64,000 nucleotides of DNA, taken from assembly GCF_030345095.1 (NCBI RefSeq), contig NZ_CP128360.1, positions 6,324,001 through 6,388,000 on the forward strand, given 5' to 3'. The notes under the pieces were generated by a model, which was given only the letters and a program-made list of their open reading frames with translations, searched no databases and was not told where the DNA came from. This document shows, piece after piece, positions 1 through 64,000 of the stretch; position 1 is the stretch's first letter, and each line of letters begins with the position of its first letter. Made by a program: the position numbers and the translations under genes. The DNA comes from Solwaraspora sp. WMMA2056. GTDB lineage: Bacteria > Actinomycetota > Actinomycetes > Mycobacteriales > Micromonosporaceae.

Positions 1-448
1 GAGACCGGCAAACTCACCGTACGGTTCCGCGACCCCGGCGAACCGCACCGGGTGCTGGTCGACGAGACCGGCTGGCGGGCGGCGGCGGAAGGCCGCACCA
101 GGGCCGTCGGCCGGTACCGCCGGACCGTCGTGACGCTGTGGGATCTGCGGACCGGCGAGCGCATCGACCGGATCACCGACGACGCGTGGCAGCAGCACCG
201 GCCCGAGTTCGCCGAGCAGAGCCAGCTGGGTGGCTTCCGCGCGAGCGTGGTCAGCGCCGACGGGCAGTTGCGGGCCAGCGTCGCCGACAGTCTCGACGGC
301 ATCACCGCGATGCTGCTGCAGGACACCGTGACCGGGCAGGAGCTGTTCCGCGTCCTGGGCGGCACCGGGCAGCGGCTCCGGGTCGGATTCAGTGCCGACA
401 GCCGGCACCTGCTGGCCAACTGGGAGTCCAACGAGCGGAGCCTGATCG

Positions 449-465
<17 letters not shown>
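1..465 (+). CDS. WD40-like repeat protein, C-terminal part (cut by window edge)
   Basis: Open from the first base in frame 1 and ends at TGA 463-465, so the start lies outside the window. The visible 154 residues contain recurring beta-propeller-like blade ends: 'VVTLWDLRTGERIDRI', then 'GFSADSRHLLANWESNERSLIDVWDV', the latter with the usual blade pattern of S-x-D-x-x ending in W-D. Such proteins are usually protein-interaction scaffolds. The stop overlaps the start of the downstream Hsp70-family gene, so the two are probably translated together. The exact blade number and any N-terminal domain (kinase, protease or NTPase) cannot be seen. Confidence 0.7.
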
Positions 466-1804
<1,339 letters not shown>

Positions 1805-1873
1805 CCCGGCGACGACCCGTGACCCGGTGCCGGGCGTCGGCGTTGTCAACGCGTGCGCGCCGAGGAACCAGCA

Positions 1874-3949
1874 GTGTCCAGCGGACCGGCCGAGCCGCCC
1901 TCGGACCCGTCGACCGAGCCGCCCGTGGCCCGGTCGGCCGGGGCGGTGCCGGACCGGCTGCCGGTCCCGTCGCGGGTGCGGCCCGGCACGCCGACGCAGC
2001 GCCACTACGACCGGCTGGTGCGGGTGGCGTACCTGGTGCTCGCGGACTCGACCGAGCCGCTGGCCGGCCCCGGTCGCCGCGCCACCGACCAACGGATCGC
2101 GCGGGCGCACCGGGTGGTCCGCTGGTCGCTGCCGTGGCGCCAGGTGACCGACGACGAGTACCTGTGGCTGCTGGCCCGGGTGGTCCGCCGGGCGGCCAAC
2201 CCGCCCCGGTTCACCGTCGCCCTGCCGGGGCACTGGGGCCGGCCGGTGCCCGAGGAGGACGACCCGCAGTCCGACCGGCTGCTGGCCGCCCTGACCACCC
2301 TGCCGACCCCGGTACGCGCGGGATACGTCCTGCTGGTCGTGGAGCAGCTGCCGCCCCGGGACGCGATCGGGGTGCTGCACGAGGCGGGCTGGCCCGACCC
2401 GGTCGTCCAGGTAGCCGCCGGGGCCGCCGAACGGCAACGGCTCGCCGACACCGAGGGCATCACACCGGCCCGCCAGCGGCACCTGCTGACCGGACCGCTG
2501 ACCGACCCGATGACCGTCCGGCTGCGGCCGCCGGACCAGCGTACGGTGCGGTGGGCCCGGCTGGGCCGGCTCGCCGCGCTGGCGACGGTGCTGCTGGCGA
2601 CGGTCGCGGTGACCGCGACGCTGTCCCCCCGGCTGGCGCGGTTCCCGCCCGAGGTGGCCGGACCGGCGGTGGACGGTACGGGCGCACCGGCGCCGGACGG
2701 CATCCGCCGCGTCGGCGACCAGGCCTGGCGTGGCGCCGCCCGGCTGAGTCTGGCGTCGTGGCCGACCCGGGGTTCCCGGACCGACGACACCGCCCTGGTG
2801 ACAGCGGCGCTGGACAGCTGGCTGGCGCTGGCCGAGGCGACCGCCGGGGACCCGGCGGCGCGTACGGCGGCCCACGGCGCGACCGACCCGGACGGTGCCG
2901 CCGCCGGGCTGGCGGTGCGGACCGGGACCGGGGTGGTCACCGCCTTCGCCGCCCCGAAGGTGCCGGTGACCGCCCCCGTCGGGGCCGCCCATCTGGTGTA
3001 CGCCGGTGAGCTGACCGGTGCCGGAGGGTCGACGGCAACGGTGGCCGTGCTGGCCGACGTGAGCCGGGTCGCGGTGTTCCGTACCGCTGGTGCCGACCGG
3101 TCGGTGCGGATCGAGCCGGCTCCGGCGGCGGACGCCCGCGCCGCCAGCGCGATCCGGCTCAGCGCGCCGACGGAGCCGGCCCGGTACCTGGTGGCGCCGT
3201 GGGTCCGGCAGGTGCAGTCCCGCAGCCTCGCCGGTGGTCAGTGGCACGAGCTGGCGGTCCGGTCCGGAGTGACCGACCCGGTGCCGGCCGGGCACCACGC
3301 GGCGGCCGACTCGGGCGGCTGTTGGGCGGGGCCGTTGCTGCGGATGCAGGTCACCGAGGCGGGGGTCGACCGCCCGTTCACCCTGGCCGACCTGGGGCGG
3401 GTTCCGCTGAGCCGGCTGAGCTACCTGTCGCCGCAGCGCGACCCGGGGCAGAGCGTCGACGACGCGGACACCCCGGCCGGCGCGCGGGCCTGGTCCGGGC
3501 TGGGCTGCCTGGCCGGCGAGCTGTCCGGGCACGCGCCGCATTCGGTGCTGGCCTGGGAGGTCTGGGCGGGGACCCTGCCGGGGCGTGCCGACGAGGTCCG
3601 GCTGACCTGTGTGCGGGCGGAGCTGCCGCGGGACGCGAACCTGGTGGCGGCGGTCCTGCTGGTGCCGGACGCGCCGGCACGGGCGGTGGCGACCGCCGCC
3701 GACACCCGGCTGTGCAGTCCGCTCGCGCCGGCGGTGGCGGTGGCCTGGTGGTGGGAGTCGCCGACCGGTGGGTGGCATCACGTGACGACCAGCGGCGGCG
3801 CGGTCGCGCAACTGGAGGTCACCATCCGGGGGCAGCGGCAGCAGGGCACCGGGCTGCTGGTGTCGGCGGCGCATCCGGACGGCCCGGTGGGGCCGGTACG
3901 GGTCCGGGCGACCGACCAGGCCGGCCGCGCCGTCGCGGTACTGGACTGA
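1874..3949 (+). CDS. large single-pass membrane protein with sigma-factor-like N-terminus
   Basis: About 691 residues, not recognised as a named family. Residues 40-200 resemble degenerate sigma-70 region 2 and 4 helices ('HYDRLVRVAYLVLAD', 'LPPRDAIGVLHEAGWPDP'). One hydrophobic segment near residues 228-250 follows basic residues ('LAALATVLLATVAVTATL'), and a long C-terminal part of about 430 residues is predicted outside the membrane. GTG 1874 is chosen because GAGGA at 1862-1866 sits 7 nt upstream; an in-frame GTG at 1853 has no visible ribosome site. It follows the Hsp70-like gene by 69 nt on the same strand and is probably co-transcribed. It may be a membrane-tethered regulator or a surface protein. 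Confidence 0.7.
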   Translation: MSSGPAEPPSDPSTEPPVARSAGAVPDRLPVPSRVRPGTPTQRHYDRLVRVAYLVLADSTEPLAGPGRRATDQRIARAHRVVRWSLPWRQVTDDEYLWLLARVVRRAANPPRFTVALPGHWGRPVPEEDDPQSDRLLAALTTLPTPVRAGYVLLVVEQLPPRDAIGVLHEAGWPDPVVQVAAGAAERQRLADTEGITPARQRHLLTGPLTDPMTVRLRPPDQRTVRWARLGRLAALATVLLATVAVTATLSPRLARFPPEVAGPAVDGTGAPAPDGIRRVGDQAWRGAARLSLASWPTRGSRTDDTALVTAALDSWLALAEATAGDPAARTAAHGATDPDGAAAGLAVRTGTGVVTAFAAPKVPVTAPVGAAHLVYAGELTGAGGSTATVAVLADVSRVAVFRTAGADRSVRIEPAPAADARAASAIRLSAPTEPARYLVAPWVRQVQSRSLAGGQWHELAVRSGVTDPVPAGHHAAADSGGCWAGPLLRMQVTEAGVDRPFTLADLGRVPLSRLSYLSPQRDPGQSVDDADTPAGARAWSGLGCLAGELSGHAPHSVLAWEVWAGTLPGRADEVRLTCVRAELPRDANLVAAVLLVPDAPARAVATAADTRLCSPLAPAVAVAWWWESPTGGWHHVTTSGGAVAQLEVTIRGQRQQGTGLLVSAAHPDGPVGPVRVRATDQAGRAVAVLD

Positions 3950-3985
3950 CGCCGGTCCGCACCGCCTCGACCGTCCGGTCGGGGC

Positions 3986-4681
3986 TCATCGCCGGCGGCG
4001 ACCCCGGTCGGCCCGGTCGGCGTTGTCGGCGGCCTCGGCGGCCTCGACGGCAGCGGCGACGGCCTCGGCGGCCAGTGCCCCGGCCGCGACCTCGGCGATC
4101 CGGGCGGTGTCGGCGGCCCGCCGGGCGGTGGCGGCGAGTACGTCGTGTTCGCGCCGGGCCGCATGGTCGGCGGCCCGGTGCTGGTCGACGGCGCGGTCGA
4201 GCGCGTCGCGCAGGTCGTGTCCGGCCGGGTCCGGGTCGCCGGCCCGCCGCCACAGTTGCCGCAACTGCTGTACGGAGATCTCGCCGCGCCGGTACGCGGT
4301 CAGCGCCGCCCGGCTGACGTCGCGTTGGTGCTGCGCGGGCACGGTCGGTGTCCCGGCGGTGGCCGGGCGGCGCTGCCGGGCCGACCGCAGCGCCTGCTGG
4401 TAGCGGGCGCCGGCGGCCTCCTGCCGCTGCCAGGCCGCGTCGCGGTCCTGTTCGGCGGCGATCGCGACGCGGCGGGCCTGCTCGGCGCGGGCGTGGGCGA
4501 CGGCGGCGGCCTCGGCGATGGCGGCGGCCTCGGCGGCCAACTCGTCGGCCTCGGCGCGCAGCGCCCGACGGTCGACGCCCGGCTGCGGGTCACGGACCGC
4601 CAGCGCGGCGAGGGCGAGCAGGGCGAGCAGCACCAGACAGCTGGCGAGCAGCAGGCCCCACATGCCGGCGCCGGTCACCAC
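3986..4681 (-). CDS. membrane-anchored coiled-coil protein
   Basis: 231 residues. One N-terminal membrane segment ('GLLLASCLVLLALLALAAL') is followed by a long Ala/Glu/Arg-rich region with few helix breakers ('AEADELAAEAAAIAEAAAV', 'ARAEQARRVAIAAEQDRDA') that would form an extended helix or coiled coil, ending in a strongly basic tail. A polar segment near residues 100-150 ('RRGEISVQQLRQLWRRAG') separates two helical stretches. GTG 4681 has GGGAGAG just upstream on the minus strand; ATG 4663 is an alternative. Convergent with the preceding gene. Function unknown; the architecture resembles small septum- or envelope-associated scaffold proteins, but that is only an analogy. Confidence 0.65.
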   Translation of the reverse strand: MVTGAGMWGLLLASCLVLLALLALAALAVRDPQPGVDRRALRAEADELAAEAAAIAEAAAVAHARAEQARRVAIAAEQDRDAAWQRQEAAGARYQQALRSARQRRPATAGTPTVPAQHQRDVSRAALTAYRRGEISVQQLRQLWRRAGDPDPAGHDLRDALDRAVDQHRAADHAARREHDVLAATARRAADTARIAEVAAGALAAEAVAAAVEAAEAADNADRADRGRRRR

Positions 4682-4848
4682 GCGCTCTCCCAGGGTGGGT
4701 CGGACCGTCCCGCGCCGACTATAGACCTCAATGGATACGGCAGGCCACTGTCCGTACCCGGGCGGTTGCGCGACGACCAGCCCGGCAGGGACGGATGCCG
4801 TGGTGAGTAGGGTGTGGGCGTGGCTGGGGCAGTTGAGGCGGAGCGCGG

Positions 4849-5217
4849 ATGAACGGGCCGCTCGCCATCGTGGTCATCGTCGGCGCGTTGCTGGTGGCCG
4901 GCTGGGCGTTGCTCTGCGCGGCACTGGACCGCCCACCGGGCCTGGTCCAGTACGGCGGCCTGGCGGCCGTCGAGGTGGCACTGCTGGCGTTGACCGTCGT
5001 CGCCGTGGTGGCGGTGGTCGGCGGGCACCGCCCCGGTGACCCGCCGGTCTTCGCCGGCTACCTGATCACCACCCTGTGTCTGCCGCCGATGGCGGGAGTC
5101 CTCGGTCGGATGGAGCCGACCCGGTGGGGTTCGCTCACCGTCGGCGTCTTCTGCCTGGTCATCCCGGTGCTGGTGGTGCGGTTGCAGCAGACCTGGACGG
5201 CGGTGGCCGGTGGCTGA
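4849..5217 (+). CDS. small four-helix membrane protein
   Basis: 122 residues, almost entirely hydrophobic, with four likely membrane helices near residues 3-25, 37-58, 66-86 and 95-115. A GAGGCGGAG purine-rich stretch at 4835-4843 precedes ATG 4849. Its stop overlaps the GTG start of the next gene by 8 nt, so the two are translationally coupled and may form a heteromeric membrane pair. No catalytic residues are recognisable and no family is assigned. Confidence 0.7.
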   Translation: MNGPLAIVVIVGALLVAGWALLCAALDRPPGLVQYGGLAAVEVALLALTVVAVVAVVGGHRPGDPPVFAGYLITTLCLPPMAGVLGRMEPTRWGSLTVGVFCLVIPVLVVRLQQTWTAVAGG

Positions 5218-5653
5218 GCAGGAAACCCGGGACGGCCGGGCGGCGCGGGACGGCCGGCCGGGCCGGACCAGCAACGGCCCCGGCCGGGTACTGATCGGCG
5301 TCTATATCTTGTTCGCGATCGCCGCCTCGTCGCGGGCCGGGGTGCAGATCGCCACCCGGTTCGGCGAGGCCCCGGTGGCGTACCTGCTGTCGGCGATCGC
5401 CGCACTGGTCTACCTGGTGGCCGCCGCCGGGCTGATCGTCGACGGCCAGGTCGGCCGGCGGATCGCGTACGTGTGCTGCAGCGTCGAACTGGCCGGGGTG
5501 CTCGGCGTCGGCGCGGCGAGTGTCGCCGTACCGGCTGCGTTCCCCGACGAGACGGTCTGGTCCGGGTTCGGCAGCGGATACGGCTACATCCCGCTGGTGC
5601 TGCCGGTGATCGGGCTGTGGTGGCTGTTCAGCCGCAGCCGGATCCAGCGGTAG
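5210..5653 (+). CDS. small four-helix membrane protein, partner of the preceding gene
   Basis: 147 residues. A polar, Arg/Gly-rich cytoplasmic N-terminus of about 25 residues is followed by four hydrophobic segments ('VLIGVYILFAIAASSRAG', 'YLLSAIAALVYLVAAAGL', 'IAYVCCSVELAGVLGVGA', 'YIPLVLPVIGLWWLF'). The start GTG 5210 lies inside the previous gene (8-nt overlap). The last 70 bp overlap the 3' end of the convergent GH13 gene, an unusual tail-to-tail arrangement. Function unknown. Confidence 0.7.
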   Translation: MAEQETRDGRAARDGRPGRTSNGPGRVLIGVYILFAIAASSRAGVQIATRFGEAPVAYLLSAIAALVYLVAAAGLIVDGQVGRRIAYVCCSVELAGVLGVGAASVAVPAAFPDETVWSGFGSGYGYIPLVLPVIGLWWLFSRSRIQR

Positions 5654-7266
5654 CCGAACCCGTCGAGGTCGAGGGCGTCGAGCTTGCCGACCGGCGGGTA
5701 GTCCTGGTCGGCCAGCACCTCGGTGGGCAGCTCAGCGTCGTCGTAGAGGTCACCGAGGTCGACCGTGGCCGGCTCGGTCCCGAGGTTGTGCAGGAAGAGC
5801 ATGGTGCCGCTGTGGTCGTCGGCACGGTGCACCAGGATCCCGGGCGGGGTGGGGACGTCGACGTGCGTACAGGAGCCGGCGCCGACCTCCGGGGCCTCCC
5901 GCAGCGTACGGATCATGCGCTCGAACCAGCCGAGCAGTGAGCCGCGGTCGCGGCGTTGCGCGGTGACGTTGACCGTGCCGTAGCCGTACTCGTCGTCGTC
6001 GATGATCGGGCGGACCAGGTCGGCCGGGTCGGCAGTGGAGAAGCCGGCGTTGCGCAGCGACGACCACTGCATCGGGGTACGGATCGCCTCCCGGCCGTCC
6101 AGCGACAGGTCCTCGCCCATGCCGATCTCCTCGCCGTAGCGCAGCACCGGGGTGCCGCGCAGGGTGAACTGCATCGAGTACGCCAACTCGATGCGCCGCC
6201 GGTCGTTGCCGAGCATCGGGGCGAGCCGGCGGCGGATGCCGCGCCCGTACAGCCGCATGTGTTCCTCGGGGCCGAACTGGGCGTACACCTCCTCGCGTTG
6301 GGCGGCGGTCAGCCGGGACAGGTCGATCTCGTCGTGGTTGCGCAGGAACGTCGCCCAGGAGGCACCGGCCGGCAGCGCCGGGGTGTCGCGCAGCGCCTCG
6401 ATGACCGGCTCCGGATCCTGGCGGGCCAGGGCGAGCAGGAGCCGGCCGTTGAGCATGAAGTCGAAGAGCATGTGCAGCCGGTTGGCCGAGCCGCCGGCGT
6501 CGGCGAAGTAGTCGACGAGCTCGTCCGGTTCGACATTGGCCTCGGCGAGCAGGACCGCGTCGCCGCGTCGCCACTGGACGTGCTGGCGCAGGTCGGTGAG
6601 GACGTCGAAGTCCTTCGGCGACGACGGCTGGCCCGGGGTGGTGTGCTCGATGATGAACGGCACCGCGTCCATCCGGAACCCGGCGACGCCGAGCTGCAGC
6701 CAGAACGACATGATCTTCTTGAGCTCGGCGCGGACCTGCTCGTTGCGGATGTCGAGGTCCGGCTGGAACCGGTAGAACCGGTGGTAGTACCAGGCCTTGG
6801 CCCGCCGGTCGTAGCTCCACGTCTCGTGCTGCTCGCCGGGGAAGACCATGCCCTGGTGCCGGTCGCTGGGCTCGGTGTCGGACCAGACGTACCAGTCGCG
6901 GTACGGCGAGTCCGGCGACGAACGGGCCGACTGGAACCACGGATGCTGGTCGGAGGTGTGGTTGACGACCAGGTCGATGATCACCCGGATGCCCCGGTCG
7001 CCGGCCTGGTGCAGCAGTTCGGCGAAATCACCCAGAGTGCCGAAGCGCGGGTCGACGTTGTAGAAGTCGGTGACGTCGTAGCCGTCGTCTCGGCCGGGCG
7101 ACGGGTGGACCGGGTGCAGCCACAGGCAGGTCACGCCGAGCCGGGCCAGGTAGTCGAGGCGACCGATCAGCCCCGGGATGTCGCCGATCCCGTCCCCGTT
7201 GGAGTCGGCGAAAGTGTCGATATCCAGACAGTAGACGACCGCCTTGCTGAACCACCGGTCGTTCAT
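5584..7266 (-). CDS. GH13 alpha-amylase family enzyme, trehalose-synthase-like
   Basis: 560 residues with the whole GH13 barrel. The start is 'VVYCLDIDTFADSNGDGIGD'. Conserved region I is 'DLVVNHTS', the nucleophile Asp is residue 200 ('GFRMDAVP'), the acid/base Glu residue 242 ('LLAEANVEP') and the third acid Asp 312 ('FLRNHDEID'). The N-terminal 'GDGIGDIPGLIGRLDYLARLGV' pattern is shared with trehalose synthases and oligo-1,6-glucosidases, so it probably rearranges or hydrolyses small alpha-glucosides in the cytoplasm (no signal peptide). ATG 7266 has GGAG 7 nt upstream; the open frame to 7512 has no homology-like sequence. Divergent from the LacI regulator, its likely regulator. Confidence 0.85.
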   Translation of the reverse strand: MNDRWFSKAVVYCLDIDTFADSNGDGIGDIPGLIGRLDYLARLGVTCLWLHPVHPSPGRDDGYDVTDFYNVDPRFGTLGDFAELLHQAGDRGIRVIIDLVVNHTSDQHPWFQSARSSPDSPYRDWYVWSDTEPSDRHQGMVFPGEQHETWSYDRRAKAWYYHRFYRFQPDLDIRNEQVRAELKKIMSFWLQLGVAGFRMDAVPFIIEHTTPGQPSSPKDFDVLTDLRQHVQWRRGDAVLLAEANVEPDELVDYFADAGGSANRLHMLFDFMLNGRLLLALARQDPEPVIEALRDTPALPAGASWATFLRNHDEIDLSRLTAAQREEVYAQFGPEEHMRLYGRGIRRRLAPMLGNDRRRIELAYSMQFTLRGTPVLRYGEEIGMGEDLSLDGREAIRTPMQWSSLRNAGFSTADPADLVRPIIDDDEYGYGTVNVTAQRRDRGSLLGWFERMIRTLREAPEVGAGSCTHVDVPTPPGILVHRADDHSGTMLFLHNLGTEPATVDLGDLYDDAELPTEVLADQDYPPVGKLDALDLDGFGYRWIRLRLNSHHSPITGSTSGM

Positions 7267-7392
7267 GCCCGCACTCCGTCGCCGCCGACCGCACCGGAGG
7301 AACCGCTGTTCACGCTCTGCCTGCCCATGACCGGTCAGCTTCTCCAGCGGCCGCGGTCGGCAAACTCTCCGGCGGACCATCGCGTGACAGGT

Positions 7393-7402
7393 GGCAATTG
7401 CC
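7393..7402. promoter_or_regulatory. 10-bp palindrome in the GH13/LacI divergent region
   Basis: GGCAATTGCC is a perfect palindrome in the 235-bp region between the divergent GH13 gene and lacI-type gene. It is the only obvious dyad there. LacI-family operators usually carry a central CG step, which this lacks, so assignment as the operator of the adjacent regulator is weak. Confidence 0.25.
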
Positions 7403-7501
7403 CGACCTGGCCGGCCGTCGCGCTCCGTACCCGGTCTGTAATCATCGTGCGGGTTCCGTGGTCGACCCCGGCGGTCGACGACAGGTGAAGAGGGCGAGGA
7501 C

Positions 7502-8503
7502 ATGGCGACCATCTACGACGTCGCGCGACAGGCGAGGGTCTCCCCGGCCACCGTGTCCCGGGTCGTCAACGGCCACGCCAACGTCGACCCGGTGCTCGCC
7601 GACCGGGTCCGGCAGGCGATGCGGGAACTGGACTACCGGCCGAACGCGCTCGCCCGCAACCTGCGGCGCAGCCGGACGACACTGTGGGCGGTGCTGATCA
7701 GTGACATCGGCAACCCGTTCTTCACCGCCCTGGTCCGTGGCGTGGAGGACGTCGCCCAGCAGGTCGGCTACTCCGTGGTGCTGTGCAACACCGACGAGGA
7801 TCCCGCCAAGGAGGCCCGCTACCTCAACGCCGTCCTCGCCGAGCAGGTCGCCGGGGTGCTCATCGCCCCGTCCGGCGCGGCCGGTGACCTGGACCGGCTG
7901 ACCGCGCTGCGGGTGCCGTTCGTGGTGATCGACCGACAACTGCACGGCGGGCGGATCGACACCGTACTTGTCGACAACGAGCACGGTGCCCGGCTCGCCA
8001 CCGCCCACCTGGCCGAGTCCGGCTACCGGCGGATCGCCTGTATCACCGGCCGGCGGGGCGTCTACACGGCCAGCAGCCGACTGGCCGGATACCGGCTGGC
8101 CCTGGCCGACGCCGGGCAGCCGTACCGGGAGGACCTGGTCCGGTACGCCGACTTCCGCGCCGACGGCGGCTACCAGGCGATGGCCGACCTGCTGCGGATG
8201 TCGCCCCGGCCGGACGCGCTGTTCGTCGCCAACAACCTGATGACCGTCGGCGCGGTCGAGTGCCTGGTCGACCAGGGCGTCGACGTGCCGACGGAGATGG
8301 GCGTGGTCGGCTTCGACGATCTGCCGTGGGCGCATCTGGTCCGGCCGGCGTTGACCACCGTCACGCAGCCTACGTACGAGTTGGGTGAGGCCGCCGCCCA
8401 CCTGCTCGCCGCCCGGATCGCGGACCCGGACCGGGCCGCGACCACGGTGACCCTGCCGACGAAGCTGCAGGTACGGGAGAGCTCGACCCGCGCCGGGGTG
8501 TGA
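7502..8503 (+). CDS. LacI-family transcriptional regulator
   Basis: 333 residues. The N-terminal helix-turn-helix is canonical ('TIYDVARQARVSPATVSRVVN'), followed by the hinge helix region ('RPNALARNLRRSRT') and a periplasmic-binding-protein-like sugar domain with 'ISDIGNPFFTALVRGVED' and 'VGFDDLPWAHLVRPALTTV'. A GAGGACATG context gives a good start at 7502. It is a DNA-binding repressor or activator released by a small sugar. It is divergent from the GH13 gene, so maltose/trehalose-type ligands are plausible; the ligand cannot be read from the sequence. Confidence 0.92.
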   Translation: MATIYDVARQARVSPATVSRVVNGHANVDPVLADRVRQAMRELDYRPNALARNLRRSRTTLWAVLISDIGNPFFTALVRGVEDVAQQVGYSVVLCNTDEDPAKEARYLNAVLAEQVAGVLIAPSGAAGDLDRLTALRVPFVVIDRQLHGGRIDTVLVDNEHGARLATAHLAESGYRRIACITGRRGVYTASSRLAGYRLALADAGQPYREDLVRYADFRADGGYQAMADLLRMSPRPDALFVANNLMTVGAVECLVDQGVDVPTEMGVVGFDDLPWAHLVRPALTTVTQPTYELGEAAAHLLAARIADPDRAATTVTLPTKLQVRESSTRAGV

Positions 8504-8555
8504 GGCGGGCGGCCAGCGGGTACGGCAAGGACCCGCACGAGCACCCGGGAGCGCC

Positions 8556-9221
8556 ATGGCCGTCACCGTCGACACCCCACCTGAGCAGGCGGGTGGCCTG
8601 ACCGGCTGGGTGGCCGGCGTCATCGAGCGCCTCGGCGAGATCGGCGTCGGACTGCTGGTGGCGCTGGAGAGTGTGATCCCGCCGATCCCCAGCGAGGTGG
8701 TCCTGGCGATGGCCGGCTACCTGGCCAGCCAGGACCGGGTCGACCTGGTCTGGGTGTGGCTCGCGGCGACCGCCGGGTCGCTGGCCGGCGCGCTGCTGCT
8801 CTACTGGCTGGGCGCGGCGATCGGCGAGCCCCGGCTGCGGCGCTGGTTGGACAAGCTGCCGCTGGTCGACCCGGAGGACCTGGACTCCGCCGACCGTTGG
8901 TTCGACCGGTACGGACGCTGGGCGGTGCTGTTCGGGCGGATGGTGCCGATCGTCCGGAGCCTGGTCTCGGTGCCGGCCGGCGCCGACCGGATGCCGTTGA
9001 CCCAGTTCAGCGTCTTCACCACGCTGGGCAGCGGGGTGTGGAACGCGTTGTTCGTCGGCGCCGGATTCGCTCTCGGCTCGCAGTGGCAGCAGGTCGAGCG
9101 GTACAGCCGCTGGTTCGACATCGCCGTGATCGTGCTCCTCGGCGGGTTGGTCGTGCACTGGGTGGTCGGGCAGGTACGACGGCGGCGACGCCGGGCCGCC
9201 GACCGTGACCGGGCGTGCTGA
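8556..9221 (+). CDS. DedA-family membrane protein
   Basis: 221 residues of the DedA/VTT superfamily (membrane lipid flippase/scramblase-like). Family signatures are 'LESVIPPIPSEVVLAMAGYL' with the E-x-x-x-P-x-P-x-E motif, 'LYWLGAAIGEP', and 'RYGRWAVLFGRMVPIVRSLVS' with the conserved F-x-R-x-(V/I)-P-x-x-R. Several membrane helices and a basic C-terminal tail are visible. It follows the LacI gene by 52 bp on the same strand, but a functional link is not evident. The 56-bp palindrome lies 85 nt after its stop. Confidence 0.9.
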   Translation: MAVTVDTPPEQAGGLTGWVAGVIERLGEIGVGLLVALESVIPPIPSEVVLAMAGYLASQDRVDLVWVWLAATAGSLAGALLLYWLGAAIGEPRLRRWLDKLPLVDPEDLDSADRWFDRYGRWAVLFGRMVPIVRSLVSVPAGADRMPLTQFSVFTTLGSGVWNALFVGAGFALGSQWQQVERYSRWFDIAVIVLLGGLVVHWVVGQVRRRRRRAADRDRAC

Positions 9222-9305
9222 GGACTGGAGCTCACTGGCCGGTCAGGGTTACTGGCCCCGGACCTCGCCGCACTTGTCGGTCGGCGTCCGGCGGTCATGC
9301 ACAGC

Positions 9306-9361
9306 GATCCGCCGGTATTCCTGTGAGGAATAATTATTCCTCACAGGAATACCGGCGGATC
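9306..9361. repeat. intergenic AT-rich palindrome, copy 1 (perfect, 56 bp)
   Basis: Every base pairs: two 28-nt arms meet at AATT with no spacer. The core is TATTCCTGTGAGGAAT and its complement, extended here by GATCCGCCGG outside. It is much more AT-rich than its surroundings. It lies between the convergent DedA gene (stop 9221) and chitinase gene (stop 9411), so it could act as a bidirectional transcription end, but similar copies elsewhere in the window mark it as a dispersed repeat family. Confidence 0.9.
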
Positions 9362-9410
9362 CGAGTTACCGTCCCGGCGGGGCAGCGTCGCGGTCAGGGC
9401 AGCATCGCGG

Positions 9411-10817
9411 TCAGGGCAGCGTCGCCAGGTGCGGCTTGACGGTACGGGCGAACGAGTTGCCGTTGCTGACGTCCCAGTTGATCGACCAGGTCATCGCACC
9501 CCGGATCCCGGGGTAGGTGCGAGGCGGCCGGAAACTGCCGCAACCGGTGCCCCGGGCCAGGCAGTCGAGGGCCTGGTTGACCATGGTCGGGGCGACGATG
9601 CCGCCGCCGGCCGCCCCGGGGCCGGCGGGTAGACCGAGCGCCACCTGGTCGGGCCGCAGGCCGGCTTCCAACTGCAGGCAGGCCAGGGCGGTCATGAAGT
9701 TCACCGTGCCCTGGCTGTAGGCGAAGGTCTGATCGCAGCCGAGCATCGAGCCGGAGTTGTAGAACTGGGTGTGCACCACGGTCAGGATGTCGCGGATGTC
9801 CAGGGCCAGCTTGAAGTAGGACACCGACGGTGACTGCATGTCGATCGTCTGCGGCGCCATCGTGATGATCAGCCCCGGCCCGGTACGGCTGCGCAGCGTC
9901 CGCATCGCCTGCGCCATGTAGGTGGGGTTGAGCCCGTTCTCCAGGTCGATGTCGACGCCGTCGAAGCCGTACTGCTGGATCAGCCCGTACAGGCTGTCGG
10001 CCAGCGCCGACGCCGACGCCGCGTCGTTGACCGCGACCCGGCCGGTCTCTCCACCGATCGAGATGATCACCTTCTTGCCGCGCTGGTGCAGTGTGGCGAC
10101 GTCGGCGGCGAACTGGGCGTCGGTGTAGCCGCCGAGCGCAGCGGACAGGCCCGGGTCGATGCCGAAGGTGACCTGACCAGGGACGCTGGTGGCCTCGGCG
10201 AAGGCGACCGCGATCAGGTCGTACTCGGCGGGAACGTCGCGCAGCCGCAACTCCACGGCCGGGTTGTCGAAGTTGTGCCAGTAGCCGGTGAGGAAGTGTT
10301 TCGGCAACCCGTCACCGGTAGGGGGTGGGGTACTGGGGGGTGGGGTCGTCGGCGGGGCGGTCGTGGGCGGGGCGGTCGTGGGCGGCGCGGTGGTCGGTGG
10401 CGCGGTGGTCGGTGGCGGCTGCTGGCCGCCGCAGGCCGCCCCGTTGACCGTGCAGTTGAGTGGAGCCCCGGGGCCGCTGCCGAGGAACCCGAAGGAGACC
10501 GACGCGCCGGGTGCGACGCCGCCGTTCCAGCTGCGGTTGGTGAAGGTGAACCGCTGGCCGGAGACGGTCAGCAGGGCGTCCCAGTAGGTGCCGACCGTAC
10601 TGCCGGCGGGCAGGTCGAAGGCGACGGTCCAGCCGGTGAGGGCCGCCGTACCGCCGTTGGTCACGGTGATCCGGGCTTCCCAGCCGCTGCCCCAGTCGGA
10701 GGTCTTGACGAAGGTCGCGGTAGGTCCGGCGGCGAGCGCCGGCCCGGCCGCCCAGACCACCCCGGCGGCGGCGAGGACCGCCGCCAGCACCGGGGCCACT
10801 ATCCGTACGGGTCTCAT
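9411..10817 (-). CDS. secreted GH18 chitinase with N-terminal CBM2-like module
   Basis: 468 residues. A signal peptide with hydrophobic core (residues 6-30, ending 'PALAA') is followed by a CBM2-type cellulose/chitin-binding module (about 31-130, 'SDWGSGWEARITVTN', 'NRSWNGGVAPGASVSFGF'). A Pro/Thr linker of PPTTA repeats spans 135-168. The GH18 barrel follows with the D-G-x-D-x-D-x-E motif 'FDGVDIDLEN'; Glu 293 is the catalytic acid. It hydrolyses chitin outside the cell. The ribosome site GGAAGGA lies just upstream of ATG 10817. An AT-rich promoter region with a near-palindrome lies at 10855-10867. Confidence 0.95.
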   Translation of the reverse strand: MRPVRIVAPVLAAVLAAAGVVWAAGPALAAGPTATFVKTSDWGSGWEARITVTNGGTAALTGWTVAFDLPAGSTVGTYWDALLTVSGQRFTFTNRSWNGGVAPGASVSFGFLGSGPGAPLNCTVNGAACGGQQPPPTTAPPTTAPPTTAPPTTAPPTTPPPSTPPPTGDGLPKHFLTGYWHNFDNPAVELRLRDVPAEYDLIAVAFAEATSVPGQVTFGIDPGLSAALGGYTDAQFAADVATLHQRGKKVIISIGGETGRVAVNDAASASALADSLYGLIQQYGFDGVDIDLENGLNPTYMAQAMRTLRSRTGPGLIITMAPQTIDMQSPSVSYFKLALDIRDILTVVHTQFYNSGSMLGCDQTFAYSQGTVNFMTALACLQLEAGLRPDQVALGLPAGPGAAGGGIVAPTMVNQALDCLARGTGCGSFRPPRTYPGIRGAMTWSINWDVSNGNSFARTVKPHLATLP

Positions 10818-10854
10818 CGACGTCCTTCCCTCGAAGCACCAGTGCCGGCAATTA

Positions 10855-10867
10855 TTAGGACTCTTAA
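10855..10867. promoter_or_regulatory. near-palindrome in chitinase promoter region
   Basis: TTAGGACTCTTAA reads almost the same on both strands (one mismatched pair plus the central base) and sits 38-50 bp upstream of the chitinase ATG within an AT-rich patch. Position and dyad shape suggest a regulator site. It loosely recalls the TTAGGAAAG-type elements upstream of glycoside hydrolase genes in other actinomycetes; that link is inference. Confidence 0.35.
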
Positions 10868-10918
10868 CAGTTTTGTAAACACCTCACTCCGCAGAAGTTG
10901 GTCGCCGGGCCCCGTAGG

Positions 10919-11416
10919 TCAGGTACGCAGCAGCTGCTCCCGCAGGATGTCGGCGTGACCGCAGTGCTGGGCGAGTTCACGCAGCACGTGCAGGTACACC
11001 CAGCGCAGCGGCAGCGGGCCGCGGCGGTTGCCGCGCAAGACGTCGTCCAGCTCCAGCGACGACGTCGCCCGGCGGGACGCCTCGCAGGCTTCGCGGTGGG
11101 CCCGTCGAACACTGGCGATCGTGTCGTCGTCGTCGAGGATGAACGACTCGTCGGCCGTCGCGGGCAGGCCGAGCTCGGTACGCGACCGGCAGGTGACGGC
11201 TTCGTCGAACCAGACCCGCTCGACGAAGGTCACGTGCTTGACAAGTCCCAGCAGGGTGGTCCGGGAGGCCACCAACGAGCGGCGGGCCTGCTCTTCGGTC
11301 AGCCCGTCCAGGCAGCTGTTGAGCGCTGCACGGTGCTCGTCGAGGAACGCCTCGAACTGGACGTGCAGCGGCTGGGTGACGACCTGGTCGGCGAAGGTCG
11401 GTGGGTAGGTAGGCAT
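10919..11416 (-). CDS. DinB/DUF664-family protein
   Basis: 165 residues forming the four-helix DinB-like bundle: 'HVQFEAFLDEHRAALNSCLDGLTEEQA', then 'GLVKHVTFVERVWFDEAV' with the first metal-ligand histidine, and 'RELAQHCGHADILREQL' with the second His pair. The family includes thiol-dependent (mycothiol/bacillithiol) S-transferases and proteins of unknown role; the specific reaction cannot be assigned. The start is taken at ATG 11416 because the upstream open frame to 11479 is terminator-like low-complexity sequence. It lies between the chitinase and the glucanase on the same strand but seems unrelated to them. Confidence 0.8.
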   Translation of the reverse strand: MPTYPPTFADQVVTQPLHVQFEAFLDEHRAALNSCLDGLTEEQARRSLVASRTTLLGLVKHVTFVERVWFDEAVTCRSRTELGLPATADESFILDDDDTIASVRRAHREACEASRRATSSLELDDVLRGNRRGPLPLRWVYLHVLRELAQHCGHADILREQLLRT

Positions 11417-11450
11417 GACGGGAGCATCCCAGCTGACCTGGGGGGGCGGA

Positions 11451-11478
11451 TGCCCGGCCGGCCGAGGCCGGCCGGGCA
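11451..11478 (-). terminator. terminator hairpin after the GH16 gene
   Basis: A 13-bp perfect stem (TGCCCGGCCGGCC and its complement) closes on a 2-4 nt loop, 13 nt beyond the GH16 stop codon on the minus strand. No U-run follows, as is common for actinobacterial terminators. Confidence 0.7.
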
Positions 11479-11490
11479 CCCCGTCGAGGG

Positions 11491-12909
11491 TCAGCGGCGG
11501 AAGTGGAACCAGTTGACGTTGACGAAGTCGTTCGGCTGGCCGCTGCTGAAGGTCAGATAGACCGTCTGCCGGCCGGTCACCCCGGAGACGTTGCCCGGCA
11601 CCGTACGCCAGGTCTGCCAGCCGCCGGTGTCACCGACGGCGAAGCTGCCGATCGGTGCGGCCGTCGGGCTGCCGATGCGGACCTGGACCAGTCCGCTGAC
11701 CCCGGCACCGGCACCGGAGGCGACCCGGGCGACGAAGTCACGCGGCGGCGACGAGCCGAAGTCGACGTTGTCGTAACGCGCCCAGTCGCCGTTGGCCAGC
11801 CAGCCGATGTTACGGCCGCCCTCGCTGCACTCCTCGGTGCCGACGCCGCTCTGCGCGTTGAACGCCTCGGCCTGGATCGTGGCGTACGCGTTGACCACCC
11901 CGCCCGGTGGCGGGGTCGTGGGCGGCGGCGTGGTCGGCGGCGGGTTCGACCCGCCGCGGGTGTAGACCGCGACGTAGTCGACAAGCATCGGTACGCCGGA
12001 GACGGTGGCCGCCGTCGGCGTGGTGGAACCGGCGACACCGTTCGGGAAGGCACCACCCATCGCCACGTTGAGCAGGATGAAGTAGCCGGCGTGGGTGGTC
12101 ATGTTGGACCAGTGCGGCTCGGGGATCTGCCCCTGGGTGACCGTGTGGTAGTGCTGCCCGTCGACGTACCAGCGCAGTTGCTGCGGGCTGACGCTGGCGT
12201 CCCACTCGAAGCGGTAGGTGTGGAACGCCGACTGGCAGGAGGCACCGGGGCAGGCCCGCGATCCGCCGAGGCCGTTGAACTCGTCGCACGGTCCGCCCGG
12301 GGCGACGCCGCAGTGCAGGACGCCCCAGACGTTGTTCAGTCCGTTGACGTTCTCCATCACGTCGAACTCGCCGATCGCCGGCCAGTTCTGGTAGTTGCCC
12401 CGGTACGGCGACCCGAGCGCCCAGAACGCCGGCCAGTAGCCGGAGGCGGCGGCCCCGGTCACGTTCGGCACCTGGATCCGGCCTTCGATCGCCATCACGC
12501 CACCGGACGGCGGCTTGAAGTTGCTGCGTACCGTCTCGATCCGGGCGGAGGTCCAGTTGCCGGCGCCGTCGCGGATCGGGGTGATCCTCAGGTTGCCGTT
12601 GCCGTCGTGGCGGACGTTGGCGGTGCTGTTGGTGTAGGTCTGGATCTCGCCGGTGCCCCACTGCGGCGGTCCGCCGGGGTAGCTGGTGCCGGTGTCGATG
12701 ATCCAGTTGGCCGACGAGGGCAGGGTGTTGGCGGCACCGGTGAAGTCGTCGCTCCAGACCAGGTTCCAGCCGCTGGGGGTCGGCGGAAGCGCGGCGTTGG
12801 CGTGCGCGGTGACCGAGGCGACCAGGGCGGTCGCGGTCAGCGCCGCCGCGACGGCGACGACGCGGGTACGGGGACGACGGCGTGTGCCGCGCGGGGGTGC
12901 GGTCATCAT
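11491..12909 (-). CDS. secreted GH16 endo-beta-1,3-glucanase with C-terminal CBM6-like module
   Basis: 472 residues. A twin-Arg-containing signal peptide ('RRRPRTRVVAVAAALTATA') is cleaved near residue 40. The GH16 jelly roll has the catalytic E-x-D-x-x-E motif 'GEFDVMEN' (Glu 181, Asp 183, Glu 186), flanked by 'YWPAFWALG', typical of laminarinases. A Pro/Thr linker is near residue 325. A CBM6-like beta-sandwich follows ('IQAEAFNAQSG', 'GWLANGDWARYDNVDFG'). It cleaves beta-1,3-glucans such as laminarin or fungal wall glucan outside the cell. Two LacI-type dyads lie upstream (12929 and 13017), so sugar-controlled repression is likely. Confidence 0.93.
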   Translation of the reverse strand: MMTAPPRGTRRRPRTRVVAVAAALTATALVASVTAHANAALPPTPSGWNLVWSDDFTGAANTLPSSANWIIDTGTSYPGGPPQWGTGEIQTYTNSTANVRHDGNGNLRITPIRDGAGNWTSARIETVRSNFKPPSGGVMAIEGRIQVPNVTGAAASGYWPAFWALGSPYRGNYQNWPAIGEFDVMENVNGLNNVWGVLHCGVAPGGPCDEFNGLGGSRACPGASCQSAFHTYRFEWDASVSPQQLRWYVDGQHYHTVTQGQIPEPHWSNMTTHAGYFILLNVAMGGAFPNGVAGSTTPTAATVSGVPMLVDYVAVYTRGGSNPPPTTPPPTTPPPGGVVNAYATIQAEAFNAQSGVGTEECSEGGRNIGWLANGDWARYDNVDFGSSPPRDFVARVASGAGAGVSGLVQVRIGSPTAAPIGSFAVGDTGGWQTWRTVPGNVSGVTGRQTVYLTFSSGQPNDFVNVNWFHFRR

Positions 12910-12928
12910 GTGCCTCTCTGCTGGGGGT

Positions 12929-12940
12929 GAGAGCGTTCTC
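12929..12940. promoter_or_regulatory. LacI-type operator, proximal copy
   Basis: GAGAGCGTTCTC is a 12-bp dyad with one mismatched pair and a central CG, 20 bp upstream of the GH16 start. The shape matches operators of the LacI/CebR class in actinomycetes (inverted GAGCG halves). Its match to the distal site strengthens the call. Confidence 0.6.
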
Positions 12941-13016
12941 TGCGGAGGGGGTGCCGGATGTTGCTCTCAGGGCATCAGGACTGATCAGGACGGATGAACC
13001 TCGCCCGGCGAGCTGA

Positions 13017-13028
13017 GAGAGCGCTCTC
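13017..13028. promoter_or_regulatory. LacI-type operator, distal copy
   Basis: GAGAGCGCTCTC is a perfect 12-bp palindrome with central CG, 108 bp upstream of the GH16 start and 88 bp (about eight helical turns) from the proximal copy. That spacing would allow DNA looping between two bound repressor dimers. The next gene is on the same strand and ends at 13092, so the GH16 gene is the likely target. Confidence 0.6.
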
Positions 13029-13091
13029 AGGTGTTGTACGTCGCCGGACCACACTTGTCAACCACCGTCGATGTCGGCGACCACCGCGTGG

Positions 13092-13853
13092 TCAGCCCGC
13101 CCGCTGCGTCAGCCAGTGCCGCAGTACCGTCTGCTCCAGCACCGTCCAGGTCGTCGTGGTGGCCAGGTAGAGACCGGCGGCCAGCGGCACCACCAGCGCG
13201 ACCAGCACCGTGCCGTACGGCAGCAGGGGCAGCAGCCGGCCGGCAACCGCCATCGGCGACGGCTCAGCCGACCCGCCGGCTGCGGCCCGGGCGGCCTGCG
13301 CCGAGCGGCGCATCCGACGCGACGTCGCCCACGCGGCGACCGCCAGCAGCGCCAGTACCAGGCCGAACACCCCGGCCTCGGCCCCCCCGGACAGCTGCGG
13401 CGCGGAGGTGCCCAGCCCGACTCCGAACAGCGACCCGGCGAGCAGGCCGTCGGCACCGGACGAGCGGGTCACCAGGTGGTACATCAGGATGAACACCGGT
13501 GCTGCGGCCAGCGCCGGCAGGCACCCGGCGAACGGTGACGCACCCGCCGAGCGGTACAGCGTCATCGTCTCGACGGCGAGCCGTTGCGGATCGTCGACGT
13601 ACCGGCCGCGCAGCTCGGCCAACTGCGGGGCGAGCGCGGCCCGGCGGACCTCGGCACGGATCTGCAGCCAGGTCAGTGGGCTCAACAGCAGCCGCACCAC
13701 GACGGTGACGGCGATGATGGCGACAGCGGTGGCGTTGACTCCGGCCAACGGGGTGAACGCCACCGCCAGCCCGGTGACGAGGTCGGTGGCGTACGCCACG
13801 ACCGGCGCGAACGGGCCGGCGTCGGCGGGTACGGCGGACAGGACAGCAGTCAT
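13092..13853 (-). CDS. YidC/Oxa1-family membrane insertase (short paralogue)
   Basis: 253 residues with the Oxa1 core: 'VNATAVAIIAVTVVVRLLLSPLTW' around the first core helix, a cytoplasmic segment 'IRAEVRRAALAPQLAELRGRY', and 'FAGCLPALAAAPVFILMYHLV' for the central helices. A final hairpin follows. It lacks the large extracellular domain of proteobacterial YidC and is shorter than the usual actinobacterial housekeeping YidC (about 300-400 residues), so it is probably a second copy. The start is taken at ATG 13853; an upstream ATG at 13886 gives an unlikely hydrophilic leader. The DUF6412-like gene upstream is probably its operon partner. Confidence 0.85.
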   Translation of the reverse strand: MTAVLSAVPADAGPFAPVVAYATDLVTGLAVAFTPLAGVNATAVAIIAVTVVVRLLLSPLTWLQIRAEVRRAALAPQLAELRGRYVDDPQRLAVETMTLYRSAGASPFAGCLPALAAAPVFILMYHLVTRSSGADGLLAGSLFGVGLGTSAPQLSGGAEAGVFGLVLALLAVAAWATSRRMRRSAQAARAAAGGSAEPSPMAVAGRLLPLLPYGTVLVALVVPLAAGLYLATTTTWTVLEQTVLRHWLTQRAG

Positions 13854-13935
13854 CGACAGGATTCCCTTGCAAGGGTGGAACCCCACCCGGGGCGTCGACC
13901 GGTGTCGGCGACGCGCGGCCCGGGCCGGGCAACGG

Positions 13936-14247
13936 TCAGGCGGTGACGAAGGGCCTGCCGGGTGCGCGGGGACGGGGCCGGCCCGGTGCGTCCGGGTCTG
14001 CCTGACGGGGAACGTGCCGGCCGTCGCCGGGCCGGTGGGCGCCGGGACCGGGTCGGCCCGGCAGCTGACCGACGGCCGGGACGCCGCAGACCAGCCGAAC
14101 GGCCAGGACGGTCGCGATCACCACGGTGACCGACGCCGCGGCGGCGGCGAGCAGGTGCGTCGGTGGCACGCTGGAGACGGTGATCAGCGACAGGGCGTAC
14201 GCCCAGATCCCGATCAGGCTCAGCGGAAGCACCGGCACGCAGGCCAT
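13936..14247 (-). CDS. DUF6412-like small membrane protein
   Basis: About 103 residues. Two hydrophobic segments ('VLPLSLIGIWAYALSLITV', 'LLAAAAASVTVVIATVLAVRL') are followed by an Arg/Pro/Gly-rich cytoplasmic tail ending 'DPDAPGRPRPRAPGRPF'. That D-P-D-A-x-G-R-x-R-P-R-A-P-G ending is what I associate with DUF6412 proteins, which often precede a yidC paralogue as here. The start is uncertain: ATG 14247 has no clear ribosome site, and the open frame extends to 14355. Function unknown. Confidence 0.55.
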   Translation of the reverse strand: MACVPVLPLSLIGIWAYALSLITVSSVPPTHLLAAAAASVTVVIATVLAVRLVCGVPAVGQLPGRPGPGAHRPGDGRHVPRQADPDAPGRPRPRAPGRPFVTA

Positions 14248-14259
14248 GCTAGGAGGCGG

Positions 14260-14307
14260 CCGCAACCCGGACCGGGCGACGGACCGCGACCCGGACCGGG
14301 CGACGGT
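14260..14307. repeat. 24-bp tandem duplication
   Basis: Two head-to-tail 24-nt units (14260-14283 and 14284-14307), each containing ACCCGGACCGGGCGACGG, differ at two positions. Each unit holds a short CCCGG-A-CCGGG dyad. They lie in the divergent gap upstream of the membrane-protein gene at 14367 and could be paired regulator sites or simple slippage products. Confidence 0.6.
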
Positions 14308-14366
14308 ACGGCGATGCGACAGCGAGGAGTGGTAGTCAGGGTGCGCACGTCCCACGGAGCACGTCG

Positions 14367-15149
14367 GTGACCGGCTGGTTCGAGCGCACCATCGTCTCGA
14401 CCGGCCGGCTCCCGCTGTTCTGCTTCTTCGTCGGGGTGGTCCTCGGCTTCGCCTTCATCCGCTTCTCGGTGCGGATGATCAGGGCCCGGGTCCGCTGGTG
14501 GCCCGGCAACATCACCCCCGGTGACCTGCACATCCACCACGTCGTGTTCGGGGTGGTCTTCATGCTCGTCGCTGGGGTCGCCGGGCTGGTGATCCCGGTG
14601 GAGCTGACCGTGTGGCGGGCGGTGGCGGCGGCGCTGTTCGGCATCGGCGCGGCCCTGGTGCTCGACGAGTTCGCCCTGCTGCTGCACCTGAGCGACGTCT
14701 ACTGGTCGGAGCGGGGCCGCACCTCGATCGACGCCGTCTTCGTCGCCGTCGCCGTCTCCGGGCTGCTGCTGATCGGCCTGCGGCCGTTGGGGGCCAACGA
14801 GTTCCTCACCGGTGAGACCGATCCGGCGCAGTTCGCCGGCGCGGCGCTCATCGTGATCAACCTGGTGCTGGCCGCCGTCACCCTGCTCAAGGGCAAGATC
14901 TGGACCGGGCTGCTCGGCCTGTTCCTGCCGGTGCTGCTGATCGTCGGCGCGCTGCGGCTGGCCCGGCCGCACGCGCCCTGGGCGCGCTGGTTCTACCGGG
15001 GCGACAGTCGCTGGGCCGAGTGGCGCCGGACCCGGGCCGCCGACCGGGAACGCCGCTACCGGCAGCCGATCATCCTGGTCAAGATCCGAATTCAGGAGCT
15101 GATCGCCGGCCGCCACGACCTGCCGCTGCACCGCCCACCCCGCCGCTGA
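14367..15149 (+). CDS. conserved multi-pass membrane protein
   Basis: 260 residues. Six or so membrane helices are visible, with polar motifs conserved-looking at their ends: 'PGDLHIHHVVFGVVFML' (three His), 'LVLDEFALLLHLSDVYW' (acidic plus His) and 'RTSIDAVFVAV'. The His/Asp/Glu set within membrane edges recalls an intramembrane metal or hydrolase site but is not a known catalytic signature. The cytoplasmic C-terminus is Arg-rich. GTG 14367 is the likely start. Not assigned to a named family. Confidence 0.75.
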   Translation: MTGWFERTIVSTGRLPLFCFFVGVVLGFAFIRFSVRMIRARVRWWPGNITPGDLHIHHVVFGVVFMLVAGVAGLVIPVELTVWRAVAAALFGIGAALVLDEFALLLHLSDVYWSERGRTSIDAVFVAVAVSGLLLIGLRPLGANEFLTGETDPAQFAGAALIVINLVLAAVTLLKGKIWTGLLGLFLPVLLIVGALRLARPHAPWARWFYRGDSRWAEWRRTRAADRERRYRQPIILVKIRIQELIAGRHDLPLHRPPRR

Positions 15150-15277
15150 CCGGTCGTCACCAGCGACGCGCTGCCGACATTCGTACCGCGACCGGCGCCG
15201 GAAGGCGCAAGATGGTCACGACGACGACCGGCCGGGCCGGCAACCCTGGGCCCGGACCACCGGGTCGGTCACGTTTG

Positions 15278-15296
15278 CCCCACCGCACCGGTGGGG
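15278..15296. other. short stem-loop upstream of the carboxylate-amine ligase
   Basis: CCCCACCG and CGGTGGGG form a perfect 8-bp stem with a CAC loop in the 200-bp gap between the membrane-protein gene (stop 15149) and the ligase gene (start 15350). It could terminate the first transcript or sit in the leader of the second. I see nothing else in this gap. Confidence 0.4.
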
Positions 15297-15349
15297 TATG
15301 CGATCGCCGGCGCGCCGAGCGGCGGCGTGCGACGACAGGCGGTGTCCAG

Positions 15350-16567
15350 ATGACCAGCAGTACCGTCGCCGAAGCGCCGTCGCGACACCTGCCCGACGAG
15401 TTGACCGTCGGCGTCGAGGAGGAGTTCCTCCTCGTCGACCCGGACACCGGCGTCGCCGCCCCGGCGGTCGAGTCGGTCCTGGCCGAAATCCCGCCGGAGC
15501 TGCGCGGCCAGGTGCAGCGCGAGTTCCAGACCAGCCAGATCGAGATCGGCAGCCCGCCGGGCCTGGACCTGCGGGCGCTGCGGCGGACCCTCGGTACGCT
15601 GCGCGGCGGGGTCGCCGACGCCGCCGAACGGGCCGGGGTGCGGCTGCTCGCCGTCGGCACCGCGCCGATCGCCGGGCCGCTGCCAGCGGTGGTCGACGAC
15701 CCTCGGTTCCACCGGATCGTCGAACGGTACGGCATGCTGGTGCCCGGGCCGGGCAACAACGGGCTGCACATCCACGTCGGCGTACCGGACCCACGGATCG
15801 GTGTCGAGGTGCTCAACCACCTGCGGCCATGGCTGCCGGTGCTGCAGGCGGTGACCGCCAACTCGCCGTTCTTCGACAGCGTCGACACCGGGTACGCCAG
15901 TTGGCGGTCGATCATGTGGCAACGGTGGCCGGCGGTCGCGCCGACGCCGTGGCTGCGCTCGCACGAGCACTACCTGTCGTTGATCGACGACCTGATGGCG
16001 ACCGGGATCATCCTCGACGAGGGGATGCTCTACTGGTACGCCCGGTTGTCGGCGCACTACCCGACCGTCGAGGTCCGCATCGGTGACGTCTGCCCGAGCC
16101 TGGACGACACGATCCTGCTGGCCGCTCTGGTGCGCGGGCTGGTCGGCACCGCGTTGGCCGCCGTCGCGCAGGGCCGGCGCGCGCCGGAGGTGGCGCACCA
16201 TGTGCTGGCGGCGGCGCACTGGCGGGCCGCCCACGACGGGTTGGAGGGCCGGGCCGTGGACCTGACCGACGGCTCCCCCGCCCTGCGCCCGGCCTGGCAC
16301 CTGCTGCGTCGCCTGGTCGATCAGATCCGTCCGGAGCTCGACCGGCACGGCGACGTCGGGCTGGTGAACTCGCTGCTCGGCCGACTGCGGTCCCAGGGCA
16401 GCGGGGCGGCCCGACAACGGGCGGTCCACGCCGGCACCGGTGAGCTACGGGACGTCGTCGGCTACCTGGCCGGCCAGACCCGCAGCGTATCGATCATCCC
16501 GGCACCGGCGGGCGTGGCCCGCGACCGGCTGCCGGCAGCGAGCGACCATGGATCGGAGGGAGTCTGA
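15350..16567 (+). CDS. putative glutamate-cysteine ligase 2 (YbdK-type carboxylate-amine ligase)
   Basis: 405 residues of the GCS2/YbdK family. It opens with the hallmark 'LTVGVEEEFLLVDPDTG', then 'QFQ'-type segment 'VQREFQTSQIEIGSPP', 'GNNGLHIHVGVPDP' and 'RWPAVAPTP', which build the ATP-grasp-like glutamine-synthetase fold active site. Family members ligate glutamate and an amine (in vitro, cysteine) with ATP; actinomycetes make mycothiol instead of glutathione, so the true substrate is uncertain. ATG 15350 is chosen at the N-terminal end of homology. It is followed after 1 nt by the flavoprotein gene, so the pair is one operon. Confidence 0.88.
   Translation: MTSSTVAEAPSRHLPDELTVGVEEEFLLVDPDTGVAAPAVESVLAEIPPELRGQVQREFQTSQIEIGSPPGLDLRALRRTLGTLRGGVADAAERAGVRLLAVGTAPIAGPLPAVVDDPRFHRIVERYGMLVPGPGNNGLHIHVGVPDPRIGVEVLNHLRPWLPVLQAVTANSPFFDSVDTGYASWRSIMWQRWPAVAPTPWLRSHEHYLSLIDDLMATGIILDEGMLYWYARLSAHYPTVEVRIGDVCPSLDDTILLAALVRGLVGTALAAVAQGRRAPEVAHHVLAAAHWRAAHDGLEGRAVDLTDGSPALRPAWHLLRRLVDQIRPELDRHGDVGLVNSLLGRLRSQGSGAARQRAVHAGTGELRDVVGYLAGQTRSVSIIPAPAGVARDRLPAASDHGSEGV
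16554..16560 (+). promoter_or_regulatory. ribosome binding site deciding the flavoprotein start
   Basis: GGAGGGA inside the end of the ligase gene lies 8 nt before GTG 16569 and supports that start over the in-frame ATG at 16581. Confidence 0.6.
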
Positions 16568-16568
16568 C

Positions 16569-17948
16569 GTGGTGCACCGGATGGTGGTGATCGGCGGTGA
16601 CGCGGCCGGGATGTCGGCCGCCTCGCAGGCCCGGCAACTGCGTGGCCCGGACGACCTGTCGATCGTCGCGTTCGAACGCGGCCGGTTCACCTCCTACTCG
16701 GCCTGCGGAATCCCGTACTGGATCTCCGGCCTGGTCGACGACGCGCAGGAACTCATCGTCCGCGACCCGGAGACGTTCCGCCGCGACCACCACGTCGACG
16801 TGCGGGTCCGCCACGAGGTGACCCGGATCGACCTGGACGCGCGCGAGGTGGTCGCCACCTCGTTCGCCGACGGCGGGCGCGAGGTCCGGGAGCCGTTCGA
16901 CACCCTGGTGTACGCCACCGGAGCGGTGCCGGCACAACCGCCCTGGGCGAAATCGGCGGCGTTCGGGGTGTTCGGGGTGCAGACCCTCGACGACGGGGCG
17001 GCGCTGCGGGAGTGGCTCGACCAGGACGATTCGCCGCGCCGGGCGGTGGTGGTCGGCGGCGGCTACATCGGGGTGGAGATGGCCGAGGCGATGATCCGCC
17101 GTGGGCTGGCGGTGACCCTGGTGGAGCGCAGCGCACAACCGATGTCTACTGTCGACCCGGACATGGGGGCGCTGGTCCGGTCGGCGCTGGTCGGGCTCGG
17201 CATCGACGTGCGTACCGGGGTGTCCGTCACCGGACTGCACGAACGGGACGGACGGGTCTGCGAGGTGCTGACCGACGACGGGGCGCTACCGGCCGACGTG
17301 GTGGTGCTCGGGCTCGGCGTACGGCCCAACACGGCGCTCGCGGAGCAGGCGGGACTGCCCATCGGCGTCACCGGGGGAATCCGTACCGACCTGCAGATGC
17401 GGGTGATCGGGGTGCCCGACGTGTGGGCGGCCGGCGACTGTGTCGAGACGTACCACCGGGTGAGCGGCCAGCCGGTGCACGTGCCGCTGGGTACCCATGC
17501 CAACAAGCAGGGCCGGGTCGCCGGCATCAACATCGGCGGCAGCTACGCCACCTTCCCCGGGGTGATCGGCACTGCGGTCACCAAGGTCTGTGATCTCGAG
17601 GTGGCCCGGACCGGGCTGCTCGAGCGGGAAGCCAAGCAGGCCGGATACGACCACGTGACCGCGACCGTGGAGTCGAGCAACCGGGCCGGCTACTTTCCCG
17701 GTACCGCCCCGATGACCGTCAAGCTGATCGCCGAACGGCACACCGGGCAGTTGCTGGGGGCGCAGATCGTCGGCACGTCCGAGGCGGCGAAGCGGATCGA
17801 CGTACTGGCGGTGGCGGTGTGGAACCGGATGTCGGTGGCCGAGATGACCGCGCTGGACCTCGGCTACGCCCCGCCGTACTCGCCGGTCTGGGATCCGGTG
17901 CTGGTCGCCGCCCGCCGCGCCAACGACACGGTCGCCCGAACCGACTGA
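16569..17948 (+). CDS. FAD-dependent oxidoreductase, CoA-disulfide-reductase-like
   Basis: 459 residues of the pyridine nucleotide-disulfide family. The FAD-binding motif is 'VVIGGDAAGMSAASQAR'; the single redox Cys 46 lies in 'SYSACGIPYWISG', as in CoA-disulfide reductase and NADH oxidase. The NAD(P)H-binding motif is 'RRAVVVGGGYIGVEMAEA', the second FAD contact 'DVWAAGDC', and a C-terminal dimerisation domain follows. It would reduce CoA disulfide/persulfide or oxygen with NAD(P)H in the cytoplasm. Sharing an operon with the YbdK-type ligase suggests a joint role in thiol metabolism. The sequence begins GTG GTG; either could serve. Confidence 0.88.
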   Translation: MVHRMVVIGGDAAGMSAASQARQLRGPDDLSIVAFERGRFTSYSACGIPYWISGLVDDAQELIVRDPETFRRDHHVDVRVRHEVTRIDLDAREVVATSFADGGREVREPFDTLVYATGAVPAQPPWAKSAAFGVFGVQTLDDGAALREWLDQDDSPRRAVVVGGGYIGVEMAEAMIRRGLAVTLVERSAQPMSTVDPDMGALVRSALVGLGIDVRTGVSVTGLHERDGRVCEVLTDDGALPADVVVLGLGVRPNTALAEQAGLPIGVTGGIRTDLQMRVIGVPDVWAAGDCVETYHRVSGQPVHVPLGTHANKQGRVAGINIGGSYATFPGVIGTAVTKVCDLEVARTGLLEREAKQAGYDHVTATVESSNRAGYFPGTAPMTVKLIAERHTGQLLGAQIVGTSEAAKRIDVLAVAVWNRMSVAEMTALDLGYAPPYSPVWDPVLVAARRANDTVARTD

Positions 17949-18020
17949 CCCGGTCGCAGACGCGTCGCGGCGGGCCGGGCAGCGGTCAGGCGCTGGTCGG
18001 AGGCGGTTAGCCTCGACGGG

Positions 18021-18659
18021 GTGGACCCGGCGACGTACCCCAACGATGACCACCTGCGTGTCTCCGACACCGAGCGGGAGCAGGTGGTGGAGCTACTCGG
18101 TCAGGCGACCGCAGAGGGTCGGTTGACCCTCGACGAGTACGCCGAACGGGTCACCGAGGCGCACAACGCCAGGACCCGCGGCGAGCTGGCCCGGCTCACC
18201 GCGGACCTGCCGACGGACCCTGCCGGCCAGCTGCACGGCAGCGGTGGCGCGATGGCGGTACGCGGCCCGGGCGGCACGCCGCTGCCGATCGGTGGGAGCG
18301 CCTCCCCGGCTCCGGTGGAACGGATGGTGGCGATCTTCGGCGACGAGGTCCGTAAGGGCCACTGGCTGGTCCCGGACCGGTTGGAGGCGCGGGCGGTGTT
18401 CGGCGACTGCAAGATCGAGTTGCAGGACGCTCAGCTGCAGCATCACGTCACCACCATCGAGGCGACGTCGATCTTCGGGTCGGTGACGGTGTACGTGCCG
18501 GAGGGCGTCGACGTCCGGATGAGCGGTACGGCGGTGTTCGGCGACAAGAAGTCGAAGCTGACCGCGCTGCCGCGACCAGGCGCTCCGGTCATCGAGGTGG
18601 TCTGCAACGTGATCTTCGGCTCCGTGGTGGTCCGCCCCCCAAAGCGCAAGTGGTGGTGA
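18021..18659 (+). CDS. DUF1707 protein with LiaF-like C-terminal beta domain
   Basis: 212 residues. The N-terminal DUF1707 helix-rich domain ('LRVSDTEREQVVELLGQATAEGRL', 'LDEYAERVTEAHNARTRGELARL') is followed by a repetitive beta domain like the C-terminal part of LiaF ('ATSIFGSVTVYVPEGVDVRMSG', 'CNVIFGSVVVRPP'). It is soluble, with no membrane segment. Related proteins are envelope-stress-linked in Gram-positives, but for actinomycetes the role is unknown. GTG 18021 is the start. A pentamer repeat and an inverted repeat follow its stop. Confidence 0.85.
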   Translation: MDPATYPNDDHLRVSDTEREQVVELLGQATAEGRLTLDEYAERVTEAHNARTRGELARLTADLPTDPAGQLHGSGGAMAVRGPGGTPLPIGGSASPAPVERMVAIFGDEVRKGHWLVPDRLEARAVFGDCKIELQDAQLQHHVTTIEATSIFGSVTVYVPEGVDVRMSGTAVFGDKKSKLTALPRPGAPVIEVVCNVIFGSVVVRPPKRKWW

Positions 18660-18667
18660 GCGCACTA

Positions 18668-18737
18668 CCCCGCCCCGCCCCGCACTACCCCGCCCCGCCC
18701 CGCCCCGCCCCGCCCCGCCCCGCCCCGCCCCGCCCCG
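18668..18737. repeat. CCCCG pentanucleotide tandem array
   Basis: Two blocks of CCCCG units (about three, then about ten) separated by one CACTA-containing interruption, starting 8 bp after the DUF1707 stop. Such simple repeats change length by slippage and can hinder polymerases. Confidence 0.85.
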
Positions 18738-18739
18738 AT

Positions 18740-18795
18740 GATCTTGCAGTTATCGCGAGCTTTTGTCCACTTTGCTCCACGATAACTGCAAGATC
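18740..18795. terminator. 16-bp inverted repeat between convergent genes
   Basis: GATCTTGCAGTTATCG at 18740-18755 is repeated inverted at 18780-18795 with a 24-nt spacer, between DUF1707 (stop 18659) and the nei-type gene (stop 18809). Position between converging genes suggests a bidirectional terminator, though the loop is long; a protein-bound dyad is the alternative. Confidence 0.5.
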
Positions 18796-18808
18796 GTCGC
18801 GATCTTGG

Positions 18809-19627
18809 TCAGCTGGGTTGGCAGGTTTGGCACCAGTAGCTGTTGCGGGCGGCCAGGGCACCAAGGACGACGGTGTCACCGCAGCACAGGCAGGGGCTTC
18901 CGGTGCGGCGGTAGACGTACACCTCGCCACCGTGCCGGTCGGCGCGCGGTGGGCGACCCGTCGCCTCTGGTAGGTGTTCTTCGCGGACCGTGTCGATGCG
19001 GCCCAGCTGCGCCCCGATCCGCATCAGGTCGACCAGGTCGCCCCAGATCGCCTGCCACTGGTCGGCGGTGAGCCGCCGACCTGGTCTTGTCGGGGCGATC
19101 CCGGCCCGGAACAGCACCTCGGTGGCGTAGACCAGGCCGACCCCGGCGACGATCGACTGGTCGAGCAGCAGCACGCCGAGCGGTCTGGCGCTGCGCCGGA
19201 TCTTCGCGCCGGCGGTGTCCGGGTCGGCGTCGTCGCGCAGCGGGTCCGCGCCGAGCCGGCCGCGCAGCGCGTCGACCTCGGCCGGGGTGAGCAGTTCGCA
19301 GGCGGCGGGGCCACGCAGGTCGGCCCAGTGCCGTCGGCTGACCAGCCGAAGTCGGACCTGCCCGACCGGTGCCGGCGGCGCGCCGGCCCCGTCGGTGACG
19401 GTGCCGTAGAGACCGAGGTGCACGTGCAGGATCCCGCCGCCGTTGCCACCGTCGTAGTGGTGCAGCAGATGCTTGCCGTACGCCTCGGTTGCCGTGAGGG
19501 TGGCGCCGGTGAGCCGCTGCGCGCCGGCCGCGAACCGGCCCTGCGGGCTGGTCGCGACGATCTGCGCTCCACCGAGTACGGCGTAATGGCGTGCGGCCAG
19601 CCGGTGGATCGTGTGTCCCTCGGGCAT
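18809..19627 (-). CDS. Fpg/Nei-family DNA glycosylase (AP lyase)
   Basis: 272 residues. The catalytic N-terminus 'MPEGHTIHRLAARHY' exposes Pro-Glu after Met removal, as in endonuclease VIII. 'YGKHLLHHYDG' is the conserved Lys-bearing strand, and the C-terminal zinc finger is C-x2-C-x16-C-x2-C ('CLCCGD ... YWCQTCQ'). It removes oxidised bases and nicks the abasic site in base-excision repair. The 'EGHT' start fits the Nei2 branch of actinobacteria rather than MutM ('PELPE'). ATG 19627 is set by this obligatory N-terminus. Confidence 0.93.
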   Translation of the reverse strand: MPEGHTIHRLAARHYAVLGGAQIVATSPQGRFAAGAQRLTGATLTATEAYGKHLLHHYDGGNGGGILHVHLGLYGTVTDGAGAPPAPVGQVRLRLVSRRHWADLRGPAACELLTPAEVDALRGRLGADPLRDDADPDTAGAKIRRSARPLGVLLLDQSIVAGVGLVYATEVLFRAGIAPTRPGRRLTADQWQAIWGDLVDLMRIGAQLGRIDTVREEHLPEATGRPPRADRHGGEVYVYRRTGSPCLCCGDTVVLGALAARNSYWCQTCQPS

Positions 19628-19774
19628 GGCGACAGAGCCTATCGGCCCGAAGATCATCGTCGGCGGAACGCCCGCATGATAGGGGTGTGTGACGGACGGG
19701 ACGTCTGGGTATCCCGGGAGAAACCGCCGGCGCACCTACAGCGGAGCCGGCGCACCGATAAGGAGGATGGTCTG

Positions 19775-20443
19775 ATGGTCAGGATTCCCTCGCTGACGCG
19801 GCGTACGGAGCCGACGGCGTCGGCCGAGACCGCGCCGCCACCCGGCGGCACCACTCGGACCGCGCCCCACAACAGCCCGGCCGACCCGCCGACCGGTGAC
19901 CGGACGCCGCCGAAGGCCACTGCGCCGCCGCAGACCACGACGCCGCCGAAGGCCGCGACGCGGACCGACACCGCAGGCCGCGACGACACGGTACGCCGCA
20001 GCGACACCGCCGTCACCGACCCGGCCACCCGGCCGACCGCCCCGGGGCCACGACCGGAACCGCCGACCCGGGAGGAGACCACCGGCCGGCCGACTCCCCC
20101 GCCGGCTCCGGCCGGCCCGCGCCCCCGGGCCAGCATGCTGGCCACCCTGAGCCTGATTACCGGTCTCGTCGGCGCGTTGTTCGTCCTCTCCGGCCCGCTC
20201 GCGCCGTACGGGATCGCGATCGGCGTCGTCGCGCTCGCCCTGGGCCTCGGCGGGATCTCGGCCACCGCCCGCCGGCACATCGCCGGGCGGACCGAGGCGC
20301 TGATGGGGATCGTCCTCGCCCTCGGGGCGATGCTCGTCGGCAGTTTGGCGCTGACCGATTCGCTGACCTGGCTGACCACCGAGACGGACATGGCGCAGCA
20401 GGTACGGCAGTGGCTTGATTCACAGTTTGCCGGAATCTTCTGA
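19775..20443 (+). CDS. Pro/Thr-rich protein with C-terminal membrane helices
   Basis: 222 residues. The first 120 are a low-complexity, charged Pro/Thr/Arg-rich region ('TPPKATAPPQTTTPPKAAT'). Three hydrophobic stretches follow ('ASMLATLSLITGLVGALFVL', 'YGIAIGVVALALGLGGIS', 'ALMGIVLALGAMLVGSLAL'), like DUF4190-type small membrane domains. AAGGAGG at 19760-19766 precedes ATG 19775. The disordered N-terminus is probably cytoplasmic. Function unknown. A strong hairpin lies downstream. Confidence 0.7.
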   Translation: MVRIPSLTRRTEPTASAETAPPPGGTTRTAPHNSPADPPTGDRTPPKATAPPQTTTPPKAATRTDTAGRDDTVRRSDTAVTDPATRPTAPGPRPEPPTREETTGRPTPPPAPAGPRPRASMLATLSLITGLVGALFVLSGPLAPYGIAIGVVALALGLGGISATARRHIAGRTEALMGIVLALGAMLVGSLALTDSLTWLTTETDMAQQVRQWLDSQFAGIF

Positions 20444-20463
20444 CGGGCAATTGTGAGCCGGGA

Positions 20464-20541
20464 CGGTGGTTCACCGCCCCACCGGCCCCCGAACGAGCGG
20501 TGGTTCACCGCAGGGGCGCCGAGAGCACCGGTGGTTCACCG
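20464..20541. repeat. three direct copies of CGGTGGTTCACCG
   Basis: Identical 13-mers at 20464-20476, 20498-20510 and 20529-20541; each is itself a dyad (CGGTG-GTT-CACCG). Centre spacings are 34 and 31 bp, about three helical turns, so bound proteins would line up on one DNA face. They lie in the 309-bp gap between the 19775 gene and ddaH. Their dyad form and phasing suggest an operator cluster; they could also be a 3' repeat of the upstream gene. The rest of the gap holds the hairpin at 20553 and probably the ddaH promoter. Confidence 0.65.
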
Positions 20542-20552
20542 GGCACCGCATC

Positions 20553-20584
20553 TTCGGGGGGCGACAGCGTGGTCGCCCCCCGAA
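20553..20584. terminator. strong hairpin downstream of the 19775 gene
   Basis: TTCGGGGGGCGAC pairs perfectly with GTCGCCCCCCGAA (13 bp) around a 6-nt loop. No U-run follows. It probably ends transcription of the upstream gene before the ddaH-rocD promoter. Confidence 0.65.
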
Positions 20585-20752
20585 AGCATGTGTACGCAAC
20601 GTTCCGTTGTCCATCCCCGGTAAGCACGCAACGATTCGCCGCCACAAGCAACTCACAGCAGTGGTTTCTGCTGATCTGAGCTTCTAGCGTGGAGACAAGC
20701 GCCAGCCCACGGCCACCGCCGGGGCGCGCCTTCGACCCCAGGAGCCAGACAC

Positions 20753-21568
20753 ATGACGATGCACGCCACCCACCGGCACTACCTGATGTGCCGGCCGACG
20801 TACTTCGCCGTGGAATACGCGATCAACCCGTGGATGGACCCGACCCGCCCGGTCGACCGGGAGTTGGCGATCGCCCAGTGGGAGCAGCTGCGCGACACGT
20901 ACCGGGAGCTGGGTCACACGGTCGAGGAGATCGCACCGCTGCCCGGTCTGCCGGACATGGTCTTCGCCGCCAACGGCGCCACCGTCATCGACGGCCAGGC
21001 CCTCGCCGTGCAGTTCCGGGAGCCGCAACGGGCCGACGAGGCGCCCGCCTACCGCGACTGGCTGGAGCAGGCCGGCTTCGCCGTGCACGAGGCCAAGCAC
21101 GTCAACGAGGGCGAAGGCGACTTCCTGGTGGTCGGCGACCACCTGCTCGCCGGCACCGGGTTCCGCACCTCACCCGCCGCGCACGCCCACGCCCAGGAGG
21201 TCTTCGGCCGGCCGGTGGTCACCTTGCAGCTGGTCGACCCGTGCTTCTACCACCTGGACACCGCACTGGCGGTGATCGACGAACGGACCATCGCGTACCT
21301 GCCGGAGGCATTCTCCCCCGGCAGCCTCGCCGCGCTGCGGCGGCTGTTCCCCGACGCGATCGCGGCCAGCCTGGCCGACGCGGCGGCGTTCGGGCTCAAC
21401 GCGGTCAGCGACGGCCGTAACGTGGTGCTGCCGGTGCAGGCCGAAGGGCTGGCCACGGCGCTGCGCGAGCGCGGCTACCAGCCGATCGGGGTGGACCTGT
21501 CCGAGCTGCGCAAGGCCGGCGGCGGGGTGAAGTGCTGCACGCTGGAGCTGAGGGGGTCCGGCCGATGA
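20753..21568 (+). CDS. ddaH: dimethylargininase (DDAH)-family amidinohydrolase
   Basis: 271 residues of the guanidino-group-modifying pentein fold. N-terminal 'YLMCRPTYFAVEYAINPWMD', 'GLPDMVFAANGATVI' with the substrate-binding acid, catalytic His 167 in 'CFYHLDTALAVID' and nucleophile Cys 261/262 in 'GGGVKCCTLEL'. It hydrolyses dimethylarginine (or a related guanidino compound) to citrulline plus amine in the cytoplasm. ATGA overlap with rocD immediately downstream makes one operon feeding ornithine/arginine breakdown. ATG 20753 begins the homology. Confidence 0.9.
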   Translation: MTMHATHRHYLMCRPTYFAVEYAINPWMDPTRPVDRELAIAQWEQLRDTYRELGHTVEEIAPLPGLPDMVFAANGATVIDGQALAVQFREPQRADEAPAYRDWLEQAGFAVHEAKHVNEGEGDFLVVGDHLLAGTGFRTSPAAHAHAQEVFGRPVVTLQLVDPCFYHLDTALAVIDERTIAYLPEAFSPGSLAALRRLFPDAIAASLADAAAFGLNAVSDGRNVVLPVQAEGLATALRERGYQPIGVDLSELRKAGGGVKCCTLELRGSGR

Positions 21569-22803
21569 TCGTCGACGGGATGCTGCGGACACCAGGCGCG
21601 CTGCTGCGGACACCGGGGGCGCTGCGCGACGCCGAACGGTGGACCGCGCACAACTACCACCCGCTGCCGGTGGTGCTCCGTGAGGCCGCCGGTGCCTGGG
21701 TCACCGACGTCGACGGAAAGCGGTACCTGGACTGCCTCGCCGGCTACTCGGCCCTCAACTTCGGCCACCGGCACCCGACGCTGATCGCGGCGGCCCACGC
21801 CCAGCTGGACCGGCTCACCCTGACCAGCCGGGCGTTCGTGCACGACCAGTTCGCCGACTTCTGCCGCGAGCTGGCGGCGCTGTGCGGCAAGGACATGGTG
21901 CTGCCGATGAACACCGGCGCCGAGGCGGTGGAGACCGCGATCAAGGTCGCCCGCAAGTGGGGCTACCAGGTGAAGGGCGTACCGGACGGGCAGGCCACCA
22001 TCGTCGTGGCCGACGGCAACTTCCACGGCCGGACCACGACGATCATCAGCTTCTCGACCGACGCCGAGGCCCGCGCCGACTTCGGGCCGTACACCCCGGG
22101 GTTCAAGATCGTGCCGTACGGCGACCTCGCCGCGCTGGCCGACGCGATCGACGAGACCTGCGTCGCGGTGCTGCTCGAACCGATCCAGGGCGAGCAGGGC
22201 GTGGTGGTGCCACCGGACGGCTACCTGACCGGGGTACGCGACCTGTGCACCCGCAACGACGTGCTGTTCCTCGCCGACGAGATCCAGTCCGGGCTGGGCC
22301 GCACCGGGACCACGTTCGCCTGCGACCACGAGGGCGTGGTGCCGGACATGTACCTGCTGGGCAAGGCGCTCGGCGGCGGCATCGTGCCGGTGTCGGCGGT
22401 GGTCGCCGACCGCTCGGTGCTCGGCGTGCTGCGCCCCGGTGAGCACGGGTCGACGTTCGGCGGCAACCCCCTCGCGTGCGCGGTCGCCACCGAGGTGGTC
22501 CGGTTACTGGCCACCGGCGAGTACCAGCGGCGCTCGGCCGAACTGGGTGCCCGGCTGCACGCCGGGCTCGGTGCCCTGCGTGACGCCGGTCGACTCACCG
22601 CCGTCCGGGGTCGCGGCCTGTGGGCCGGGCTGGACCTGGCCCCCGGCCCGCTCACCGGCCGGCAGGCGTGTGAGCGGCTGGCCGACCGGGGCGTGCTGGC
22701 CAAGGACACCCACGGCGCGACGATCCGGCTCGCCCCGCCGCTGGTCGTCGAGGAGTCCGACGTGGACTTCGCCATCGAACAGCTTTCCTTCGTGCTGCGC
22801 TGA
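21565..22803 (+). CDS. rocD: ornithine-oxo-acid transaminase
   Basis: 412 residues, class-III PLP aminotransferase. 'TAHNYHPLPVV' and 'YLDCLAGYSALNFGHRHP' are typical of ornithine aminotransferase. 'NTGAEAVETAIKVARKWGY' binds the cofactor phosphate, 'LFLADEIQSGLGRTG' carries the PLP-contacting Asp, and Lys 267 in 'LLGKALGGG' forms the Schiff base. It converts ornithine and 2-oxoglutarate to glutamate semialdehyde and glutamate. ATG 21565 overlaps the ddaH stop (ATGA), with AGGGGG 8 nt upstream. The N-terminus carries a tandem LRTPGAL duplication. Confidence 0.93.
   Translation: MIVDGMLRTPGALLRTPGALRDAERWTAHNYHPLPVVLREAAGAWVTDVDGKRYLDCLAGYSALNFGHRHPTLIAAAHAQLDRLTLTSRAFVHDQFADFCRELAALCGKDMVLPMNTGAEAVETAIKVARKWGYQVKGVPDGQATIVVADGNFHGRTTTIISFSTDAEARADFGPYTPGFKIVPYGDLAALADAIDETCVAVLLEPIQGEQGVVVPPDGYLTGVRDLCTRNDVLFLADEIQSGLGRTGTTFACDHEGVVPDMYLLGKALGGGIVPVSAVVADRSVLGVLRPGEHGSTFGGNPLACAVATEVVRLLATGEYQRRSAELGARLHAGLGALRDAGRLTAVRGRGLWAGLDLAPGPLTGRQACERLADRGVLAKDTHGATIRLAPPLVVEESDVDFAIEQLSFVLR
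21583..21624 (+). repeat. 21-bp in-frame tandem duplication at the start of rocD
   Basis: Two 21-nt units, each encoding LRTPGAL, lie head to tail and differ at two bases. They add seven residues before the conserved 'RDAERWTAHNYHPLP' block and do not break the frame. Confidence 0.75.
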
Positions 22804-22812
22804 GCACACCGG

Positions 22813-22843
22813 CCGGCCGGGGGGCGATGCGCCGCCCGGCCGG
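22813..22843. terminator. bidirectional terminator hairpin
   Basis: A 14-bp GC-rich stem with one mismatch and an ATG loop lies between the convergent rocD (stop 22803) and the gene ending at 22867. Confidence 0.7.
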
Positions 22844-22866
22844 GGGCCGGCCGTCCACGGGCACGG

Positions 22867-23505
22867 TCAGTGGAACACGATGGCCCGGCCGCTGGCGATG
22901 CTCGCCCGGCACGCCTCGTGCAGCGTGAGCCAGGTCTGCGTCTCGACCGCGAAATCGGCGTCGTCGGGCAGCGCGAACAGCCGGGCCGCCTCGGTGTCCG
23001 GCAGGTCACCGGCCGGATCGAGCCGTACGCCGAGCGCCGCCGCGCAGCGCCGCAGCTCGGCGAGCAGGCCCTGACTCGACCCGACGATGCCGCCGCCGGC
23101 GACCCCGGCCTGCGCCGGCAGGAACAACGGGTCGCCGAAGTCGACCGGGACGTAGTAGCCGGCGCTGTCGGAGTGGCACAGCAGATGCGACTCCAGCAGC
23201 GCCGCCTGGTCGTCGATCAGCTCCCGGTCCGCGGCGAGCCCGGCAGCGTCGGCGACCGGAGTGACCGGCGTGGCCGAATCCACCAGGGCCAGCACCCGAC
23301 GCAGCTGGTGCAGGGCGCTGGCGGAAAAGCCACGCAGGTGCGGCCGGGTCGACGGCACCACCACGTCGTAGGGCTCCTGCCAGGCGACGCCCTCGGCGGC
23401 CAACGCGGCGCTCAACTCGTCGAGGGCGACGCGGCTGCGCGCCGCCCCCTCATCGTCGATTCCGGACAGTGCCGTGGTGATGCCGACCGTTACCGCGAGA
23501 CTCAT
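22867..23505 (-). CDS. hypothetical soluble protein
   Basis: 212 residues, no signal peptide or membrane segment and no family recognised. It is rich in Ala, Leu and acidic residues, with helical stretches ('GFSASALHQLRRVLALVDSA', 'LAELRRCAAALGVRLDP'), a His/Ser-rich patch 'LLESHLLCHSDSAGYYVPVDFG' and a Gly turn 'GVAGGGIVGSSQGL'. The ATG at 23505 begins a likely beta strand ('SLAVTVGITTAL'). Its strand and spacing suggest it is transcribed alone. The coding pattern is typical for the window. Confidence 0.65.
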   Translation of the reverse strand: MSLAVTVGITTALSGIDDEGAARSRVALDELSAALAAEGVAWQEPYDVVVPSTRPHLRGFSASALHQLRRVLALVDSATPVTPVADAAGLAADRELIDDQAALLESHLLCHSDSAGYYVPVDFGDPLFLPAQAGVAGGGIVGSSQGLLAELRRCAAALGVRLDPAGDLPDTEAARLFALPDDADFAVETQTWLTLHEACRASIASGRAIVFH

Positions 23506-23543
23506 GCGGGGCAGGGTAGCCGCACCGTCCGACAGGCCGTCAG

Positions 23544-24179
23544 TCAGCAGGTGGCCAGCATGCCGGACAGGGCGGACTTCTCCGCGCTGTCCACGGTCAA
23601 CCCGTAGTACCACTTCACCTGGATCCAGGCGCGGGCGTACGTGCAACGGAACGATGCCAGCGGCGGCTGCCAGTCGGCCGGGTCCTTGTCGCCCTTGGCC
23701 TGGTTGACGTTGTCGGTCACCGCCCACAGCTCCGGCCCGCCGAGGTCGTTGGCGTACGCCTGACGCCGGGCGGTGGTCCAGGCGCGGGCACCGGAGCGCC
23801 ACGCCTCGGCCAACGGCACCATGTGGTCGATGTCGACGTCGGAGGCGGCGGTCCAGGTGGCCCCGTCGAACGGGCTGTACCAGGTACCGGAGGTCGCGGC
23901 GCAGCTGCTGTTGACCACCACGTTCGTGCCGTCGCGCTTGAGCACCTGCTCGCGGGTGTTGCAGGAACCGGTGATCGTGATCCAGTGCGGGAACAGCGAA
24001 CGGTTGTAACTGGACTGGTTGGTCTCGGCGGCGACGGTCAGCGAGTTCAGCCGACTGAGCGCGGTGCTGTAGGACGGGATGTTGGGCGGGGTGGCCTGGG
24101 CGGGGACGGCGGTCAGGGTGAGGGCGACGAGTGCGGCGACCGTCGCGGCGACGGCGGCGGCAATGGTACGGCGGGCCAT
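23544..24179 (-). CDS. secreted HNH-type nuclease (DUF1524-like)
   Basis: 211 residues. A signal peptide ('RTIAAAVAATVAALVALTLTAVPAQA') is cleaved near residue 29. The nuclease core is 'DVDIDHMVPLAEAW' (D-H-x-V-P catalytic pair) followed by 'RQAYANDLGGPELWAV' and 'NQAKGDKDPADWQPP', the usual N and K/H positions of the beta-beta-alpha metal fold. Two Cys pairs could form disulfides. It probably degrades extracellular nucleic acid. ATG 24179 directly starts the signal peptide. Confidence 0.9.
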   Translation of the reverse strand: MARRTIAAAVAATVAALVALTLTAVPAQATPPNIPSYSTALSRLNSLTVAAETNQSSYNRSLFPHWITITGSCNTREQVLKRDGTNVVVNSSCAATSGTWYSPFDGATWTAASDVDIDHMVPLAEAWRSGARAWTTARRQAYANDLGGPELWAVTDNVNQAKGDKDPADWQPPLASFRCTYARAWIQVKWYYGLTVDSAEKSALSGMLATC

Positions 24180-24277
24180 GCGGGGAATCTAAGCTGCTCA
24201 ATCGCCATGATCAAGACTGTTCGATGAACGTGGCGTAAAGTCCAGCGCTCGAACGGGGTGGCTCTATCGTTGTCGGC

Positions 24278-25171
24278 GTGCCGAGCCACCCCGCACCCTC
24301 CGGTCCGCCGACGACGCTGCCCCGGCTCGCGGTGGGCTGTGCGATGTGGACACACAAGTCCTGGCAGGGCCGGCTGATCGCACACCCCCTGCCGCCGGCC
24401 GAACGGCTGCACCACTACGCCGCCTGGTGCACCGCCGTGGAAGGCAACACCACCTTCTACGCCACCCCGAGCCGGGAGACCGTCGCCACCTGGGCGGCGC
24501 AGACCGACCCGGACTTCCGCTTCGTCCTCAAACTGCCGAAAACCGTCACCCACGAGCACCGGCTCACCGACGCCGACGGCCCGCTGAACGCCTTCCTCGA
24601 CGCGATCGCGCCACTCGGGCCGCGTACCCATGCGCTCTGGGCCCAACTGCCGGCGTCGTTCGGCCCCGACGACGTACCGACCCTGGCCCGGTTCCTGCGC
24701 CGCCTGCCCCGCGACCACCGGTACGCCGTCGAGGTCCGCCACCCGGCGTTCTTCACCGACCCGGCCGAGACCCGCCGGCTCGAAGCGGTCCTCGCCGAGG
24801 TGGCCGCCGAATGGGTGCCGTTCGACACCACCACGTTCTTCGCCGCCGCGCCGACCAGCGACGCCGAACGCGAGGCCTGGGTCAAGAAGCCGCGCACGCC
24901 GCTGCGCCTCCGGGCGCTGACCGACCGGCCGATCGTGCGCTACCTCGGCCGCGACGACGTCGAGCAGACCGCCGCCGGCTGGCGCCGCTGGGTCGAGGCG
25001 TCGGTGGCCTGGCTGCGGCAGGGCCGCTCGCCGACGGTGTTCATCCACACCCCGGACAACGCCGACGCGCCGACGCTCGCCCGGCGTTTCCACGACGAGG
25101 TACGGGCCGCGCTGCCGCAGCTCGCCGCGCTGCCCGAGCCGATCCCGGCGCAACCGCTGACCCTGTTCTGA
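24278..25171 (+). CDS. DUF72-family protein
   Basis: 297 residues with the TIM-barrel-like DUF72 pattern: 'LAVGCAMWTHKSWQG', 'YAAWCTAVEGNTTFYATPS', 'DFRFVLKLPKTVTHEHRL', 'ALWAQLPASFGPD', 'YAVEVRHPAFF' and 'PTVFIHTPDNADAP'. Many family members are of unknown biochemical function; conserved acids and aromatics suggest an enzyme. No signal peptide. The gene is followed by an SRPBCC gene after 45 bp, probably in the same transcript. Confidence 0.9.
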   Translation: MPSHPAPSGPPTTLPRLAVGCAMWTHKSWQGRLIAHPLPPAERLHHYAAWCTAVEGNTTFYATPSRETVATWAAQTDPDFRFVLKLPKTVTHEHRLTDADGPLNAFLDAIAPLGPRTHALWAQLPASFGPDDVPTLARFLRRLPRDHRYAVEVRHPAFFTDPAETRRLEAVLAEVAAEWVPFDTTTFFAAAPTSDAEREAWVKKPRTPLRLRALTDRPIVRYLGRDDVEQTAAGWRRWVEASVAWLRQGRSPTVFIHTPDNADAPTLARRFHDEVRAALPQLAALPEPIPAQPLTLF

Positions 25172-25216
25172 CCGACGCGTGCCGCCACCGGGTCCCCGAG
25201 AGCGGAGGATGGGCTG

Positions 25217-25705
25217 ATGCCAGTCGTCGAAGCGGTGGTCACCGTACCCGTACCGCCGGATCTCGCCTTCGCGGTGTCCCAGACCACCACGCCGGTGCGG
25301 CACCGCTGGGATCCGTTCATCCGCGCACAGCACTTCCTCGACGGTGCCACCCGACCCGGCAAGGGGGTACGCACCTTCACCCGGTCCCGGCACGGCCTGA
25401 CGATGATCAGCGAGTACGTCTCCTACGCACCGCCGACCAACGTCGGCATGAAGATGGTGCGCGGTCCGTGGTTCTTCGAGATGTTCGCCGGCGGCTGGCG
25501 GTTCGCCCCGGCGCCCGAGCCCGGTCACACCGTCGCGACCTGGCGCTACAGCTTCCGCTGCCGACCGGCGGCGCTACGCCCGGTCGCCGACCGGATCGGG
25601 GTATGGCTGCTCGGCCGCGACATCCGCCGCCGGATCGCCGGATACGCGGCCGGGTGTACGGACCCGGAGGTGACCGCCGCCGCCCGCCGGACACTGCCCC
25701 GCTGA
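25217..25705 (+). CDS. SRPBCC-family (START-like) protein
   Basis: 162 residues. The helix-grip fold is recognisable by 'VVEAVVTVPVPPDLAFAVSQ', 'RWDPFIRAQHFLDGA' and 'MISEYVSYAPPTNVGMKMV', with a long C-terminal helix of basic residues. The fold binds hydrophobic ligands; a specific ligand cannot be inferred. GCGGAGGATGG gives a good ribosome site before 25217. It ends 43 bp before a strong terminator. Confidence 0.8.
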   Translation: MPVVEAVVTVPVPPDLAFAVSQTTTPVRHRWDPFIRAQHFLDGATRPGKGVRTFTRSRHGLTMISEYVSYAPPTNVGMKMVRGPWFFEMFAGGWRFAPAPEPGHTVATWRYSFRCRPAALRPVADRIGVWLLGRDIRRRIAGYAAGCTDPEVTAAARRTLPR

Positions 25706-25747
25706 GGGTCGCGCGCCGGGCGACGACGGCGACTCGCCCGGTGACAC

Positions 25748-25791
25748 GGTCGAAGGGCCGGACCCCGGGTACGGGGTCCGGCCCTTCGACC
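25748..25791. terminator. long bidirectional terminator hairpin
   Basis: A perfect 19-bp stem starting GGTCGAAGGGCCGGACCCC with a 6-nt loop lies between convergent genes ending at 25705 (+) and 25822 (-). Confidence 0.85.
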
Positions 25792-25821
25792 GTTGTGCTG
25801 TGTCCAGGTCGGCTGTTGCGG

Positions 25822-26475
25822 TCAGCTGTTCCAGTGCTGGGCGACGAGTTCGGCCGCCTGGGTCTCCCACTGGGCGTAGTGGAACGGGTACGCCGACACC
25901 TGCACGGTCTGCGCGGCCTCGGTCAGCGGCATGTCCTGCCAGCCGTCGACCTGCTTCAGCCCGTTGAGGAACGCGGTGGTCGAGTACTCGACGTCGGTGA
26001 TCTGCTCCACCGTGCCCCAACCCGACGACGGCCGCTGCTGGAACAGGCCCTGCGAGTCGTGGTCGTTACGGTCACCCAGGTGGCCCAGGTTCTCCAACTT
26101 CGACTCCTGCAGCGCGGTCGCGATCGCGACCACGGCGGCCCGCTCGTCCATGCCGGCCTTCTTCGTGGCGGCGATGATGCCCTTGACGTTGTCGGTCTGC
26201 TCGCCCGACAGGGTGATGCGGGACTGCTCGCCCTGCACACCGTGCGGGATCAGCTTGGCGGTGTCGACACTGCCGCTGTCGCTCGCGGCGGTCGCGGTGG
26301 TGGTCGACGCGGTGGCGGTGGTCGACGCGGCCTGCACGCCGGGGGTGTGCTGGGCGGCCAACGCGGGAGCGGCGATCGCCCCACCGGCCAGGGTCAGACC
26401 GGCGATACCCAGAGCGGTGCTCCGCAGGCTCGTGCGCAGGCTGGTGGCCAGGGTACGGCTGAAGATCGTGGTCAT
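25822..26475 (-). CDS. secreted lysozyme-like-fold protein
   Basis: 217 residues. The signal peptide ('LGIAGLTLAGGAIAAPALAA') is followed by a Thr/Ala-rich linker and a C-terminal domain of about 130 residues. That domain has 'AAVVAIATALQESKLENLGHLGDRND' and 'SQGLFQQRPSSGWG', typical of the lysozyme-like superfamily, with Glu of 'LQES' in the catalytic position. It may cleave peptidoglycan near the cell surface. ATG 26475 is chosen at the signal peptide; the open frame to 26532 is an unlikely extension. Upstream lies a 14-bp tandem repeat that may bind a regulator. Confidence 0.85.
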   Translation of the reverse strand: MTTIFSRTLATSLRTSLRSTALGIAGLTLAGGAIAAPALAAQHTPGVQAASTTATASTTTATAASDSGSVDTAKLIPHGVQGEQSRITLSGEQTDNVKGIIAATKKAGMDERAAVVAIATALQESKLENLGHLGDRNDHDSQGLFQQRPSSGWGTVEQITDVEYSTTAFLNGLKQVDGWQDMPLTEAAQTVQVSAYPFHYAQWETQAAELVAQHWNS

Positions 26476-26556
26476 GGGGGGTCCACCTTCCGTTTTCCGA
26501 GGGGGCACACCCTCACCCGGGCCCCGGATCATGCCGGGGCGGGCGGTGCACGGGGT

Positions 26557-26584
26557 GCGCGGTAAACGGTGTGCGGTAAACGGT
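26557..26584. repeat. 14-bp tandem direct repeat upstream of the lysozyme-like gene
   Basis: GCGCGGTAAACGGT (26557-26570) and GTGCGGTAAACGGT (26571-26584) abut with one difference, 82-109 bp upstream of the ATG. A 14-bp period would place protein sites on rotated faces, so either regulator sites or slippage is possible. The remainder of the 458-bp gap to 26933 shows only the palindrome copy 2. Confidence 0.5.
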
Positions 26585-26819
26585 CATCCGGGTGGTACCG
26601 GGCACATCCGATGACACGGCCGGTCACGCCGCCGGCACTGTCGGGCGCTGCCTTCTGCGCGTCGCGACCATGTACAACCACGCCGACCGGCCGGCCATTC
26701 CCCGCCGGGCCTGGCCCAACGGCCCACCATCTCGGCCCGCCGGCATCGCTCTGGCAGTGGCCCTGCGGTCCGCTACGTCACCGAACGTGACGGCACCACA
26801 CAGGGACAACCGTCCGGAC

Positions 26820-26880
26820 GATATACCTCAACGGAATGATTATTCCTCACAGGAATACTGCTCTACCGCAGTGCCGGTCC
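26820..26880. repeat. intergenic palindrome, copy 2 (one arm decayed)
   Basis: The centre (GGAAT-GATT-ATTCC) and the whole right arm ATTCCTCACAGGAATACTG are intact, but the left arm matches its partner at only 11 of 17 positions. The right flank (26861-26880) matches the right flank of copy 5 at about three quarters of positions, which shows the repeat unit extends past the palindrome. Confidence 0.75.
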
Positions 26881-26933
26881 GCCAGGACGCCCCGTCCGGG
26901 TGGAACGGGCAGGCGACGCCCCGGCCCGACCGA

Positions 26934-27517
26934 TCATTCCGGGGCCGGCGGCCGGCGCAGGGTCGCGTACGCCAGCGGCAACGGGTCGGGTTGACCGTCC
27001 CAGCGGCCGGTGAGCGCGGCACCGTCCGTACCACTGCCCGGCGGCTCGATCTGGCCGGGACGGCGGACGACGAGCAGTTCGACGGTCCTCGTCACGATAA
27101 CGGTCGAATCGCCGTCGATGATCCGATTTCACCGTCGATCTCGACGAATTCCGCCGCCTGTCCGGTGTCGGCCAGGATGGCGTCGGCGAGGGCGGCGGCG
27201 TAGACCGGGTCGCCGCAGCCGTCGTACACCCACCGCCGGCCGAGCACCGAGTGCTCGCAGGTGCCGATCAGCCACTCGTCCGCGCCGGGCAGCGCCGCGT
27301 CCCGGTAGGTCAGCGGGACCTGGAGGATCGGCCCCTGCCCGGCCCGGACCAGGATGGTCTCGATGCCGACCTGCCCCGCCGGGTCGTCGAAGCGGTACGC
27401 CGCGACTCGGTCCAGTTCACCCGCGCCCAGCCCTCGGGACCAGTCCCGGCCGGGTAGCCAGTCCGCCAGCAACTCGAGTTTGGTCGGCTGAATCTCCGCC
27501 CGGTACAGCAACCCCAT
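26934..27517 (-). pseudogene. maltokinase N-terminal cap-like domain protein, frameshifted
   Basis: Frame one runs from ATG 27517 ('LLYRAEIQPTKLELLADWLPG', 'GIETILVRAGQGPILQVPLTY') to 'AEFVEIDGEI' and then stops after ten unrelated codons at 27092. The expected C-terminus continues in another minus frame from about 27120 to a stop at 26934: 'TVIVTRTVELLVVRRPGQ', then 'AALTGRWDGQPDPLPLAYAT'. Together they restore the family's usual beta-rich domain (related to the cap of maltokinase, Pep2). The junction holds two close ATCGACGG repeats, so a slippage deletion is likely. A sequencing error is the alternative. Confidence 0.7.
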
Positions 27518-27548
27518 GCGCCGATGGTAAGGCGTTCACGCCGCTGGG

Positions 27549-28349
27549 TCAGGCCCACGGGTCGAAGGGGTTACCGCCCGGTTTCGTCCTGTTCAGCAGG
27601 TTTCGGAACCGATCGTCCTGATCGGTGATCTTGATGCTGGCGGAGCCGAAGTTGGCGGCCATCAGCCGGTCCCGCAGCGCGGTGCTGGGCCAACCGTTCC
27701 AGTCGACGATCGGCGGGTACCGCCAGGTGCCGTAGTGGTTCTCCGGCGGGTCGTCGTTGCTGTTGGCCAACCGGAAGTTGTGCGAACCGAAGGCGCCTTC
27801 CTTGTGGTAGACGACCTTCGGATGGGTGCCGTCGAAGCGCACCGAGGAGCGCGGATAGGTCTGCACCTCGCCGTGCACCGTACGGGACACGAAGTCGACC
27901 TGGTGCGCGGCCTGGTTGACCCAGGAGACGACGTGCTCCCAGTCGTGCCGGTGACCGCAGCAGCCCTGCACGGTCTGGTCCTTCTCGAAGTAGCTCGCGT
28001 ACACGATGGCGCACCAGCCGTTGTTGCACTTCGACCGGGCGTACGTCTGGGTGCGGTCGAGATCCTCCCGGTCCCGACAGTTGCCGTTGACCGCGCCGGT
28101 GGTGTTCAGCCCGCCGTTGAGGGTGCCGTCGGGGGCGATCGCCGCCACGGGGTAGCACCCGTCCCCGTCGTAGTCGTACGCCGGCGAGAAGGTCAGCTCG
28201 TAGCCGCCGGCGGACTGGGGCAGGTTGGGCAGGTTGGCCGCCAGTGCGGCGGTGGCCGGGGCGATCACCAGCACTGTGGACAAGGCGGCGGCCCCGATCC
28301 AGTTCCGGCGGCGAACCACCGTACGGGACGGGGCGGTGACGTGACGCAA
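27549..28349 (-). CDS. secreted NPP1/necrosis-inducing-like protein
   Basis: 266 residues. A signal peptide ('IGAAALSTVLVIAPATAALAA') is followed by the NPP1 fold. The hallmark heptapeptide GHRHDWE is present in 'GCCGHRHDWEHVVSWV', with downstream 'HPKVVYHKEGAFGSHNFRLA'. In NLP toxins the GHRHDWE loop coordinates metal near the plant sphingolipid-binding site; actinomycete members are mostly untested. Several Cys residues may form disulfides. The start is at 28349 (GTG/ATG with basic N-region). Its promoter would lie in the short gap before the SelW-like gene. Confidence 0.9.
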   Translation of the reverse strand: MRHVTAPSRTVVRRRNWIGAAALSTVLVIAPATAALAANLPNLPQSAGGYELTFSPAYDYDGDGCYPVAAIAPDGTLNGGLNTTGAVNGNCRDREDLDRTQTYARSKCNNGWCAIVYASYFEKDQTVQGCCGHRHDWEHVVSWVNQAAHQVDFVSRTVHGEVQTYPRSSVRFDGTHPKVVYHKEGAFGSHNFRLANSNDDPPENHYGTWRYPPIVDWNGWPSTALRDRLMAANFGSASIKITDQDDRFRNLLNRTKPGGNPFDPWA

Positions 28350-28452
28350 GGCGGCCTCCCTGGACGACCGAGGTGACCAGATTAGTGTGGTCGACGTCGA
28401 TATCCAAGGAGTTGACTATCGATGGCCGTACGGTGGACGGCTGAGCTACTGC

Positions 28453-28752
28453 TCAGCCTGGACGCGACGCCGCCCGGTCGCTGTGACCGAGGCTGAGGTC
28501 GGGCGCGATGCGGTCCCGGACCAGTCGCTTCAGCTCCGGGATGTCCGGGAAGCCGGTCTCCGCACGCGACCAGATCGTCTCGCCGTCGAGCCGGACCTCG
28601 AAGATCCCGCCGGTACCCGGCACCAGGGCCACCTCGCCGAGTCGCAGCGCGAAGGTGGTGAGCAGCTCCTGTGCCGTCCACGCCGCCCGCAGCATCCAGC
28701 GACACTGCGTGCAGTACTCGATCTCCAGCCGGGGCTGTTTCGTGGTGGTCAC
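28453..28752 (-). CDS. SelT/SelW/SelH-family Rdx protein
   Basis: 99 residues. The thioredoxin-like motif is 'LEIEYCTQCRWMLRAAW' (C-x-x-C in place of the Sec-containing C-x-x-U), followed by 'VALVPGTGGIFEVRLDGETIW' and 'FPDIPELKRLVRDRI', matching the Rdx family in length and order. A small cytoplasmic redox protein is likely. The start GTG 28752 is inferred from the strand before the C-x-x-C; the open frame beyond (to 29061) overlaps the divergent XRE gene and is a shadow. Only 47 bp separate it from that divergent gene. Confidence 0.85.
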   Translation of the reverse strand: MTTTKQPRLEIEYCTQCRWMLRAAWTAQELLTTFALRLGEVALVPGTGGIFEVRLDGETIWSRAETGFPDIPELKRLVRDRIAPDLSLGHSDRAASRPG

Positions 28753-28799
28753 CAACCGAGTATGCCTGCGCCGACCACCGGGGCGGCAAACTTGTCGCC

Positions 28800-29465
28800 A
28801 TGGGCGACGACCGCGATCACCTCGACGACCTCGACCTCGACCGGGCGCTCGATTCGGTCGGCCCCCGGCTGCGGGCGCTGCGCAGGCAGCGCGGCACGAC
28901 GCTCGCCGAACTGTCGGCCGCCACTGGCATTTCGGTGAGCACCCTGTCCCGGCTGGAGTCCGGTGCCCGCCGCCCCACCCTCGAACTGCTGCTGCCCCTC
29001 GCCCGGGCCCACGGAGTGAGCCTGGACGAGCTGGTCGACGCGCCGCCGACCGGCGACCCACGCATCCACCTGCGCCCGGTCACCCGACATGGGATGACCG
29101 TCCTTCCGCTCACCCAGCGGGCGGGCGGCATCCAGGCGTACAAGCTGATCATCCCGCCGCGCAGCCCACGCCGGGTGCCGGAGCTGAAGACCCACGAAGG
29201 CTACGAATGGCTGTACGTCCTCGACGGGCGGCTGCGCGTCCTGCTCGGCGAGCACGACCTGGTCCTCTCCCCCGGTGAGGCGGCGGAGTTCGACACCCGG
29301 GTGCCGCACTGGTTCGGCGCGGTCGGCGACGAGCCGGTCGAGTTCCTCAGCCTCTTCGGGCAGCAGGGTGAACGCGCCCACCTGCGGGCCCGCCCCCGGG
29401 CCAGAGCGGGATCCGGGGAGAGTCCCCGGTCCAGCGGCGGGTCCGGGGAGGGCGGGACGCCCTGA
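28800..29465 (+). CDS. XRE-family regulator with C-terminal cupin domain
   Basis: 221 residues. The helix-turn-helix ('LRALRRQRGTTLAELSAATG', 'STLSRLESGARRPTLELLLPLA') is followed by a cupin sensor domain ('THEGYEWLYVLDGRLRVLLGE', 'LSPGEAAEFDTRVPHWFGAV'). Such regulators bind a small ligand in the cupin and control nearby transporters or catabolic genes. ATG 28800 precedes the helical N-terminus. Its stop overlaps the likely start of the MFS gene, so it probably controls the exporter it is co-transcribed with. Confidence 0.9.
   Translation: MGDDRDHLDDLDLDRALDSVGPRLRALRRQRGTTLAELSAATGISVSTLSRLESGARRPTLELLLPLARAHGVSLDELVDAPPTGDPRIHLRPVTRHGMTVLPLTQRAGGIQAYKLIIPPRSPRRVPELKTHEGYEWLYVLDGRLRVLLGEHDLVLSPGEAAEFDTRVPHWFGAVGDEPVEFLSLFGQQGERAHLRARPRARAGSGESPRSSGGSGEGGTP
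29445..29452 (+). promoter_or_regulatory. ribosome binding site before a probable CTG start
   Basis: GGGGAGGG lies 9 nt before CTG 29462, in the end of the XRE gene. No comparable site precedes the in-frame ATG at 29528, which supports the upstream start. Confidence 0.5.
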
Positions 29466-30640
29466 ACCGCGTACGCGTTTGGGCCGCGCTCGGCTTCGTC
29501 TGCGTCGCCGTCGGCCTGTCGACCGCGATGGCTTCGCCGTACCTGACCCTGTTTCTCGACGACGCGGTCCGGGCCAGCGCTGGGCAGATCGCGCTGTGCC
29601 TGGTCGCCGCCCCGGTCTCGGCGGTGGTGATCGCCACCGTGGTCGGGCGGCTGTCCGACCGGCTGACGAGCCGCCGGTGGCTGCTCGTCGCCGCCGCATC
29701 GGCCGGGTGCCTGTCCAGCGCGCTCACCTCGGTCGTACGGGACTTCCCGGTCTTTCTGCTCATCACGGTCACGCTGACCGCGTCGGCGCAGGTGCTGGTC
29801 CCGCAGATGTTCGCCTACGCCCGGGAGGCGCTGGCCGACTCCGCGCGGATCGCGATGGCGATGAGCACGTTCCGTACGCTGTTCTCCATCGCCTGGGTGG
29901 CCGGCCCGCCGCTGGCGTCGCTGCTGCTCACCACCGGCGGGTTCCGGCTCACCTACGCCGCGTCCGCCCTGGTGTACGCCGTCGCCGCCGTCGCCGTCCT
30001 ACTCGCCTTGCGGCACCGTCGTCGCCCGGACGCCGGCGGGGCGTCGGACACCCACCGGTACGGGGCGGACGCCCCCCGCCGGACCATCTGGTTGAGCGTC
30101 GCCGCGTTCGTGCTGACCTGGGCCGCCAGCAACCTCGCCATCCAGGCGCTGCCGCTGCACGTCACCCGGGACCTGGGGGCCGGTGTCGGGGCCGCCGGGC
30201 TGCTGCTGGGCCTGTGCGCCGGCCTGGAGATCCCGCTGATCCTCGGCTTCGGCTGGCTGTCCACCCGGCTCCCGGTGCACCGGCTGCTGCTCGTCGGAGC
30301 CGGCTGCGGAGCGGCGTACATGACGGTCGTCGCCGTCTCGGACCAGGTGTGGCCGCTGCTGGTCGGGCAGCTGCTCAACGCGGCGTCGATCGCCGCGCTC
30401 GGCGGTCTCGGCATCACCTACATGCAGGACATGCTGCCCCGGCACCAGGGGCGGGCCTCGACCCTCTACTCGAACGCCATCCCCACCGGGGCGCTGCTCG
30501 CCGGCCCGGTCCTCGGCGCCGCCCAGCACACTGGCTACCGGATGCCGTACGCGGTCGGTGCCCTGCTCTACGTGGGAACGCTCGGATTGCTGCTGCTCGC
30601 CCGCCGCCGGCCCGACCCGGCAGTACCCGTCACCCAGTGA
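29462..30640 (+). CDS. MFS transporter (sugar-efflux-like), probable CTG start
   Basis: About 392 residues with twelve membrane segments and the MFS loop motif 'VGRLSDRLTSRRWLL' between helices 2 and 3. The pattern is like SetA-type efflux carriers. The first ATG (29528) would cut into helix 1: 'VWAALGFVCVAVGLSTAM' lies just before it in frame. No ATG, GTG or TTG codon is available in frame upstream; CTG 29462 overlaps the previous stop (CTGA) and has a GGGGAGGG site. Substrate unknown. It is co-transcribed with the XRE-cupin regulator. Confidence 0.75.
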   Translation: MNRVRVWAALGFVCVAVGLSTAMASPYLTLFLDDAVRASAGQIALCLVAAPVSAVVIATVVGRLSDRLTSRRWLLVAAASAGCLSSALTSVVRDFPVFLLITVTLTASAQVLVPQMFAYAREALADSARIAMAMSTFRTLFSIAWVAGPPLASLLLTTGGFRLTYAASALVYAVAAVAVLLALRHRRRPDAGGASDTHRYGADAPRRTIWLSVAAFVLTWAASNLAIQALPLHVTRDLGAGVGAAGLLLGLCAGLEIPLILGFGWLSTRLPVHRLLLVGAGCGAAYMTVVAVSDQVWPLLVGQLLNAASIAALGGLGITYMQDMLPRHQGRASTLYSNAIPTGALLAGPVLGAAQHTGYRMPYAVGALLYVGTLGLLLLARRRPDPAVPVTQ

Positions 30641-30681
30641 GGCGTCAGGCCGGGGACGACGTCAGCCCGGGGACGACGACG

Positions 30682-31506
30682 TCAGTTCGCGTACGTGGCG
30701 AGCAGTTGCAGCCGTTCGGCGTCGGCGCTGCCCGGCGCGGCCGTGTAGACGATCAGGATCGGCCCGGAGCGCCCCGGCGGGGTGTAGGCGTCCCAGTCCA
30801 GCCGCAGGTCACCGACCAGCGGATGTGGGAACGTCTTGCTGCCGCTGACCGACTCGCGTACGTCGTGGCGGGCCCAGAGCTGGCGGAACTCGTCGCTGCG
30901 GATACTGAGCGTGCCGACGATCTCCCGGGCGCGCGGGTGCTCCGGGTCGGCGGCGACCGCCGCCCGCAGGAAGCCCAGATAGTCCAGCACGGTCTCCTCC
31001 CAGCCGAGGCAGCGGCCGTGCGCCTGCGCATGGTCGAACATGTCGATCAGCGCGTTGGTCGGCCCGATGCCCGGGTAGAGGGCGGCGGCCATGGCGTTCC
31101 AGGCGAGCAGATCCAGGTGGCGGCTGACCACCACGGCCGGGGTGTGCAGGCTGTGCAGCAGCCGGCGGGTGCTCTCCGGCACGGTCACCCGGGTGGGTCG
31201 GCGCGGGGCCGGCGGCTGCTGCGCCCGGCGGGCCAGGGCCCGCAGGTGCCGGGTCTCCTCGGCGTTGAGCGCCAGGGCGCGGGCGATGCCGGTCAGTACG
31301 TCGTCGGAGGGCCGGACGTCGCGCCCCTGCTCCAGCCGCTGGTAGTAGTCGGTGCTCACCCCGGCGAGCAGCGCCAGCTCCTCGCGGCGCAGCCCGGCGA
31401 CCCGACGGCGTGGGCCGGGGGCCAGTCCGATCTCCTCCGGCCGCAGCCGGGAACGTCGGTTGCGTAGGAAGTCGGCCAGTTCGCGGGCGTAGACGGTGCT
31501 CGTCAC
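30682..31506 (-). CDS. helix-turn-helix regulator with MmyB-like ligand-binding domain
   Basis: 274 residues. The XRE DNA-binding domain ('RVAGLRREELALLAGVSTDYYQRLEQGRD') precedes the MmyB-like PAS-related domain ('LHSLHTPAVVVSRHLDLLAWNAMAAALYPG', conserved 'W-N' and 'FDHAQAH'). Such regulators repress a divergent oxidoreductase gene and respond to a fatty acid or quinone-like ligand. Here the divergent SDR at 31610 is the expected target. GTG 31506 starts a short basic leader. The intergenic region of about 100 bp probably holds both promoters. Confidence 0.9.
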   Translation of the reverse strand: MTSTVYARELADFLRNRRSRLRPEEIGLAPGPRRRVAGLRREELALLAGVSTDYYQRLEQGRDVRPSDDVLTGIARALALNAEETRHLRALARRAQQPPAPRRPTRVTVPESTRRLLHSLHTPAVVVSRHLDLLAWNAMAAALYPGIGPTNALIDMFDHAQAHGRCLGWEETVLDYLGFLRAAVAADPEHPRAREIVGTLSIRSDEFRQLWARHDVRESVSGSKTFPHPLVGDLRLDWDAYTPPGRSGPILIVYTAAPGSADAERLQLLATYAN

Positions 31507-31609
31507 ACCATCGAGTGTGCCGGTCGACGCACCCCGCAGGGTAGGTCCCGTGGTCCCAGGTTGGTCAGGTCTGCCCGGCGGCGCGTCCGGCCACCTAGCG
31601 TCGGCGGTC

Positions 31610-32533
31610 ATGCAGGACATACGGAACTGGACCGCAGAGCAGATCCCCGACCAGCATGGCCGCCGCGCGGTGGTGACCGGCGCGAACTCCGGTGTGGGGC
31701 GGGTGACCGCGCTGGAGCTGGCCCGGCACGGGGCCGCCGTCGTGCTGGCGGTACGTAACGTGCCGGACGGCGAGGAGGCGGCCGGCGTGATCCGGCGCGA
31801 GGTGCCGGGCGCCGACGTCGAGGTACGGCGACTCGACCTGGCGTCACTCGACTCGATCCGGTCCTTCGCCGCCGACTTCACCGGCGGGCTCGACCTGCTG
31901 GTCAACAACGCCGGGCTGGTGCTGACCGGCCCGCGACCGCCGCTGACCGTCGATGGGTTCGACCTGCAGGTGGGCACCAACGCGCTCGGGCCGTACGCGC
32001 TGACCGGGCTGCTGCTGGACCGGTTGGCCGCCGGGAAGGAGCCCCGGGTGGTGACCGTGTCGTCGATCGTGCACAAGCAGCGCAACCTGGACCTGAACGA
32101 TCTGATGATGGAGCGTTCCTACACCGGCAACCGGGCGTACGCGTTGTCGAAGCTGGTCGGCACGATCCTCGGCCTGGAGCTGGACCGGCGGCTGCGGGCC
32201 GGCGGGTCGCCGGTGGTCAGCGTGCTGGCCCACCCCGGCATGACCCGTACCAACCTGACTCCGCGCGCGATGGCCGACCGGGGCCGGCTGATGCGCGCTG
32301 GCGGCCGGTTGCTGTCGCTGATGGTCAGCGGGGTCGAGTCCGGGGCCCGGCCCCAGCTGTACGCGGCGACCGCTCCCGGCGTGCGGGGTGGGCAGTTCTT
32401 CGGGCCGGGCGGGTTCCAGGAGATCCGTGGCCCGGTCACCGAGGTGCGGGCCAGCGCCCAGGCCCGGGATCCGGGCAACGGCCGCCGGATGTGGGCGGCG
32501 GCAGCCCGGCTCACCGGCGTCGCGTACCTCTGA
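31610..32533 (+). CDS. short-chain dehydrogenase/reductase
   Basis: 307 residues, classical/extended SDR. Cofactor motif T-G-x-x-x-G-x-G is 'VVTGANSGVGRVTALELARHG'; 'LDLLVNNAGLV' is the N-N-A-G motif; the active site is Ser of 'VTVSSIVH' and Y-x-x-x-K in 'YALSKLVG'. It resembles retinol-dehydrogenase/light-dependent protochlorophyllide-like SDRs annotated broadly as oxidoreductases. The cofactor and substrate cannot be specified. ATG 31610 is at the start of homology. Divergent from the MmyB-type regulator. Confidence 0.9.
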   Translation: MQDIRNWTAEQIPDQHGRRAVVTGANSGVGRVTALELARHGAAVVLAVRNVPDGEEAAGVIRREVPGADVEVRRLDLASLDSIRSFAADFTGGLDLLVNNAGLVLTGPRPPLTVDGFDLQVGTNALGPYALTGLLLDRLAAGKEPRVVTVSSIVHKQRNLDLNDLMMERSYTGNRAYALSKLVGTILGLELDRRLRAGGSPVVSVLAHPGMTRTNLTPRAMADRGRLMRAGGRLLSLMVSGVESGARPQLYAATAPGVRGGQFFGPGGFQEIRGPVTEVRASAQARDPGNGRRMWAAAARLTGVAYL

Positions 32534-32641
32534 CGCGGCCCGGCGCACCGGCGGTGCGCACGTTCGCGGCGGCGCGCACGTCGTGGCGGTGCCGCCGGCC
32601 GGGACGCTGGGGCTGGGTGGCGACAGGTAGTGCCGCTCAAC

Positions 32642-32681
32642 AGTATTCCTGTGAGGAATGATTATTCCTCACAGGAATACT
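32642..32681. repeat. intergenic palindrome, copy 3
   Basis: Two perfect 18-nt arms (AGTATTCCTGTGAGGAAT and complement) around GATT, 108 bp after the SDR stop and 91 bp before the SRPBCC gene. The surrounding 238-bp gap holds nothing else recognisable. Confidence 0.88.
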
Positions 32682-32772
32682 CGCTGATACACATCTGCCG
32701 ATCGGCCCGCCGATCACGCTGAGCGACACGCGCTGAACGCAGACCAGGGCCAGGCCCGCTACGCTGGCCGCC

Positions 32773-33234
32773 GTGACCCGTACCGATTCGGCAGCCCGGG
32801 TGATGTCCGCCCCGGTCGCGCGCGTCTACGCCGCTCTGGTCGACCCGGCCGCGCTCACCGCGTGGCTGCCGCCGCAGGGGATGGCGGGCCGGTTCGAGCG
32901 GTTCGACGCCCGGCCCGGCGGCGGCTACCGGCTGGTCCTGACCTACGCCGACGCGTCGGCCGCGCCGGGCAAGGCGACCGCCGACTCCGACATCGTCGAG
33001 GCCCGCTTCGTCGACCTCGTCCCCGGCGTACGGGTCGTGCAGGCCGTCGACTTCGTCGCCGACGATCCGGCGTACGCCGGCACGATGACCATGACCTGGG
33101 AGGTGACCGCCGTCGACGGCGGCACCCGGGTGGCGATTCGCGCCGAGGACGTACCGGCCGGCATCAGCGCGGCGGACCACGCCGCCGGCCTCGCCTCCTC
33201 GCTGGCGAACCTCGCCACGTACGTCGAGCGGTAG
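32773..33234 (+). CDS. SRPBCC-family protein (AHSA1-like)
   Basis: 153 residues with the Activator of Hsp90 ATPase 1-like pattern: 'AARVMSAPVARVYAALVDPAALTAWLPPQGM', 'GGGYRLVLTYAD', 'ARFVDLVPGVRVVQAVDF' and 'MTMTWEVTAVDGGTRVAI'. The ligand or partner is unknown. GTG 32773 is the start of the homology. Confidence 0.88.
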   Translation: MTRTDSAARVMSAPVARVYAALVDPAALTAWLPPQGMAGRFERFDARPGGGYRLVLTYADASAAPGKATADSDIVEARFVDLVPGVRVVQAVDFVADDPAYAGTMTMTWEVTAVDGGTRVAIRAEDVPAGISAADHAAGLASSLANLATYVER

Positions 33235-33258
33235 CCTCCGCCGGCTAACCGAGACCGG

Positions 33259-33873
33259 TCACGCCCAATGGCCAGGAGACAGCAGTGGCGTCGCCTCAAT
33301 CGGCTGCAGCCCGTCGTCCAAGCCACGGAGGCGCTGGTAGATGTCACGCATGGCGGCTCGGTCCGGAATGTGTTGCGTGCCGGCCGCCCGCTGCAGCACC
33401 GTCAGCGTGCTGACCAGTCGGATCGACCCGACTGGCTGACCGGCGGCATGGAGTTGTCGCAACCGACCGATTTCAGCGGCTGCGATCCGGGCTCCCGCTC
33501 CGTCGTCGATGAGCACGGACATCGCTGCGCCCGCTTCTGCTGCGACGACAGCGTGCGCCACCACCATGATTTCGCCCAGATCTTTCGGCTGTTGCATCCG
33601 TTTCTGCATCGGTTGCTGGGTCATCCGGCGTACGGCCACCGCAAGTTCTGGCGTTTCATCGTCAGACAGCACCTGGATCCACCGTGGCGTCAGTTTGCGC
33701 CACACACTGCCTGCCGTGCGGAATCGTGGGTCCGCCCGCGCCTTGCGCAGCACCTCGTCCTGCACCGTCTCCGGGGCACTCAACGGCCCGAGGACACCGA
33801 TGAGGAGCCGTTCCTTGTTGATCGACAGGAAGTTCAGACCAGGGCCTGCATCGATGATCGGCCGTGGGCTCAT
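33259..33873 (-). CDS. PIN-like domain protein, third gene of XRE-ImmA operon
   Basis: 204 residues. The N-terminus 'RPIIDAGPGLNFLSINKERLL' has the first PIN-type Asp, followed by 'APETVQDEVLRKA', a second acidic cluster 'KDLGEIMVVAHAVVAAEAGA' and 'SVLIDDGAGARIAAAE', the last Asp pair. These match the four acidic positions of PIN ribonucleases, so it is probably the effector (RNase toxin) of the operon. ATG 33873 overlaps the ImmA stop (ATGA). It is lower in strong GC bias than neighbouring housekeeping genes, consistent with an acquired element. Confidence 0.65.
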   Translation of the reverse strand: MSPRPIIDAGPGLNFLSINKERLLIGVLGPLSAPETVQDEVLRKARADPRFRTAGSVWRKLTPRWIQVLSDDETPELAVAVRRMTQQPMQKRMQQPKDLGEIMVVAHAVVAAEAGAAMSVLIDDGAGARIAAAEIGRLRQLHAAGQPVGSIRLVSTLTVLQRAAGTQHIPDRAAMRDIYQRLRGLDDGLQPIEATPLLSPGHWA

Positions 33874-34796
33874 TGCTTCCCTGTCTCCGTGGCCCACTCC
33901 TCACCGTCGCCCGCGTCGCGGAGATAGTCGTCGAGCTCCGTCACATCGACTCCGACATCCGGCAGGTCCGCCAGGTCCGCCGGATCAGCCCAGACCGTCT
34001 GCTGGGCCGCCGGTCCGATCCCAGCCTCGGCCAGTTCCGCTTCGGCTGCTTCGAGGGCGACGCCGCGCAGGTTGGCGATGACCTGGGCGGAGAGCACACC
34101 TGCCGCGTAGCCCTCGATTGCGCGGGACAGTAGTCGTTGTGGCGCCCGCCGTCGGTTCGAGTCAGCCTGCAGCGCGTTGTACTGGTCGATCCATCCGAAG
34201 CGGACAGCGAGTTGGGGGGTCGTCACTCCCATCCACTCCGCTTTCCTGCCCGCGTCGATGTATCCGGCCTGCTCCAAGGCGATGGCGGCGACGGCTGGAG
34301 ACACCAGGTAGCGCTGGACGACGGCAGACAGCACGGACCGATCAGTCACCCGCAGGTCCGCGAGGAACTGCCGCAGACCGTCCAGCGGCAGCAGCAGGTG
34401 CCGGGCGAAAGCATCGGCCCGGACCTCGACCGGTGACCGCTGGCCGCAGCTGCCGGCATCGTCTGCCGCCCAGTCACCGAACTGCACGTGGCCGAGCTCG
34501 TGGGCGAGCGTGCTGCGCTGCCGCATCGGGTGCCGGGTCCGGGCGACGCCGATGAACACAGTGCCGTGGGCCGGGTCACACATGGTCAGACCGTGTTCGT
34601 CGGGTCCAGCGTCAAGGACCGCCACATCGACGCCGGTGGCCTGTTCAATGACTGCGACGAGATCACCCAGCGGCTGAATCCCGAGGTGGTGCTCCAGGCG
34701 GAAACGGCTGGCCGCCGCGCGTCCCTGTGCTTCAGGTGTCACGCCCGGAACCGATGTCGCTGACGGCCGGGATGGCATATTGGTGAAGATAGTCAT
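33870..34796 (-). CDS. ImmA/IrrE-family metallo-endopeptidase
   Basis: 308 residues. The zinc-protease motif is H-E-x-x-H in 'STLAHELGHVQFGDWA' (His 99, Glu 100, His 103), with a downstream acidic patch 'VEVRADAFARHLLLPLDGL' providing the third ligand region. ImmA-type enzymes cleave their partner XRE repressor to induce a toxin or a mobile element. The gene overlaps the XRE gene by up to 65 nt (an ATG at 34778 would shorten this) and the PIN gene by 4 nt. The C-terminal half is helical with unclear role. Confidence 0.88.
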   Translation of the reverse strand: MTIFTNMPSRPSATSVPGVTPEAQGRAAASRFRLEHHLGIQPLGDLVAVIEQATGVDVAVLDAGPDEHGLTMCDPAHGTVFIGVARTRHPMRQRSTLAHELGHVQFGDWAADDAGSCGQRSPVEVRADAFARHLLLPLDGLRQFLADLRVTDRSVLSAVVQRYLVSPAVAAIALEQAGYIDAGRKAEWMGVTTPQLAVRFGWIDQYNALQADSNRRRAPQRLLSRAIEGYAAGVLSAQVIANLRGVALEAAEAELAEAGIGPAAQQTVWADPADLADLPDVGVDVTELDDYLRDAGDGEEWATETGKQ

Positions 34797-35085
34797 CGAG
34801 TTCCAGAAACCCTAGTAGTGCCTGCCTCATCCCTTCCATGTCCGAACCACCGGTCGCCCTGGCCGCGAACTGGACGCGGTCCGCCACCGCCACCGCCCCG
34901 GTGAGTTGAGCGACGGTGTGTCCGGTGGCCCAGGCAATAGTGACGATCTCGGGCATCTTGGCCACTCGGTCGCCGGAGATGATGCGCGACAGGGTCGACT
35001 GCGAGACGCCTGAACGTTCGGCGAGAGCTCGCTGACTCAGACCAGCGGCGATCCGGGCACGCTCGATCCGGGCACCAGTACTCAT
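34732..35085 (-). CDS. XRE-family repressor, first gene of XRE-ImmA-PIN operon
   Basis: 117 residues. The helix-turn-helix is clear: 'RIAAGLSQRALAERSGVSQSTLSRI', followed by a short C-terminal region ending 'ELDDYLHQYAIPAVSD'. It is probably the cytoplasmic antitoxin/repressor that autoregulates the operon. An inverted repeat operator lies 21-47 bp upstream at 35106-35132. ATG 35085 is unambiguous. Confidence 0.88.
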   Translation of the reverse strand: MSTGARIERARIAAGLSQRALAERSGVSQSTLSRIISGDRVAKMPEIVTIAWATGHTVAQLTGAVAVADRVQFAARATGGSDMEGMRQALLGFLELDDYLHQYAIPAVSDIGSGRDT

Positions 35086-35105
35086 TGCCGCCGCCCCTCC
35101 CGACT

Positions 35106-35132
35106 TGAATCACTTTCTCGTAAGATGATTCA
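35106..35132. promoter_or_regulatory. inverted-repeat operator of the XRE-ImmA-PIN operon
   Basis: TGAATCA (35106-35112) and TGATTCA (35126-35132) are perfect inverted 7-mers separated by 13 bp, 20-odd bp upstream of the XRE start in an AT-rich patch. The half-site spacing suits a dimeric XRE repressor. Confidence 0.65.
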
Positions 35133-35250
35133 GTCTACCTCCCCCAGGGCCTTCTGTCTCGCACTGCCGGCGCCCAGCAGCCAGAGCCACCGCAACGACG
35201 CGGGCGCCTGGCTTGACCTCAAGTTCGATCGAAGTTGCAGACTGCGGAAC

Positions 35251-36351
35251 ATGGCGGACGGAGTGCTTGACGAGGCGTACGAACGGATTCTGGCGACCGG
35301 GCCGGAGCGCGACGGCTGGCTGTCTAACCACGCGCCGATGGCCGCCGAGGCGCTGGCCCGGCATGGGCGCGGCGACGTCGTCCACAAGTGGTTGGACGGG
35401 TACGCCGACCGACTCGAACCTCGACCCCGAGGTGTCAGCCCGATCGCGGCGCAGCAGTGGCGCGACCCGCTCGGTGACCCGGTCCGCACCGGCGACTGGC
35501 TCGACTACTTCGAGCGGGAGCTGGCCCTCGCCCCCTGGCGGGAGGTGCTGACCCGATGGTGGCCCCGGCTGCTGCCGGGGATCGCCGCCGGCGCCACGCA
35601 CGGGGTGATCCGGGTCGGCCATGCCGTCCGGGCGCTGATCGACGCCGAAACCGCACCCCGGGTCGCCGAACTGGGCCACGGGCTCGCCTACTGGGCCGCC
35701 CGCTGGCAACCACTCGCCCCGCCCGGCAGGGGCGCCTACCCGACGTCGGACCCCCGGACAGCGCTCGACGCCGTACCGAGGGTGCCGGACCAGCGGTACG
35801 GCATCCGGGCGCGACTGGCACAGCTCGCCGATCTGCCTGACTGGCCCGCAACAGCAGGCGCGGTGCCCAACCTACCGGCCGTTTCGGGCGCGGAGCCGGG
35901 CAGCGCGGCCGGGTCGGCTCCCGACCGACTGGCGGCGATCGTCGCCGCCGCCGTCGCCCGGCACGCCACCCACGGGTACGCCAACCCGGTCATGCTGGTG
36001 CACGCGGCCACCGCGCCGAACGCCGTCCTGCGCGCCCTGCCAGCGCTGCCCGAACGGCTCTGGGAGCCGAGCCTCGCCGCGGCCTGGGCCGCGACAGCAG
36101 CGGTGACCGCCGCCTACTCCCCCGCCGAACCCCGGCCAGTGCCTGACCCGGCCGGCGACACCGAGAGCTGTACGGACTCAGTACACGACGCGGAGCAGGC
36201 AGCCGAGCTGTTCGAGGTCGCTGCCCGCACCACCGATCCGCACGCGATCAAGTTCGCGGACACCGCTCTGGACGTGTACGCCGCCACCGGTGACCCGACC
36301 ACGCTCCGCAGAGCCCGACACTGCGTCCACCTGGTCGCGACCGACAGCTGA
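35251..36351 (+). CDS. questin-oxidase-family protein
   Basis: 366 residues. The family (questin oxidase-like, Baeyer-Villiger type) is indicated by '[16 protein letters not shown]', '[18 protein letters not shown]' and '[28 protein letters not shown]' with conserved His residues. It is soluble with an Ala-rich linker and a C-terminal His/Asp segment ('[20 protein letters not shown]'). Bacterial members are mostly uncharacterised. ATG 35251 starts the homology; an ATG at 35125 overlaps the operator and is less likely. Divergent from the toxin-like operon. Confidence 0.85.
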
Positions 36352-36472
36352 CCCGCCAACCAAGTATCCAGGAGCATCACCAGGGCGTGGCCATCTTGAG
36401 TCTGAACTACTCGGCTCGCCGACGATCGCCGGGCTGCAGCACGCAGTGGTGGGAGACTTGTGACAGCATCCG

Positions 36473-36482
36473 TAAGGAGGTG
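36473..36482 (+). promoter_or_regulatory. near-perfect Shine-Dalgarno of the first Uma2 gene
   Basis: AAGGAGGTGA is fully complementary to the 16S 3' end and lies 9 nt before ATG 36492, fixing that start over upstream in-frame codons from 36387. Confidence 0.8.
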
Positions 36483-36491
36483 AGTCTGCCA

Positions 36492-37055
36492 ATGAGCGTT
36501 GCCGCACTTGATCACCCCGAGCCGTGGACCGAGTCCGAGTACTTCGCGCTCGGGGAGACCCGAAACCGGATCGAGTTGATCGACGGAGGACTGTGGGTGA
36601 GCCCCGCACCGAACAGGCCACATCAGGACATCTCGTTCCTCCTCCTGACCGCGATCCGGCCGGCCGCGCGGTCGGCGGGTTTGCGCGCACACGAGGCGGT
36701 GAACGTACGACTGGCCGCCAACCGGATCGTGATCCCGGACCTGGTGGTGGCGAAGGTCGGGCGGCTCGGTGGCGTCGCCGACGCACACGAGGTCGTCCTG
36801 GCCGGCGAGATCACCTCGCCGAGCAGTGTCGCGACCGACCGCGTACAGAAAATGCAGTTCTACGCGGCCGCGCGGATCGGCTGGTACCTACTCGTCGAGC
36901 CCGACATGGTCGAGTACGAAGCACTTACGCTGCGACTGTTCCGGCTTGAGGGCGAGCACTACGTCGAGCATGCGGTTGCCGAAGACGGGCAGCGGCTGAC
37001 CTCCGACCTTCCGTTTCCGATCGACGTCACGACCGACGCCCTGCTCGACTTCTAG
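36492..37055 (+). CDS. Uma2-family restriction-endonuclease-like protein
   Basis: 187 residues of the Uma2 (DUF820) PD-(D/E)xK nuclease family. '[21 protein letters not shown]' opens the domain; the nuclease core is '[12 protein letters not shown]' (PD) and '[24 protein letters not shown]' (E-x-x and K). The family is widespread and poorly understood; a DNase of unknown trigger. Single-gene transcript by position. The second family member lies at 40123. Confidence 0.9.
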
Positions 37056-37078
37056 CGCCGCACAGGTGACCCGGTCAG

Positions 37079-37597
37079 TCATCGGCGCAACGTGTCGAAG
37101 CTGAGGCAGATATCTGCAGGTGCGCCCGGCACCGACGCCACCTCGGACCGGTGCCAGTGCGGTCCGACCGCGTCGGTCGCCACCCGCTGCCAGAACGGCT
37201 GCGCTCCTGGGTTGTACGCCTGGAAGGCGATCCGCCACCGGCCCGGCCATTCGGCGATGGCCTGACCAGCGGCCACACGTCCCACGCCGGTCCGCCGCAG
37301 TGGCCGGACCACGAAGAAATCGTTGATCGAGGCGATCTCATCCGCCCGGCCCGCCATGACGAATCCGCCAAGCTCTCCCGCCACTGTGATCAGCCACGCC
37401 CGAGTGTCCGGATCCGCGCCGGCCAGAAAGCGGTCGAGACGGCGATTGTGGTAGGTGCCGTCCGCGTTCGGCAGGTGACGGTACGCCTCGGCAAGGTCGT
37501 ACCGGTAGAGCTGCCCCAGGTTGCCGAGCACCGCACGGTGCGACCGGTCGACTGGCGTCAGGCCGACCGGCGTTGATGGAAGCTCCGGCTGGCGCAC
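37079..37597 (-). CDS. GNAT-family N-acetyltransferase
   Basis: 172 residues. The acetyl-CoA-binding motif is 'SINDFFVVRPLRRTGVGRVAAGQAIAEW' (R-x-x-G-x-G-R variant), with 'AFQAYNPGAQPFWQRVAT' as the last core helix. Substrate unknown. GTG 37597 starts 14 bp after the DUF397 gene stop, so it is the last gene of the five-gene minus-strand operon (38446-39219 XRE onward). Confidence 0.88.
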   Translation of the reverse strand: MRQPELPSTPVGLTPVDRSHRAVLGNLGQLYRYDLAEAYRHLPNADGTYHNRRLDRFLAGADPDTRAWLITVAGELGGFVMAGRADEIASINDFFVVRPLRRTGVGRVAAGQAIAEWPGRWRIAFQAYNPGAQPFWQRVATDAVGPHWHRSEVASVPGAPADICLSFDTLRR

Positions 37598-37609
37598 GCC
37601 GACCCCGGT

Positions 37610-37833
37610 GGTCAGCGTACGGCTGACGGGGTGTGAGCGACGAAGGCGGACCAGGCGGCCGGCGCGAAGGCCAACGTGCTACCGGCCCGGTCCTTCGAAT
37701 CGCGCACCAGCACCCGGCCCGGCAGGTTGTCGGCGACCTCCACACAGTTGCCGCCGTTGGAACTGCTGCGGCTCGACTTGCGCCAGATCGGCTCACTCGC
37801 GTTCATCGATCATCCTCACGATCAGATCGCGGC
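37610..37833 (-). repeat. 224-bp duplication, unit A
   Basis: Matches 38263-38486 at 214 of 224 bases (653-bp offset). It spans the DUF397 gene A and the last bases of an XRE reading frame, here out of frame. See unit B for the probable source. Confidence 0.9.
37612..37806 (-). CDS. DUF397 protein A
   Basis: 64 residues with the complete DUF397 pattern: 'IWRKSSRSSSNGGNCVEVADN', 'VLVRDSKDRAGSTLAF', 'AWSAFVAHT'. DUF397 proteins pair with DUF5753-type XRE regulators in actinomycetes, where such pairs affect differentiation and antibiotic production. ATG 37806 overlaps the preceding gene's stop (ATGA). It is about 95% identical at DNA level to DUF397 B. Confidence 0.92.
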   Translation of the reverse strand: MNASEPIWRKSSRSSSNGGNCVEVADNLPGRVLVRDSKDRAGSTLAFAPAAWSAFVAHTPSAVR

Positions 37834-38123
37834 CCGGTTCCGGGCCGGGTGTGAACGAGTGCCTGGTGTTTGGACTCCCACAGCCACCGTACCTGCGGAG
37901 GAATGACCAGGGTGGGCCAGAGCCGGACGAGTGTCGGGCCGTCGAGCCATCGAACGAGATCATCTGCCGTCGTCGCTTCGCGGAGCACTGTCTCGTACAT
38001 GCTGGCCAGCCGACGAGGATTGGCAAGGTCGTACTGCGCTCGCCCCGACCAGACCAGATCCCTGGTCAGTGTGACCTGCCCACTGACCGGCCCGAGCAGA
38101 TCGTCAAGGCGGTCGCTGACCAC
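37803..38123 (-). CDS. hypothetical protein between two DUF397 genes
   Basis: About 106 residues, start taken at GTG 38123. The core 'SDRLDDLLGPVSGQVTLTRDL', 'SMYETVLREATTADDLVRWLDG' and 'LVRLWPTLVIPPQVRWLWES' looks like a conserved small helical protein common near XRE/DUF397 genes; function unknown. The last residues ('GTGPRSDREDDR') are encoded by the duplicated XRE 3' end read in another frame, so the C-terminus is chimeric. Upstream starts (to 38234) read into low-complexity sequence. Confidence 0.6.
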   Translation of the reverse strand: MVSDRLDDLLGPVSGQVTLTRDLVWSGRAQYDLANPRRLASMYETVLREATTADDLVRWLDGPTLVRLWPTLVIPPQVRWLWESKHQALVHTRPGTGPRSDREDDR

Positions 38124-38262
38124 GTACGGGCGCTGGTCGCTGTAGCGCGATCCGGGCGGCGCGGCTCGCGCGGCCGGCCTCGCCCCCGGCTGGTGGGACG
38201 GGGGCGAGCCGGTCGGCTGAGCGCACATGCCCAAGAGGCTGGGTGGGGCGGCGTTGGGGGTG

Positions 38263-38486
38263 GGTCAGCGTACGGCTGACGGGGTGTGGGCGACGAAGGC
38301 GGACCAGGCGGCCGGCGCGAAGGCCAACGTGCCACCGGCCCGGTCCTTCGAATCCCGGACCAGCACCCGGCCCGGCAGGTTGTCGGCGACCTCCACACAG
38401 TCGCCACCGTTCGGGCTGCTGCGGCTCGACTTGCGCCAGATCGGCTCACTCGTGTTCATCGATCATCCTCACGATCAGATCGCGGC
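38263..38486 (-). repeat. 224-bp duplication, unit B (likely original)
   Basis: Contains DUF397 B and the genuine in-frame 3' end of the XRE gene (encoding 'RDLIVRMIDEHE'), so it is probably the ancestral copy of unit A. Confidence 0.9.
38265..38459 (-). CDS. DUF397 protein B
   Basis: 64 residues, DUF397 pattern intact: 'IWRKSSRSSPNGGDCVEVADN', 'VLVRDSKDRAGGTLAF', 'AWSAFVAHT'. It overlaps the XRE stop by 14 nt, the typical coupling of the XRE-DUF397 pair, with the XRE protein as expected partner. Confidence 0.93.
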   Translation of the reverse strand: MNTSEPIWRKSSRSSPNGGDCVEVADNLPGRVLVRDSKDRAGGTLAFAPAAWSAFVAHTPSAVR

Positions 38487-39219
38487 TCTGGCTGACGGTG
38501 AGCGCCAGTCCTGACAAAGCATCCCACGACTGTTCCAGGTCGACCACGTCCTCGGTGTCGGTGACGACCCGGCCGCCGAGATGGTCGTCGAGGTAGCCGA
38601 TCCGCCGGTCGTTGGGCAGCACGGCGACGACGAACGCGCCGGCCAGCCCGACGTGGGTGCCGACGTCGGCGGGGAGCACCCGGATCTGGACGTCCAGGCG
38701 GTGGCCGATGTCGACCAGGTGCTCCAGCTGCTCCTTCATGAAGGCACCGCGCTGACGCAGCACTGCCTCGCCGATGATCGCGGTGAACTGGATGTCCTCG
38801 TCGCGGTCCAGCGTGGCCGACTGGCGTTCCAGCCGGACGGCGAGCGCCTCGTCGAGCCGTCGCCGGGTGCGGGTGCCGACGGTGAGGACCGCGCGGGCGT
38901 ACGCCTCGGTCTGCAGCAGCCCTGGGATCACCAGCGGCTGAAACGAGCGCAGCACCAGCGCGCGGCGCTCGTTGTCCAGCCAGGAGCGCAGCCATGGGGC
39001 CTGCGCGTCCTCCCGGGCGGCCCGGGACAGCCGCTGGATCTGGTTGCCGGTCTCGTAGATGCGGTCGAGGTCGACGGCGGTGTCCGGCAGCGGGATCGAC
39101 TTGCCGGTCTCGAACGCGCCGATGAGGGAATTGCTGACCCGGATGGCCTCACCCACCTGGGCCTGGGTCAGGTTGCGCTTGAGGCGCTCACTGCGCAACA
39201 GATCTTGAAGCTCGCTCAT
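38446..39219 (-). CDS. XRE-family regulator with DUF5753 domain
   Basis: 257 residues. The N-terminal HTH is 'RLKRNLTQAQVGEAIRVSNSLIGAFETGKS', followed by the DUF5753 helical domain ('RSFQPLVIPGLLQTEAYARAVL', 'LRQRGAFMKEQLEHLVDIGHRLDVQIRVLP' in two halves). ATG 39219 has GGAGG about 8 nt upstream; the frame extends to 39309 but without homology. First gene of a five-gene minus-strand operon with DUF397 B, hypothetical, DUF397 A and GNAT. Confidence 0.93.
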   Translation of the reverse strand: MSELQDLLRSERLKRNLTQAQVGEAIRVSNSLIGAFETGKSIPLPDTAVDLDRIYETGNQIQRLSRAAREDAQAPWLRSWLDNERRALVLRSFQPLVIPGLLQTEAYARAVLTVGTRTRRRLDEALAVRLERQSATLDRDEDIQFTAIIGEAVLRQRGAFMKEQLEHLVDIGHRLDVQIRVLPADVGTHVGLAGAFVVAVLPNDRRIGYLDDHLGGRVVTDTEDVVDLEQSWDALSGLALTVSQSRDLIVRMIDEHE

Positions 39220-39361
39220 CTCCTGGCCTCCATTGGAATCCATTGGTACGCGCTGGAATGACTGACGCATGGCAATCGGTGAACTGAGTATTCCGTGTCG
39301 AGGTCGCACAGTCCAGGGTGGAAATCACCAGAGGCGCTTCGACGGCGGCAAGGGAGATCAC

Positions 39362-39856
39362 GTGTTACGCAACGACGGAATCGGCGGCACACCCCGCCTC
39401 ACCCGCTACACCTCGATCGGCACGCCACCCGGCGGGAAAAAGGATCATGATCCGACGCCGAACCGACCGCCACTGCCGAGGCGGAATCCCGGCGAGACCG
39501 ACCTCGAACACGATCCACGGTTCCGGCTGGTCGGCGCACGGGCAGCCACCCCGGCACCGAAACCGGAGAGCGGCCGACTGTCAGTTGATCATCCGGTGGT
39601 ACGGCGGGCCCGGGAGATCGTCAGCACGCATCTGCCGAGTCGACTCGCCGAATGCCGGGTGTGCAATTCCGCCGCGCTCTGCGAGCCGTTCACGAAGGCG
39701 CTCGGGGTGCTGCGCCGACACGATCCCGGAAAGGCCCGGCGGGTGATGGCCGTGCTCTATCTCGCCGGCCTGTGGCCTCCGGTCGCCCTCGACGCCGACA
39801 CAGGCGACGACGACGCCGATGAGGATGGGGATGGGAGTGGTGACGATGTCGCGTGA
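39362..39856 (+). CDS. hypothetical protein with Cys pair
   Basis: 164 residues, no family recognised. The N-terminal half is basic and Pro-rich. The C-terminal half is helical with a C-x-x-C-x5-C pattern ('ECRVCNSAALCEPFTKALG') and ends in an acidic Asp/Gly tail. GTG 39362 has AAGGGAG 6 nt upstream. Divergent from the XRE operon; its stop overlaps the next gene by 11 nt, which suggests a three-gene operon with the second Uma2 gene. Confidence 0.6.
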   Translation: MLRNDGIGGTPRLTRYTSIGTPPGGKKDHDPTPNRPPLPRRNPGETDLEHDPRFRLVGARAATPAPKPESGRLSVDHPVVRRAREIVSTHLPSRLAECRVCNSAALCEPFTKALGVLRRHDPGKARRVMAVLYLAGLWPPVALDADTGDDDADEDGDGSGDDVA

Positions 39857-40133
39857 CGAACTGCTCCGCGTCGGCGACACGCTACGTCTCGGCAAGGCCG
39901 ACTGGGTGTACGCCGACCGGTCGATGATCGTCCGGGTCGCCGACATCCGCTACGGCCTCGACGAGGAGCACTCGCAGGTCGTCGGGATCATCGGCACCGT
40001 CGTCGCCGGTGGCCGCGACGGCCGGATGGTGGCGATCGCCGTCTACAAGACCGCGCTGACCCGCCCCGGTGTCGTCGAGCGCCCCCGCCCCGTCAACGGC
40101 GTTGACCACTACAATGAGGCGCATGAGCGCTGA
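39846..40133 (+). CDS. hypothetical small protein, operon with Uma2
   Basis: 95 residues with alternating beta pattern ('DTLRLGKADWVYADRSMIVRVADIRYG', 'GIIGTVVAGGRDGRMVAIAVYK' in pieces). No family assigned; an earlier ATG at 39819 is possible. It overlaps both neighbours by 11 nt, so it is translationally coupled in the three-gene unit. Confidence 0.65.
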   Translation: MSRDELLRVGDTLRLGKADWVYADRSMIVRVADIRYGLDEEHSQVVGIIGTVVAGGRDGRMVAIAVYKTALTRPGVVERPRPVNGVDHYNEAHER

Positions 40134-40677
40134 GGCCGTCGGCATGCACATGCCTGCCGTTGTCACGCTCGACGACGCGGCCGCGATGAACTCCGCCGAC
40201 CCGAACGGCCACCGCTACGAGACCAGCCCTGAAGGGGTCCTGTCGGTCATGCCCCCACCCGACTCTGAGCACGCGGTGACCGCTAGCCGGCTGTGCGCCT
40301 GGTTCATCATGGCGGGTTGGCCGGCCGAGCAGGTGCTGCAGGCGGCGGGGGTTCGGATCCCCGGGCCGGACGGAGACGGTGGCAGGATCCCGGACATCAG
40401 CGTCTGGCAGAAGCCCCCGCCGAAAAGCGTCTGGTCGGCGGCGATCGACATCGCGCTCGTGATCGAGATCGTCTCGCCCGGCTCGGAAGGCATCGACGCG
40501 GTGACGAAGGTCCGAGAGTACGCGGCGGCGGGCATCCCGCAGTACTGGGTTGTCGACCGGGACGGTGCGCAGACCGTCGCCCTGCACCGGCTCACCGCGT
40601 ACGGCACCTACCAGGAGAGCGCCAAGATGCCGCTGGCCTGGCTGCTGCAGACGTCCCCGGCCGACCACCTCGGCTGA
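40123..40677 (+). CDS. Uma2-family restriction-endonuclease-like protein (second copy)
   Basis: 184 residues with the PD-(D/E)xK core 'GRIPDISVWQK', 'IEIVSPGSEGIDAVTKVREYAAAG' and 'PQYWVVDRDGAQ'. It is diverged from the copy at 36492. It is the last gene of a coupled three-gene unit, so the two upstream hypotheticals may be functional partners. ATG 40123 overlaps the previous stop. Confidence 0.9.
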   Translation: MSAEAVGMHMPAVVTLDDAAAMNSADPNGHRYETSPEGVLSVMPPPDSEHAVTASRLCAWFIMAGWPAEQVLQAAGVRIPGPDGDGGRIPDISVWQKPPPKSVWSAAIDIALVIEIVSPGSEGIDAVTKVREYAAAGIPQYWVVDRDGAQTVALHRLTAYGTYQESAKMPLAWLLQTSPADHLG

Positions 40678-40687
40678 GAGCGACGGG

Positions 40688-41803
40688 TCAGGAGCGGTCC
40701 ATCATCCGCATCGCCATGGTGGGCGCGTCGGCCATCACCGACGTCGGGTTCGACACCCCACCGGTGGCCCAGACCTTCGAGCGGGCGATGTGCACCCCCG
40801 GGTACAGCTCGACGACGTCGGTGGGCTGCAACGGCCGGGCCTGGCGTTTGACCGTACGGCGCTCCTCGTCGTCGGTCGAGCCACCCGGCCGTACGCCGGT
40901 GCCGTTGGTGCTGATGTCCTGCAGCACCAGGTCCTTGCCGTGCAGCTCGAACCGGACATGGCTGCGGCTGATCCAGCGCCGCGCCTCCTCGGTGAGCCAC
41001 TGGCCGAGCATGATGCCCTCGCCGCGCTCGGGTGCCCGGCCGACCACCACCGGATGGTCGGCGGAGACCACGAACCGCTGCCGGACCATGCCGTCGATGC
41101 GGATCGACAGCACCTCGGCCGGTGGGCGGGCCCCCGCCTCGGTGAGCCGCTCCCCGTGCCGGGGGCAGGTCGGCTGCCCGGTACGCAGCGTCGGCGGCGG
41201 CTGCCCGCCGGGGCGGCCGACCCGCATCCGCCCGAACAGGGCGCACTCCGGGTCGGGGCAGCTCCAGAGCCGGACCAGCAGTTGCGCGCCGGCCGGCGAC
41301 GGCTCGGCGACCGCCGGGGCGGTGTCGCCGCCGACGCGGGCGGTCAGCACCGGGCCGCCGTGGCCGGGCAGCGGGGCGAGCAGCCGGCCGGGCTGACCCA
41401 GCCACTGGTAGCGCCCGCGCAGGCCGTCGAACCGGTTGCGGCTGAGCACCGGCAGGCCGAGCAGTTCGGCGACCTCCAGGACCCGGTCGGCGGGCTCGGC
41501 GAGCACCTCCACCAGCCCGTCGTCGGCCCATCGGCGGGCGACCATCCGCTCGTTGGAGGTCAGATCGGCGTCGGAGAGCAGACCCCGGTGCACGACGACG
41601 TAGACCGGGACGTTCTCCTCGGCGACGCTGCGGCCGAGGGCGTCGATGAGTTGCCCGAGCCGCAGCATGTTGGCCGGACGGCCGTTGTCGAAGTCGGCGT
41701 ACCGCACGACCTCGGCCAGGTCCACGACGGCGCGTGCGGTCGCCGGGTCGGTGCTCAACCGGCGCTCGATCGCGTCGAGCACCTTGCTGACCTCGAATCT
41801 CAC
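40688..41803 (-). CDS. FHA-domain protein with N-terminal NYN/PIN-like region
   Basis: 371 residues in three parts. N-terminal about 140 residues with 'VVRYADFDNGRPANMLRLGQL', 'NVPVYVVVHRGLLSDADLTSNERMVA' look like a NYN/PIN-type fold with acidic positions. A middle Cys/His cluster ('CPDPECALFG', 'CPRHGE') may bind zinc. The C-terminal FHA domain ('VVVGRAPERGEG', 'ISRSHVRFELHGKDLVLQDISTNGTGV') binds phosphothreonine, so it is probably controlled by a Ser/Thr kinase. The combination is unusual. Convergent with the Uma2 unit. Confidence 0.8.
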   Translation of the reverse strand: MRFEVSKVLDAIERRLSTDPATARAVVDLAEVVRYADFDNGRPANMLRLGQLIDALGRSVAEENVPVYVVVHRGLLSDADLTSNERMVARRWADDGLVEVLAEPADRVLEVAELLGLPVLSRNRFDGLRGRYQWLGQPGRLLAPLPGHGGPVLTARVGGDTAPAVAEPSPAGAQLLVRLWSCPDPECALFGRMRVGRPGGQPPPTLRTGQPTCPRHGERLTEAGARPPAEVLSIRIDGMVRQRFVVSADHPVVVGRAPERGEGIMLGQWLTEEARRWISRSHVRFELHGKDLVLQDISTNGTGVRPGGSTDDEERRTVKRQARPLQPTDVVELYPGVHIARSKVWATGGVSNPTSVMADAPTMAMRMMDRS

Positions 41804-41819
41804 CGGGTACCTCCCCCGT

Positions 41820-42113
41820 TCAGCCCTGCGCCGCGACGATCTCGTCGATGCGGCGGGCCAACTCTATGTCGAGGGCCGTGGTGCCGTGTGCCGAGTGGGT
41901 GCTGCAGCGGAAGGTCAGGGTCCGCCACCGGATGTCGATGTCCGGGTGGTGGTCCATCTCCTCGGCGGTCATCGCCACGCGGGTCACGACGGCGATCGCG
42001 TCGGGAAAGGTCGCCAACGAGACGGTACGGGTGATCGCCGTCGCGTCGCCGGACCAGTCGGTCAGCCCGGTGAGTGCGGCCTGCACCTGGGCGGTGTCGA
42101 GCACCTCTGCCAT
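41820..42113 (-). CDS. phhB: 4a-hydroxytetrahydrobiopterin dehydratase (PCD)
   Basis: 97 residues, complete pterin-4a-carbinolamine dehydratase: 'LTDWSGDATAITRTVSLATFPDAI', 'VTRVAMTAEEMDHHPDIDIRWRTL' with the signature [EK]-x-x-x-H-H-P and 'CSTHSAHGTTALDIELARRI'. It dehydrates the hydroxypterin made by aromatic amino-acid hydroxylases; none is visible here, so a moonlighting role is possible. Confidence 0.93.
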   Translation of the reverse strand: MAEVLDTAQVQAALTGLTDWSGDATAITRTVSLATFPDAIAVVTRVAMTAEEMDHHPDIDIRWRTLTFRCSTHSAHGTTALDIELARRIDEIVAAQG

Positions 42114-42264
42114 GCCGCTGACCTTACCTTCTGCCGGCCGCCGGCCAGGCCAGGTCGTGGTGGCGTGGTGGCGTGGTGGGCGAGGCCCCCGGCGCCGACC
42201 CGGCGGAGCCGCCCCCTGCGCCTAGTAACGGACGGTGACGCCGCCACGGACAAAAACGGATTCC

Positions 42265-42310
42265 AGCAGTATTCCTGTGTGGAATGATTATTCCACACAG
42301 GAATACTGCT
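42265..42310. repeat. intergenic palindrome, copy 4 (arms changed in concert)
   Basis: Two perfect 21-nt arms (AGCAGTATTCCTGTGTGGAAT and complement) around GATT. Relative to the other copies both arms carry a matched substitution (GTGAGG to GTGTGG with CCTCAC to CCACAC). It lies in the 328-bp gap between PCD and the desaturase (131 bp after the desaturase stop); nothing else recognisable is in that gap. Confidence 0.9.
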
Positions 42311-42441
42311 CGGTGCGCAGTTTGTTTCCCCACGCGGGCGTCCGGAGCGCGGGCATCCGGGCCGGAACCATCTCCGACGGTCACCGCCGCACCGGTCGTA
42401 CCGGACAGCGGTCGCACCGGACAGCGGTCGCACCGGACAGG

Positions 42442-43467
42442 TCAGCGCAGCGGGCGACCGACCGCGTGCAGGTGGCGCAGCGCCTCGGCGTACGACGCGG
42501 TCAGCCCGGCCTCGGTGTACGGCAGGCCGAGCTCCCGGCAGTAGCCGCGCACGATCGGCTGGGCGTAGCGCAGATGCGGCCGCGGCATGCTGGGGAACAG
42601 GTGGTGCTCGATCTGGTAGTTGAGCCCACCGAGCAGCACGTCGACGAACCCGCCGCCGCGCACGTTACGCGAGGTCAGCACCTGCTTGCGCAGGAAGTCC
42701 AGCTCGTCGTCCGGGCCGAAGATCGGCATCCCCTTGTGGTTCGGCGCGAACGCACAACCCATGTAGAGACCCCACAGCGCCTGGTGCAGCACGATGAAGA
42801 CCACCGCCCGCAGCGGCGAGAGCACCGCGAAGACCAGACCGAGGTACGCGGCGGTGTGCACCGCCAGCAGCACCCCTTCCACGGCCCGGCGCTTCACCGG
42901 ACCGTTGATCACCGCCTGGACGCTGGAGACCCGCAGCGCGAGACCTTCGAGCAGCAGCATCGGGAAGAACAGGTACGCCTGCCGGCGAGCAAGCCAGCGG
43001 CCGAAGCCCCGGGTCGCGGCGGCCTGCTCCTCGGTCCAGACCAGTGCACCCGCCCCGACGTCCGGGTCGGAGTCGACGTGGTTCGGGTTGGCGTGGTGAC
43101 GGGTGTGCTTGTCCATCCACCAGCCGTAGCCGAGCCCGACCGCCAGGTTGCCCAGCAGCAGCCCGGCGGTCTCACTGGCCCGCCGGGTACGGAACATCTG
43201 CCGGTGCCCGGCGTCGTGGCCGAGGAACGCCACCTGGGTCGCGGTGACCGCGAGCGCCACGGCGGTCAGCAGCTGCCACCAGCTGTCCCCGCCGACCAGC
43301 AGCACCGCCCAGCAGGCCAGGTAGGCCCCGACGGTCAGCCCGATCCGGGCGGCGTACCAGCCGGGGCGGCGGTCGAGCAGGCCGGCCTCGGCGACCCGGC
43401 GCGACAGGTCGGCGAAGTCACTGCCCCGGCGGGGCGGGCCGGTACGGGCGGGTGCGGCAACGGTCAT
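42442..43467 (-). CDS. fatty-acid desaturase (acyl-lipid/acyl-CoA, His-box type)
   Basis: 341 residues. Three His boxes: 'FLGHDAGHRQM' (His 84, 88), 'HTRHHANPNH' (His 121-125) and 'QIEHHLFPSMPR'. Four membrane segments surround them. It is a membrane diiron desaturase, similar in layout to DesA3-type delta-9 enzymes, that introduces a double bond into acyl chains. ATG 43467 has GAGGAAG 6 nt upstream and is preferred over ATG 43482. Redox partners (ferredoxin/reductase) are not adjacent. Confidence 0.92.
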   Translation of the reverse strand: MTVAAPARTGPPRRGSDFADLSRRVAEAGLLDRRPGWYAARIGLTVGAYLACWAVLLVGGDSWWQLLTAVALAVTATQVAFLGHDAGHRQMFRTRRASETAGLLLGNLAVGLGYGWWMDKHTRHHANPNHVDSDPDVGAGALVWTEEQAAATRGFGRWLARRQAYLFFPMLLLEGLALRVSSVQAVINGPVKRRAVEGVLLAVHTAAYLGLVFAVLSPLRAVVFIVLHQALWGLYMGCAFAPNHKGMPIFGPDDELDFLRKQVLTSRNVRGGGFVDVLLGGLNYQIEHHLFPSMPRPHLRYAQPIVRGYCRELGLPYTEAGLTASYAEALRHLHAVGRPLR

Positions 43468-43590
43468 CGGCGGCTTCCTCATGAGCGGGGGTGGGTGGGG
43501 TGACGCAACAACGAGTCTGTACGGGCCGGCACCGCCGAGCCATCAGGCATGCCGCCGATCCGTGGTGAGGTTAACCCCCCTACCTGTGGG

Positions 43591-46500
43591 TCAGCTCATC
43601 CGGCCGACCGCACCGCGCAGCCGGCGCAGATCCCGCAGCCGCCGTTCGTAGGTGACCGCCAGGGTGATCAGCGCCAGGCCGCCGACGGCCAGGAAACTCC
43701 ACCGGGGCAGCAGGTCCCACACCGCGACCACCTCCCGCAACGCCAGCACCGTCAGCACCACGCCGCCGATCATCACCGGCGCCTGTCGGCGGTACGCCGC
43801 TCCGGCCAGCACCACCACCAGCGCCCCGGCACCGAGCAGCAGCCGGCGGACCGGTTGCCCGTCGGCGACCAGCACCGACGCGAGGCTGGGCAGCAGCGCG
43901 GCGGCCAGGCCAGGGGCGTAGCAGATCCAGCTGGACCGCTGCGGGTGGGCTCGCAGGGTGAACCAGCCGACCGCCAGCGCGGCGAGCGCCGCCGGCAGGG
44001 TGTACGCCTCGGTCAGCGACACCTGGGTGGTCGTCAGCAGCAGCCACCAGGCACCGACCTCGCTGGCCAGCGCGGCGACGGCCAACGGCCATGCCCGCTG
44101 CACCACCGCCGGGGCAGGCGCGCCCGCCGGCTGCTCGACCGCCGCCGGCTGCCCGACCAGCGACGCGCTGCGGGTCAGCAGGGCGCGGGCACCGAGCACG
44201 ACACCCCAGAGGGTGCAGATTCCGGCCGCGTACCGGGCCGAGCCGACCGTCATCAGCAGGGCCGCGCCAGCGGCGGCGTGCCCGGTGACCTCGACGCCGA
44301 TCGACTCGGCCCGCCCCCGTACGCCCCCGGCGGCTGACCGGAGGGTCAGCACCGCGCCGACGGCCAGGGCCAGCGCGGCGACGGCGAGGACCGCGTACCC
44401 GCCGACCCGGACCGGCAGGTCGGCGGCGCGCACAGCGGTCGCGGCGAGAACACCGCCGGCGACCACGGCGACGACCCCACCAGCGACCCGCACCGGGGTA
44501 CGGCGACCCGCCGCGCCGATCCCGGCGGCGCAGGCCACCACGGCGGCCAGCCCGGTCAAGGTGGCGATCCGGGTGGGCAGCAGACCGGCCAGTCCGGCCC
44601 CGGCCAGCGGGGCACCGACCAGCAGGGTGACCGCCACCTGCGGCGCGGCGGTGGACCGGGCGGCGACCACCAGCCCGGCGAGTCCGGCGGCGAGACACAG
44701 CGCCGGCACCACCGGCCACGGCGTACCGGCGCTGGCCAGGGCGACCAGCAGGGCGAGGACGGCGACCGGGCCACCGGCCAGCACCGCGTACCGCGCCCGG
44801 TGGCCGGCCAGCGCGGCGACGGCGGCGAGCAAGGCCAGGGTGACCGCCCCGGCGGCGGGGACCGGGACCGGCAGCGCCGGGCTGAGTCCGGTCCCGGCCG
44901 GTACGCCGGCCCAGCTGGCGTCGAGCCAGCGGTACGGGGTGAGCAGCAGCGCCGCCAGCACCGGCAGGGTGCTGACCGCTGCTGGCAGGGTCAGCGCTGC
45001 GGCGACGCCGGTGAGCAGCAGCCGCAGCCCGCGCAGCGACAGCCGGTCCAGGCACAGCGCGGGCACCGGGGCCGGAGCCGCTGCCGGGTCGGCCGGGCCG
45101 TTCACCGCCGGGTCGGCGGGGCCGAACCGCAGCACGCCCCGGGGGACGAGGGTCGCGGCGACGGCCAGCAGCAGCGCCCCGGCGGCGGCGTACCCGCCGG
45201 TGGACTCCCCTGGCACGTACGGCACGGCACCGGTGGCCGGGGCGACGAGGGTGGCGACGACGGTGACCGGCAGCGCCGCTCCGGCGTACCAGAGGTATCC
45301 GGGCCACCAGCGGCGGACCGCGACCAGCGCGACCGGCAGCCCGATCGCGGCCGCTGCCGCGGCGCGGGCCGGCCAGCCCGCCGGGGTGTCGAAGGTGTGC
45401 ACGGCGAGCGCGACGAAGGCCGGCCAGCCGGCGACCGCGACGGCGACACCGGTACCGCCGATCGGGGCCTGCCACCAGCGGACGTCGGGCCGCCGCAGGG
45501 CGCGGCGGGCGACAGCGACGACGGCGAGCGCGGTGCCGACGACGACCGCCATGGCGGCCGTGGCGACGCCCGGTCGACCGGCACTGACCAGCAGCGCGTG
45601 GGCGGTCAGCAGGGCGGCGACGGCCGCACTGGGCAGCGCGACGACGGCGTGGCGCGACCCGGCGGCCCGCACCGCCGCAGCGGACCCGGCCACCAGGCCG
45701 GCAGCGGCGACCGCCCACCACGGCACCGGTACGGCGGCCGGCGCGGCCAGTAGTCCGACGGCGGCCCCGACGGTGAGCAGCATCGGCCGGACCACCCGGG
45801 GCAGCAGCAGGAGCAGCGCGCCGGTGACCGCGACGACGGCGAACGGCAACTGCCAGTCGCCGGGGGCGTCGACCGGTCCGGTGCCGGCCCGCCACAGCGG
45901 GCGGGCCGCCACGATGCCTTCGGCGGCGACGGTCAGGGCGGTCATCAGTACGCCGATCCCGAGCAGCCCGGTCACCAGCAGCGCACCCGCCCATGGCCCG
46001 GTACGGACCACCGCCGGTAGCCGACCGCGCAGGTACCGGCCGGCGGCGGCGAGCCCGACGGCGGTGCCGGCAACGATGGCCAGGGCCAGCGACGGCGCCG
46101 GTACGGTGCCGGCCAGGAGCACGGCGATGGTGACCGCCGGGGCCAGCCCGGCCAGGCTGATCGCCAGCAGCGCCGGTACGCCGGTGAGCCGGCCGGCGAC
46201 CACCACCACGGCGGCGACGGCCAGCAGCGGCAGCCCGGCCAGGGCGGGGGCACCGGACGGGTGGCCGAGAATGGCAGCGGCCAGGGCGGCGATCCCGGCG
46301 GCGGTCAGCGCCGCCCCGACGGCCACCCAGCCGGTGACCCGCAGCGCCAGCCGGGTCGGCGGGGTGAGCGCGATCATCGCCAGAGTGCCCAGGGCGGTGC
46401 CGAGCAGCAGCAGGGTCGTGCCGGCGGCGTCGGCGCGCAGGTCGACGGCGAGCAGCGGCAGCACCGGCTGCGCGGCGAGCAGGGCGGCGAAGCGGGCGGC

Positions 46501-47226
46501 GGCCAGGCCGGTGAGCAGGTGGTAGCCGGCGGCGACCAGACCGGTGAGCGCGAAGGTCGCGGCGGCGTACCGGGCACCGGGCAGGTCGGCGGCGCCGAAC
46601 AGGTCGACGTAGCGGGCGGCGTATCCGTCGAGCAGCACCAGCAGCAGGCCGAGTGCGGCGAACGTCTCGGCGGTGCCGCGCAGGCCGCGCCAGGCCGCCA
46701 GCAGCGGCAGGGCGAGCAGTACGGCGGTGACACCGGTCAGGATCGCGGCCCGGCCGCCGACGCCGACGCTGGCCCAGGCGACTGCGGTGAAGACGATCGC
46801 GGCGGTGCCCAGCAGCAGTCCACCGAGGATGAACAGAATGTTCTGCACCGTACGGGTGGAGGCTTCCCGCCGTACCGGCGGCGTCGACGGACCCGGCAGC
46901 GGCACCGGGCCGGCGACCGACGCCGGGAGCGGGCCGGCGGCGACCGGCCGGGCAGGCGGTACGGTCGTCGCCCGTACCGCCGCCTGGACCTGGCTGGCGA
47001 GCTGGTGCCGGCGGGTCTGCGCGGCGCGCAACTGGTGGGTCGCCGCCAGCCACGCCACCCGGGTCTGCTCGACCCGGGCGGCCAGCCCGGCGATCTCGCC
47101 GTCGAGCCGGATCACCTCGGCGGCGACCGGGTCGGGTGCCCGCCCGCAGCCTGGGCAGCCGGCGGTCAGATTCGCCGGCGTGCCACAGGCCGGGCACGGA
47201 TAGCGGGTAGCTGCGGTACTGCTCAT
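43591..47226 (-). CDS. giant multi-pass membrane protein (SCO7613 C-terminal-domain type)
   Basis: 1211 residues. The N-terminus has a zinc ribbon ('YPCPACGTPANLTAGCPGCG') and a short coiled coil, then about thirty hydrophobic segments separated by Arg/Pro/Gly-rich turns, a layout I associate with SCO7613-type actinobacterial proteins of unknown function. There are no catalytic motifs. Very high GC3 gives long shadow frames on both strands, which are not real. ATG 47226 precedes the Cys ribbon. It is transcribed alone or with CutA (start 47616) upstream. Confidence 0.8.
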   Translation of the reverse strand: MSSTAATRYPCPACGTPANLTAGCPGCGRAPDPVAAEVIRLDGEIAGLAARVEQTRVAWLAATHQLRAAQTRRHQLASQVQAAVRATTVPPARPVAAGPLPASVAGPVPLPGPSTPPVRREASTRTVQNILFILGGLLLGTAAIVFTAVAWASVGVGGRAAILTGVTAVLLALPLLAAWRGLRGTAETFAALGLLLVLLDGYAARYVDLFGAADLPGARYAAATFALTGLVAAGYHLLTGLAAARFAALLAAQPVLPLLAVDLRADAAGTTLLLLGTALGTLAMIALTPPTRLALRVTGWVAVGAALTAAGIAALAAAILGHPSGAPALAGLPLLAVAAVVVVAGRLTGVPALLAISLAGLAPAVTIAVLLAGTVPAPSLALAIVAGTAVGLAAAGRYLRGRLPAVVRTGPWAGALLVTGLLGIGVLMTALTVAAEGIVAARPLWRAGTGPVDAPGDWQLPFAVVAVTGALLLLLPRVVRPMLLTVGAAVGLLAAPAAVPVPWWAVAAAGLVAGSAAAVRAAGSRHAVVALPSAAVAALLTAHALLVSAGRPGVATAAMAVVVGTALAVVAVARRALRRPDVRWWQAPIGGTGVAVAVAGWPAFVALAVHTFDTPAGWPARAAAAAAIGLPVALVAVRRWWPGYLWYAGAALPVTVVATLVAPATGAVPYVPGESTGGYAAAGALLLAVAATLVPRGVLRFGPADPAVNGPADPAAAPAPVPALCLDRLSLRGLRLLLTGVAAALTLPAAVSTLPVLAALLLTPYRWLDASWAGVPAGTGLSPALPVPVPAAGAVTLALLAAVAALAGHRARYAVLAGGPVAVLALLVALASAGTPWPVVPALCLAAGLAGLVVAARSTAAPQVAVTLLVGAPLAGAGLAGLLPTRIATLTGLAAVVACAAGIGAAGRRTPVRVAGGVVAVVAGGVLAATAVRAADLPVRVGGYAVLAVAALALAVGAVLTLRSAAGGVRGRAESIGVEVTGHAAAGAALLMTVGSARYAAGICTLWGVVLGARALLTRSASLVGQPAAVEQPAGAPAPAVVQRAWPLAVAALASEVGAWWLLLTTTQVSLTEAYTLPAALAALAVGWFTLRAHPQRSSWICYAPGLAAALLPSLASVLVADGQPVRRLLLGAGALVVVLAGAAYRRQAPVMIGGVVLTVLALREVVAVWDLLPRWSFLAVGGLALITLAVTYERRLRDLRRLRGAVGRMS

Positions 47227-47295
47227 GACGGCATCGTCGGTGATGCCGGGATACGCGGGACAGAGTGCGGATACTCAGTCCGGCAGGTGGACGAC

Positions 47296-47616
47296 TCAGG
47301 GACGGGTGTGTTCGAATACCCACCGTGCGTAGTCGGGGTTGCCGGCGTCGATGACGGCGACCAGGACTTCAGGAATGTCGTAGGGGTGTGCGGTGCGTAG
47401 ATAGGCGATCAACGGATCGCTACGATCGATGGCGGTCTTGAACTGCACCGACCACTCCTTGGTGGTTTCCACCCGCCCCTGCCACCAATAGGTGCTGGCC
47501 AGCGGTCCACCGATCTGGGCGCAGGCGGCGAACCGACCGGCGACCGCCGAGGCGGCGAGCACCTCGGCGACCGAGCGGGCATCCACCACCGTCGTCACAA
47601 CGGAGATCTGATCCAC
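47296..47616 (-). CDS. cutA: divalent-cation tolerance protein CutA
   Basis: 106 residues, full-length CutA1: 'VVTTVVDARSVAEVLAASAVAGRFAACAQI', 'STYWWQGRVETTKEWSVQFKTA' and 'HPYDIPEVLVAVIDAGNPDYARWV', the conserved E-x-x-x-(W)-x-x-x-(K) and H-P-Y-(D/E)-x-P motifs. It forms trimers and is linked to copper tolerance. GTG 47616 starts the homology. The upstream acyltransferase gene is 10 bp away, so it is probably its operon tail. Confidence 0.93.
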   Translation of the reverse strand: MDQISVVTTVVDARSVAEVLAASAVAGRFAACAQIGGPLASTYWWQGRVETTKEWSVQFKTAIDRSDPLIAYLRTAHPYDIPEVLVAVIDAGNPDYARWVFEHTRP

Positions 47617-47626
47617 GGGGCGAACC

Positions 47627-48649
47627 CTACGCCCTCCGAGTGTCGGAATGGTTCTTCTCGATCCACAAATCGATCCGCGCCCACCAGTCGTAGAGCCATT
47701 CGATGCGTTCGTCCCGTCCCGTCGGAATCTGCTCCGGCGGCACCGACCAGAAGCGCATCACGATGCGCTTGTCCATCGGTAGTTCCCGCCACACATCGGC
47801 CACGGTCAGCATCCGGTCCAGGCCGGTGTGCGCGACGAAGATGACGCCCGCGTCCGGTGCCGCGTCCAGCGCCGCGAGCAGTCCACCGGGCCGGGGTGCG
47901 AGCACGTGTCGCATCGACTCGGCGCGGGCCGCCATGCCGTGCAGGCCGAGGGCGTGCAGCCGGTCGATGGCCCGACTCCGCCGGCCCGGGGTGAAGTTGC
48001 CGCCCTCGGGGAAGATGACGAAGGCGTCGTTGGCGTCCAGCCCGGTGGCCAGGTGCGCGATCTGGGTCTCGACCGGGTCACTGCGCGGGTCACCGGGGGC
48101 GATGAACCGGTTGGGCAGCCGGTTGAGCAGCACGTCGATCGCCGGATCCCACTGCAGGGTCTCCTTCAGCACGATCCGTGGCTCCCGGTCGAACCAGTTG
48201 ACCAGGCCGTGGATCAGGATGAACGAGTCGCCCGGTCCGGCGTGCCGGCACACCACCAGTTCGGGCCGGCCGGGCAGCGCGGTGTCCGGGTCGGTGCCGA
48301 CCACGTCGATGCTCAGCCGCAGCGCCCAGCGGGCGTGCCAGAAGAAGAACGACAGGAACCAGCCGGTCAGTACGTAGTGGGCACGTTGGAACGTCGGGCT
48401 GCGGATCTTCCAGCCACAGCCTGCGGCGAGCCAGAGTCCGAACAGGGCGATCAGCGCCGCCGCGTCCCAGACCAGATAGACGACGAAGACCCAGAACAGC
48501 CGCAGCACCCGCAGCCGGCCCGGCACCAGCAGCGACGCGGCGGCGGCGAGGAAGACCCACACCGGCAGGGTGGTCAGCACGACGACGGTGAGCAGCAGTA
48601 CGGCGGGGCCGAGCAGCACCCGGCGTACCCATCGGGGTGGCAGCGGCAT
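47627..48649 (-). CDS. PlsC-like lysophospholipid acyltransferase
   Basis: 340 residues. Two hydrophobic N-terminal segments are followed by the acyltransferase core: H-x4-D as 'VCRHAGPGDSFIL' and 'FVIFPEGGNFTPGRRSRAID' (the F-P-E-G glycerol-phosphate motif). It acylates lysophospholipids at the membrane. It is coupled (1-nt TGATG overlap) to the patatin, suggesting a deacylation/reacylation pair. Confidence 0.88.
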   Translation of the reverse strand: MPLPPRWVRRVLLGPAVLLLTVVVLTTLPVWVFLAAAASLLVPGRLRVLRLFWVFVVYLVWDAAALIALFGLWLAAGCGWKIRSPTFQRAHYVLTGWFLSFFFWHARWALRLSIDVVGTDPDTALPGRPELVVCRHAGPGDSFILIHGLVNWFDREPRIVLKETLQWDPAIDVLLNRLPNRFIAPGDPRSDPVETQIAHLATGLDANDAFVIFPEGGNFTPGRRSRAIDRLHALGLHGMAARAESMRHVLAPRPGGLLAALDAAPDAGVIFVAHTGLDRMLTVADVWRELPMDKRIVMRFWSVPPEQIPTGRDERIEWLYDWWARIDLWIEKNHSDTRRA

Positions 48650-49494
48650 CAGTAGCCGGTCACGTTCGTCTTGAGGTAACGCCGCGACGCCGTGTAGGCG
48701 CGGCTGATCCGGCGGCCGACGGCGGCCATGTCCCGGTACGCCCAGGGCGTGTCATCTCGTGGTTCTCCCCCACCGGTCGGCAGCACGTGCACCTCCACAT
48801 CCTGACCGAGCGACGCCAACTCCCTGGCGAACCGGTGCCGGCGGGCGATCTCGAACGCCACCTGGGCGATCTCCCAGGGGCGCTTCGGCGGGCTGAGCGG
48901 CCGCTCGATCCGACCCACCTGCAGGACGAAGATCCGCCGCGCCCCCGCCTCGACGGCCTTGCCGATCGGGATCGAGTTGACGATGCCGCCGTCGATGAAG
49001 TGCTCGCCGTCGATCTCGGTCGGCGGCAGCAGCCCCGGTACGGCGGCCGAGGCGAGCACCGCCGGCACCAGTGGACCGGTGTCGAACCAGTGCTCGGCGG
49101 CGCGTTCGATGCTGGCGGCGCAGCAGTGGAACGGCACCCGCAGGTCGGCGAAGGTGCTGGTGTCGCCGAGTTCGCGTTCCAGCAGCCGGCGCAGCGGCCG
49201 GGGCGAGTGCAGATGGGTACGGGCGGCGAACCGGCGCAGTTGGCGGGCCATCGAGTCGCCGTACACCTCGCTGGCCTCCGGGGAGGCCCAGAGCCGGACC
49301 AGCCGCAGGGTCACCGCCTCGGTCGGGTCGGCGGCGACCAGCACCCCGTTGACCGCGCCGATCGAGGTGCCGACGACGAAATCAGGGGTGATCCCGGACC
49401 GGAACAACGCGCGCAGCATGCCGACCTCGACGGCGCCGAGGACGCCGCCGCCGCCGAGCACGAACGCGACCGGGCCGTTGACCATGGCGTCCAT
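48649..49494 (-). CDS. patatin-like phospholipase
   Basis: 281 residues. The oxyanion Gly-rich turn 'VAFVLGGGGVLGAVEVGML', nucleophile G-x-S-x-G as 'FVVGTSIGAVNGVL' and the catalytic Asp in 'HFIDGGIVNSIPI' (D-G-G) define the patatin dyad. It probably hydrolyses acyl esters of phospholipids. ATG 49485 is a possible inner start. First gene of the minus-strand unit with the PlsC-like gene and CutA; divergent from the kinase at 49630. Confidence 0.92.
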   Translation of the reverse strand: MDAMVNGPVAFVLGGGGVLGAVEVGMLRALFRSGITPDFVVGTSIGAVNGVLVAADPTEAVTLRLVRLWASPEASEVYGDSMARQLRRFAARTHLHSPRPLRRLLERELGDTSTFADLRVPFHCCAASIERAAEHWFDTGPLVPAVLASAAVPGLLPPTEIDGEHFIDGGIVNSIPIGKAVEAGARRIFVLQVGRIERPLSPPKRPWEIAQVAFEIARRHRFARELASLGQDVEVHVLPTGGGEPRDDTPWAYRDMAAVGRRISRAYTASRRYLKTNVTGY

Positions 49495-49629
49495 CCTGGC
49501 ACGGCCACGATGCGGGGAAGATCATCACCGTCTGACCGGAAATACCGACCAATGTTCACCTGTTTAACGTGCCGTTGACAGGACGTTCCGATTCACGCAG
49601 CCTGATACGACCTCCACCCCATCAGGCAG

Positions 49630-51156
49630 GTGCGACAAACGATGGCATCGCTGCACGCGGGCGAACTGCTTGCCCGCAGGTACCGCCTCATCGACCGGAT
49701 CGGTGCCGGCGGCATGTCCGTCATCTGGCGTGCCCGCGACGAGGTGCTCGACCGGGTCGTCGCGATCAAGGTGCTGGCCGCGTCGCTCGCCGCCGACGCC
49801 CGGTTCCGCAGCCTGGTCCGCGAGGAGGCCCGCTCGGCCGCCCAGCTGATCCACCCGCACGTCACCGCCGTGCACGACTACGGCGAGGCGGTCGCACCCG
49901 ACGGCACCGTCACCGCGTTCGTCGTGATGGAGCTCCTCTCCGGAGAGGAACTGGACGCCCGGCTGACCGCCGGCCCGCTGCCCTGGCCGGCCGCGGTGGA
50001 GATCTGCGCCCAGGTCGCCGAGGCCCTCGCCGCCGCCCACCGGCTCGGCATCGTGCACCGCGACGTCACACCGGCGAACATCATGATGACCGCGATCGGC
50101 GCCAAGGTGCTCGATTTCGGCATCGCCACCCAGGTCGGTGCCCCTGACGAGGACGAGGAGGGCGAGACCTTCGGTACCCCCGCCTACGTGGCACCGGAAC
50201 GGCTGGACGGACGGCCCGCACAGCCCGCCACCGACGTCTACTCCCTCGGCGTCCTGCTCTACGAGACGCTGAGCGGACGGGTGCCCTACCCCGCCGACAC
50301 CTGGGAGGACCTCAATCAGGCGCTGGCCGGGGAGATCCCGCCGCTGACCGTGACCGGGCTGCCGGCACCGGTGGTCGACATCTGTCTGCGCTGTCTGTCC
50401 CGGGATCCGCTGCGCCGGCCGACCGCCCACCAGATCGGCGCAGCGCTGCGCGACCAGCTGCTCCCGGCCGACCCGCAGGCGGCCACGATGCTGGCCCCGA
50501 CGATGACCCTGCCGACAGTGGACGATCCCGCAGCGACGGCCGGTCGGCCCGCCGACGACAGCGGGAAATCCCCGGCGGCCACCCCCGAGCGCCGCAGCGG
50601 CCGCCGGGCCGCCGTCGTCGGCATCGCCGTGGGCGTCGGCGCCGCCCTCGCCACGACAGCCATACTGCTGCTGGCTCTGGACCTGCTGCCGTACCGCACC
50701 ACCGGTGACACCGACGGCACGCCGCCGGCCGCTGTCGGCCACCCGCCGACCGGATCCCCGGTTCCGCCAGCCAGCCCGGCTGCCGAGGCGACCGCCACGG
50801 CGACGGCGCCGTCGGCGGACCCGACGGACGGTGCTCCCACCGCCCCGGCCAACAGCGGTGCGACACCGACGACGCCACCGACCGTACCGACGATCGACGA
50901 GGCGATCGGGCAGCTGAGCCAGCTCATCGACGAAGGACTGGCCGACGGCGCGATCCGCCGCGACGCCGGGCTGGACCTGCAGAACCTGGTCCAGAATCTG
51001 CGGGTCTCCCTGGCCAACGGTACGGCCGACGTCGGGCGTGAAGTCGAATTCCTGCGGTCGAAGGTCGCCATCCGCGCCACCGAGGGGGCCATCACCTTCG
51101 GCTTCGCCGACCGCCTCGACGCCGCCCTCGACCAGCTCGCCGGCAGCGCGACCTGA
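49630..51156 (+). CDS. membrane Ser/Thr protein kinase with HRD-V-T catalytic loop
   Basis: 508 residues. Kinase domain 1-275: Gly-loop 'IGAGGMSVIWRA', Lys 47 ('VAIKVLA'), catalytic loop 'HRDVTPANIM' (Asp 145; Thr 147 replaces the usual Lys), 'LDFGIA' and 'GTPAYVAPERL'. A membrane helix near 320-345 and a Pro/Thr-rich extracellular segment end in a helical domain ('IDEAIGQLSQLIDEGLADG'). No PASTA repeats. It may phosphorylate FHA-domain partners such as the protein at 40688. GTG 49630 is chosen; ATG 49642 is possible. Confidence 0.9.
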   Translation: MRQTMASLHAGELLARRYRLIDRIGAGGMSVIWRARDEVLDRVVAIKVLAASLAADARFRSLVREEARSAAQLIHPHVTAVHDYGEAVAPDGTVTAFVVMELLSGEELDARLTAGPLPWPAAVEICAQVAEALAAAHRLGIVHRDVTPANIMMTAIGAKVLDFGIATQVGAPDEDEEGETFGTPAYVAPERLDGRPAQPATDVYSLGVLLYETLSGRVPYPADTWEDLNQALAGEIPPLTVTGLPAPVVDICLRCLSRDPLRRPTAHQIGAALRDQLLPADPQAATMLAPTMTLPTVDDPAATAGRPADDSGKSPAATPERRSGRRAAVVGIAVGVGAALATTAILLLALDLLPYRTTGDTDGTPPAAVGHPPTGSPVPPASPAAEATATATAPSADPTDGAPTAPANSGATPTTPPTVPTIDEAIGQLSQLIDEGLADGAIRRDAGLDLQNLVQNLRVSLANGTADVGREVEFLRSKVAIRATEGAITFGFADRLDAALDQLAGSAT

Positions 51157-51193
51157 CTGAACGTGACGGGCAGCCACCGGGATACCGGTTCTG

Positions 51194-51239
51194 GCGGTAT
51201 TCCTGTGAGGAATAATTATTCCACACCCAGGAATACCGC
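51194..51239. repeat. intergenic palindrome, copy 5 (hybrid arms)
   Basis: The left arm has the GTGAGG form, the right arm the CCACAC form plus a CC insertion, around AATT. It lies between the convergent kinase (stop 51156) and ABC ATPase (stop 51289). Confidence 0.8.
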
Positions 51240-51288
51240 TCTACGGCATTACCGGCCCCAGGACCAAGCGGGACGGGACGCTGGCGGG

Positions 51289-52602
51289 TCAGCTCAGCCG
51301 GATCCGGTCACCGGAGTGGTCGAACAGCAGCAGCCGGTCCAGGTCGACCGCGACCGTCACGGAGTCACCCGGCCGGGCCGATGCCGGCATCGGCACCCGG
51401 ACCACCAGATCGCTGTCGTCGGTGTCCGGCCCGGCCGGGTCCGGCTCGTACACCGGGTAGAACCCGTACTCGGTCCGAGCCGTCGCGGGCGGCTCCCGAC
51501 GGCGCTGCTGCGGGATGATCCGGCCGATCGTCTGGCGCAGCTGCCGGGGCGGCGGATCCTCGGCCAACAGCTCCGCCAGGCGTACGTCCGGGTCGGGCAG
51601 ATCCAGCTGCGACTGCGCCGCGGCACCGGGCAGCCCGCCGGTCGTCACCCGTACCAGGGCCTCGTGGCCCAGGTTCTCGACCGCCCGGACCGTACCGCGC
51701 AGCGTCGCAGTGTCCCCCGCCGCGACCAGCCGCACCGCGTCGGCGCGCAACGCCACCACCGCCCGTTCGGTGTGGTGCGCCGCGAGGCCCGCCACCCGGG
51801 GGTCGTCCACCGGCAGGTCCAGGGTCTGCCCGCCGAGGTCGACGACGATCCGGTCCGGCTCGGCGTACACCGCACCCTGCAGCAGGCTGGTCCGTGGCGT
51901 GCCGAGGAACGCGGCGACGAACAGGTTCACCGGGTCGCCGTACACCTGGGCTGGCGGCCCGGCCTGTTGCAGCCGGCCTCGGCGCAGCACCGCCAACTGG
52001 TCGGCCATGGTCAACGCCTCGGTCTGGTCGTGTGTCACGTAGACGGTGGTGACCCCGTGCCGACGGGCCAGCCCGGTCACGTCCGCCCGCAACTGCGCCC
52101 GCAGCCCGACATCCAGGTTGGACAACGGCTCGTCGAGCAGGAACGCCTTCGGCTCGCGGATGATCGCCCGCGCCATCGCGACCCGCTGCCGCTGCCCGCC
52201 GGACAGTACGGTGGGCGAGCGGTGCAACTGCTCGGCGATGCCCAGCTCGGCGGCGACCGCGCGGATCCGCTGCTCACTCACCGACCCGTGCCCCATCCGT
52301 AGCGGAAAGACGATGTTCTGCGCGACGGTCAGGTGCGGGTACAGCGCGTAGTCCTGGAAGACCATGGCGACCTGGCGGCGCTGCGCCGACCAGTGGTCGG
52401 CGATCTCGCCGTCGATCAGCACGTGCCCGGAGGTCGGCGTCTCCAGCCCGGCCACCAGCCGAAGGATCGTCGACTTGCCACAGCCGGTCGGGCCGAGCAG
52501 CACCATGAACTGGCCCGGCTCGATCGCGAAGCTGACCCCGTCGACGGCCACGGTGCCGTCATCGAAGACCTTCGTCAACCGGTCGGCGGCGATGGCGACC
52601 AC
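51289..52602 (-). CDS. ABC transporter ATPase, MalK/UgpC type
   Basis: 437 residues. Walker A 'GPTGCGKST', signature 'LSGGQRQRVAMARA' and Walker B 'FLLDEPLSNLD' with 'VTHDQTEA', plus a C-terminal regulatory OB-like domain ('VVALRADAVRLVAAGDTATL') as in MalK/UgpC/MsiK. No permease or binding-protein gene is adjacent, so it may be a shared energy source for sugar importers (MsiK-like) or belong to the M50 cluster upstream. GTG 52602 with AGGAGGTGATC 4 nt upstream; GTG 52611 is inside the ribosome site. Confidence 0.92.
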   Translation of the reverse strand: MVAIAADRLTKVFDDGTVAVDGVSFAIEPGQFMVLLGPTGCGKSTILRLVAGLETPTSGHVLIDGEIADHWSAQRRQVAMVFQDYALYPHLTVAQNIVFPLRMGHGSVSEQRIRAVAAELGIAEQLHRSPTVLSGGQRQRVAMARAIIREPKAFLLDEPLSNLDVGLRAQLRADVTGLARRHGVTTVYVTHDQTEALTMADQLAVLRRGRLQQAGPPAQVYGDPVNLFVAAFLGTPRTSLLQGAVYAEPDRIVVDLGGQTLDLPVDDPRVAGLAAHHTERAVVALRADAVRLVAAGDTATLRGTVRAVENLGHEALVRVTTGGLPGAAAQSQLDLPDPDVRLAELLAEDPPPRQLRQTIGRIIPQQRRREPPATARTEYGFYPVYEPDPAGPDTDDSDLVVRVPMPASARPGDSVTVAVDLDRLLLFDHSGDRIRLS

Positions 52603-52605
52603 GGC

Positions 52606-52616
52606 GATCACCTCCT
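52606..52616 (-). promoter_or_regulatory. full Shine-Dalgarno of the ABC ATPase gene
   Basis: Minus-strand AGGAGGTGATC pairs completely with the 16S tail and sets GTG 52602 as the start. Confidence 0.75.
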
Positions 52617-52695
52617 GCCCCTATCGTCAGGGCAGGCAGGCATCGGCGCCAGTCCCTGTCGGCAGACGGACGGACAGCACCGGCGAGCGGTAACG

Positions 52696-53511
52696 TCAGC
52701 GTAGTTCCTCCGGCAACCGCAGGTTGTCGCCGAGCAGCCCGCCGCCGACCGGCGGAGTGGCCGGCGGGCCGACAGCGGCGGGCGGGGTCGGTGTCGACGG
52801 TGCCGGCTGCGCCGAGGGTGGCTGCTGAGTGACGCTGCGGTCGAGCCAGCCGTCACCGTCGTCGTCGTAGGCGACTGTCTCGAAGTGGCCGTCACCGTCG
52901 ACGTCGTAGGCAGCCGACTCCACCAGGCCGTCGGCGTCGTCGTCGCGGCCGACGAAGTCGACCCGGCCGTCGCCGTCGTGGTCGACGAGGATGTCCACCC
53001 CGCCGTCGGCCCGGCCCCGCACCAGGTGCTGGTCCCATTCGCCGTCACCGTCGACGTCGACCCGGGTCCGGTAGCCCTCCGGGACCGCCGGCTCGACCGG
53101 CTCGACCGGCGCCGACCCGAACCCGGCGGGCTCCACGGGGGCCGCGCCGAACTCAGCGGAGGGCACCGCCGGTGCCGGGCCGAGGCCGCTGACCGCCGGG
53201 TCCGCCGCGCCGAACCCGCTCGCCGGTGGTTGTGCCCCGCCGAACCCGCTCACCGCCGACCCGATGTCGCCGAAGCCGTCCAGCATGCCGGTGAGCGGGC
53301 TGAAAAGGCCGAAGGCGCTGGACTGGTTGGCCCGGGTCTCCACCGCCGCCGTCGCGCCGGGCGCGGCGTCACCGGCCTGGGTCGCCAGCAGCTCACGTTC
53401 GTCGGCGGTCAGCTGGTAGCCGGCGAGCGCGCCGACCGGGTCGGCGGCGAGCCGGGCCGCGAACCCGGCGTCGGTGAGCAGCCGTTCGAGCACGGTGTCG
53501 AAATCACTCAT
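52696..53511 (-). CDS. protein with RiPP-leader-like N-terminus and five DxDxDG loops
   Basis: 271 residues. The first 45 ('FDTVLERLLTDAGFAARLAADP', 'LAGYQLTADERELLATQAG') match the style of NHLP/Os1348-type leader domains. A Gly/Phe/Ala-rich low-complexity segment follows (repeated 'SGFG'). Then come five EF-hand-like calcium loops: 'VDVDGDGEWD', 'VDHDGDGRVD', 'RDDDADGLVE', 'YDVDGDGHFE', 'YDDDGDGWLD'. A Pro/Thr tail ends it. It may be an exported calcium-binding surface protein or a precursor handled by the M50 protein upstream. ATG 53511 overlaps the previous stop by 1 nt. Confidence 0.75.
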   Translation of the reverse strand: MSDFDTVLERLLTDAGFAARLAADPVGALAGYQLTADERELLATQAGDAAPGATAAVETRANQSSAFGLFSPLTGMLDGFGDIGSAVSGFGGAQPPASGFGAADPAVSGLGPAPAVPSAEFGAAPVEPAGFGSAPVEPVEPAVPEGYRTRVDVDGDGEWDQHLVRGRADGGVDILVDHDGDGRVDFVGRDDDADGLVESAAYDVDGDGHFETVAYDDDGDGWLDRSVTQQPPSAQPAPSTPTPPAAVGPPATPPVGGGLLGDNLRLPEELR

Positions 53512-53726
53512 CAGTCCAGCTCCGGCATGGGTACGGGCTGCGGCCGGGGCCGGCAGGTGCCGCACTGCAACGCGTCCTCCACCACCAGGCCCTCAGCCCG
53601 GCCCCGGCGTTCGGAGCGGTGCACCTCCAGCAGGTACGGGCCGAAGCGGGCGTGGTCCTCACACACGCCACGGCCGCAGAACCGGCAGCCGCCCCGCGCC
53701 GGCTTCGGGCAGAACCAACACAGCAC
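53511..53726 (-). CDS. Cys/His-rich mini-protein of the M50 cluster
   Basis: 71 residues. Zinc-finger-like spacing: 'MLCWFCPKPARGGCRFCGRGVCEDHARFG' (split, C-x2-C-x8-C-x2-C-x4-C-x2-H) and a late C-x2-C ('QCGTCRP'). It may bind one or two zinc ions. It is 13 bp after the M50 gene and coupled to the next gene (TGATG). Probably an accessory or regulator of the cluster; no family assigned. Confidence 0.75.
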   Translation of the reverse strand: MLCWFCPKPARGGCRFCGRGVCEDHARFGPYLLEVHRSERRGRAEGLVVEDALQCGTCRPRPQPVPMPELD

Positions 53727-53739
53727 CTGTCATCTCCAC

Positions 53740-56700
53740 TCAGCTGAGGTTCGTCGAAGCCGCCGTCGCCGAGCAGCCGGCGACGGTGACTGTTGCAGAC
53801 AGTGTCGCCCTACGCCCGCTCTGGTCAGTCGCCACCGCCTCGATGTCGAGGGGCCCACCCTCGTTCGGCTTGCCGGAGTACCGGAACGGGCCGACCTCAC
53901 CGTAGTACGTGTCCCCGTCCCGCTGCATGGGCGTGCCCCCGGACACGAAGCCGGTCCACGACAGCGCGACAGAAACCCCTTCGACCTGGCCGGACACCCG
54001 CACGGCGGCGAACGCGATGGTCGAGTTCGGCCCTCCGCAGGGATTACCATCGGCCGCCTGTCCGATCTCCCCGCGCGGCTGGTTGACCCAGGCGATCTCG
54101 AGTGACGGCGGTGGCGGCGTAGTCGGCGGTGGCGACGAGGGCGGTGGGCTGGACGGTGGCGGGCTGGTGGACGGCGGTGCCGACGTCGGCGGCGGGCTGG
54201 ACGGCGGGCCCGTGGTGGGCGGCGGAGCCGGCGTCGACGGGCGGGGCGTCGGGCTGGCCGTCGGCGTCAGACCGGGCACCGGAAGCTGACTGACGGTCGG
54301 GCTCGGCGCCGGGGTCGGTACCGGCTGGCTGGTGGCGGAGAGATCCGGCGACGGGCTCTGCACCGTCGGTGCCTCCGGTGTCGTACTGCCGCCGGGCACC
54401 GGGGCGCTCGGGGTACCGCCGGGTGGGTCGATCGGGGAGCCGTCGCCGCAGCCCAGCTCCTCACCGGTGGCCCGCTGCCGGACGCCGTCACGGCGGACCT
54501 CGCCGGTCGAGGTGCGGACGGTGCCGGCGTTGACCGCGAACCACGCCTCGCCCCGGTTGGCCACGATCGTGCCGCCGCTGTCGATGGTCAGCGCCAGCGG
54601 TCGGAAGGCCCCGGAGGTGCTGGCGGTGTCCGCGAGGATCCGGCCCCGGTCCAGGGTGAGTTCCCCGCTGGGCGCGACCGGTCGGGTCCCGCTGCTGGTC
54701 AACGTACCGATCTGTGCCTGCGATCCCGCGCACAGCACGCTGGCCGCGCCGCCCCGGAAGACCAGCTCCCCGGTGGACCGTGACTCGACCTCGACGCGGT
54801 CGCCGGCGGCGACGTACGTGGCCGCACCGTCACGCAACATGACGACCCGGCCGGTCACGGTGTGCACCTCGACGGTGCCCCGCTCGGCGCGCAGCAACGC
54901 CCGGTCGGCCGGCATCTCCGCCCACGCCGGGCCGGGGACCAGGTTGCCGCCGGTGATCAGCAACGCGAACAGCAGCAGGAGCAGGACCAGCCACCAGAGG
55001 CGGCGTTCGAACCGACGGTCGATCCGGTCGTCGACGGTGACCGGCGGCGGCCCCGGCGGTGCGGCCAGCGGCGGGTAGTCGGCCGGCGGGTGGGCCCCGC
55101 TGGCCGGGGCGCCGCCCCGGACCGCCGCCGCGCCGCTTGCCGCCACCTCGTCGGGTGCGGCGCCGAGCAGCAGCGGCAGCCCGGCGACCGCCGGCAGCTG
55201 CCACAGCCGCGCCGGTGTGCGGGTCGTCGCGACCACGTCCGGTGGTTCGGCGCCGACCGGACCGATCATCGTGCCGCGCCGCAGCTCGGTGCCGTCCATC
55301 AGGGCGATCACGCCCGATTCGAGGACCACCGCGTCGTACGGGCCGGACAGCCGCACCGGCGCGCCGGGCGGCAGCGACACCGGCCGGGCCCGGGACACCA
55401 GGCCGAGCCGGTCCTCCATGGTCAGGTCGGCCAGCGCGGGTGTCTCGGCGAGCAGCGCCTCGGCGGCGGCCCGGTCGGCTGGCGGCGGCCCCGGCAGTGG
55501 GCCGACGACGGTGGCGACCGCCGACGACGGCACCGCGAGCAGCGTGGTGCCGGCGGTGTGCCAGGTGAGCGTGGCTGGGGTGCCGGTGAGCGCGCCGGCC
55601 AGGCCGACCAGCCCACCGGGGCCGAGTCGTTGCCGTACGGTGCCGGCCGGGTCGCCCGGCGCGCGGCCCTCCACCGCGCCGTCGACGACGACGAACACGG
55701 CGGGCTGGGCGGCACCGGCGACGACCAGTTGCTCACCGGTGCGCGGATGCACCCAGCGGGCCTGCGCGGCCAGCCGGTTCAGCGCGCTCGGTGACAGGGT
55801 CCGCAGGGCGCTGGCGCGCAGCGCGTCCAGCCGGCGCGGCAGGTCCGCTGTCTGCCGTCGCTGCGCGAGTGCGCGCCGCAGCCGCCGTCCGAGCCGGGCC
55901 AGCCCGCCGAACGCCAGGTAGACAAGTGGGGCGGCCAGCCCGGCGAGCACCGCCGCCAGCAGCAGCCGGGCCGGCCAACCGGAGCGCCACAGCCCGAGGA
56001 CCAGACCGGCGACCCGGTCGGTCCAGATCCGCCAGAACAGGTTGACCGCGATGACCAGCCAGAGCACGGCGAGCATGCCGTACAGGGCGACCAGTCGGCC
56101 TTCCCGGTCCAGCGTCGCCCAACGCGGGCCACGGCGGCGCAGCCGCCCGGTGACGTACGCCAGCCCCCGGGCCCGCAGGTTGGGGATCTCCAACCAGTCC
56201 ATCAGCAGGTAGTAGCCGTCGAGGGCGAGGAACGGGTTGAGGTTGAACAGGGCGTTGAGGTACCAGGCGAAGGCGAGTTTGAACGTCCACGGCGCGGCGG
56301 CGGGGAACAGGACCCCGACGAGTCCGGCGACCCCGGCCAGGACGAGCCCGGCGGCCGGGCCGGCGGCGGTGGTGATCAGCCGGGACCGGCGGCCGGCCAT
56401 CCACACGTCGGTGGTGTCGACGAAGACCGACGGGATGCCGAAGTAGATCAGGAAACCGGCGGCGGGCACCCGCCGGCCGGCGTGCCTGGTGGCCAGCGCG
56501 TGGCCGAGTTCGTGGCAGGCGAGGGCGACGACGTTGAGCCCGAGCAGCACCGCCGCGCCGGCCACGTACGAGCCGTTGGTGAGGAACACCGCCTGCTCGC
56601 CGCGCCACCAGGTCCAGCAGAAGGCGAGGAACCCGGCGAGCGCGACGACCCCGAGCACGCCCGCCGCGACGCGGGTGAACAGAAACCGGCCGCCGCCCCG

Positions 56701-57234
56701 GTAGAGGGCACCGATCAGCGGGTCGACGTCGGCCAGCACGGTACGTCGGCCCCGCGCGACGGCCAGCAGGGTCCGGCCCAGCCGCAGCGGCCAGGGGCGA
56801 CGGTGCACCCGGTCCAGCGGGCGGAACGCGTCCACCGGCAGCTCGGCGAGCATCCGGTTGCCGGCCAGGTCGGCGACGACCCGGGTGACCTGGTCGGGGG
56901 CGAGCCGGCCGGCGATGCGGGCGAACTCGGCGACCAGTCGGGCTACCGTACGGGTGCCGTCCATCAGCTGGGCCAGCTGCCACTCGTGCGGGGTGAGCCG
57001 CAGGTAGCAGGCACCGCCGCCGTCGGGCGAGCGGAGCATCACGTACGGCATGCCGCGGACCGAGACGAGTTCGACGTTCTCGATGCCGGTGCGCAGCACG
57101 GGCCGGGCGCGGGCCGGGTTGAGCCGTTCGACGACGGCGGCCCACAGGCCGGCGTCGGCGGGGGCGACCGGCTGGCCCGGTGCCCGACCGGCCAGGGCCT
57201 CCCACACGTTCATCCGGGTCTCGACGACCGTCAC
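53740..57234 (-). CDS. PqqD-like/M50 metalloprotease/cNMP-like/FecR-like membrane protein
   Basis: 1164 residues. Residues about 50-135 resemble a PqqD/RRE domain ('YVMLRSPDGGGACYLRLTPHEWQLAQLMDG'-type, split), a peptide-recognition fold. The M50 intramembrane protease follows: H-E-L-G-H at 241-245, 'FNLNPFLALDGYYLL' near 330. Residues about 480-590 look like a cNMP-binding fold. A late membrane helix ('LWWLVLLLLLFALLITGG') precedes a FecR-like region ('TVEVHTVTGRVVMLRDG'), a Pro/Ser/Thr linker and an Ig-like end. It would recognise and cleave or export a peptide. GTG 57234, GGAGGA 7 nt upstream. Confidence 0.85.
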   Translation of the reverse strand: MTVVETRMNVWEALAGRAPGQPVAPADAGLWAAVVERLNPARARPVLRTGIENVELVSVRGMPYVMLRSPDGGGACYLRLTPHEWQLAQLMDGTRTVARLVAEFARIAGRLAPDQVTRVVADLAGNRMLAELPVDAFRPLDRVHRRPWPLRLGRTLLAVARGRRTVLADVDPLIGALYRGGGRFLFTRVAAGVLGVVALAGFLAFCWTWWRGEQAVFLTNGSYVAGAAVLLGLNVVALACHELGHALATRHAGRRVPAAGFLIYFGIPSVFVDTTDVWMAGRRSRLITTAAGPAAGLVLAGVAGLVGVLFPAAAPWTFKLAFAWYLNALFNLNPFLALDGYYLLMDWLEIPNLRARGLAYVTGRLRRRGPRWATLDREGRLVALYGMLAVLWLVIAVNLFWRIWTDRVAGLVLGLWRSGWPARLLLAAVLAGLAAPLVYLAFGGLARLGRRLRRALAQRRQTADLPRRLDALRASALRTLSPSALNRLAAQARWVHPRTGEQLVVAGAAQPAVFVVVDGAVEGRAPGDPAGTVRQRLGPGGLVGLAGALTGTPATLTWHTAGTTLLAVPSSAVATVVGPLPGPPPADRAAAEALLAETPALADLTMEDRLGLVSRARPVSLPPGAPVRLSGPYDAVVLESGVIALMDGTELRRGTMIGPVGAEPPDVVATTRTPARLWQLPAVAGLPLLLGAAPDEVAASGAAAVRGGAPASGAHPPADYPPLAAPPGPPPVTVDDRIDRRFERRLWWLVLLLLLFALLITGGNLVPGPAWAEMPADRALLRAERGTVEVHTVTGRVVMLRDGAATYVAAGDRVEVESRSTGELVFRGGAASVLCAGSQAQIGTLTSSGTRPVAPSGELTLDRGRILADTASTSGAFRPLALTIDSGGTIVANRGEAWFAVNAGTVRTSTGEVRRDGVRQRATGEELGCGDGSPIDPPGGTPSAPVPGGSTTPEAPTVQSPSPDLSATSQPVPTPAPSPTVSQLPVPGLTPTASPTPRPSTPAPPPTTGPPSSPPPTSAPPSTSPPPSSPPPSSPPPTTPPPPSLEIAWVNQPRGEIGQAADGNPCGGPNSTIAFAAVRVSGQVEGVSVALSWTGFVSGGTPMQRDGDTYYGEVGPFRYSGKPNEGGPLDIEAVATDQSGRRATLSATVTVAGCSATAASTNLS

Positions 57235-57358
57235 TGCCTGCTCCTCCGCGGGTCTTCGCGGCTGCAGGCTAGCCCGCCCGGCCGGCCATGCGCGACTACT
57301 GGACCGCTGTGGGACAGCATGTCCTGCGGAAAAAGTCTCGTCGATCGACTACGCGGGG

Positions 57359-57820
57359 TCAGCGACTCATCCTTTCGGTCAATGCCCGCGCCCGGAACAT
57401 CTGCACCCGCTTGGCCGTCCGCACCACATAGGATCGCAGCAGAGTGGGCATCCGGAGACTCACTGTCACGTTTACGACGGATCCGGCGTCGGCCGGCTCG
57501 ACGTCGAACACGAAGCGGACCGACACCCGGGCCGGGCTGCGGACCTCCATCACCAGCTGACGGCCCGGCTCGGTGACGGTCTGACGTACGTGAAGAATGT
57601 TGTCGTAGCGCAGTGGACCGACGATGCGGAAGCGCTCCACCGCGACGAAGCTCAGGACCGCGCGCCCGGCGTCGTCGGTCCCGGCCGTGATGTCGCGGAC
57701 CGCGACGATCAACGGGGACAACCCGATGTGGTTGGTCGGCTCGGCCAGGTGAGCGTGGACCCGGCCGGCGGCCGCCGCGACCACGAACCGGTCGGTGAAG
57801 GTCTCGGTACGCATCGACAT
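57359..57820 (-). CDS. SRPBCC-family protein
   Basis: 153 residues with the helix-grip fold: 'FTDRFVVAAAAGRVHAHLAEPTNHIGLSPLI', 'VLSFVAVERFRIVGPLRYDN' and 'VVNVTVSLRMPTLLRSYV'. The C-terminal helix is basic. No ligand assigned. It lies between the HtrA operon's terminator and the M50 cluster and is transcribed on its own promoter. Confidence 0.82.
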   Translation of the reverse strand: MSMRTETFTDRFVVAAAAGRVHAHLAEPTNHIGLSPLIVAVRDITAGTDDAGRAVLSFVAVERFRIVGPLRYDNILHVRQTVTEPGRQLVMEVRSPARVSVRFVFDVEPADAGSVVNVTVSLRMPTLLRSYVVRTAKRVQMFRARALTERMSR

Positions 57821-57844
57821 GGATGGTAGCCAGCGGACGAAACG

Positions 57845-57893
57845 AAGCGGCGGGCGACGTGACCAACCCCCTTGGTCACGCCGCCCGCCGCTT
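57845..57893 (-). terminator. terminator hairpin after the HtrA operon
   Basis: A 22-bp stem with one mismatch and a 5-nt loop (AAGCGGCGGGCG... pairing) lies 86 nt beyond the HtrA stop on the minus strand, ahead of the SRPBCC start. On that strand a T-containing run follows. Confidence 0.85.
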
Positions 57894-57978
57894 CTTCTGG
57901 GGAGGCAAGTTCGATGTCGTCGGTGCCCCGCGCCGGGCCGGTGTCGGTGCGCCGGCGCGGGTCAACGCCCGACAGGTG

Positions 57979-59526
57979 TCACGGCGCCTCGGCCAGGGTC
58001 GCCGTCACGGTCTGCTCCTCGCCGTCACGCTGGTAGGTGATCTCGATCTGGTCGCCGACCGCGCCGGCCTGCACCGCCGAGACCAGGTCGTCGGCGTCGT
58101 TGACGATCGTGTCGCCGACCCTGGTGACCACGTCGCCCTGGGCGATGCCGGCACGGTCCGCCGGGCTGCCCTCCTCGACCGCCGCGATCATCGCGCCGCC
58201 GCCGTCCGCAGGGGTCACGTTCACCCCGAGGTACGGGTGGCTGATCTCTTCGCCGGCCATCAGCGCCTCGGCGACGTCCTTGGCCTTGTTGCTGGGGATC
58301 GCGAAGCCGACGCCGATGTTGCCCTCGCCCTGGCCGGAGGTGGCGATCGCGGTGTTGATGCCGATCACCTCGCCGTTGGTGTTGACCAGCGCGCCGCCGG
58401 AGTTGCCCGGGTTGATCGGGGCGTCGGTCTGCAACAGTCCGGACATCGAGGTGACCTGGCCGCCACCACCACCGAACGGGTTCTGCTGCTGGCTGCCACC
58501 GACCTGGATGGTGCGGTCCTGCGCGCTGATGATGCCGGCGGTCACCGAACCCTGCAGGCCGAGCGGGCTGCCCAGGGCGAGCACCGTGTCACCGACCCGC
58601 ATGCTGCTGCTGTCGCCGAACGTCGCCGGAGACAGCCCCTCGGTCTCCTCGACCTGGATCACCGCCAGATCGGTCCGGGCGTCGGTGCCGATCACCCGAC
58701 CCTGCGTGGAGCTGCCGTCGGCGAAGTAGACCTCGACCGCCCCGCCCTGGGCGGACTCGACGACGTGGTTGTTGGTGAGGATTAAACCCTCGGTGTTCAG
58801 CACCACGCCCGAGCCTTCGCCCGACCCGGTGGAGATCGACACGACGCTGTCCTGGACCGCGTCGGCGATCTCGGCGAGCGACGACCGGTCGACCACCGGT
58901 GCCGCTTCGCCGCTGCCACTGGTGCGGACCGTCGGCGACGACGAGCTGCCGTCGAAGGCCGCGACCACTGCCCCACCCACGACGCCGGAGCCGAGCATCA
59001 ACGCGAGGACGACCGCCGCGCCGGCGACGATCCGACCGATCCGGCGGGGCCGTCGGCCGTCGGCGGCGGCCTGCGCGGCCGCGCCGGGCGGTGGTGTCCA
59101 GATGGTGTGCCCTGCCTGTCCGTAGCCGTGGCCGGCGTACGGGTGGCTCTGGTTCCACTGCTGCCCGTAGATGACCTGGGCGTACCCGGGGGCGTAGGGC
59201 CCGGCGGCCGGTGGTCGGCCGGCCGACGGCGTCGCCTGCCCGGCGGCCGGCGCCTGCCCGGCGGGCGACGACGGTCCGGCGGCCGGCGGGGCGGTGACCG
59301 GGTGGTCGGCGACGGCGTCGGCCGGTGGGGCCTGCTGGCCGGCGTACGGCTGGTTGGTGGGCGTCCAGTCGCTGGACTGCCGCTCGGCGGCACCCGCTGC
59401 GGCACCGGCGGTAGCGCCGGCGGCGGTGCTACCGGGCTGCCCGGCGGCGGGGGCCTGCCAGGGGCTGGCCGGCGGTTGAGCCTTGTCCGACGGCTCCGCC
59501 GGCGGCGTGGTCTCGTGCTCGCTCAT
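57979..59526 (-). CDS. HtrA/PepD-type serine protease with PDZ domain
   Basis: 515 residues. A long cytoplasmic Pro/Ala/Gly-rich N-terminus, one membrane anchor ('IGRIVAGAAVVLALMLGSGVVG'), the trypsin-like domain with His in 'LTNNHVVESA', Asp in 'ARTDLAVIQV' and Ser in 'NPGNSGGALVN', then a PDZ domain ('YLGVNVTP', 'GSPADRAGIAQGDVVTRVG'). It degrades or refolds damaged envelope proteins outside the membrane. ATG 59526 is chosen; ATG 59592 overlaps the kinase stop (ATGA) and would add 22 residues. Third gene of the RR-HK-HtrA operon. Confidence 0.93.
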   Translation of the reverse strand: MSEHETTPPAEPSDKAQPPASPWQAPAAGQPGSTAAGATAGAAAGAAERQSSDWTPTNQPYAGQQAPPADAVADHPVTAPPAAGPSSPAGQAPAAGQATPSAGRPPAAGPYAPGYAQVIYGQQWNQSHPYAGHGYGQAGHTIWTPPPGAAAQAAADGRRPRRIGRIVAGAAVVLALMLGSGVVGGAVVAAFDGSSSSPTVRTSGSGEAAPVVDRSSLAEIADAVQDSVVSISTGSGEGSGVVLNTEGLILTNNHVVESAQGGAVEVYFADGSSTQGRVIGTDARTDLAVIQVEETEGLSPATFGDSSSMRVGDTVLALGSPLGLQGSVTAGIISAQDRTIQVGGSQQQNPFGGGGGQVTSMSGLLQTDAPINPGNSGGALVNTNGEVIGINTAIATSGQGEGNIGVGFAIPSNKAKDVAEALMAGEEISHPYLGVNVTPADGGGAMIAAVEEGSPADRAGIAQGDVVTRVGDTIVNDADDLVSAVQAGAVGDQIEITYQRDGEEQTVTATLAEAP

Positions 59527-59588
59527 AGGTTCAGCTTGCCCCTCGGCTCTTTGCTCCACCTGTTTTCCCGCTGAGCCTTTGCTGAGAG

Positions 59589-61190
59589 TCATGATTCGTC
59601 ATCGTCGATCAGTCCTCCGGTCGCCAACGGTAGCCGTACCCGGAAGGTGGCCCCTTCGCCCGGCGTGCTCTCCACCTCGACGGTGCCGGAATGCGCGGCC
59701 ACCAGGGCGGCCACGATCGCCAGCCCGAGGCCGGTGCCGGACGGCCGCTCCGCGCTACGGGTCCGGGCGGCGTCGGCCCGGTAGAACCGCTCGAACACCC
59801 GCTCGGACTGCTCCGGGGTGAGCCCGGGACCGTCGTCGGCCACCTCGACGGTGGCGAAGCCGGGCTCCTCGGCCCGCAGCCGCAGGGTGACCGTGGCGTC
59901 GGCCGGGGTGTGGTTGATCGCGTTGGCCATCAGATTGCCGATCACCTGCCGCAGCCGGGCGTCGTCGCCGAAGACCACCAGCGTGCCGGCACCCGGCCCG
60001 ATGTCGAGCTCGACCCGGCGCTGCGGGTCCACCACCCGCGCGGCCTGGACGGCGTCGCTGGCCAGCACGGACAGCTCGACCGGGGCCAGGTCGAGTGGCC
60101 GTTCCCGGTCCAGCCGGGCCAGCAGCAGCAGATCCTCGACCAGCAGGCCCATCCGGGCGGCCTCGTCCTCGATCCGGCGGACCAGCCGGGCCGCGTCCTG
60201 CGGCGAGGCGGCCGCCGCGCCCTGCCGGTACAGCTCGGCGAAGCCGCGGATGGTGGTCAACGGGGTCCGCAGCTCGTGCGAGGCGTCGGCGACGAACTGC
60301 CGCATCCGTTCCTCCGACCGGCGCGCCCGGGCCTCGGAGTACTGCGCGGCCACCGCCGCCTCCCGCGCGGCCGACTCGGCCATCCGGGCCGCCCACTCGG
60401 AGTTGGCCCGTGCGGTGAACGCCGCTTCGATCTGGGTCAGCATGGCGTTGAGGGTGCGTGACAGCCGACCCAGCTCGGTCTGCGGCACCTGCGCCCCCGG
60501 CTCCGGATCGGGCACCCGCCGGGTCAGATCCCCGGCCGCGATCGCCGACGCGGTCTGCTCGATCTCCACCAACGGTTTCAGGTTGGTCCGCACGATCGCC
60601 GCGCCGGCCAGCGCCAGCAGCACCAGCACCCCGCACCCGACCATGGTGTCGATCCAGACCAGCCGGCCGACGGCCTTGTCCACGTCGGCCAGCGACTGCC
60701 CGACGGCGATGACCTGGCCGGTCGGCAGCGACGCGTACAGCATCCGCCACCGGGGCGAGCCGTCGCGGGCGTGCGCGGTGAACGGATCGCCCCGCAGCTG
60801 TTCGAAGCCGGCCAGGTCGGCGGGCCAGCGCGGCAGGTCGCTGCGGTCCAGCCGGTCGACGTCGTACCACGGGCTACTGGCCAGACCGTCACTGTCGGTC
60901 ACGATGACCAGGTAGTCGCTCGGCGGCTGGACCTTGAGCGTCTCCGGCTGCTGCCAGTACGGCAGATCCTGCAGCAGGTCCTGCGCGTTGCCGATGTCGG
61001 CGCGCAGTTTCGTCACGTAGTCGCGCAGATCCGCGTCGATCTGGTCGATGAGGTGGCTGCGCAGGAACACCGCAGTGCTGACGCTGATCACCAGCAGCGC
61101 CGTGAAGACCAGGCTGAGCACGGCCGCGACCAGCTTGACCCGCAGCGGTACGCCGCGCAGCCAGCCCATCATCGGCGGCGGCGGTTTCAC
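59589..61190 (-). CDS. sensor histidine kinase, MprB-like
   Basis: 533 residues. Two membrane helices (about 20-42 and 180-202) flank an extracellular sensor; HAMP ('VRTNLKPLVEIEQTASAIAAGDLTRRV'), the H-box 'FVADASHELRTPLTTIRGF', N-box 'NLMANAINHTP' and G-boxes 'DDGPGL', 'GTGLGLAIV' complete it. It autophosphorylates on His and passes phosphate to the coupled regulator. GTG 61190 overlaps the regulator stop (GTGA). With HtrA it matches the MprAB-PepD envelope-stress layout of mycobacteria. Confidence 0.94.
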   Translation of the reverse strand: MKPPPPMMGWLRGVPLRVKLVAAVLSLVFTALLVISVSTAVFLRSHLIDQIDADLRDYVTKLRADIGNAQDLLQDLPYWQQPETLKVQPPSDYLVIVTDSDGLASSPWYDVDRLDRSDLPRWPADLAGFEQLRGDPFTAHARDGSPRWRMLYASLPTGQVIAVGQSLADVDKAVGRLVWIDTMVGCGVLVLLALAGAAIVRTNLKPLVEIEQTASAIAAGDLTRRVPDPEPGAQVPQTELGRLSRTLNAMLTQIEAAFTARANSEWAARMAESAAREAAVAAQYSEARARRSEERMRQFVADASHELRTPLTTIRGFAELYRQGAAAASPQDAARLVRRIEDEAARMGLLVEDLLLLARLDRERPLDLAPVELSVLASDAVQAARVVDPQRRVELDIGPGAGTLVVFGDDARLRQVIGNLMANAINHTPADATVTLRLRAEEPGFATVEVADDGPGLTPEQSERVFERFYRADAARTRSAERPSGTGLGLAIVAALVAAHSGTVEVESTPGEGATFRVRLPLATGGLIDDDES

Positions 61191-61888
61191 GCCGCCGGTT
61201 TACGCAGGACGTAGCCGACACCGCGCAGCGTGTGGATCAGCCGTGGCTGGGTGTTGTCGACCTTGCGGCGCAGATAGGAGATGTACGACTCGACGATGTT
61301 GTCGTCGCCCCGGAAGTCGTAGTTCCACACGTGGTCGAGGATCTGCGCCTTGGACAGCACCCGGTTGGCGTTGAGCATCAGGTACCGCAGCAGCTTGAAC
61401 TCGGTCGGCGACAACTGCACCCGGTTGCCGGCCCGGTGCACCTCGTGGGTTTCCTCGTCGAGCTCCAGGTCGGCGAAGGTCAGCCGGGAGGTCGCCTGGT
61501 TGCCGTTGCTGGTGCGCCGCAGCACCGCCCGGATCCGGGCGGTCAGCTCCTCCAGCGAGAACGGCTTGGTGACGTAGTCGTCGCCGCCCAGGGTCAGCCC
61601 ACGGATCTTGTCGTCGGTGGCGTCGCGGGCGGTGAGGAAGACCACCGGGGTCCGCGTACCGGCCTCGCGCATCATCCGGATGACCTCGAAGCCGTCCAGG
61701 TCGGGCAGCATCACGTCGAGCACCACCAGGTCGGGCCGCCGCTCGCGGGCGGCGTTGAGCGCCGCGCTGCCGCTGGTCGCCGTGGTGACGTCGAACCCGG
61801 CGAACCGCAGGCTGGCGGAGAGCAGCTCGAGGATGTTCGGGTCGTCCTCGACGACGAGCAGTCTCGCCTCGGTCTGCGGTGCGCTCAT
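61187..61888 (-). CDS. OmpR-family response regulator, MprA-like
   Basis: 233 residues. Receiver domain: 'LLVVEDDPN', phospho-acceptor Asp in 'LVVLDVMLPDLDGFEV', Thr/Lys switch in 'VFLTARDATDDK', 'VTKPFSLEEL'. The winged-helix C-terminus ('VQLSPTEFKLLRYLMLNANRVLSKAQILDHVW', 'VESYISYLRRKVD') binds DNA. First gene of the operon with the kinase and HtrA. ATG 61888 is chosen at the receiver start. Confidence 0.95.
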   Translation of the reverse strand: MSAPQTEARLLVVEDDPNILELLSASLRFAGFDVTTATSGSAALNAARERRPDLVVLDVMLPDLDGFEVIRMMREAGTRTPVVFLTARDATDDKIRGLTLGGDDYVTKPFSLEELTARIRAVLRRTSNGNQATSRLTFADLELDEETHEVHRAGNRVQLSPTEFKLLRYLMLNANRVLSKAQILDHVWNYDFRGDDNIVESYISYLRRKVDNTQPRLIHTLRGVGYVLRKPAA

Positions 61889-61985
61889 GAGCGCATCATC
61901 CCCGACCGGCCTGGATCTGGCCTGCAGGACGGCTGACAATCAGCTGTGAACCAGCTCGGCGCCGCGCCGGCAGGTCCACGCCGCG

Positions 61986-62900
61986 TCAGCCGACCAGGTC
62001 CAGGTCCGCGCGGTCCGGGCGGCCGACGCGGTCGGACAACCGGGCAAGGGTACGCCGGTGCGGCGCCCGCTGCGGCGGCACCGGCGCGGCCACCTCGACG
62101 GTGACGGCCAGACCGCGCAGTCCCAGCACCCGCCGGACCGACGGCCACAGCGCCTCGTCGCCGATGAACGCCGCCACGCTGGTCGGCACCGGGTCATCGG
62201 CGGCCGGCCCGGCCGCACCGACCAGGTGGTACGTCAACCCGACCGGCACCACCGGCACCCCGGCGTCGAGCGCCGCCTGGAACAGCGCCGGCCGGAACGG
62301 CATCACCGACGCCGTACCGGCACTGCACCTGCCGCCGCCCGAGGCGGCGCCGCCAGCCAAGGTCAGACCGGTGGTCCCGCAGGTCGTGGTGGCCTGTGGG
62401 AAGACCGCGACCTGCCCGCCGCAGCGCAGTACGGCACCAACGGCGGCGACGGTGTCCGGCAGGGTCCGGGGGCGCTCCCGGTCGATGAAGATGGTCCCAC
62501 CGGCGCGGGCCAGCGCGCCGACGACCGGCCACCGCCGGACCTCGACCTTGGCCAGCATCCGGGCCGGGGACACCGCGAGGATTGCCAGGGTGTCCAGCCA
62601 GGAGACGTGGTTGACGGCCAGCAGCGCCGCCGTACGGGGTCGGGCGCCGACCAGCCGCAGCCGCACGCCGAGCGCCCGCAGCAGGCCCCGCGCCCACCAG
62701 GTGCCGACGGTCGGCCGCCACCGTCGGGGCGACACCGGCAGCCAGAGCAGCAGGGCACCACCGACGGCAAGCATGGCGAGGACCCCGGCCAGCCGGACGG
62801 CCCGACGGGGCACACCGGCGGCGGGCACCGAGCGCGGCGGCGGCAGGCAGCCGTGGCCACAACCGGAACGGGGCCGCCAGAACGTGCCCGGGCCGCTCAC
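61986..62900 (-). CDS. 1-acyl-glycerol-3-phosphate acyltransferase (PlsC-like)
   Basis: 304 residues. Core motifs: H-x4-D as 'VNHVSWLDTLAI', 'GTIFIDRERPRTLPD' and 'VAVFPQATTTCG' (F-P-x-A in place of F-P-E-G). An N-terminal Cys/His/Pro-rich segment and a hydrophobic anchor precede it. GTG 62900 overlaps the upstream gene's stop (GTGA). It pairs with the GNAT-type acyltransferase upstream, as in ornithine-lipid synthesis where OlsB and OlsA act in sequence. Confidence 0.88.
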   Translation of the reverse strand: MSGPGTFWRPRSGCGHGCLPPPRSVPAAGVPRRAVRLAGVLAMLAVGGALLLWLPVSPRRWRPTVGTWWARGLLRALGVRLRLVGARPRTAALLAVNHVSWLDTLAILAVSPARMLAKVEVRRWPVVGALARAGGTIFIDRERPRTLPDTVAAVGAVLRCGGQVAVFPQATTTCGTTGLTLAGGAASGGGRCSAGTASVMPFRPALFQAALDAGVPVVPVGLTYHLVGAAGPAADDPVPTSVAAFIGDEALWPSVRRVLGLRGLAVTVEVAAPVPPQRAPHRRTLARLSDRVGRPDRADLDLVG

Positions 62901-63712
62901 CGTGACTCCAGGAAGTGCCGCAGGTAGCGGGGGTCCATCCGGTCCAGCGACAGCAGCACGTACAGGTCGGCGACGCCGAACACCGGGTCGTGGGCCGGTT
63001 CGCCGCAGACCCAGGCACCCAGACGCAGGTAGCCGCGCAGCAGCGGCGGCATGACGGTACGGGGTCCCCGGGCCGGCGCCGACGCAAGCGCCGCCGCGGC
63101 ACCCGCCGGGGCCGTCACCCGTACCGTCGCGGGTTCGGTTTCGGCGAGCCACGGTCGGCGCGGCCGTACCCGCAGCAACGGCGGGCTGAGATGGGCACCG
63201 CGGACCTCCCGCCAGACGGCGTGCGCGGCCAGGCCGCCGTCGGCCAGCGGCACCGAGGCGCAGCCACCCAGCCAGCGCAGGTTGCGCGACCGCAGGTAGC
63301 GGGCGATCCCGGACCAGATCAGGTTGATCACCGCGCCACCCCGGTGGTCGGGGTGTACGCAGGACCGGCCGGCCTCGACCAGATGGTCGTCGAGCAGCCG
63401 CAGCGGCCGGGTGTCGAACTCGGCGTCGGCGTAGCGGCGGCCGAGTAGCCGGGCCCGGTCCGGCGGCAGCAGCCGGTACGTGCCGACCACCGCCCCGGTA
63501 CGGGTGTGCCGCACGACGAGGTGGTCGCAGTGGTCGTCGAACTCGTCGACGTCACGGTCGGGGTGCGTGCCGACCGACCCGGCACCGAACTCGGCGGTGA
63601 ACACCTGGTGCCGCAGTCGTTGCGCGGCGGCGACCTGTTCGGCGTCCTCGGCGAGGGAAACGGTGTATTCGCTGGTGGCGACGGGTGCGGTGGCAGTCGA
63701 CAACAGTGCCAT
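62897..63712 (-). CDS. GNAT-type N-acyltransferase, ornithine-lipid OlsB-like
   Basis: 271 residues. The OlsB/hemolysin-type GNAT pattern: 'RLRHQVFTAEFGAGSVGTHPDRDVDEFDDHCDHLVV' (split), 'GRSCVHPDHRGGAVINLIWSGIARY' and a long C-terminal part. It would transfer a 3-hydroxyacyl chain from ACP to ornithine, giving lyso-ornithine lipid, which the coupled PlsC-like enzyme acylates. ATG 63712 follows the natural N-terminus; upstream in-frame sequence to 63859 is intergenic-like. Confidence 0.82.
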   Translation of the reverse strand: MALLSTATAPVATSEYTVSLAEDAEQVAAAQRLRHQVFTAEFGAGSVGTHPDRDVDEFDDHCDHLVVRHTRTGAVVGTYRLLPPDRARLLGRRYADAEFDTRPLRLLDDHLVEAGRSCVHPDHRGGAVINLIWSGIARYLRSRNLRWLGGCASVPLADGGLAAHAVWREVRGAHLSPPLLRVRPRRPWLAETEPATVRVTAPAGAAAALASAPARGPRTVMPPLLRGYLRLGAWVCGEPAHDPVFGVADLYVLLSLDRMDPRYLRHFLESR

Positions 63713-63815
63713 GAGATCTGTGTAAGGGGTGCCGGAACCGGCGGCGTGTCGCCAGCGGATGGCAGCGGTGTCGATCCGGTGAACGCCGGTGGCGGCCGGC
63801 TGCGAGGATGGGCCG

Positions 63816-64000
63816 GTGATCGTCCCTGCCCGGTTCAACGGGCCGCCCGACTCGGCCAACGGCGGGTACGCCGCCGGGCTGGTGGCGCAGGTGGTGCTGG
63901 GTGCCGACCCGGCGACGGTGGTCGCCGACCGCGCCGTCCGGGTGACGTTGCGCCGGCCGCCACCGCTGCAGACCGAGTTGCGGGTCGATGCCGACGCGAC
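63816..64000 (+). CDS. thioesterase-like (hotdog) protein, N-terminal part
   Basis: Open to the window edge: 61 residues starting at GTG 63816, with GAGGA at 63804-63808 upstream. 'ARFNGPPDSANGGYAAGLVA' and 'DRAVRVTLRRPPPLQTELRV' fit the N-terminus of a hotdog/thioesterase-superfamily protein seen in actinomycetes. The rest lies outside. Divergent from the OlsB-like gene. Confidence 0.65.
   Translation, partial: MIVPARFNGPPDSANGGYAAGLVAQVVLGADPATVVADRAVRVTLRRPPPLQTELRVDADA

Follow-up and report, generated by a model that had tools for sequence, protein, structure and literature searches.

Three coupled genes on the minus strand of the window (a 64,000 bp stretch of the Solwaraspora sp. WMMA2056 genome), at positions 52696-57234, encode a 1164-aa membrane protease protein, a 71-aa mini-protein (MINI) and a 271-aa leader-tagged calcium-loop protein. 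This arrangement, noted in the original prediction, was confirmed, and we think it rather probable that they work together as a maturation unit in which an RRE-guided site-2 protease would release leader-tagged proteins. Leader peptides are commonly seen as handles for making small peptide products. That so compact a set of membrane protease, zinc protein and leader-tagged protein occurs in soil bacteria, and also in some organisms only distantly related to them, suggests that ordinary-sized proteins too are handled by the tagging and cutting familiar from peptide antibiotics. If so, leader-guided processing would extend to the maturation or surface display of a calcium-loop protein, and a large family of protease and zinc mini-protein pairs would gain a function; the cassette would also provide a leader and a matching protease suited to experiments in E. 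coli.

Domain architecture of the protease protein

The largest gene (53740-57234, minus strand) encodes an RRE-like domain, an M50 site-2 protease domain, a cyclic-nucleotide-binding (cNMP) fold, a transmembrane helix and outer beta domains. The RRE/PqqD-like domain (residues 44-137; 56824-57105, minus strand) was recognised from its AlphaFold model, a profile comparison with structure 3g2b and the ApyI RRE model. A winged helix built in the order three strands, three helices is the mark of the RRE/PqqD family, and this order was present in the model of residues 44-137, with strands at 52-57, 63-68 and 77-80 and helices at 82-89, 97-108 and 113-125 (block pLDDT 84-96). The profile of the region matched the PqqD structure 3g2b over profile positions 2-72 with an E-value of 0.17, and the ApyI RRE model scored 21.9 bits against the 1164-aa protein. 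Pfam PqqD (PF05402) gave no match to the window protein at E≤1, and an hhalign comparison of the region with the PqqD domain of the same genome, with a single sequence as template, gave none either; in two relatives from a shorter protease class PqqD scored 19.8 and 17.5 bits, below the cut-off of 23.4. Sequence evidence for counting the window protein among PqqD/RRE domains is weak.

The M50 site-2 protease domain (residues 185-420; 55975-56682, minus strand) carries the motifs HELGH (241-245), NLNP (331-334) and LDG (338-340), of which HELGH and LDG supply the zinc ligands within membrane helices, as in site-2/M50 proteases. Hydrophobic segments were predicted from hydropathy at residues 189-207, 222-240, 286-304, 381-399 and 424-442, and the HE..H and DG residues were invariant in all 13 proteases compared from two classes. 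The protease profile matched the structures of MJ0392 (E 0.0085) and SpoIVFB (E 0.047), and PF02163 scored 20.8 bits, below its cut-off of 27.2. A cNMP-binding fold, with putative ligand binding, was found at residues 580-690 (55165-55497, minus strand), and a second, weaker PF00027 match covered residues 498-573. The outer part, which follows a transmembrane segment at 748-766, consists of a beta domain (778-915), a proline-rich linker and a second beta domain (1046-1154; 53773-54903 in all, minus strand). An RRE-like domain, an HELGH protease and a cNMP fold had all been proposed for this protein and held up, whereas the FecR-like and Ig-like parts proposed with them were not recovered by profile (no Pfam match at E≤1 in this region, modelled by AlphaFold as all-beta domains).

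The leader-tagged calcium-loop protein and MINI

The 271-aa protein (52696-53511, minus strand) begins with an Os1348/NHLP-type leader (residues 3-45; 53377-53505, minus strand) that scored 41.3 bits against NF038399, above the curated cut-off of 40, and is thus a member of that family. The leader match recurred in all 25 orthologues (E≤0.01). The suspected likeness of this N-terminus to NHLP/Os1348 leaders was therefore upheld. Downstream of the leader lies a boundary motif, VETRANQSSAFGLF (residues 57-70; 53302-53343, minus strand), which reads R-x-[STN]-[KRMQ] in relatives. The "chloro" group of the motif shuffles (n = 22, 10 with the motif) includes three actinobacterial stray matches and truncated ORFs, and several of its members carry ERKSF or ERRSF in place of the motif. 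Residues V57, E58, R60 and G68 were invariant in 25/25 orthologues, and mean column identity in the orthologue alignment was 66% over the first 80 residues compared with 33% for the whole protein.

The middle of the protein is made up of successive G[FL]G-x-A/P repeats, with G[FL]G at residues 79, 89, 99, 109 and 130 (53113-53277, minus strand), and is followed by five DxDxDG calcium-loop motifs at residues 152-225 (52837-53058, minus strand). G[FL]G repeats averaged 3.6 per protein against 0.21 in shuffles, and two or more were present in 34 of 48 proteins; since the pattern used in the motif shuffles was picked after the sequences had been seen, these figures are descriptive and not a test. 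In L038 a protein related to the calcium-loop body, but with no leader, is encoded next to the same locus, so leader and body are separable modules. The 271-aa protein has no transmembrane segment by hydropathy, and the calcium-loop protein had no match in the PDB at E≤0.1. The leader profile gave six PDB matches at E≤5, the Os1348 structure not being among them; the top one, to OspA over the repeat region 58-75 (E 0.005), was judged spurious.

In place of the short core peptide of a RiPP precursor, about 200 residues with five calcium loops follow the leader. The abundance of the repeats, and the existence of relatives with short precursors or repetitive bodies, would suit a RiPP proper, in which the G[FL]G-x-A/P repeats are core peptides that are modified by unlinked enzymes and cut free, with the calcium-loop domain as a carrier. 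We consider this improbable, as the three-gene cassette has no modifying enzyme, several orthologues lack the repeats altogether, and alignment quality is higher over the calcium loops than over the repeats.

The intervening gene (53511-53726, minus strand) encodes MINI, whose seven cysteines and one histidine (C3, C6, C14, C17, C22, H25, C55 and C58) predict that it is probably a zinc-binding protein; a FYVE/B-box-like cross-brace zinc finger is a candidate fold. The original prediction gave this protein no role, yet in genetic association no other partner follows the protease of this family so closely, MINI accompanying it in 28 of 32 orthologue loci.

Cassette boundaries and linkage

The cassette consists of three genes, with the neighbouring ABC ATPase gene (51289-52611) lying outside it. 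Profile searches found protease, MINI and leader all missing at 5/5 patatin loci from protease-less genomes, and the flanking neighbours on both sides persist where the cassette is absent: the RR-HK-HtrA ... patatin order was kept in three of the five (G036, G003 and G001) and rearranged in G010 and G022. Because these loci lack the cassette genes while some keep the flanks, the unit is confined to the three genes; the ABC ATPase was rejected as a member, being present in G036 without the cassette. The upstream SRPBCC gene was likewise set aside, since it lies near the cassette only in the window and in four loci of the same genus. An ARAGORN tRNA-Gly call at 59011-59094 (minus strand) lies inside the HtrA-like gene (57979-59592) and is probably false. 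Pfam and NCBI family profiles, applied to the three cassette proteins and SRPBCC, identified no modifying enzyme among the cassette proteins (other neighbours were read from ORF lists and by BLAST to the window genes), and no transporter belongs to the cassette. The three proteins had no PADLOC match at E≤0.1, so a defence system was discarded, and among open-licence papers no publication title naming this cassette was found.

An orthologous protease was present in 64 of 150 family genomes and a short-class protease in 22, with both in two. All 54 genomes with strong leader matches (>90 bits) carried the orthologous protease, none of the 86 genomes without this protease had such a match, and 50 of the 56 strong matches lay within 6.5 kb of the protease on the same strand. 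A further 36 matches were weaker; a short-class protease is linked to 14 of these and not to the other 22. G041 (51 bits) and G074 (29 bits) had one weaker match each without any protease match. Among 32 orthologue loci inspected closely, the leader gene lay downstream of the protease in 24; the expectation that the genes would be neighbours in related genomes thus proved correct, and it extended to a remote protease class and to another phylum. The original interpretation, with the leader protein as the target of the protease, finds partial support here and becomes broader.

A search for hidden leaders in leaderless genomes returned 10 weak matches in eight genomes (E≤10), and the idea was rejected; of six of the matching loci, at least four had glycosyltransferases by eye, and none had a leader. 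In a class-wide sample, a relative of the RRE and protease was found in 27 of 296 genomes (E≤1e-20). Three loci (L057, L058 and L059) encode a protease relative of about 1030 aa in a different neighbourhood, with no MINI or leader nearby, and in G024 MINI and leader lie on another contig (L082), away from the protease relative.

Active-site loss in leaderless proteases

The catalytic H, E, H and D residues were intact in all 46 proteases with a leader gene and broken in 19 of 38 without one, for example as REYAR, HELAR or YELGH. The count was drawn from 89 distinct orthologue-class proteases (90 loci, one identical copy dropped), setting aside four leaderless loci at contig ends and one truncated leader-bearing protease. 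A tree of 86 of the 89 placed three active-site losses, none of them outside a single leaderless clade (32 rows, SH-aLRT 99); as independent losses are few and this clade makes up 35-38% of the branch length, the p-value for three losses is only 0.04-0.055. An independent-pairs test on the tree had too few pairs to be used. The active site is intact in 14 leaderless proteins of the same clade, and MINI is still present at 15 of the 19 broken loci.

We compared the retention of sites conserved in 31 other leader-bearing proteins between a leader-bearing sister group, leaderless proteins with an intact active site and leaderless proteins with a broken one (values in this order; ORFs below 950 aa were dropped and ten leaderless or remote loci left out by name). 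The M50 domain kept 97.6, 85.1 and 79.1% of its conserved sites, the RRE-like domain 99.8, 95.7 and 98.2%, the cNMP region 97.1, 95.2 and 96.2%, residues 601-745 92.6, 81.5 and 84.8%, residues 746-930 89.2, 81.1 and 85.0%, and the short linker 138-184 87.5, 65.7 and 81.7%. After leader loss, therefore, the catalytic domain relaxes most among the large regions, while the conservation of the RRE-like and cNMP parts suggests that they keep another job. Stretches outside these two parts drift as well in such proteins, to a smaller degree than the protease. As the RRE-like domain is kept even in leaderless, catalytically broken proteins, it must have another partner too and cannot serve this leader alone, so that the pattern both supports the substrate link and limits it.

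Proposed mechanism and comparison with known systems

The closest parallel is with the daptides, whose leader is removed by an RRE-fused site-2 protease, MpaP/DapP (PMC10036551). Both that enzyme and the window protein have an RRE N-terminal to an intramembrane site-2 protease, and the MpaP/DapP family NF041824 aligned over profile positions 26-349 of 379. However, the equivalog cut-off is 300 bits and the window protease reached 124.8, so it is not a member; it adds cNMP and outer domains and a MINI partner, its candidate substrate is a 271-aa calcium-loop protein, and no cassette protein matches a daptide-modifying enzyme. Membrane M50 proteases also finish RiPPs in the case of EpeP/YydH/LiaK (epipeptide) and TglG (pearlin), according to a review (PMC10885120); NF058609 matched window protease residues 229-351 (E 6.3e-11, below cut-off). 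The substrates of these enzymes are peptides, and the available text of the review mentions no RRE-cNMP architecture or MINI partner.

The leader domain is shared with the Os1348/Frankia_peptide precursors of the NHLP clan (NF038399, PF14407), above the NF038399 cut-off, whereas here about 200 aa with calcium loops follow it and PF14407 scored 23.4 bits against a cut-off of 48. The leader-gene neighbours described for Os17 are an acetyltransferase and a gluzincin-like protein (PMC7726476), in contrast to the site-2-type protease and MINI found here. The same report describes the Os1348 protein itself as a stable homodimer, which would fit an Os1348-type domain that is a mere helical dimerisation domain, the linkage arising because a surface-protein gene is regulated together with a membrane protease that has nothing to do with it. 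This seems very unlikely to us, because the linkage recurs in two phyla, unrelated bodies stand behind similar leaders and boundary motifs, and catalytic residues are lost only where the leader is absent. As the NF041824 cut-off is not reached, the protease is not the daptide equivalog and, with no short core and no modifying enzyme in the cassette, this is not a normal RiPP cluster either; the cassette is a variant of leader-guided RiPP processing.

NHLP leaders are reported to be folded and to dock on an RRE with their helix 1 and with a strand motif at the C-terminal end (MprE7-MprC, PMC12455567). This complex may serve as a model for docking of the window's leader, with the difference that its RRE belongs to a YcaO cyclodehydratase and not to a protease. 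For an RRE-guided protease releasing a leader-tagged protein, the RRE-like domain would recognise the NHLP leader and boundary motif (about residues 1-70) in the cytoplasm, the conserved VExR stretch perhaps corresponding in position to the C-terminal strand motif that docks on the RRE. By analogy with daptides, the membrane-embedded M50 domain would cut near the R-x-[STN]-[KRMQ]/FGLF stretch (FGLFSPLTGML), which would free the body of G[FL]G repeats and calcium loops. The cNMP-binding-fold domain might control cleavage, and MINI, from its genetic association, would be a partner of the protease. The original prediction had the M50 protein bind and cleave this leader: co-occurrence, the sites lacking all three genes and catalytic loss confined to leaderless loci favour it, and we infer both binding and cleavage from them.

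Related cassettes in other classes and in Chloroflexota

The short-class proteases share 30-38% identity with the orthologue class and carry an FHA domain (two were scanned; eight have it by alignment). Leader ORFs adjoin the protease in 11 of 22, as detected with the profile of the other class, the remaining 11 having no linked leader. Their leader proteins have long Pro-/Asp-rich bodies, in some of them with DxDxDG repeats, and a Gly-rich C-terminal segment. A Ser/Thr-kinase-like gene lies downstream at six of the eight loci read, and the FHA domain together with this gene would gate cleavage. Two 104-aa leader proteins with a RISKSG or RLSKSG motif (L084, 7624-7938; L085, 8232-8546) lie apart from the short-class protease that their genomes also encode and are possible stand-alone substrates. 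In a Nitriliruptoraceae MAG (L153) three leader proteins accompany protease and MINI.

Beyond the actinobacteria, we searched for MINI in 251 Chloroflexota genomes (42 positive) and fetched 30 loci by MINI alone, using a leader profile trained only on the actinobacteria studied here. Leader ORFs were found at six of ten loci with the protease compared with 0/20 without it (Fisher p 3.5e-4). Counting all loci gave 10/14 against 0/20, but this total includes L164-L166, which a protease search had led to, and L225, which was located by a leader match, so the 30-locus count is the fair one. MINI occurred without the protease in 20 of the 30. The three MAGs reached via the protease combine protease, MINI and small precursors; L164 and L166 together hold six complete precursors of 78-104 aa by gene call, carrying PEERKS. 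Genome-wide, leader matches fell inside the cluster in 4/4 cases in G443, 2/2 in G445 and 3/4 in G446; in G444 two of six had protease and MINI as neighbours, the other four being at the end of a contig with neither gene seen.

A RiPP-like cluster in Chloroflexota (L232, 3189-9325) encodes a P450, a TPR protein, an MbnB/TglH/ChrH enzyme (211 bits), a short precursor ending in AGCH, an RRE-M50-cNMP-AhpC/TSA protease and MINI. A second remote locus that resembles a RiPP cluster, L168 from the window's own class, encodes a precursor similar to Frankia_peptide (36 bits) together with an ATP-grasp-like protein (14.2 bits), both below cut-off, and the proteases of both loci contain two cNMP stretches and an AhpC/TSA domain each. 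ATP-grasp amidoligases were reportedly studied by Iyer in 2009.

A sensor-type domain is present in each class examined, though the kind differs: the window protein and the Chloroflexota proteases have a cNMP fold, the short class an FHA domain. This could point to signalling. Protease and MINI would then be a cNMP- or FHA-gated membrane module, with the leader protein as a regulated substrate or a regulator whose cut fragment signals and catalytically dead versions acting as receptors in some lineages. The short class has its kinase-like genes, the RRE-like and cNMP regions outlast the leader and the active site, and MINI is still there at most broken loci, all of which is in keeping with this idea. 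We nevertheless hold it to be unlikely, as in L232 and L168 the same protease and MINI have a short precursor for a neighbour, joined in L232 by a RiPP-modifying enzyme and in L168 by an ATP-grasp-like protein (a weak match). Returning to leader-guided release, a wider version can be offered tentatively: the cassette may be a general protein-maturation route in at least two phyla, of which RiPP clusters are one use. In it, the fusion of RRE, site-2 protease and sensor, with its zinc mini-protein, would use a shared boundary motif of the R-x-[ST]-K type to recognise NHLP-tagged proteins, from about 70 to about 800 residues long, and would release calcium-binding or repetitive bodies.

Among the Chloroflexota loci, L225, L233 and L244 encode leader proteins with repetitive bodies (AGRQAAGDDA, VRAGDDWKF and NSAEAL repeats) beside protease and MINI. 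In L246 and L251 (about 6500-8600) a MINI-like zinc protein lies in a protease-free context beside a ParA-like ATPase, as judged by eye, and in L246 a cNMP-binding-like protein, also recognised by eye, is encoded near the MINI-like gene.
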